Positions 1-21,048 of a DNA stretch of 21,048 nt are shown here, piece after piece. The position numbers and the translations under genes are program-made. This DNA comes from a virus, in the IMG/VR virus record IMGVR_UViG_3300032334_000257, positions 1 to 21,048 of that record; one strand, 5' to 3'. Position 1 is the stretch's first letter; each line of letters begins with the position of its first letter. A model generated the notes under the pieces. That model searched no databases and had not been told where the DNA came from. It worked only from the letters and a program-made list of their open reading frames with translations.

Positions 1-269
1 AATCCTTGCCTTCGATACCTGTCATGCACCTCAACTTGCTGCAACTCCCCATTTTCATGGTTCCAAGCAATACGACCTACATCAAGCGAATGAACATATC
101 CCTTTATATGTTTTGTATTGTCTCTATATCCTTGGGGAATTTCATGATCGTAGTAAGGAGCTTTAAGAAGTAAGTGATAGAAAAAACTTCCGGGGTGGTC
201 ATTAAACTTACTATGAGGAGGTCCCCCAGTAAGTTCCCACATTCTATGGGCTGGATCCATGTTAGGCAT
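1..269 (-). CDS. GNAT-family N-acetyltransferase, C-terminus cut by window edge
   Basis: The first 89 codons of a minus-strand gene run off the left edge. The visible end reads as the central strands of a GNAT fold: a strand VGRIAWNHENGELQQVEV followed by HDRYRRQG, which resembles the acetyl-CoA pyrophosphate-binding motif (R/Q-x-x-G-x-G/A) at the start of motif A. GNAT enzymes move an acetyl group from acetyl-CoA to an amine; the substrate cannot be read here. The start is the ATG at 269, which has no obvious Shine-Dalgarno; an ATG three codons later is the alternative. It follows a structured, terminator-like gap, so it may have its own promoter. The family call is by pattern, on a partial protein. 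Confidence 0.6.
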   Translation of the reverse strand, partial: MPNMDPAHRMWELTGGPPHSKFNDHPGSFFYHLLLKAPYYDHEIPQGYRDNTKHIKGYVHSLDVGRIAWNHENGELQQVEVHDRYRRQG

Positions 270-280
270 TACACTAGTAT

Positions 281-309
281 CTAATATATTTATTAAATAA
301 AAAGGGCAA
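281..309 (-). promoter_or_regulatory. Candidate promoter for the GNAT gene
   Basis: On the minus strand TTGCCC (304-309) lies 17 bp before TATTAG (281-286) in very AT-rich DNA just after a terminator-like hairpin. A start about seven bases past the -10 would give a leader of only a few bases before the ATG at 269, which lacks a Shine-Dalgarno, so a near-leaderless mRNA is possible. The boxes are weak matches and AT-rich DNA gives many such hits. Confidence 0.25.
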
Positions 310-370
310 AAAGAACCCACACATGAATACTCGGTGACATAGCGTCTGTGAGTAACAGAGGTGTGGGTCC
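299..370 (-). terminator. Terminator-like hairpin with U-tract after the metallophosphoesterase gene
   Basis: Read on the minus strand, ACCCACAC (361-368) pairs perfectly with GTGTGGGT (315-322). The stem encloses about 38 nt, which holds a second small hairpin (TCTGT/ACAGA, 345-349 with 355-359). The outer stem is followed directly by TTCTTTTTGCCCTTTTT. Stem plus U-tract fits an intrinsic terminator, but the loop is much longer than usual, so a structured RNA or processed 3' end is also possible. Confidence 0.5.
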
Positions 371-380
371 GTTAAGATCA

Positions 381-403
381 GGCCCGCATCCTAAGACCGG
401 GCC
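381..403 (-). other. GC-rich hairpin GGCCCG/CGGGCC in the gap
   Basis: A perfect 6-bp GC stem (381-386 with 398-403) with an 11-nt loop lies between the metallophosphoesterase stop and the larger terminator-like hairpin. It has no U-tract of its own. The two hairpins together make most of the 154-nt gap (270-423) potentially structured. The loop contains ATCCTAA, which resembles an anticodon loop, but the surrounding arms do not form a tRNA. Confidence 0.4.
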
Positions 404-423
404 CAACAATTATTTATACTCTA

Positions 424-1437
424 TCACACTGTAGAGATAAATTCTTGACCTTTATAGAGAGTTTTGCCTTCATCAATATGGACTAGATCCACGTGGAATG
501 AGCCTTCATCCTTGTAGCGAATGACTGCAATACCTTGCTGCCAGTTCTCCCAATAGGTTACTGGCTTGCCATTAGAATCCGTAGAGCCCTTGACGCTAGG
601 TACGTGACCATCGATACGGCATAGGCAGCCTGGGCTGATAGCCATAGCCTTGATACGACCCTCACGGTCAAAGGTAGTCTTTGACTGGATCTCTTGGCGG
701 TGGATATGCCCAAATACTGTAGAGATATGTGGCATCTCGTTGGTGTACTTCATGGCTGTTGAGCCACCCGAGTTTACCTTATCTCCATGAATAGCACGAA
801 GCTTGTCGTTAATCCACCACATACCTGCTGGGTAGGCATCAATGTAATCCACGTTGAAGTCTTCTAGGCGTAGAAGGTACGGCATTGACATTACCGGCCA
901 GGATGTTGGGGTATTAGCACGACGTAGGCCAAAAGCTGACAGAGCGTTAGCCTGTACAAACTTTTGCATACGGCGGTCATGATTACCCTCAAGAATAATG
1001 ATCTTTGCATTAGGGGCAGCAGCCCGTTGTTCAGCGGCAAATAGGCTGCCACGATCAATTGCGTGCTGAGTAGTAAATGCAAAAGCAGCTTCCTGCTCAT
1101 ACTTACCCTGTGCTGGAAGGTCAATGTAATCCCCAAGATTAACTACTTGGTGCACACCACTCTCATGCTGTTCAGCATTAAGAATCTGAAGAGCTACACT
1201 CATGGCAGCTTCATCGTGGAAAGGATCTAGCTCTTCACCTTCAAACTGGCGAAAGCCAATCTGTGGATCAGGCAAGATAACTGCGGTCTTCCAGCCACCT
1301 ACTAGGGCAGGAGTCTTTTTAGGCTTAGCAGGTTGCTTGATTACTGTTGGCTTTGCTTGCTGTACTACTGGCCATTCTGGGCCGTCATACGCCATCTCTT
1401 TACGTAGCTTGGCTAATTCTGAACCTAAGCTTGGCAT
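424..1437 (-). CDS. Calcineurin-like metallophosphoesterase
   Basis: A 337-residue phosphoesterase with the metal-binding motifs of the calcineurin/Mre11 fold in order: LPDPQIG (D57), GDYID (D103), GNHD (residues 151-154), HGD (H217) and GHIH (243-246). The first motif is D-x-Q where the family usually has D-x-H, so one metal ligand differs. Such enzymes hydrolyse phosphomonoesters or diesters; the substrate is not shown, and in a phage replication region a nucleic acid or nucleotide is likely. An in-frame GTG exists at 1443, but ATG 1437 is preferred because AGGAG sits five bases before it. The start overlaps the end of the upstream small gene by 13 bp. The first 45 residues are a Lys/Pro-rich linker. 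It is followed by a terminator-like region, so it probably ends the transcript. Confidence 0.88.
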   Translation of the reverse strand: MPSLGSELAKLRKEMAYDGPEWPVVQQAKPTVIKQPAKPKKTPALVGGWKTAVILPDPQIGFRQFEGEELDPFHDEAAMSVALQILNAEQHESGVHQVVNLGDYIDLPAQGKYEQEAAFAFTTQHAIDRGSLFAAEQRAAAPNAKIIILEGNHDRRMQKFVQANALSAFGLRRANTPTSWPVMSMPYLLRLEDFNVDYIDAYPAGMWWINDKLRAIHGDKVNSGGSTAMKYTNEMPHISTVFGHIHRQEIQSKTTFDREGRIKAMAISPGCLCRIDGHVPSVKGSTDSNGKPVTYWENWQQGIAVIRYKDEGSFHVDLVHIDEGKTLYKGQEFISTV

Positions 1438-1664
1438 GGGCACTCCTGATTACGATGCTTACGGAGTGCTTCTAAGCTAAATGGAGCCCCCACCGATTTT
1501 AAAATATTAAGTAATTGTCTATTAGAAATAGAGTAATCTACTAGTGCTTCAGTAAAACTTGAAGCATCTTCTTCTGAAAGCTCTGTGGCCCATTGGGCTA
1601 CGACACAATGCTTGCGTTCATTTTTCTTACTAGTTCTATACGCTTTAAGTGCGGTTGATAGCAC
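1425..1664 (-). CDS. Small protein with helix-turn-helix-like C-terminus
   Basis: A 79-residue basic protein. The C-terminal half (about residues 46-78) has the pattern S-x3-LL-x2-L-x3-G-x3-S-x3-L-x2-HR followed by CPC. This resembles the 'L-x3-G-x3-S-x3-L-x-RHRRGxCxC' helix-turn-helix tails I recall in many small actinophage DNA-binding proteins. The start is GTG 1664, with GGAGG six bases upstream; there is no in-frame ATG nearby. Its stop codon lies inside the phosphoesterase gene, so the two are probably translationally coupled. A 9-bp UUCG hairpin lies upstream. Function is unknown; a terminase small subunit or a regulator are both possible, and no motif decides between them. Confidence 0.6.
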   Translation of the reverse strand: MLSTALKAYRTSKKNERKHCVVAQWATELSEEDASSFTEALVDYSISNRQLLNILKSVGAPFSLEALRKHRNQECPCQA

Positions 1665-1696
1665 AGCATACCTCCAATTGTTATCCCGATTAGTGT

Positions 1697-1718
1697 AGGT
1701 AGCCCCGAAGGGCTACCT
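1697..1718 (-). other. Perfect 9-bp hairpin with UUCG tetraloop
   Basis: On the minus strand AGGTAGCCC-UUCG-GGGCTACCT forms a perfect stem (1697-1705 with 1710-1718) capped by the very stable C(UUCG)G tetraloop. No U-run follows on this strand (ACACTAATC), so it is not a textbook terminator. It lies in the 86-nt gap between two small genes, 24 nt ahead of the GGAGG of the downstream gene. Likely roles are transcript stability or partial termination. Confidence 0.6.
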
Positions 1719-1750
1719 CACTTTATATTAAATTGTTATTTAGTTATAGC

Positions 1751-2128
1751 TTAAGCATATGACGAGTTCATACCATCGTCAAATGAATCAATGCTTCGGC
1801 TACGAATAGTATTCGGAGGAAGGATCTTTCCACTTGCCTGTGTGAACCCAGCTTCAGGTGCAGTAGGAACCACAGTGTTTGTAAACACGGTGTACTTTGC
1901 GCCTAGACGGTCTGCACCTAGAAGAACGTTTGGTCGAGAAACTGGTGGCGTACCCATAGTTGGATCACCAGCTTGAACGTTACCTCTTGGGCGAACTAAT
2001 TGATTTCCAATGTCAGCAGAAGCATACATGGTATTGGCTACAAAAGACGTACCCATAGGTACTCTAGGTGCTCCAATTTGAGCCATTCCTGCTAACGCTG
2101 CATCAACAGTATCTGATGAATTAGCCAC
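1751..2128 (-). CDS. Hypothetical protein, Gly/Ala/Pro-rich, 125 aa
   Basis: I do not recognise this protein. It is 125 residues long, rich in small residues and proline (for example GDPTMGTPPVSRPNVLLG), with no membrane segment, cysteine or nucleotide-binding motif, and probably little helical structure. That composition would suit a minor virion or scaffold-like component, but this is a guess. Its start is GTG 2128 with GAGG six bases upstream, which together with a clean long frame supports it as a real gene. It stands apart from its neighbours, with a 71-nt gap before it and an 86-nt gap after it, each carrying a hairpin, so it may be expressed separately from the coupled replication genes. 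Confidence 0.6.
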   Translation of the reverse strand: MANSSDTVDAALAGMAQIGAPRVPMGTSFVANTMYASADIGNQLVRPRGNVQAGDPTMGTPPVSRPNVLLGADRLGAKYTVFTNTVVPTAPEAGFTQASGKILPPNTIRSRSIDSFDDGMNSSYA

Positions 2129-2156
2129 TTTTTACCTCATTCTAGAATAGAGAATA

Positions 2157-2175
2157 GTACTGATATATACAGTAC
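2157..2175 (-). other. Small hairpin in the gap after the SpoVS-like gene
   Basis: GTACTG (2157-2162) pairs with CAGTAC (2170-2175) across a 7-nt AT loop. On the minus strand it is followed by TATTCTCTATTC, only weakly U-rich. It could be a weak terminator or a processing site. A 6-bp stem can occur by chance. Confidence 0.3.
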
Positions 2176-2199
2176 GCTTTGAATATTAAATTATCAGGG

Positions 2200-2478
2200 T
2201 TAATTTGCAGTAATTGTAAACACAATTGCTGAAATCTTGCCTTCTCTGGACTCAATATTGGTGAATCCTGGCTTGCAGACCAAGTCTAGCCCTCTAGGTG
2301 CTACGTAGCCTCTAGCAATAGCAATTGCCTTTACAGCCTGATTAACTGCTGAAGCGCCTACCGCTCTGATCTTTACAGTGGGGTTCTCATATAGCGCATA
2401 GGCTATTGCAGAACCTACGGACTGAGCATTTGACCCAGCACTTACCCGTAGATATTTGTCGTCTTCTTGTTCGCTCAC
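2200..2478 (-). CDS. SpoVS-like (stage V sporulation protein S family) protein
   Basis: A 92-residue protein matching the SpoVS family along its whole length: LRVSAGSNAQSVGSAIA at 10-26, AVGASAVNQAVKAIAIARGY at 39-58, VAPRGLDLVCKPGFT at 59-73, and a C-terminal strand region. SpoVS proteins are small Alba-like folds thought to bind nucleic acid; in Bacillus spoVS affects sporulation and septation. In a phage it more likely acts as a nucleic-acid-binding or regulatory protein, possibly taken from a host. The family match rests on the conserved N-Q-A-V-K-A-x-A-I-A-R-G-Y/F-V-A-P block. The start is GTG 2478 with AAGGA nine bases upstream. It lies between the RuvC-like gene and a small unknown gene, with short non-coding gaps on both sides. 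Confidence 0.88.
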   Translation of the reverse strand: MSEQEDDKYLRVSAGSNAQSVGSAIAYALYENPTVKIRAVGASAVNQAVKAIAIARGYVAPRGLDLVCKPGFTNIESREGKISAIVFTITAN

Positions 2479-2532
2479 GATTATTGTTCCTTAGTTTTCG
2501 ATTTATAGAGCGCCCTCAAGAAAACCTTACCA

Positions 2533-3078
2533 TTATTTAGGTGTTAACTTGTCGTAAACTTCTTTTTCGTACTCAAAGTCATGTTGGTTACGAACTATAC
2601 GAGCTAGTCCATAAGAGTCCGCAGCGTTATCATCATTAAACTCTACGTTCCACTTTTTGTACACAGCTAGTAAGATTTGATTCTTTTTAACGCCAGTGCC
2701 TTTACCAGAGATGTACTTCTTTAAGCTTGTAGGAGGGACGACTAGGGGGAAAGCTGCTGTTTGGTTATCAAAGCGATAAGTATCAAACAGAGCTAGCCTA
2801 ATCATTCCTCCGAGTTCGCCTGCCATATTAGCCATTTGGCTTCCAAATGCATAGCCTTCAATAGCAATGGCTTCAACAGTGTACCTATCCAAAAACCCAA
2901 GCAAAAAGGCACGAGCTTTGTGCAAACGCTCAACACCATCTCCTTCAATTTTCTTTACCTCCGTGTAGTGATTTCCACTTTTATCCATAGCAGTAATAGC
3001 AAACCCTGAATACGATTGATCAACACCAACCCATACCGGTCCTTTAAGGTTTGGTATCCCAAAAACTTTAAGACTCAT
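2533..3078 (-). CDS. RuvC-like Holliday junction resolvase
   Basis: An RNase H-fold nuclease of the RuvC type, 181 residues. The acidic residues are in the expected order: VGVDQSYSG (D20) on the first strand, IAIEGYAFG (E74), and DDNAADSYGLA (D150 and D154) on the C-terminal helix. RuvC enzymes cut four-way junctions; phages use them to resolve recombination intermediates and branched DNA before packaging, which fits RecA and two other nucleases nearby. ATG 3078 is preferred over GTG 3087 because GGTGATC, a match to the 16S anti-Shine-Dalgarno, sits just upstream. It overlaps the end of the upstream Cys-motif gene by 11 bp, so translation is likely coupled. RNase H-fold domains are divergent, so the exact substrate is inferred. 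Confidence 0.85.
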   Translation of the reverse strand: MSLKVFGIPNLKGPVWVGVDQSYSGFAITAMDKSGNHYTEVKKIEGDGVERLHKARAFLLGFLDRYTVEAIAIEGYAFGSQMANMAGELGGMIRLALFDTYRFDNQTAAFPLVVPPTSLKKYISGKGTGVKKNQILLAVYKKWNVEFNDDNAADSYGLARIVRNQHDFEYEKEVYDKLTPK

Positions 3079-3376
3079 CCTGATCACCGTCTAATGCTTT
3101 GATTGTTGGGCAAGGATACAGCATACAGCAGTAATCACAAATCTCATAGGACTCAGCATCTTCTTCTCGTGCATGCAACTCACGGACACGCTGGATGGCT
3201 TCAGTCTTTTGCTTGTTAAGTTCCATGTACTGAATAGCAGTTGCGTTCCAGTTTACTTCACCAACTTCAATAGTCCGAATACCGTACAACTCAGCCTCGG
3301 CTTCATACAATCCAGCCTCTTCAGCTTCTCGTATCATCTTGGCTAGTATTTCTTGCCGTGATTCTGTTTCACTCAT
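3068..3376 (-). CDS. Hypothetical protein with H-C-C-C putative zinc tail
   Basis: A 102-residue, Glu-rich, mostly helical protein whose last third carries H68-x11-C80-x2-C83-x5-C89 followed by TIKALDGD. The same arrangement (H-x11-C-x2-C-x5-C, then T-x-KAL-x-GD, with R-x-R-x-LH before it) appears in the 60-residue protein at 6557-6739, so the two are paralogous in this part. Four spaced ligands suggest a small zinc site. The extra N-terminal 40 residues are a charged helix absent from the shorter copy. The start ATG 3376 overlaps the dNMP kinase stop (ATGA), and the gene runs 11 bp into the RuvC-like gene. Its role is unknown; both copies sit directly upstream of a nuclease-encoding segment. 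Confidence 0.72.
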   Translation of the reverse strand: MSETESRQEILAKMIREAEEAGLYEAEAELYGIRTIEVGEVNWNATAIQYMELNKQKTEAIQRVRELHAREEDAESYEICDYCCMLYPCPTIKALDGDQDES

Positions 3377-3903
3377 GCTACTACCAACATCATCTTATCT
3401 ATTAAGTGCTTGAGATTTTCAAGATCACCATCATTCTTAATAGTGAAATCAAATATGTAGTCATCTAGATCTACTTCAGACTTGTGCTTGTTTACTGGGC
3501 CGGTGCCTGGACGCTTTACACGCCAGATTTGACCACCTAAGTCACGAATAGCATCTGCTTCATTCTTGTAACGTACATCGGTAATGATGTAATTCTTAGC
3601 AGGATCTAGCCCCCCTAGAGTCCTATCTACCCAAATGTTTTCCCCAAAAATTTCACGACCAGCTTCTGTACCCATGCGCTGTAAAAGCATACGTAACTCT
3701 GCGCTCATACGCTTAGCTTTTTCCCAACCCATTAGCATTACAAGATCTTTAGCCCGAACACCTACACCAATCATAGGATTTAGAGCCAGTACTGCTTCGC
3801 GCAAAGTATCTGCAAAAGCTGCACGCTCAAATCCATACTCAGCAGCAAGTTTAGCTATTTCATCCTTACCTGACTGTGCGTAGCCTGATACTCCAATAAT
3901 CAT
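3373..3903 (-). CDS. Deoxynucleoside monophosphate kinase
   Basis: A 176-residue P-loop kinase that resembles the phage T4 gp1-type dNMP kinase family. The P-loop is GYAQSGKD (residues 7-14), with GKD in place of GKS/T as is usual in this family. Later landmarks are the LMGWEKAKR...LLQRMGTEAGRE helices, ENIWVDR, and ITDVRYKNEADAIR (Walker-B/lid region). A C-terminal strand FDFTIKNDGDLENL is typical of dNMP and dephospho-CoA type kinases. It would phosphorylate dNMPs to dNDPs in the cytoplasm and so supply phage DNA synthesis. It starts at ATG 3903 through a TAATG overlap with the upstream gene and ends in an ATGA overlap with the next. Confidence 0.88.
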   Translation of the reverse strand: MIIGVSGYAQSGKDEIAKLAAEYGFERAAFADTLREAVLALNPMIGVGVRAKDLVMLMGWEKAKRMSAELRMLLQRMGTEAGREIFGENIWVDRTLGGLDPAKNYIITDVRYKNEADAIRDLGGQIWRVKRPGTGPVNKHKSEVDLDDYIFDFTIKNDGDLENLKHLIDKMMLVVA

Positions 3904-4496
3904 TAATAAACATCCTTGTCATTACTAGGTTTCTTGGAAGGTACTTTCTTTGGAGGTTGTACATTACCTACGTACTTAGTTTTATTTGTATGAGTTACTG
4001 TATAAGGAGCCTGGGAAGGAACTTGGGAAGGAACGCCAAAAGAAGTATTTTTAGAAATGGAGTACGGGTTTTTATTGGGGTCTGGGGTCCATTGAGGCTC
4101 TTTATGTGGAAAGTTAGCGTTAAACTCTAAGCCATAAAAAGCTTCCATAACATCTTGTGGAATATCCCTGATAGCAAGTAAAATTGCATCTAGAGCTTGA
4201 ATAAGCTCTTTAGATACAGCTACTTCACTAAGTATGGAAGAGGCTATACTTTTTACAATTTCTGGTAAGTCTTCCCCTAATGCTTCAGGATCTACATAGT
4301 CCTGTACAACATTAGTTATATTCTTTAGGAAGTCTTCTGACTCAGATAGCTTAATAATTGAATCTTGAAGCTGAGTAGTTTTATCTACCTCGGGATTTAC
4401 TAACTTTATTATTTGACCTAAGCGAGTAAGTGCATTGCTTGTCTTTGGGTAATAAGTTTTTAGAATTCCCCAAGGGTCTTTTTTTATCGGAGACAT
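3903..4496 (-). CDS. Hypothetical protein with Pro/Lys-rich tail
   Basis: Not recognised. The first 125 or so residues are predicted mostly helical (for example LSESEDFLKNITNVVQDYV and ELIQALDAILLAIRDI). The remaining 70 are a low-complexity tail rich in Pro, Ser, Asn, Thr and Lys, with the repeat VPSQVPSQAP and a basic end PPKKVPSKKPSNDKD. A folded helical domain with a flexible basic tail would suit a scaffold or nucleic-acid-associated protein, but nothing proves it. Both ends are TAATG junctions with its neighbours (159-aa unknown upstream, dNMP kinase downstream), which supports it as a genuine gene in the same transcript. It is slightly more AT-rich than the neighbouring enzyme genes. 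Confidence 0.65.
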   Translation of the reverse strand: MSPIKKDPWGILKTYYPKTSNALTRLGQIIKLVNPEVDKTTQLQDSIIKLSESEDFLKNITNVVQDYVDPEALGEDLPEIVKSIASSILSEVAVSKELIQALDAILLAIRDIPQDVMEAFYGLEFNANFPHKEPQWTPDPNKNPYSISKNTSFGVPSQVPSQAPYTVTHTNKTKYVGNVQPPKKVPSKKPSNDKDVY

Positions 4497-4975
4497 TACG
4501 ACACGTACCTCCGTGCACGAGACTTTACTCCGCTGTCTGAAGTACGTCGGGTTAGTTCACGAGATACTAGTGCTGAGTCTCTATCTACATTTTGTACAAG
4601 GGTTTCGATTAACTTGCGGTAAGCGTGCTTTGCTTCTAAGTCTTCGTTAGCAGCAGCTACTCCTGGATCAAGAGCAATGTTAGCTTTTGCAATAGCTACT
4701 CTATCTCCACTACCGCCCTTCCAGTTTGCAATCATTGCCTTGGCTTCTAGAACAGACACAGTGCGACCTGCTTCACGCTCATCGATAGCGGCTACAGCAA
4801 ACTGTGAGGACAGGTAGTCACTCCAGCTAGTTAGGCATACAAATAGCTCCATAAGAGCCTCATCACCTAGATCTGTAATGTCCCTAGGTAGGTTTGGAAT
4901 TTCGTACGCGGGCTTGTTTGGAAAGTAAAATCCGTTTTCTTCAAAGATCTTCATTGCTTGTGTGCTTTGTCCCAT
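4496..4975 (-). CDS. Conserved-looking actinophage protein next to Cas4-like nuclease, function unknown
   Basis: A 159-residue soluble, helical protein. The core has LPRDITDLGDEALMELF, LTSWSDYLSSQFAVAAIDERE, a middle KAxxxA segment, and the C-terminal helix AYRKLIETLVQNVDRDSALVSRELTRR. I recall this layout (L-P-x-D/L-T-x-L-x-D-x-x-L-M-x-L-F ... RD-x-x-VSRELTRR) from actinophage genomes next to Cas4-like exonuclease genes, but I know of no assigned function. Here it follows the Cas4-like gene through a TAATG overlap, so co-translation is likely and a role in recombination or end processing is an inference from context. The C-terminus is strongly basic, which would suit DNA contact. Confidence 0.7.
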   Translation of the reverse strand: MGQSTQAMKIFEENGFYFPNKPAYEIPNLPRDITDLGDEALMELFVCLTSWSDYLSSQFAVAAIDEREAGRTVSVLEAKAMIANWKGGSGDRVAIAKANIALDPGVAAANEDLEAKHAYRKLIETLVQNVDRDSALVSRELTRRTSDSGVKSRARRYVS

Positions 4976-5865
4976 TAGTTATTCTCCCTAAATGATGCGC
5001 AACGTGGGCATCCTTTTACTGGATCAATATTACAGGCAGGAGGTACGTTGTTGTCAACTGCCCATGATACATCCATTGCGTTTTCAAAAATATCGTTTAT
5101 GTATTCTGGGTCGTACATTACTTCAAACTCTTTGTAGTCTTGGTTGGACTTTAGTTCGTAGATAAAGACAATAGACTTTGGCGCAGATTCTATCAAACCC
5201 TCTTGTTCCTGCAAATGACAAAGATGCAAGTACATTTGGCCTTGAAGTATGTGAGTTCTAAATGGTTGACGAATAGACTTCCAAGCAGTCTCTAGATCTC
5301 CATCAGCTTTGATTAACAAGCTTGGTGCTTCAAAGCGTAGGGTTCCTGCACCAATAGACTTAATCTCAATTAGGTAGTCTTCGCCTAGCCCCTTGACCCA
5401 ACCGTCAGAGTGCCCAGCAATCTTGTACTTGTCCGACACTAAGGGAACTTCCAGGTATTCTAAATCACCATGGCAAGAATGATTATCAATAAGGTCTTGG
5501 TATATCCCCCATTCTTTATCATTACAGCCATTGCAATGCCATACGCCATAGAGATTGCCCATGCCTTTGATCCAAGACTGCCACTTGTGATGAATAGTGT
5601 GGCCCTCATCAAAGATGGACTGCAAGCGTAGGGTTGGCTTTTCTGACGTAGGTACGTAGTTACCTTGCAAAGCATGATAAGCATGCAGTGCGCACCACTC
5701 CGGTTTAACTAAATCACTTGGATGCAAAATATCCTGACGCCTTGGTTCAGGCTCCCTAGCTAGTAAATAACGCTCTAGCTGGCCAGTTAGGCGTGTTACA
5801 CGCTTATTAGCTGCGAGGAATGCTTTCAAGTCTTTATTATTAATAGTTTGTGGCTTAGGTGACAT
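4975..5865 (-). CDS. Cas4/RecB-like PD-(D/E)XK exonuclease with Fe-S cysteines
   Basis: A 296-residue nuclease of the Cas4/RecB family. In order: HPSDL...C58-A-L-H, GHTIHHKW (H89), AGHSDGWV (D154), YLIEIKS (E167, K169) and QGQMY (Q208-Y212), which are the PD-(D/E)XK motifs. C58 with C278-x7-C286-x2-C289 is the one-plus-three cysteine arrangement of the Cas4/AddB iron-sulfur cluster. Between H89 and D154 lies an insert WHCNGCNDK...HSCH that could be a small zinc ribbon. The expected role is 5' or 3' end resection for recombination with the nearby RecA; no CRISPR array is present. A longer frame extends upstream, but ATG 5865 is preferred because it follows the WhiB stop by one base and the extension would lie inside whiB. 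Confidence 0.85.
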   Translation of the reverse strand: MSPKPQTINNKDLKAFLAANKRVTRLTGQLERYLLAREPEPRRQDILHPSDLVKPEWCALHAYHALQGNYVPTSEKPTLRLQSIFDEGHTIHHKWQSWIKGMGNLYGVWHCNGCNDKEWGIYQDLIDNHSCHGDLEYLEVPLVSDKYKIAGHSDGWVKGLGEDYLIEIKSIGAGTLRFEAPSLLIKADGDLETAWKSIRQPFRTHILQGQMYLHLCHLQEQEGLIESAPKSIVFIYELKSNQDYKEFEVMYDPEYINDIFENAMDVSWAVDNNVPPACNIDPVKGCPRCASFRENN

Positions 5866-5866
5866 T

Positions 5867-6175
5867 TTATTCCAACCATTCTTCCAAGGATTTATCGGCT
5901 TTTGTATATTTACGTACCATAGCATTTCTTTCACGATGGGACAACCCACCCCAAATTCCGTGCTGTTCGTCTGATTCTATTGCATATATCAGACATTCTT
6001 TCTTAACTGGGCAGGGAGGTAAACCATCCTTACCGTTACACACTGCTTTTGCTCTATCAGCAATGCTTGCGTACTTTTCTTTATCCCTTGGCGGGAAAAA
6101 GATTTCAGTATCTACCCCTCTGCACTTGGCGCTGTATCTCCAGGCCCAGGGGGAATCGTCTTCGTGCATTGACAT
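5867..6175 (-). CDS. WhiB-like iron-sulfur protein, extended cysteine spacing
   Basis: A 102-residue WhiB-family protein. Cluster ligands are C18, C46, C55 and C61, followed by the turn HGIWGG (72-77) and the basic helix SHRERNAMVRK. The middle pair is C-x8-C, with NGKDGLPP between, instead of the canonical C-x2-C; I recall longer spacings in some actinophage WhiBs. WhiB proteins bind a 4Fe-4S cluster and usually act with the principal sigma factor to change transcription, so this is a candidate regulator of host or phage promoters. The start is ATG 6175, with GGAG nine bases upstream. The first 64 bp overlap the end of the nuclease gene in another frame, and that overlap includes the C18 codon. 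It is followed one base later by the Cas4-like gene. Confidence 0.88.
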   Translation of the reverse strand: MSMHEDDSPWAWRYSAKCRGVDTEIFFPPRDKEKYASIADRAKAVCNGKDGLPPCPVKKECLIYAIESDEQHGIWGGLSHRERNAMVRKYTKADKSLEEWLE

Positions 6176-6495
6176 TCGGGTTCGCTCCGTACTTTATCTC
6201 TAAGTTCGATGAAATCATCCTCAAGAAGTAGTACGTAGTTTTCCCCGTCTAAATGAACTCCTAATACAGGAGTTCGCCCTTCAAGGATAGCCTCTAAAGT
6301 GATCTTACGCAAAACGTCAGACTTCAAAGAGAAGGACTTCTTGCCTGTCCACTTATGTTCTATCAATAGTTCGTCTGCCCTTACGTCTCCTTTACGAGAC
6401 CAGAAGGCTCCTGAAGCAGCAGAGCGCTGGCCTCCTAGAGCTTTCTCTAAACGCTTTTCATGCTTTAGAGATTGCTTTTGTCCTTCGCTCTTCAT
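6112..6495 (-). CDS. Small PD-(D/E)XK nuclease, resolvase-like
   Basis: A 127-residue protein with the PD-(D/E)XK core: GAFWSRKGDVRAD (D37), LLIEHKWT (E46, K48), KSFSLK and LRKITLEAILEGRTPVLGV. Small phage proteins with this pattern (SGAF-S-RKGDV ... IEHK-T ... S-S) are usually described as endonucleases or Hjc/RecU-like Holliday junction resolvases. The frame continues upstream to 6573, but ATG 6495 is chosen because it has GGAGG exactly five bases upstream and the upstream extension looks unrelated. The ATG also forms a TAATG junction with a 21-codon reading frame. The last 20 or so residues are Pro/Gly-rich with two cysteines and overlap whiB in another frame. Exact DNA substrate is not shown. 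Confidence 0.8.
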   Translation of the reverse strand: MKSEGQKQSLKHEKRLEKALGGQRSAASGAFWSRKGDVRADELLIEHKWTGKKSFSLKSDVLRKITLEAILEGRTPVLGVHLDGENYVLLLEDDFIELRDKVRSEPECQCTKTIPPGPGDTAPSAEG

Positions 6496-6560
6496 TAACG
6501 CCTCCAGTAACTGTTTACTGCCCAGTACCACAGCAATAACACAACTAAAGCTACTTTCAC
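6495..6560 (-). CDS. Putative 21-aa membrane mini-protein
   Basis: A 21-codon frame fills the gap between the 60-aa Cys-motif gene and the nuclease gene. It starts at GTG 6560, which overlaps the upstream stop as GTGA, and stops at TAA overlapping the next ATG as TAATG. Both junctions are the same kinds seen at clear gene borders in this window. GGTGA lies six bases before the GTG. The peptide starts MKVALVVLLLWYW, a single hydrophobic stretch, then AVNSYWRR with a basic end, so it could be one short membrane span. No family is recognised. It could be a small membrane effector, or simply a translated spacer that couples its two neighbours. Confidence 0.5.
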   Translation of the reverse strand: MKVALVVLLLWYWAVNSYWRR

Positions 6561-6739
6561 TCTGGGTCACCATTTAATGCTTTAGTAGTGTTGCATGGCC
6601 AAGCTTGACCGCATTCGGTACATGCAACCTTGCCGTAGATGTGGGTCATTTCCCTATGAAGCGCACGAATACGCGCCGTAGCTATGCTTAGGACAGATAC
6701 TTCATCGTTAAGGGTCTTTACGAAACCATCTATACTCAT
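6557..6739 (-). CDS. Small protein with H-C-C-C putative zinc site
   Basis: A 60-residue protein: an N-terminal helix, then RIRALH (H28) and C40-TE-C43-GQAWP-C49 followed by NTTKALNGD. The H-x11-C-x2-C-x5-C spacing and the T-x-KAL-x-GD end are shared with the C-terminal part of the 102-residue protein at 3068-3376. The pattern suggests a four-ligand zinc site; I recall similar 'CxxCxxxWPCxTxxAL' tails in small actinophage proteins, without a known function. It is joined to recA by a TAATG overlap and to the 21-codon frame by GTGA. A role as partner of RecA or of the following nuclease is inference from position only. Confidence 0.75.
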   Translation of the reverse strand: MSIDGFVKTLNDEVSVLSIATARIRALHREMTHIYGKVACTECGQAWPCNTTKALNGDPE

Positions 6740-7785
6740 TATTCTTCCTCTTCTATCTTGATAAGTGGAGAGGCTTTTAGGGTGTCCATAACTGCTTTAG
6801 TTAGTTCTTCCTTGAGTTCAATCTCTTCCCGAATAGATTCAAGCAAAGATTGAGCACCCTGCCACTTACGATCTCCGTAGTAGAACCAACCACCGCGGCG
6901 TTCTACAATTCCATTAATAATTGAAAGTGCAACTATCTCTTTGCCAGTATCATACTGACCTGCAGAGATAGGACCACCGTTTGCAAACCAAAAGTCTAGG
7001 TGAGCAGTCTGCTGGGGTGGGAATGTTTTATTCTTAATAGTGCGAACCTTGATGGTCTGTCCTAGACGACGCTTAGCCTCTCCAGTTCCTACTTCCAACC
7101 AATCATCACGACGTACTTCACAGCGGATAGCCATGGCGTAGTCCTTGCCTAGACCTCCTGGAGTAGTACGTGGGTCGCCATGCATAACGCCGATCTTCAT
7201 ACGGAACTGGTTGATGATTAGACAGGTTACTCCACGCTCTTCACCGTTAAGTGCACGCTTAGTAGCCTTGCCAACTTTACGGAAAAACTTGTTGGTCATA
7301 AGAGCACCACGGCCTACTGTAGCTTCATCCATATGCTTTTCGTCTTCGCTACTAGGCACTAGGGCAGGTAACGAATCGATAACCAAAAGGTCAATAGCTT
7401 TAGACTCGCAAAAAGAAATAGCAGCCTCATACGCTTCCTCCATAATGTTAGTTTCAACAAGCAAAACTCTATCCGTATCAATACCGCATGCCTGAGCGTA
7501 CTCAACGTCAAAGGGCTCTGCAGCAACCCATACGGTTACAAAGTTAGGATCAAGTGCTTGGTTAGCTGCCACAGTCTTTAGAGCAATTGCAGTCTTACCG
7601 TGCGAGGCTTCACCGATAATCTCAGTCCACTGGTTCACAGGCCAGCCACCGCCAAGGATTACATCAAGAGTTAAAGACCCTGTAGTGATGCGTTGAACTG
7701 ACTGAGCGGTACTAGCAAGTACTACGGTATTCTCACCCATCTTTTTATTTAGTTGGGCTATAACCTTTAAAAGCTCTGCATTCAT
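6739..7785 (-). CDS. recA: RecA-family recombinase
   Basis: A 348-residue RecA/UvsX-type ATPase, close to the usual RecA length. Walker A is GEASHGKT (58-65), the likely catalytic glutamate is E90 in WVAAEPFD, Walker B is LLVIDS (133-138), and the L2/sensor region runs INQFRMKIGVMHGDPRTTPG from 191, followed by GGLGKDYAMAIR. It would coat ssDNA and drive strand exchange in phage recombination-dependent repair and replication. It lacks an obvious long acidic C-terminal tail beyond IKIEEEE. Both ends are TAATG junctions, linking it to a zinc-ribbon protein upstream and a Cys-motif protein downstream, in a run that contains two nucleases and PolA. Confidence 0.95.
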   Translation of the reverse strand: MNAELLKVIAQLNKKMGENTVVLASTAQSVQRITTGSLTLDVILGGGWPVNQWTEIIGEASHGKTAIALKTVAANQALDPNFVTVWVAAEPFDVEYAQACGIDTDRVLLVETNIMEEAYEAAISFCESKAIDLLVIDSLPALVPSSEDEKHMDEATVGRGALMTNKFFRKVGKATKRALNGEERGVTCLIINQFRMKIGVMHGDPRTTPGGLGKDYAMAIRCEVRRDDWLEVGTGEAKRRLGQTIKVRTIKNKTFPPQQTAHLDFWFANGGPISAGQYDTGKEIVALSIINGIVERRGGWFYYGDRKWQGAQSLLESIREEIELKEELTKAVMDTLKASPLIKIEEEE

Positions 7786-8168
7786 TACATTTTCTCCCCA
7801 ATAGTCCAGCTAAAGCCGGATCCGTTACTGACTTGTTTTGCGGGTGTTGAGGGGCCTGAACTACTTGAAGGCATCCCACCACCACTACCTGATTGTACCA
7901 GAGGATAGCCACAGTCGTAGCACCTCATGCGTTGTGAGCCAGCTTCTGGTGTCGAGAAGTAATTACTAGAGTTACACCCTGGACACTTCGAGCTGTGAGT
8001 AGTTGAGGCTGGTTGCCTACCTTGGGTATCTTCAACATTGTCGTACTCTAAAGGAGAACGAGTTACATTGCCCTCTGGCACGCTACGTACATTTGGTATA
8101 CGAGGATCTTGGAATACTCTAGGCTGTGGTTCACTACCTAGCTTTTTACTCCACCAATCGTTAGACAT
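7785..8168 (-). CDS. Zinc-ribbon protein upstream of recA
   Basis: A 127-residue protein with a central zinc ribbon C62-PG-C65 ... C83-YD-C86-G, flanked by long disordered Ser/Gly/Pro/Gln-rich arms. The N-terminus begins SNDWWSKKLG and the C-terminus ends GFSWTIGEKM, two short aromatic segments that look like docking peptides. Zinc ribbons with disordered arms often bind nucleic acid or another protein; I recall similar proteins ('WWxxKLG ... zinc ribbon') beside recA in actinophages, with no proven role. It starts at ATG 8168 after AAGGA and joins recA through a TAATG overlap, so the two are probably made together. Confidence 0.72.
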   Translation of the reverse strand: MSNDWWSKKLGSEPQPRVFQDPRIPNVRSVPEGNVTRSPLEYDNVEDTQGRQPASTTHSSKCPGCNSSNYFSTPEAGSQRMRCYDCGYPLVQSGSGGGMPSSSSGPSTPAKQVSNGSGFSWTIGEKM

Positions 8169-8180
8169 ATTTAGCCATCC

Positions 8181-8639
8181 TTACTTAACTTTATGAACTT
8201 CTTTAGTTTCATTTTTAATTAGATTAAATGATATAAGAGACGTCAGACATGATACTGCAGTTGAGATAGCTACGTTCTTAAATAAGTGGTACAAAACCTC
8301 AGTAGTCATGTCATCATCACTGTCTTCTTCTTCACCATCATGTTCAATGTATGCAGACTTTACTTCAGTAAGTGAAAACGCCTTGGCATTTATTTCTGCG
8401 CAGATAACAGCGTGGGCTTCAAGAATAGGAAGAAGTTCTTTAATCTTTTCTAAACGGTCAAAGCTTGCGGAGATCTCCATTTCCGATACTTCTTCGGACA
8501 ATGGGTTTAGTCCCATAGCCGCTGCAATGGTCTCTGGGCTATCTACTCCAGAATCATAAATAATATTTCTAATTAATGTTGTTGGAGGTAAGTGAACTAG
8601 CGTTACCTTCTTTTTTGAACGACGTCTAAAGATACTCAC
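8181..8639 (-). CDS. Conserved-looking phage protein of unknown function
   Basis: A 152-residue protein. A basic start FRRRSKKKV is followed by LVHLPPTTLIRNIIYDSG, a helical core with MGLNPLSEEVSEMEI, then an acidic stretch DGEEEDSDDD (about 100-109). The C-terminal part is hydrophobic (about 115-140, ISTAVSCLTSLISFNLI) and could be a membrane segment or a buried helix. I recall the 'HLPPTTLIRxxIYDS ... E-E-x-x-EME' segment from other actinophage genomes without an assigned role. The start GTG 8639 overlaps the polA stop as GTGA, so it is translated right after PolA. The mixed charge and a possible membrane anchor are the notable points. Confidence 0.65.
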   Translation of the reverse strand: MSIFRRRSKKKVTLVHLPPTTLIRNIIYDSGVDSPETIAAAMGLNPLSEEVSEMEISASFDRLEKIKELLPILEAHAVICAEINAKAFSLTEVKSAYIEHDGEEEDSDDDMTTEVLYHLFKNVAISTAVSCLTSLISFNLIKNETKEVHKVK

Positions 8640-10621
8640 TTTGCGTCACCCCACCTATCTACTATTTTTACATCGGCTAATAATGGAACACTTAATACGT
8701 GAATACCTTCCATGGCATTACGAATACAGTTTGCAGTTTCTTCTGCAAGCTCCTTAGGAGCAATAGTAACCAATTCATCATGAACAGTCAAAATTAGATT
8801 TGCTTGGTCTGGCACCATGTGATGTGCCCTAACCATGGCTACTTTGATAAGGTCTGCTGCTGATCCTTGAATAACTGTATTAAACGCCTGACGTTCAGCC
8901 CGAGCACGCTGCCACATCTCCCTGGCCCTAAGATCAGGCAGGTAACGACGGCGCTTCAAGATAGTAGTTGCGTAAGGAATTGGGGTCCTGTTACGGCTCT
9001 CGGCAATAACTGTCTTACGGTATCTATCAATAGATGCAAACTTACGGGCAAACCCAGTCAACAAGTCCTGAGCCTCTTTTACGGAGCACCCAATCTGTTC
9101 AGCAATCTTTTCAGGGCCTACCCCGTAAGCCATAGCAAGTACAAGTACCTTTCCTGCCTTGCGGTTTACGCCCATAGTGTCACCTACAGTTGTGTAGATA
9201 TCTCCACCCTCAAGGTAGGAACTGCGCATAATGCGGTCCTGGGAGAATGAAGCAATGATGCGAGGCTCAATCTGAGAGTAGTCAGCCACAATCATAGAGT
9301 GATCTTCTGGTGGTATAAACAGATTGCGGATAGCCTTACCGTTAGAGGTGTGTGGGGCTGGTACGTTCTGAAGATTTGGATTACGGGACGAGAATCGACC
9401 TGTCTCTGTTCCATACTGTACAAAGTCAGTGTGTACCTTGCCGTCAAGTAGTAGACTCTTCTTGGCTACGACCTTGGACTTACCTCCAGTTGTACGAGTA
9501 ATGTCACCACCTAGGTATGGGATAACGTAAGTAGTCAATAGCTTATTCAAATCTGAGTATTGGATTAGACCATCAATGACGGCATCCTTGCCCTCAAACG
9601 CACGTAGAGCGGGCTCGGCTACAGAGTAGTCATGGCAAGTAGTAGTCTCTCCAGACTCTGCTTTCTTCTTACCGTTAGGAGTTAGTACCTTTGGGCGAAT
9701 TCCTCGGCCACCATCTTTCTTAGATGTGTACAAAACCTTTTGCTTTTCCTGAACACTATTAATATTAAATACATACTTAGCGGCTGTGTAGATGGTAGTA
9801 CGGCACTCTTCTAGCTGAGCCTCAAGATCTACCTTGAGTTGGCTAAGAGATGGTACGTCGATGTTTGCCCCAGTAAGTTCCATATTGCAGATAACTTCTA
9901 AGACGTCCATCTCTAACTTAAAGACTTTGTCTAGGCTGTTCTCAGCTAGCTGTGCTTGTAACTTCTTCCACAGTTCCCACGTCCAGTAGGCATCAAGAGC
10001 GGCATATGTTGCTACTTCATCAAAGCTGTGCGCTTCAATTTCTTTACCTACACCCTTGACCATGTCGTAATCAAACTCACGCTTCAGGCAATCATCTAGG
10101 CCAAGCGAGATACGGTTACGATTATCTAAAATAAAAGTTGCGTTCAATGTGCAAGCAAATGGGGCAGCGGGTAGACCGCCCATGTACTTTGCAACACTCT
10201 GCAAGTCAAACTTTACGTTATGCCCTACTTTAAGAATACTCTCATTCATAAAGATAGGCTTCAAAGCCTTAAAGACTTCCCCAGGAAATAACTGCTCTGG
10301 GGCTTCATCAAACACCTTGGTAGCTTTCTTCTCGTCCTTGCTGTAATCCTGCGAACGTAAAGACAAGCCCTTGGCCTGTCGAAGATTTGCAGACGGAAGT
10401 AAAGGGTAGTCTGTGCGTATGTAGTTGCCATTGGGGTGCCCCATAGGGATTACATCGCATCTACCATCAATGGCTAGTGAGATCCATACGACTCTATTTT
10501 GACGGGGGTCGCCACGATGGTCGCCCATAGTTTCTACGTCAAATACAAACGAGTCAACTTTAGAATATGCCTCTACAACTTCAGCAAGTTGTTCTGAGGT
10601 CAAAACAATATTTGGTTCCAT
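8636..10621 (-). CDS. polA: DNA polymerase I (family A) with 3'-5' exonuclease, no 5' nuclease
   Basis: A 661-residue family A DNA polymerase. The exonuclease domain has FDVETMG (D28, E30), GHNVKFD (D139) and YAALD (Y206, D210). The polymerase domain has motif A VADYSQIEPR (D447), motif B RKAGKVLVLAMAYG (K491, Y499) and motif C TVHDE (D615). The 5'-3' exonuclease domain of cellular Pol I is absent, as is usual in phages. The position matching E. coli Phe762 is Leu (L495), and the motif A tail is EPR rather than ELR. A longer frame starts at ATG 10654 inside the leader hairpin; ATG 10621 is preferred since AGGAG sits five bases upstream. It is the likely replicative polymerase with the primase and DnaB encoded upstream. 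Confidence 0.95.
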   Translation of the reverse strand: MEPNIVLTSEQLAEVVEAYSKVDSFVFDVETMGDHRGDPRQNRVVWISLAIDGRCDVIPMGHPNGNYIRTDYPLLPSANLRQAKGLSLRSQDYSKDEKKATKVFDEAPEQLFPGEVFKALKPIFMNESILKVGHNVKFDLQSVAKYMGGLPAAPFACTLNATFILDNRNRISLGLDDCLKREFDYDMVKGVGKEIEAHSFDEVATYAALDAYWTWELWKKLQAQLAENSLDKVFKLEMDVLEVICNMELTGANIDVPSLSQLKVDLEAQLEECRTTIYTAAKYVFNINSVQEKQKVLYTSKKDGGRGIRPKVLTPNGKKKAESGETTTCHDYSVAEPALRAFEGKDAVIDGLIQYSDLNKLLTTYVIPYLGGDITRTTGGKSKVVAKKSLLLDGKVHTDFVQYGTETGRFSSRNPNLQNVPAPHTSNGKAIRNLFIPPEDHSMIVADYSQIEPRIIASFSQDRIMRSSYLEGGDIYTTVGDTMGVNRKAGKVLVLAMAYGVGPEKIAEQIGCSVKEAQDLLTGFARKFASIDRYRKTVIAESRNRTPIPYATTILKRRRYLPDLRAREMWQRARAERQAFNTVIQGSAADLIKVAMVRAHHMVPDQANLILTVHDELVTIAPKELAEETANCIRNAMEGIHVLSVPLLADVKIVDRWGDAK

Positions 10622-10638
10622 TTTCTCTCCTAATGGTT

Positions 10639-10681
10639 GTAGGGAGCCAGACATGAGAGGAGGTTGTGTCTGGCTCCCTAC
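10639..10681 (-). promoter_or_regulatory. Perfect 15-bp hairpin in the polA leader
   Basis: On the minus strand GTAGGGAGCCAGACA pairs perfectly with TGTCTGGCTCCCTAC (10667-10681 with 10639-10653) around a 13-nt loop that contains CCTCCTCTC. The stem ends eight bases before the polA AGGAG (10626-10630). No U-tract follows, so it is not a standard terminator. The loop could pair with the polA ribosome site over about five bases and itself looks like the 16S anti-Shine-Dalgarno. Likely roles are control of polA translation or mRNA processing between the ssDNA-binding protein and polA. Confidence 0.75.
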
Positions 10682-10689
10682 GAGGGATA

Positions 10690-11385
10690 TTAGTCTTCTG
10701 GGAGTTCGCGTGCAATCTCTGAAAGCTCAGCCTTGGTTGAGATTCGAATTGAATCTGGACCAAGTGGCTTCAGAGTGCTGAGAGTAGCGTTAACATCAGC
10801 CAGTTCTAAATCCCAATCATCAGACAGATCGCGATCCTTAACCATCATGATGGAGTAAGTAGTCTTGGTGCCAACACCAGACTTGCTTACAGCCCAGAAC
10901 ATGCGGTCAATAGGACCTGTCTTAGGATCGTTGTTTAGCTTTTCAATCTGACCACACAGACGAAGACCTACAACCATAACCTGTACGGTTGGCTCGTCTT
11001 CAGACAGGTTTACAACGCTAAAAGCAAACTTGCTATCAGCCTTATTACCTGCACGACATAGTGGGCAGTCGGGAGTACCCAAGCAAACAAATGACTTCTT
11101 GCCCTGACGCTGTACCCAGTGCTGGGAGAAACTCATCGGGTCTGGAGAGAGAAACTTGATGAGTTGTACTTCTTCGTCAAACTTAAAATCGTTTGCGTAT
11201 GTTTTGGTTGCCTTGGCTTGAGCCTTGCGAGCTTCGCCCCATCCAACCTTGATTACAGAAGCTGCAGGAGCATCTTCGTTTTCAAATACATCTTCTGATT
11301 CGTAAACAGAATCTGCAGGTGTACGTAGTGAGTCAATGTCTTCATCAGAAAGGTATGAAGAGATATCGGTATTGCGAGCATCCAT
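10690..11385 (-). CDS. gp32-like single-stranded DNA-binding protein
   Basis: A 231-residue protein with the layout of phage gp32-like ssDNA-binding proteins. An acidic N-terminal arm (residues 1-40) is followed by GWGEARKAQAK, then YANDFKFDEEVQLIKFLSPD, then a zinc site W/H89 ... C101-x5-C107-x2-C110 (CLGTPDCPLC), and FAFSVVNL with a beta-rich OB region. The tail ends acidic (ELPED). It would cover ssDNA during replication and recombination with PolA and RecA. The start is ATG 11385 with GAGG seven bases upstream. The gene sits just before polA and is separated from it by a strong hairpin, which might let it be made in greater amounts than polA, as ssDNA-binding proteins often are. Confidence 0.82.
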   Translation of the reverse strand: MDARNTDISSYLSDEDIDSLRTPADSVYESEDVFENEDAPAASVIKVGWGEARKAQAKATKTYANDFKFDEEVQLIKFLSPDPMSFSQHWVQRQGKKSFVCLGTPDCPLCRAGNKADSKFAFSVVNLSEDEPTVQVMVVGLRLCGQIEKLNNDPKTGPIDRMFWAVSKSGVGTKTTYSIMMVKDRDLSDDWDLELADVNATLSTLKPLGPDSIRISTKAELSEIARELPED

Positions 11386-11420
11386 GTTAGGACCTCTTTC
11401 TTTTTCATTAGGCCATTAGG

Positions 11421-11906
11421 CTATTGGTTATTGGTTTCTTGGTTATGGATCCGCGTCCAGTTTTCGAATATCTCTATCGAAAGTTCTTTCTGCTGATCCC
11501 ATTCAATCCTAGGGGCTTCTAGAAGTCCCCGAGACTGAAAACTTTTTAGTGCACTTTCTATCATAGCACGACTATACATGCGCCAGCCAGGTTTCTTCTC
11601 ACCCTTGACTATGATCGACTTTAGTCTATAGGGTGCGCGGGGAATATATCCCCGACGCTCCCATAGACGTATGGTCACTAACGGACGACCTAGAGCATTA
11701 GCAAACATTCCTGCACTAAACAACTCTATCTCTTTGCCGTTAGAAAGCTTCTTCTTTAGCGGCTTTGAGTCCCACGCTTCAGGGTCGATGTAAGCACTGC
11801 GCTTAGCTTCGACTTCTGGGTTTGCAGGACGCCGTTTTTTCTTAGACCCAGGATAGTACTCATCTAACGATTTAATCAAATCGTTGATAATATCCTCAGA
11901 CTCCAT
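11421..11906 (-). CDS. MerR-like helix-turn-helix DNA-binding protein
   Basis: A 161-residue protein with a MerR-type winged helix in the middle: FSAGMFANALGRPLVTIRLW (63-82) is the helix-turn-helix, then ERRGYIPRAPYR, then a wing with GWRMYSRAMIESAL. MerR domains recognise DNA and usually act as dimers; the usual C-terminal effector-sensing domain is absent, so this is more like excisionase-type or single-domain proteins. The first 50 residues are charged and basic (GSKKKRRPANPEVEAKR). It starts at ATG 11906, 11 bp inside the end of the 36-aa zinc-finger gene. Position ahead of the ssDNA-binding protein and polA suggests a regulator of this segment or a replication accessory factor. Confidence 0.75.
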   Translation of the reverse strand: MESEDIINDLIKSLDEYYPGSKKKRRPANPEVEAKRSAYIDPEAWDSKPLKKKLSNGKEIELFSAGMFANALGRPLVTIRLWERRGYIPRAPYRLKSIIVKGEKKPGWRMYSRAMIESALKSFQSRGLLEAPRIEWDQQKELSIEIFENWTRIHNQETNNQ

Positions 11907-12006
11907 GAATCTCTTTCAAGTGTGCTAGTAGGTCTAACATCTCATCAAACGATCTATCGCAGTAACTGCAGTAGTGTTCTAAGAGAGCGGTTTTTATCTT
12001 AGCCAT
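11896..12006 (-). CDS. 36-aa classical C2H2 zinc-finger protein
   Basis: A 36-codon gene in the gap between the coiled-coil gene and the MerR-like gene. It encodes a single TFIIIA-type finger with every landmark in place: C13-x2-C16-x3-F20-x5-L26-x2-H29-x4-H34, preceded by a short helix AKIKTALLEHY. It starts at ATG 12006, three bases after the upstream TAA, and its stop overlaps the next ATG region by 11 bp, which is the tight packing seen throughout. The ribosome site is weak (AAGAAG), so it may rely on re-initiation after the upstream gene. A single finger would bind nucleic acid weakly or bind a protein. Function unknown. Confidence 0.75.
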   Translation of the reverse strand: MAKIKTALLEHYCSYCDRSFDEMLDLLAHLKEIHGV

Positions 12007-12009
12007 AAG

Positions 12010-12462
12010 TTACTTCTTTTTCAAAACGAAAGCGTTTGTAACTGTCTTAGGGAACATAGCATCAATGTCGTCTTCAGTCAAAAGACCGTCATAGAAACAT
12101 GACATTACTTCGGCTTGGTCTAGTACGGGCTTCAACTCATAGCAACGAGGGGCTAGTTCCTTAGATGTAAGAATTTCATAGCAAACTTCTTCATCAATCT
12201 TTTGTGCTACACGGCGCTGCTTCTGCATACCTACGTAGCCTTCGATCTCATCCATGTCGAACCACTTGTGGCCCTTATCATCTTCAAGACCATTCTCATC
12301 TACAAAGCCCATGAGGAACTTCTTGAGTTCATCTTGACGCTTTGTTAGTGAATCAATGTTCTTCTTCAAATATACGTATTCACGGTATGCGCTATTTAGC
12401 TCTAGCATACCTGACTCAAAATCCTCTAGTGTTGGCAATTCCTTACCAATTACTTCAGGCAT
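12010..12462 (-). CDS. Coiled-coil protein, possibly Gam/Gp157-like
   Basis: A 150-residue protein. Residues about 20-55 form a coiled coil (SAYREYVYLKKNIDSL then KRQDELKKFL), followed by DENGLEDDKGHKWFDM, which is a short beta-hairpin-like element, and a helical C-terminal part with LTEDDIDAMFPK. A long N-terminal helix leading into a compact strand element of this kind is seen in phage Gam and Gp157-like proteins (host-nuclease protection), but the match is only general. The start is ATG 12462 with GGAGGG four bases upstream. It lies between a small RHH gene and a zinc-finger gene. If it is Gam-like, a role in guarding DNA ends would suit the recombination genes downstream. Confidence 0.6.
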   Translation of the reverse strand: MPEVIGKELPTLEDFESGMLELNSAYREYVYLKKNIDSLTKRQDELKKFLMGFVDENGLEDDKGHKWFDMDEIEGYVGMQKQRRVAQKIDEEVCYEILTSKELAPRCYELKPVLDQAEVMSCFYDGLLTEDDIDAMFPKTVTNAFVLKKK

Positions 12463-12478
12463 AATCCCTCCAAATTAT

Positions 12479-12610
12479 CTATAGCTCTATGAACTCTTCA
12501 AGAGCTGCGATTAGTACGTCTGTAATAGTACACCCTAACTCTGCAGCTTTCAACTTGGCCGCATCCCAGAGTTCGTCGGATACTCTAACAGCACGAATGG
12601 GTGATGACAT
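12479..12610 (-). CDS. 43-aa ribbon-helix-helix (Arc/MetJ-like) protein
   Basis: A 43-codon gene between the SNF2-type helicase and the coiled-coil gene. The protein reads as a complete ribbon-helix-helix: strand IRAVRVSDELW (5-15), helix 1 DAAKLKAAELG, turn, helix 2 TITDVLIAALEEFIEL. Such proteins bind DNA as dimers through the N-terminal strand and are often autoregulators. The start is ATG 12610 with AGGAG eight bases upstream and only three bases after the helicase stop. The size, RHH pattern and ribosome site make it convincing despite its length. It may repress this operon or another phage promoter; targets are not visible. Confidence 0.82.
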   Translation of the reverse strand: MSSPIRAVRVSDELWDAAKLKAAELGCTITDVLIAALEEFIEL

Positions 12611-12613
12611 TCT

Positions 12614-14191
12614 TTAAGCTCCTTGTAAGAATTGTCTAAGTGAACCCAATGTAAGGGTCAAGTCATTATCTTTACTTATACCCTCGCCATCGATTATAGC
12701 ATTAGCCACTGATATTTTTTGCTGTAACATGGCCCTTTGTCGCTCTTCAATAGATCCTTCCATAAGAATGTCTTGAATTACAACCTTTTCCCAGGTACTA
12801 GACGCCCTTTGAATTCGCCCATTCCTTTGAGCAGCCAGTCCAGCGCTCCACGGAAGGTCATAGTTAATGAGTAGATTAGCCTGAGGCAGATCCACGCCAT
12901 ACCCGCCAGCGTCAGAACTAATAAAGATACGAATATTAGGATCAGTCTGAAACTTAATCTTAGCAACCTCTTTTTCCTTTGCGTTCATACTACCTGTATA
13001 AGTGATTGCACCGTGCTTGCTAAGAGCTTCTTCCAGTATTGCGGTCATACCCACAAAACTGGTAAAGATAACGCACTTATTGTCGGGATTTTCTGCTAGA
13101 AAGTTTCCTACAATTTCTGTGGTAACGCCTAACTTAGGGGACTTAGCAACCTTTGCAAGCAAGCCTCTATCTAGTAGCTCTGCAGCATACTTAGAGCCTT
13201 GCTCTCCAACGATAGAATCATTAAAAAGTTGCCCGCTTACTGTAATTAAAAAGGGGTGAGAGCAAAGCATTCGCAAGGCAATTAGCTTGGGCATGATTAC
13301 GCTACGAAGTTCATCTATAGGACCGTTATCTGGAATAAAAGAGCCAAAGATATTAATGCCCATGTTCATGTACTTAGCGGCTTCTTTTAGGTCTACCAAC
13401 AAAGAATCAGTAATTTCTTTGTAAAGATTTTTAGACGCCTTATCAAAAGGTACAAGGATTGGCTCAGCCATGAGAGTCTCTGGAAGATACGGAGCTACGT
13501 CAGGATCTGACTGGCGCTTTCTAATAGATGCTTTAGAAACAGTCTGGAACAGCTCGCTTAGATTCTTGTACCCGTCAATCCAGCCCATGTAATTCTTATT
13601 TATGTATTTCTTTTCAAAAGAAAGGTAAGAACCAAATACTGACTTGTCTACAAACTCCATTATGGAATACAGCTCTTCGGCTTTTCCATTTTCAATTGGT
13701 GTGCCTGTAAGAGCAAACTTAACGGGGCAAAAGTTTAAACGCTTTACGTATCTAGAGCGCTTAGATCTAAAAGATTTAATAGCTGTAGCCTCATCAAGAA
13801 CTACAAAGCCTTGTGGCAAACTTTTAATAAGTGCCCAATCATTTACTACTTGTTCGTAGTTTAAAATGATGTAATTAACCCCAGTGGTTTTCCAATCAAA
13901 TGCTTCTTGGTATTGCTTAGCCCGTTGTGTTGGGGTGCCGTCAATAACTAACGGCTTTGAAGTTCCACTGGTAAACTTTGTAATTTGACTAGCCCACTGA
14001 TACTTAAGGCTTGACAAGCAAATAATTAACCCCGGTGTTTGAATATTGCCTGACGCCATCATATTCTCAATAGCTGCGATAGTAAGCACCGTCTTACCTA
14101 GACCGAGATCGTAGGCGACCAGCATTTTTTTCTGGTCGCACATACGATCTACGGCTTCGGTTTGATACGGGAGGAGCGTCCCTGTAAACAT
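12614..14191 (-). CDS. SNF2/SF2-type DNA helicase or translocase
   Basis: A 525-residue superfamily 2 ATPase of the SNF2 type. Motifs in order: LPYQTEAVDRM (Q-like motif), AYDLGLGKT (Walker A, 28-34), IICLSSLKYQW (Ia), VVLDEATAI (Walker B DEAT, 133-136), LTGTPIEN (III, 162-169), CVIFTSF (IV), ISSDAGGYGVDL (V) and AQRNGRIQR (VI, 455-462). SNF2 enzymes translocate on duplex DNA and remodel protein-DNA complexes or forks; phage members are tied to replication and repair. A longer frame begins at GTG 14242 inside the peptidase gene, but ATG 14191 starts one base after the peptidase stop and keeps the usual N-terminus. It is followed by the 43-aa RHH gene. Confidence 0.9.
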   Translation of the reverse strand: MFTGTLLPYQTEAVDRMCDQKKMLVAYDLGLGKTVLTIAAIENMMASGNIQTPGLIICLSSLKYQWASQITKFTSGTSKPLVIDGTPTQRAKQYQEAFDWKTTGVNYIILNYEQVVNDWALIKSLPQGFVVLDEATAIKSFRSKRSRYVKRLNFCPVKFALTGTPIENGKAEELYSIMEFVDKSVFGSYLSFEKKYINKNYMGWIDGYKNLSELFQTVSKASIRKRQSDPDVAPYLPETLMAEPILVPFDKASKNLYKEITDSLLVDLKEAAKYMNMGINIFGSFIPDNGPIDELRSVIMPKLIALRMLCSHPFLITVSGQLFNDSIVGEQGSKYAAELLDRGLLAKVAKSPKLGVTTEIVGNFLAENPDNKCVIFTSFVGMTAILEEALSKHGAITYTGSMNAKEKEVAKIKFQTDPNIRIFISSDAGGYGVDLPQANLLINYDLPWSAGLAAQRNGRIQRASSTWEKVVIQDILMEGSIEERQRAMLQQKISVANAIIDGEGISKDNDLTLTLGSLRQFLQGA

Positions 14192-14192
14192 A

Positions 14193-14618
14193 CTACTTAG
14201 ATGACTTGCCCTTGTAGCGGAAGATCCACTTAGGATTGACACCCTTGCCTACCTGCCAGAACGGAGTAGGTTGTGCCTCAAAGTGCAAGTGTGGTCCTGA
14301 GCTAAGACCTTCAAGACCAACGTCAGCAATGTGCTGGCCCATCTTTACAGTCTCGCCTTCTTTTACATACGACTTAAGTACGTGAGCGTATGTGCAGTAA
14401 TAGGTGCGGAAACGGAACTTGTGCTTGATAGTTGGTGAGAACTTGCCAAGGTTAGGTCCCTGCTTACCTACAGATGTGACAATGCCATCAGCAACTGCGT
14501 ACACTGGAGTACCTACTGGTGCGCCAAAGTCAACACCTTGATGCCAACCGCTCATCCACTGCGGGCCTTTTACGCCATACGCACAAGTAACTTTTGGATT
14601 CTTCATTGGATATGCCAT
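14193..14618 (-). CDS. M23-family metallopeptidase (cell-wall endopeptidase)
   Basis: A 141-residue single-domain LytM/lysostaphin-type peptidase. Zinc ligands and catalytic residues are in place: GWHQGVDFGAPVGTP (H26, D30), YCTYAHV (H79) and SGPHLHFEA (H110, H112). These enzymes cut peptide bridges in peptidoglycan. There is no signal peptide and no cell-wall-binding domain, so export would need a holin, or the protein could act on the virion side. The start is ATG 14618 with AGGAG six bases upstream. It sits between primase and the SNF2 helicase, not in a lysis cassette, and the 72-nt gap before it holds a possible promoter. A stand-alone endolysin component is the simplest reading. Confidence 0.85.
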   Translation of the reverse strand: MAYPMKNPKVTCAYGVKGPQWMSGWHQGVDFGAPVGTPVYAVADGIVTSVGKQGPNLGKFSPTIKHKFRFRTYYCTYAHVLKSYVKEGETVKMGQHIADVGLEGLSSGPHLHFEAQPTPFWQVGKGVNPKWIFRYKGKSSK

Positions 14619-14657
14619 GTATATCTCCTAAATATAGTTCTTAATCTTTATGTCTAA

Positions 14658-14688
14658 AGTATACCTTACCTAAGACAAAAACTTGCAA
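14658..14688 (-). promoter_or_regulatory. Candidate promoter for the M23 peptidase gene
   Basis: In the 72-nt gap after the primase gene the minus strand has TATACT (14658-14663), a good -10 match, and TTGCAA (14683-14688) 19 bp upstream, a little too far for a standard -35. TTGCAA is the core of a perfect 10-bp palindrome ACTTGCAAGT (14681-14690), which could also be an operator. The ATG at 14618 would have about a 35-nt leader with AGGAG. Confidence 0.35.
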
Positions 14689-14690
14689 GT

Positions 14691-15740
14691 TTAGTAGTCC
14701 AAAATATGGCTGATACCAAAGGCTGTATGCAAAGGGTTTTGAACTCCGATACAAATTTCTTCGTCAGTCATGTCTCCAAAATCTTTGGCTTCTGGGTTTA
14801 CACGCTTGTAGTTAAAGAAAGAACAAGGTAGCCCAAGCTTTCTAAACTTTTCATAAGCCTTAGTTACAGCCACTTTACCTGCAGCATCTATCTTGGGATT
14901 ATCTAGTGCAAACACTACGTCATCAAAATTAGAAATAATAAATTTATATTGCTCGTCTGTGATGGTGGCTCCATAAGTTGCCATAACCATATGCCGAGTA
15001 TTTCCTCTAAGAACTGCTTGCCCACGCACAGCGTCTAACGGACTCTCTACAATAACTACTGAAAAGTTTCCTGGGTTGTACGTGTTGTGCTCAACAAATT
15101 TTTTATGAGTAGAAACACCAAACAATGCTTTACCTTTAGGTACGCCTACTGGACGATTACGGAAATGCCTAGTTAGCTCTCCCTTTTCTTGCCAACCAAT
15201 AAGGTTACATTGATCATCTTCACGATAATAGATAGGCAGTATCCATGAAGAAGTTTGAGAGTCCCAACAAACTTTATTATCAACAAGGACTTTCCAAGCG
15301 GCATCGGTATCTAAGCCACGGCGCTCTAGTGCCCAGTCTGGTGGAAACTCATACACGGCAAGCTCTGACTCGTCTACAAAACGAATTGGTGCTGGCGCTA
15401 CTTCTGTAGAAACGGACAAAAGATTTTGAATTAAATCTAAATCTAAAGATGAATTGCTCTTAACCCAGCTAGCTGCAGATTTGATATCTAAACTATTGGT
15501 ATCGCTGTACAAATCTTTTTGCTCAGCAATTAGCGTGAGTAAGTTACCCTTATAACCGCATGAGAAACAATGGTGCAATCCATTAGAAGTATTGATAGAC
15601 CACGATGGTGAGTTGTCTTGCTTACCTGTTCGCAGTTCATGTCCTGGGCATAAAGCTAGCAACTCATCGCCGTTTTCATTTGCGATAGTTATCTGTAAAC
15701 GCCTCAAAACTTTTAGTACTTGGCCATCCCCGATAATCAT
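14691..15740 (-). CDS. DnaG-type primase (CHC2 zinc finger plus TOPRIM)
   Basis: A 349-residue primase. The N-terminal zinc finger is C31-PG-H34 ... C58-FS-C61-G (CHC2 type). The TOPRIM core has VVIVESPLDAVRG (E232, D236) and VVFALDNPKIDAAGK (D280, D285). It would make RNA primers for phage replication. It is shorter than cellular DnaG (about 600 aa) and lacks an obvious DnaB-binding C-terminal domain, as is common in phage primases. It begins at ATG 15740 through an ATGA overlap with the WhiB gene. DnaB and its loader are encoded just upstream, so primase and helicase probably work together, although they are separate proteins rather than a T7-like fusion. Confidence 0.88.
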   Translation of the reverse strand: MIIGDGQVLKVLRRLQITIANENGDELLALCPGHELRTGKQDNSPSWSINTSNGLHHCFSCGYKGNLLTLIAEQKDLYSDTNSLDIKSAASWVKSNSSLDLDLIQNLLSVSTEVAPAPIRFVDESELAVYEFPPDWALERRGLDTDAAWKVLVDNKVCWDSQTSSWILPIYYREDDQCNLIGWQEKGELTRHFRNRPVGVPKGKALFGVSTHKKFVEHNTYNPGNFSVVIVESPLDAVRGQAVLRGNTRHMVMATYGATITDEQYKFIISNFDDVVFALDNPKIDAAGKVAVTKAYEKFRKLGLPCSFFNYKRVNPEAKDFGDMTDEEICIGVQNPLHTAFGISHILDY

Positions 15741-15979
15741 ACCTTTGTTTTATCCTTACCTAATTTACGTAAACGAGTACGAATAGTTTCCCTTTGACGT
15801 GGGGTTGTTCCGCCCCAGATGCCTTCCAGCTTTGGTTCCCACACAGCTGACGCAAGACATTCTTCTATAAAGTTACACGTATTGCAAATTTCTTTAGCGC
15901 GTGCAATTCCTGCCCTATCTGAAGGGTCAGGAAAAAAGATCTCTGGATCTACTTGTGCACAAGGTTGTGAGCCGTCCAT
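15737..15979 (-). CDS. WhiB-like iron-sulfur protein, canonical spacing
   Basis: An 80-residue WhiB protein with the standard cluster C7 ... C32-x2-C35-x5-C41, the GIWGG turn (53-57) and the basic end TPRQRETIRTRLRKLGKDK. It would bind a 4Fe-4S cluster and contact the principal sigma factor of an actinobacterial host. The start is ATG 15979 with AGGAGG four bases upstream, one of the strongest ribosome sites here. It lies between DnaB and primase, overlapping primase by four bases. This second WhiB differs clearly from the one at 5867-6175, which has the longer middle spacing, so the two likely have different targets and are not a recent duplication. Confidence 0.92.
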   Translation of the reverse strand: MDGSQPCAQVDPEIFFPDPSDRAGIARAKEICNTCNFIEECLASAVWEPKLEGIWGGTTPRQRETIRTRLRKLGKDKTKV

Positions 15980-15992
15980 AGTTCCTCCTAAG

Positions 15993-17216
15993 TTATGGTG
16001 TTACGTACTCTTGAAACTTACCGTTCTCCCAATCCCAAAGCAAATCGACTTCGGCTGGTCCACAGTTACGACTGGATGCGATACGCAAGATGCGTGAAGT
16101 ATCGTCTTCTGCATCTTGACGCTCTAGGCTCAAAATAACATCTGAGTCTTGCTCAAAGGATGAAGAGTAACCAATAGCACTAGCGGTTACCTTTCCCCCA
16201 CGAATCTTCCAATTGAGTACCTGCGTAGTAATGATGACTGGCTTTTGTATTTGCTGAGCCAGTTTCTTGAGTGAGCGAGTGATATTAGTCAAAGCTTGAG
16301 GAGTATTGCGCTCACCGCTAATCTCATCAACCATTAGGTATACACCGTCCACAAATACGATATCTGGCTGTAGCTTTTCAATCTTAGCGTACAGGCCTGA
16401 CACAGTTGAGGCGGATGGAGAATCTGTCAAGTAGAAGTTGTGCATATTTTCCATGCGCTCTAGAGCCTTCTTGTAACGCACTTCTTCGTCAACCTTTAGA
16501 GCACCACGAATCAAGCGACCGTGAGAGATACCTGCACGCATTGCATCGTGACGATTCTTCTGCTCGGAGTTGAACATCTCAAAAGACTGGTACATAGGAA
16601 CGTACCCATCCTCGTGAAGATTCACAGCTACCTGCAGAGACAGGATTGACTTGCCTGTCTTTGGCGGAGCAATGATTGTGATTAGCTGTCCGGGCTGTAG
16701 ACCTGCAGTCGCTAGGTCAATGGTGTTGAATCCTGTTGGGATACCTAGCAGGCCGTTAGGGCGATTCTTAAGTTCAAGGTAATCGTCATAGCGAGTAGTT
16801 GCATCCTTGCTCAGGTTGATATCTGAGGTCTTGCTAACGCCCTCATCAGTCAGAGAGGCAATGCCACGGCTTACTACTTCAATCGCCTGTACGTGGTTGC
16901 CTTGGCTAATCTCTTCGGCAGCATCTTGAACTACTTCAATAATCTTCTGACGCTTACGACGATCAACCAAGTTATCCAGCATGTATTCGACATTGTCGTC
17001 TACTTCAAACAGCTTGTAGGTTGGGAAGTTTTCCTTGACAATCTGTGGGCTAGGTACCTCTTGGTACTTGCCTACGTGGTCTAGGATGAACTTCCAAACA
17101 ATGCGACTGTCGTCATCGTAAAACCAATCAGGCTGTAGTCCGTACTCAAGTACTGGCATTACATCTTTGGAACGAATGACTTTGCTAATCAGCCGTGCTT
17201 CTAAATCAATTGACAT
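15993..17216 (-). CDS. DnaB-type replicative DNA helicase
   Basis: A 407-residue RecA-fold helicase of the DnaB/gp4 type. The N-terminal part (1-120) is a helical domain (ARLISKVI ... DWFYDDDSRIVWKFI) like the DnaB N-domain. The ATPase domain has GIPTGFNTIDLATAGLQPGQ, Walker A APPKTGKS (183-190), QSFEM (E213), Walker B IVFVDGVYL (286-294), the Q332 sensor (IITTQVLNW), and the SSSFEQDSDVIL loop. It would unwind DNA as a hexamer ahead of PolA. The start is ATG 17216 through a TAATG overlap with the 135-aa gene. The loader, initiator and primase are all in the same transcript, giving a complete host-independent helicase-primase set. Confidence 0.92.
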   Translation of the reverse strand: MSIDLEARLISKVIRSKDVMPVLEYGLQPDWFYDDDSRIVWKFILDHVGKYQEVPSPQIVKENFPTYKLFEVDDNVEYMLDNLVDRRKRQKIIEVVQDAAEEISQGNHVQAIEVVSRGIASLTDEGVSKTSDINLSKDATTRYDDYLELKNRPNGLLGIPTGFNTIDLATAGLQPGQLITIIAPPKTGKSILSLQVAVNLHEDGYVPMYQSFEMFNSEQKNRHDAMRAGISHGRLIRGALKVDEEVRYKKALERMENMHNFYLTDSPSASTVSGLYAKIEKLQPDIVFVDGVYLMVDEISGERNTPQALTNITRSLKKLAQQIQKPVIITTQVLNWKIRGGKVTASAIGYSSSFEQDSDVILSLERQDAEDDTSRILRIASSRNCGPAEVDLLWDWENGKFQEYVTP

Positions 17217-17623
17217 TAAATACTCCTCATATCTAGATACCTGCCACCATAACGTAACCCACGTGACGGGATATCTATTACATACAACAATTCGTGACGA
17301 TATGGCAACTCGGCAACTAAGTCGGCTACCACTTTGTATGCCTTTGCATACTTGAAAGGGTTAGTACCTATACGGTCTAGATCCTCCATGAAAGCTTCCA
17401 TGTCTTTGACACTATAGCCAAAGCCAACGAGCTCCAAAGTTATATCTTGCTTGAACGCAAAGTTCCATACTAAAGAAATTATCTGACGGTTGTACTCTAC
17501 TTCTTCGTCAGAGTATGGGATTACCCCTAATATTTTTTTAATGGTGGGGGTCCTAACCAGGATGCAGTCAACGCTGACCGCGACCCGTTTAGGAACCTCA
17601 TTACTTAAATCCCCTCCGATCAT
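17216..17623 (-). CDS. Unknown 135-aa protein, possibly a degenerate HAD-like fold
   Basis: Not recognised with certainty. It has alternating strand-helix character: KRVAVSVDCILV near the N-terminus, LELVGFGYSVKDMEAF in the middle, LLYVIDIPSRGLRYGG near the end. The spacing recalls HAD-type proteins, with AVSVDCIL at the place of the DxDxT motif, but the second Asp and the Thr are missing, so catalysis of the usual kind is unlikely. Similarity could be chance. It starts at ATG 17623, two bases after the SWIM gene stop, and meets DnaB in a TAATG overlap, so it is part of the replication operon. A structural or helicase-associated role is the contextual guess. Confidence 0.55.
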   Translation of the reverse strand: MIGGDLSNEVPKRVAVSVDCILVRTPTIKKILGVIPYSDEEVEYNRQIISLVWNFAFKQDITLELVGFGYSVKDMEAFMEDLDRIGTNPFKYAKAYKVVADLVAELPYRHELLYVIDIPSRGLRYGGRYLDMRSI

Positions 17624-17625
17624 TT

Positions 17626-17919
17626 CTACAAAACTTCTATTTTTGCGTAGTTAACTACGAATTCTCTAAACTCATCTGCTGTAGATTGATTAGCACGCTT
17701 GATTTCTTCTTGTGAAGCACGAGACGATACTTTCATTGGGTAAACTCCATTGTTACCTCTAATTTTTTTAACAACATAGCGACTGTGCTTGCAACCTTCC
17801 CTGGACTTAAATTCAGGGCAATTGCAACGAGCACCTTCGCTTTCGAGATCAATTTGTACTTCGAAAACGCCGCGTACCGATAAGAAGAACTGAATTGTAC
17901 GCCAGTCCGACTTAGCCAT
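17626..17919 (-). CDS. SWIM zinc-finger protein
   Basis: A 97-residue protein with a SWIM zinc finger, C32-x-C34-x8-C43-x-H45 (CNCPEF ... GCKHSRYVVKKI), preceded by a beta-strand segment RTIQFFLSVRGVFEVQID that commonly precedes it. SWIM domains bind DNA or proteins and appear in MuDR transposases, SNF2 ATPases and RecA-paralog partners. The frame extends upstream to 18102 through the loader gene, but that extension is a shadow; ATG 17919 has AAGGA seven bases upstream and lies just after the loader stop. ATG 17934, with closer spacing, is the alternative. It sits between loader and DnaB genes, so a helper role in helicase loading or recombination is plausible. Confidence 0.8.
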   Translation of the reverse strand: MAKSDWRTIQFFLSVRGVFEVQIDLESEGARCNCPEFKSREGCKHSRYVVKKIRGNNGVYPMKVSSRASQEEIKRANQSTADEFREFVVNYAKIEVL

Positions 17920-17923
17920 AATG

Positions 17924-18616
17924 CTATCCTTCATGTTTCCTTCGATCTCCCTCAGTTGAGACGATATTGATTGGTAAGAACGCCTCATGCGCAAAGCTTT
18001 CCATCGCTTCCCCATAGGTTTCTCCCCAACTTTTGAGTGGAACATTTGTTGTGACAATTGTTGGTAATCCAGCATTGTACCTTGAACGCAATAACGCGTC
18101 AAAGGTATCCTCCGCCCAGTTTGTCGATGTGCGGTGCTCCTTACCTAGGTCGTCTAATACTAGGATACTAATGTTTTCCGAATCGGGGGCATCCCCATAT
18201 ATTCGATCAATTAGCTTGGCGTCAGTCCCAGACTCGTCTTTCCAGGACCTCTGTTGGACCCTAAGCAGCTTTGGATAGTCGATAAACAATCCTGGGCTAG
18301 CTGGACGATATGGTGTTTGGCTGAACCGTTCATTGTCGATATTACGTAGAACATCTTGTAGTACCACACTAGCAAGAGTTGTCTTACCGTGTCCTGGCTT
18401 GCCAACTAAAAGTAAACCAAGGCCACAAGTTTTCTTGCCCCTTGCCTTTATAACGTCTCCGTTATTTACAAAGTCAATCCAGTTCTGTACAAGCTTTTGA
18501 GAATCGTCTTTGTAAGTTCCTAGGTCAGAAAACTCCAGTCCTAAGAATCTATCTGGAATCTTTGCGTTCAGAATCTGATTGCGCCGTGTTGGTGCTAGGT
18601 CTGATAAGTCGTACAT
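17924..18616 (-). CDS. DnaC-like AAA+ helicase loader
   Basis: A 230-residue AAA+ ATPase of the DnaC/DnaI/IstB type. Walker A is GKPGHGKT (72-79), Walker B LVLDDLGKE (152-160), sensor 1 TIVTTNVPL (186-194), with FIDYPKLLRVQQ between, as in the family. The N-terminal 60 residues, PDRFLGLEFSDLGTYKDDSQ onward, contain the segment that commonly precedes the ATPase domain in loaders. It would open the DnaB ring and place it on DNA at the phage origin. It begins at ATG 18616 by a TAATG overlap with the winged-helix initiator gene and is followed by the SWIM gene. Order initiator, loader, helicase, primase is the classical phage replication layout. Confidence 0.9.
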   Translation of the reverse strand: MYDLSDLAPTRRNQILNAKIPDRFLGLEFSDLGTYKDDSQKLVQNWIDFVNNGDVIKARGKKTCGLGLLLVGKPGHGKTTLASVVLQDVLRNIDNERFSQTPYRPASPGLFIDYPKLLRVQQRSWKDESGTDAKLIDRIYGDAPDSENISILVLDDLGKEHRTSTNWAEDTFDALLRSRYNAGLPTIVTTNVPLKSWGETYGEAMESFAHEAFLPINIVSTEGDRRKHEG

Positions 18617-19551
18617 TACCCCTCCAATAGTTTTAGCATCTTGTTCTGATGAGCTATAAAATCGTCATCAGCATAGTCTATGTTCTTCTCTTTTGCATAC
18701 AGGCCGTGCACAGTCGGGTAGAAAGCCACGAAACGCCTCCAGAACGGCTTACCTACGCCAGGCTCACGGATTAACCTAGGATCGTTAAAAAACGCTCTAA
18801 TGGCCCTTAGAATCCCTTCACGAGGCACTCCCTTTCCTACCTGCTGATTAATCCAGGTACTTAGCTGAGCGCCATTGACTTGGCTAGGAGCACCATCTGC
18901 GTGCTTGTGTGTGAGGTCGTAGAACTCAGCGACTAGGTCAGCCGTAGTCCATTCTTCCTCTGGGCGCTCTGCTCTAAGCATAGACTCAGGCACTGCAGAG
19001 AACTTTACTTTCTTGTACTTCTGCTTGCGCATCTCGGCTTTGTCTATGGGGTCTGTGATCTTGCCAATAGACCCCGTGTCTGAATCGTCTATGCGACTCT
19101 TCTTGGGCTTGACCTCGTCCTCAAATCCTGGCCAACTCATTTCTACAAATTCCTCTTTCTCCTCGGGTTTGCCCGAAGGGATAGTTGAACTTACGTTAGT
19201 AAGTTCTACTAGACCATTAGAGCTGTTATCGCTAGTACTAGTATTTATAGCTAATAGATGTTCCTCTGTACAGATGTGCAGATGCCCTGATTTACCGTGT
19301 ACGGATTTCCAGGGCCTGGTAACCAGGTACTGGTGTGCAAAATGACCTCCACGAGTACGAGTACGCTCTTCGGTTAAGTATCCAGCGTCAACTAATTCAC
19401 GCAAAGATTTACGAATGGCGTCTCTACCCTCAGGGGTTTGGTCATATATTTCAGACACGCTAAGTACACGATTAGCTGCGATAAATAATGCCCAAATCCC
19501 ACGGGCCCTTAGGGACAGGGTGGAATCTAGTAGTGGTTCTATCTCAATCAT
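18616..19551 (-). CDS. Winged-helix replication initiator-like protein
   Basis: A 311-residue protein with an N-terminal winged helix-turn-helix (about 10-75): RARGIWALFIAANRVLSVSEI, then GRDAIRKSLRELVDAGYL, then a wing TRTRGGHFAHQYLV. The middle (95-200) is a charged, low-complexity linker. The C-terminal part (200-300) is helical with WTTADLVAEFYDLT, STWINQQVGKG, GILRAIRAFFNDP and FWRRFVAFYP, which resembles DnaD-like or replication-protein C-domains. It is the best candidate for the phage origin-binding protein, since it directly precedes the loader (TAATG overlap). The start is ATG 19551 with GGAGG four bases upstream. The origin itself was not located; phage initiators often bind within their own gene, and the linker region is a place to look. 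Confidence 0.78.
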   Translation of the reverse strand: MIEIEPLLDSTLSLRARGIWALFIAANRVLSVSEIYDQTPEGRDAIRKSLRELVDAGYLTEERTRTRGGHFAHQYLVTRPWKSVHGKSGHLHICTEEHLLAINTSTSDNSSNGLVELTNVSSTIPSGKPEEKEEFVEMSWPGFEDEVKPKKSRIDDSDTGSIGKITDPIDKAEMRKQKYKKVKFSAVPESMLRAERPEEEWTTADLVAEFYDLTHKHADGAPSQVNGAQLSTWINQQVGKGVPREGILRAIRAFFNDPRLIREPGVGKPFWRRFVAFYPTVHGLYAKEKNIDYADDDFIAHQNKMLKLLEG

Positions 19552-19569
19552 TTGACCTCCGAGAAAACA

Positions 19570-19848
19570 CTATAGTGGAGGAATCCGCCTTGGCAAATTG
19601 CGCACAGTACGGGCGTCTCTAGTCTCAAGTAAATTCATTGCAGATAGGGATAAAAACATTCCCGCAAAAGAAGATGCAATGGCAGTAAAGCTAATCAGAC
19701 CCCAAGTACCTGAAACAGTAAAGTAAGCTCCTAAGAATGAGCAGGCTAATGCTAGTAAGCCTTTAAACTTACCGATAGAGTAGATCAGCTCTTCAACAGC
19801 TGTAACTATAAACGCAGTAGATAAAGAAACAATTAATAATTCAGTCAT
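19570..19848 (-). CDS. Small three-helix membrane protein, holin candidate
   Basis: A 92-residue protein with three likely membrane helices: about 3-25 (LLIVSLSTAFIVTAVEELIY), 30-48 (GLLALACSFLGAYFTVSG) and 50-72 (WGLISFTAIASSFAGMFLSL). It ends in a short basic tail RDARTVRNLPRRIPPL. Size, topology and charged tail match small phage holins, which form membrane lesions for lysis. It has no clear Shine-Dalgarno and starts seven bases after the tail gene stop, so translation probably depends on the upstream gene. The only cell-wall enzyme in this window, the M23 peptidase, is about 5 kb further along the transcript. The alternative is a membrane protein of the tail region with another role. Confidence 0.55.
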   Translation of the reverse strand: MTELLIVSLSTAFIVTAVEELIYSIGKFKGLLALACSFLGAYFTVSGTWGLISFTAIASSFAGMFLSLSAMNLLETRDARTVRNLPRRIPPL

Positions 19849-19855
19849 AGTAATA

Positions 19856-21048
19856 CTATACAGGAGTATTACTGTAATCCGGGGTTGCTATAACTCGACT
19901 CAAGTACACCTTGTTAGTAGATGACACAGTAGTTGGCTTAATTATAATTGATATCGTTGCGTAGGCGGCAGTATTTGGAGATACTACGCGCTTTGTAAAG
20001 TTGCCCCACGAACCAGTACTTCTAGAGCCACTGCTTGATGCGTAGTTTGTGGATGGCCCAGTATCTATTGCAGTTACGGTACTTATTTCAGTCTTTGCAT
20101 TGTCATACCAAGTAATGACATACTGCGGGGTAAATATAGATCCTGAATCTATGTAGCTCAAGGCAGTAGATATCTGGTAAGCAGTTCCGGGATATACTTT
20201 TACATTAGTTTGTTGAATACCAAAATAATTATATGCAATGTTATTTGTTAATGATATAAAGTTTGGAGTGTAAGCACCGCTGTAGTAATTGCTTGCAACT
20301 TGGCTTAATGACCCAGCCCCGATATGCCTAGCAATTGTTGGAGAATTTGCAGTGCTTACAGAAGTACTAGTTAGAGGGCTTAGAGATGAGGCAACCACTC
20401 CATTCCAACCGTAAATGCCGTTGGCAAATAGAGAAGACTTAACAATTGAGCCCCCAGCTTCACTAGCAGGTGTATTAGGCAACCCGTACTGCAAAGTGTA
20501 CGTGCTTCCAAGAGGCAAGTAATCAGCAATTGTACTTGCTAGGCGAGAAAACTTAGTTGTTTTGTTTGGCCAGTAATAGCTGCGACCAATACCTGACATA
20601 GTCGAGTTAGTCGCATAATATGTTGCACTTCCAATAGTTCCGGTAGTATAAGTGCTTCCATTAGAAGTATCTACGTAGGCGCTTACTATATCTCCAACTT
20701 CTAGCTGGGCTCCATCTAAGTACCAAGTACCTGTTGTACCACTATCCGCAGTAAACTTAACTGCAAAAGTTACAGTAGGGCTACTAAAAATAGCCGCATT
20801 TAAAATAATACTTTTATCTAGACGCACCCACTTACCTGCTTGAGCGTACACGTAATCTGCAGGATTTGAGCCTAGCACGGAGTACGAACTTGCCGAAGCA
20901 ATGTTTAGCTGGAACTTTCCGGTCACCGCAGCGTATACATATACTGATCCTGACAAAACATCCCCCACATTAGGGAATACATACGTCGAACCGCCTGTCG
21001 TCTTTGTAGGTAAAGTTACAGATGTAGTAACTGTAGTAGAGGCGGTAG
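19856..21048 (-). CDS. Tail or receptor-binding protein with carbohydrate-binding-like modules, N-terminus cut
   Basis: A 396-residue C-terminal part of a larger minus-strand gene; the frame is open to the right edge. It is rich in Ser, Thr, Tyr and Gly and mostly beta-strand. Two repeats look like CBM4/9-type jelly rolls: the first has VLSGSVYVYAAVTG, WVRLDKSI and GTWYLDGAQLEVGD; the second begins near GWNGVVASS and has VKVYPGTAYQIS, STGSWGNFTKRVVSP and KVYLSRVIATPDYS. Phage tail fibres and minor tail proteins often end in such modules, which bind sugars on the host surface. It ends the structural part of the genome and is followed by the small membrane protein. Host receptor unknown. Confidence 0.75.
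   Translation of the reverse strand, partial: TASTTVTTSVTLPTKTTGGSTYVFPNVGDVLSGSVYVYAAVTGKFQLNIASASSYSVLGSNPADYVYAQAGKWVRLDKSIILNAAIFSSPTVTFAVKFTADSGTTGTWYLDGAQLEVGDIVSAYVDTSNGSTYTTGTIGSATYYATNSTMSGIGRSYYWPNKTTKFSRLASTIADYLPLGSTYTLQYGLPNTPASEAGGSIVKSSLFANGIYGWNGVVASSLSPLTSTSVSTANSPTIARHIGAGSLSQVASNYYSGAYTPNFISLTNNIAYNYFGIQQTNVKVYPGTAYQISTALSYIDSGSIFTPQYVITWYDNAKTEISTVTAIDTGPSTNYASSSGSRSTGSWGNFTKRVVSPNTAAYATISIIIKPTTVSSTNKVYLSRVIATPDYSNTPV

Follow-up and report, generated by a model that had tools for sequence, protein, structure and literature searches.

The ssb–polA Intergenic Region

The window analyzed here, which is the whole stretch of 21,048 nucleotides of viral DNA, carries on its minus strand an ssDNA-binding-protein-like gene (ssb; 10690–11385, an ORF of 231 aa) upstream of polA (8636–10621), in a neighborhood of replication genes that also includes a primase, a DnaB-like helicase and a RecA-like gene. 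The ssb product was matched to phrog_14578 (E = 6.7e-6), with a gene of Streptomyces phage BRock as its distant match. The polA product is a family A DNA polymerase with a 3′–5′ exonuclease domain (PF00476, E = 4e-87; PF01612, E = 1.5e-17), and it comprises 661 aa when read from the ATG at 10621, which follows the Shine-Dalgarno (SD) sequence AGGAG (10627–10631, minus strand) and is the start retained in relatives. An in-frame ATG at 10654, placed inside the hairpin described below, leads ORF callers to add 11 residues to polA (672 vs 661 aa), and is probably a wrong start. Because the window holds two WhiB-like genes (PF02467; 5867–6175 and 15737–15979, both on the minus strand) and the phage has Streptomyces phage relatives, its gene content suggests that the host is probably an actinobacterium. 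The family carrying the hairpin consists of freshwater phages, probably with actinobacterial hosts.

Between the two genes, the minus strand presents a hairpin of 43 nt that reads GTAGGGAGCCAGACA-CAACCTCCTCTCA-TGTCTGGCTCCCTAC. Its 15-bp stem (10681–10667 facing 10653–10639) is perfect, as the initial annotation had claimed, with 15 of 15 positions complementary, and encloses a loop of 13 nt. The 5′ arm (GUAGGGAGCCAGACA, 10667–10681) and the 3′ arm (UGUCUGGCUCCCUAC, 10639–10653) were defined by pairing and covariation, and the loop (CAACCUCCUCUCA, 10654–10666) indeed contains the CCTCCTCTC reported at first, with CUCCU at 10662–10658 providing an exact 5-bp complement to the polA SD (CUCCU/AGGAG). 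The stem begins 8 nt downstream of the ssb stop codon (10692–10690) and ends 7 nt (10638–10632) before AGGAG, and not eight bases as had been counted; the same layout was observed in relatives.

The predicted minimum free energy of the minus strand between 10600 and 10700 was –33.7 kcal/mol (z = –4.7), and none of 200 shuffled sequences was as good. Among stems enclosing 3–25 nt, this is the only one in the whole window that pairs perfectly over 15 bp, and 200 first-order Markov simulations of the window produced no such stem, the longest perfect stem having a median of 9 bp and a maximum of 13. These simulations, together with the conservation in relatives, ruled out a chance hairpin. The stem is directly followed by AACCATTA, which agrees with the absence of a U-tract noted earlier, and a full intrinsic terminator, with a GC-rich stem and a U-tract directly behind it, is unlikely because the window has no U-tract. 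The U-tract was also missing in most relatives, a minority of them having short U runs. Another hairpin, intergenic and terminator-like in a scan of the plus strand, was located at 1697–1718 of the window, with 9 bp and a 4-nt loop (AGGTAGCCCCGAAGGGCTACCT).

Conservation and Covariation of the Stem

Relatives were collected from IMG/VR by means of the SSB-like and PolA proteins and of profiles, and annotated phages were added to them. Related IMG/VR phages yielded more than 100 distinct hairpins in the same ssb–polA gap, and Streptomyces phages provided further ones; the hairpin was present in this gap in nearly all phages with PolA 66–99% identical, as well as in a second clade. Across the family, the stem was mostly 10–20 bp long, lying mostly 6–17 nt from the stop codon and mostly 4–14 nt from the SD. 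With a covariance model, roughly a single copy was recovered at polA in each phage contig, plus a few weak extra matches, and this approximate single copy per genome ruled out a multi-copy regulatory repeat. A pattern scan of all IMG/VR returned 62 hits, 52 of them ahead of polA (51 by direct PolA match, and L271 via the SSB at the contig end). No relatives were found in bacterial genomes, and the Rfam search gave sub-threshold chance matches only, with no family at the gathering score, so that no known RNA family could be assigned.

Several variants of the arrangement were also observed. Two phages (L093 and L097) carry a tandem pair of hairpins before polA, each loop bearing CUCCUUUU, and in four others (L105, L107, L112 and L113) a second small hairpin is placed within the loop before polA, leaving CCCTCCCTTCT still single-stranded. 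In L019 and L027 (about 3331–3501) and in phage GiJojo (L036, 2561–2995), inserted small genes separate the hairpin and its SD from polA, for instance an ORF that starts with TTG and carries a CxC-x2-CxxC-like stretch in the first two, and genes 130 and 131 in GiJojo; the hairpin remains beside ssb in all three.

The stem sequence itself has been extensively replaced. The first set comprised 57 distinct hairpins, in which the inner 5′ arm had a median identity of 40% and each inner stem position used several Watson-Crick pair types. The inner ten pairs of these hairpins included about 37 G·U and 0 A·C on the gene-sense strand, the hairpin finder having tolerated up to 2 mismatches of any kind, so that A·C was possible in principle. 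A MAFFT alignment of all 57 hairpins placed the stems out of register and was not used for pair statistics, which were obtained from an anchored script for the 57 hairpins and from an alignment of one clade. In the 31 aligned members, with 3 rows still one column off, 96% of the cells were paired, 11 of 12 pairs presented changes on both sides, and the covariation score was 0.588 against 0.229 for shuffled alignments, none of 500 shuffles reaching it. Compensatory stem changes in related phages, which had been proposed as a check on the hairpin, are therefore strongly evident in both data sets. Since pairing was kept despite the turnover of the stem, with G·U but no A·C on the sense strand, these comparisons indicate that the hairpin is a conserved structured RNA element read in the sense of the genes. 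A role as a DNA hairpin in replication, for instance as a site for primase or for single-strand initiation, would suit a location among the primase, helicase, RecA-like and polA genes, but it is extremely improbable, as the strand-specific wobble pairs, the fixed spacing to the stop codon and the SD, and the matching of loop and SD detailed below point to sense RNA.

Matching of the Loop and the polA SD

All 57 loops of the first clade carried an invariant CUCC, the polA SD there was GGAG, and the loop flanks were often ACCUCCUUUCU, identical to the 3′ tail of 16S rRNA (the tail was checked in genomes). The CUCC-clade conserved flank UUUCU is unexplained by pairing with the polA SD. Pure mimicry of the 16S tail, attractive from this clade alone, was weakened by the second one, whose loops have CCCC(U), not CUCC, and whose polA SD is AGGGG. 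Because the loop and the polA SD both changed there, the second clade distinguishes 16S mimicry from SD complementarity.

Considering 99 distinct elements, the loop matched its own polA SD over a mean of 4.83 bp, compared with 4.18 bp after re-pairing (0/5000), and this held after thinning to <80% (0/5000) and <75% (1/5000) PolA identity. At least four Watson-Crick pairs between loop and SD could be formed in 95 of 127 distinct elements. The ssb SD was taken as a control, and its match to the loop was not better than re-paired (1028/3000). Moreover, the phages with CCCC loops had GGGG in 35 of 38 polA SDs vs 0 of 38 ssb SDs, and GGGG stood to GGAG-type SDs as 18 to 47 in other genes of this clade and as 20 to 1 in polA (Fisher p = 3e-8). 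The suggestion of the initial annotation that the loop could pair with the polA ribosome site gained support from these data, since loop and SD differ together between clades (CUCC/GGAG vs CCCC/GGGG), in a co-switch of cores that represents a single deep event on the PolA tree. Within the CUCC clade no covariation of loop and SD was observed, and within the CCCC clade it was modest (7/10000) and faded on thinning (268/5000 at 90%), tests on independent pairs having no power. C-rich loops were retained in L320, L331 and L338, three members of the CCCC clade whose SDs are of the GGAG type.

Five phages (L047, L050, L051, L060 and L080) have a loop, UCUCCUUUC, with an 8–9 nt complement to the ssb SD (GAAAGGAGA). 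Pairing of the loop with the distant ssb SD was rejected, this fit being found in a few phages, with no covariation overall or within clades. The same complement, together with the tail ACCUCCUUUCUA, a genuine 16S sequence in many bacteria of which the loops share as many as 12 nt, would be expected of a trans-acting decoy. Such a decoy would mimic the 3′ end of 16S rRNA and target either other mRNAs, in the way that sRNAs with C-rich loops target SDs, or a tail-binding factor. Nevertheless, this is very improbable, as the CCCC clade leaves the tail sequence when its polA SD changes, the ssb SD does not covary with the loop, and in 11 phage contigs the full complement AGAAAGGAGG hardly occurs apart from the loop, which also dismissed a trans target carrying it.

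Lineages Retaining the Hairpin without the Pairing Loop

The hairpin was also kept with loops that do not pair, such as GUUU (L115) and UACAUU (BRock and L037). In one lineage (L323, L370, L415, L430 and L447) a conserved ACGUGC hexaloop replaces the SD-complementary loop before polA, and in another (L332, L392 and L393) UUGAC is found in its place. Because several lineages keep the hairpin and not the pairing loop, either the hairpin is useful even without that loop or these cases represent losses.

The conserved ACGUGC and UUGAC loops of some lineages would be in line with a translational operator bound by a protein, comparable to the operators of T4 gp43 and gp32, in which PolA, the SSB-like protein or another phage factor would recognize the stem and the pyrimidine-rich loop and repress polA. 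The element has the same position as the T4 gene 43 operator (PMC3014915), and the invariance of the loop core on a variable stem would be equally accommodated. On the other hand, an operator alone would not predict a loop core that changes with the SD between clades, and the T4 operator is short, with a loop that is not complementary to the SD. This explanation is possible, albeit unlikely, and it constitutes the main rival or partner of loop–SD pairing, with which it could work jointly.

The persistence of the hairpin in lineages without the pairing loop would also be compatible with an attenuator, a partial terminator or a stabilizer of mRNA ends, which would end or protect part of the ssb messages and lower polA transcription. 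In fact, the hairpin lies close behind the ssb-like gene and stays there despite the small ORF inserts of L019, L027 and GiJojo, and short U runs follow the stem in part of the CCCC clade and in some near relatives. Yet, besides the window itself lacking a U-tract, no more than 3 T occur among the 8 nt that follow the stem in 39 of 55 CUCC members, and such a role leaves the match of the loop to the polA SD unexplained, so that it is regarded as improbable.

A Candidate Pseudoknot Leader Gating polA Translation

The best reading of these comparisons, and one that is reasonably likely, is that the hairpin is a cis-acting leader of the pseudoknot type, whose loop would sequester the polA SD and gate translation of the polymerase. 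Comparison across phages establishes that the hairpin exists, that its stem covaries, that it occupies a fixed position, and that the loop and the polA SD match each other between clades. In the proposed mechanism, a cis-acting RNA element would sit in the ssb–polA intergenic mRNA, where the long stem would expose its loop for pairing with the complementary polA SD; this pairing, which has an H-type pseudoknot topology, would compete with the 16S rRNA tail. Translation of polA would thereby be held low or conditional relative to the upstream ssDNA-binding-protein gene, and the hairpin would probably act as a built-in brake or switch on the amount of polymerase. We infer that the pairing would form in the cell and be repressive, that both genes would share one transcript, and that ribosomes, SSB or PolA may modulate the pairing. 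Based on footprint size and the observed spacings, a ribosome terminating on ssb is estimated to sit just upstream of the stem.

The predicted energy of loop:SD pairing was at least as favorable as that of the 16S tail with the SD (medians of –7.8 vs –7.3 and of –9.45 vs –6.8 kcal/mol). In a simple A-form distance model, 48 of 49 CUCC members could form both helices without any fraying, and most members of the CCCC clade could do so with 0–3 open pairs, stricter path lengths requiring more fraying; in much of the latter clade, the linker is too short if the stem stays intact. That the long stem sterically prevents pairing in cis was unsupported once a few base pairs were allowed to fray. The initial annotation had proposed either translational control of the polymerase or a processing site, and the first of these is favored by the stem covariation and the between-clade match of loop and SD, while neither the processing site nor a T4 gp43-like autoregulation through binding of PolA itself found support here.

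A bolder and rather doubtful extension of the pseudoknot leader would be a widespread and so far undescribed RNA switch of phages. Its 16S-tail-like loop would gate the replicative polymerase by sensing conditions in the infected cell (free 30S subunits, or the level of SSB or PolA) through competition for the polA SD, and the 16S-like flank ACCUCCUUUCU would serve a separate function in addition to pairing with the SD.

The control of phage polymerase translation is well known mainly from T4-like phages, and a conserved, covarying leader ahead of family A polymerases in common freshwater phages, whose stem evolves fast and whose loop follows the SD, would add a second example unrelated to the first. 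The natural CUCC/GGAG and CCCC/GGGG pairs supply ready-made compensatory variants.

Comparison with Known Systems

Searches of the literature for phage hairpins complementary to the SD gave no match, and the element was compared with several systems that share part of its features. In translational riboswitches with H-type pseudoknots, such as the SAM-II, SAM/SAH and preQ1 types, a hairpin loop pairs with the downstream SD and ligand pockets are conserved. The loop–SD pairing proposed here is alike, but the stem sequence is unconserved and no ligand is suggested. The 6C RNA of Actinobacteria, which has two such hairpins, and other sRNAs with C-rich loops act in trans on G-rich sites; the display of a C-rich loop by a hairpin is common to them and to the present element, which differs in having no Rfam match.

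Inverted repeats immediately before ribosome sites are also found in actinophages, as the SAS/ESAS of cluster K mycobacteriophages, in which the ESAS are conserved 17-bp repeats with variable spacers and many copies per genome (PMC3203893). Here, by contrast, there is about one copy, the stem sequences diverge and it is the loop that is conserved.

The operator of T4 gene 43 is a hairpin-loop of 18 bases (16 in RB69) with the loop UAAC, bound by gp43, and a pseudoknot is not known there (PMC3014915). As in the phages studied here, an RNA hairpin lies just before the ribosome site of the phage DNA polymerase, in a cluster of replication genes; however, gene 43 encodes a family B-type polymerase and not a family A one, and instead of a short hairpin-loop of 16–18 bases with a UAAC-type loop, the window has 43 nt, a far longer stem and the SD-complementary loop CAACCUCCUCUCA. 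The analogy with gene 43 is thus one of position. The leader of T4-type gene 32, which encodes the SSB, contains a pseudoknot 67 nt upstream that nucleates gp32 binding and is itself not SD-pairing (PMC3014915). A pseudoknot topology before the ribosome site of a replication gene would be common to both, with the difference that the loop described here would pair with the SD of the neighboring polA gene. The closest known system in position is the T4 gene 43 operator, and the closest in topology are the gene 32 pseudoknot and the SD-sequestering riboswitch pseudoknots.
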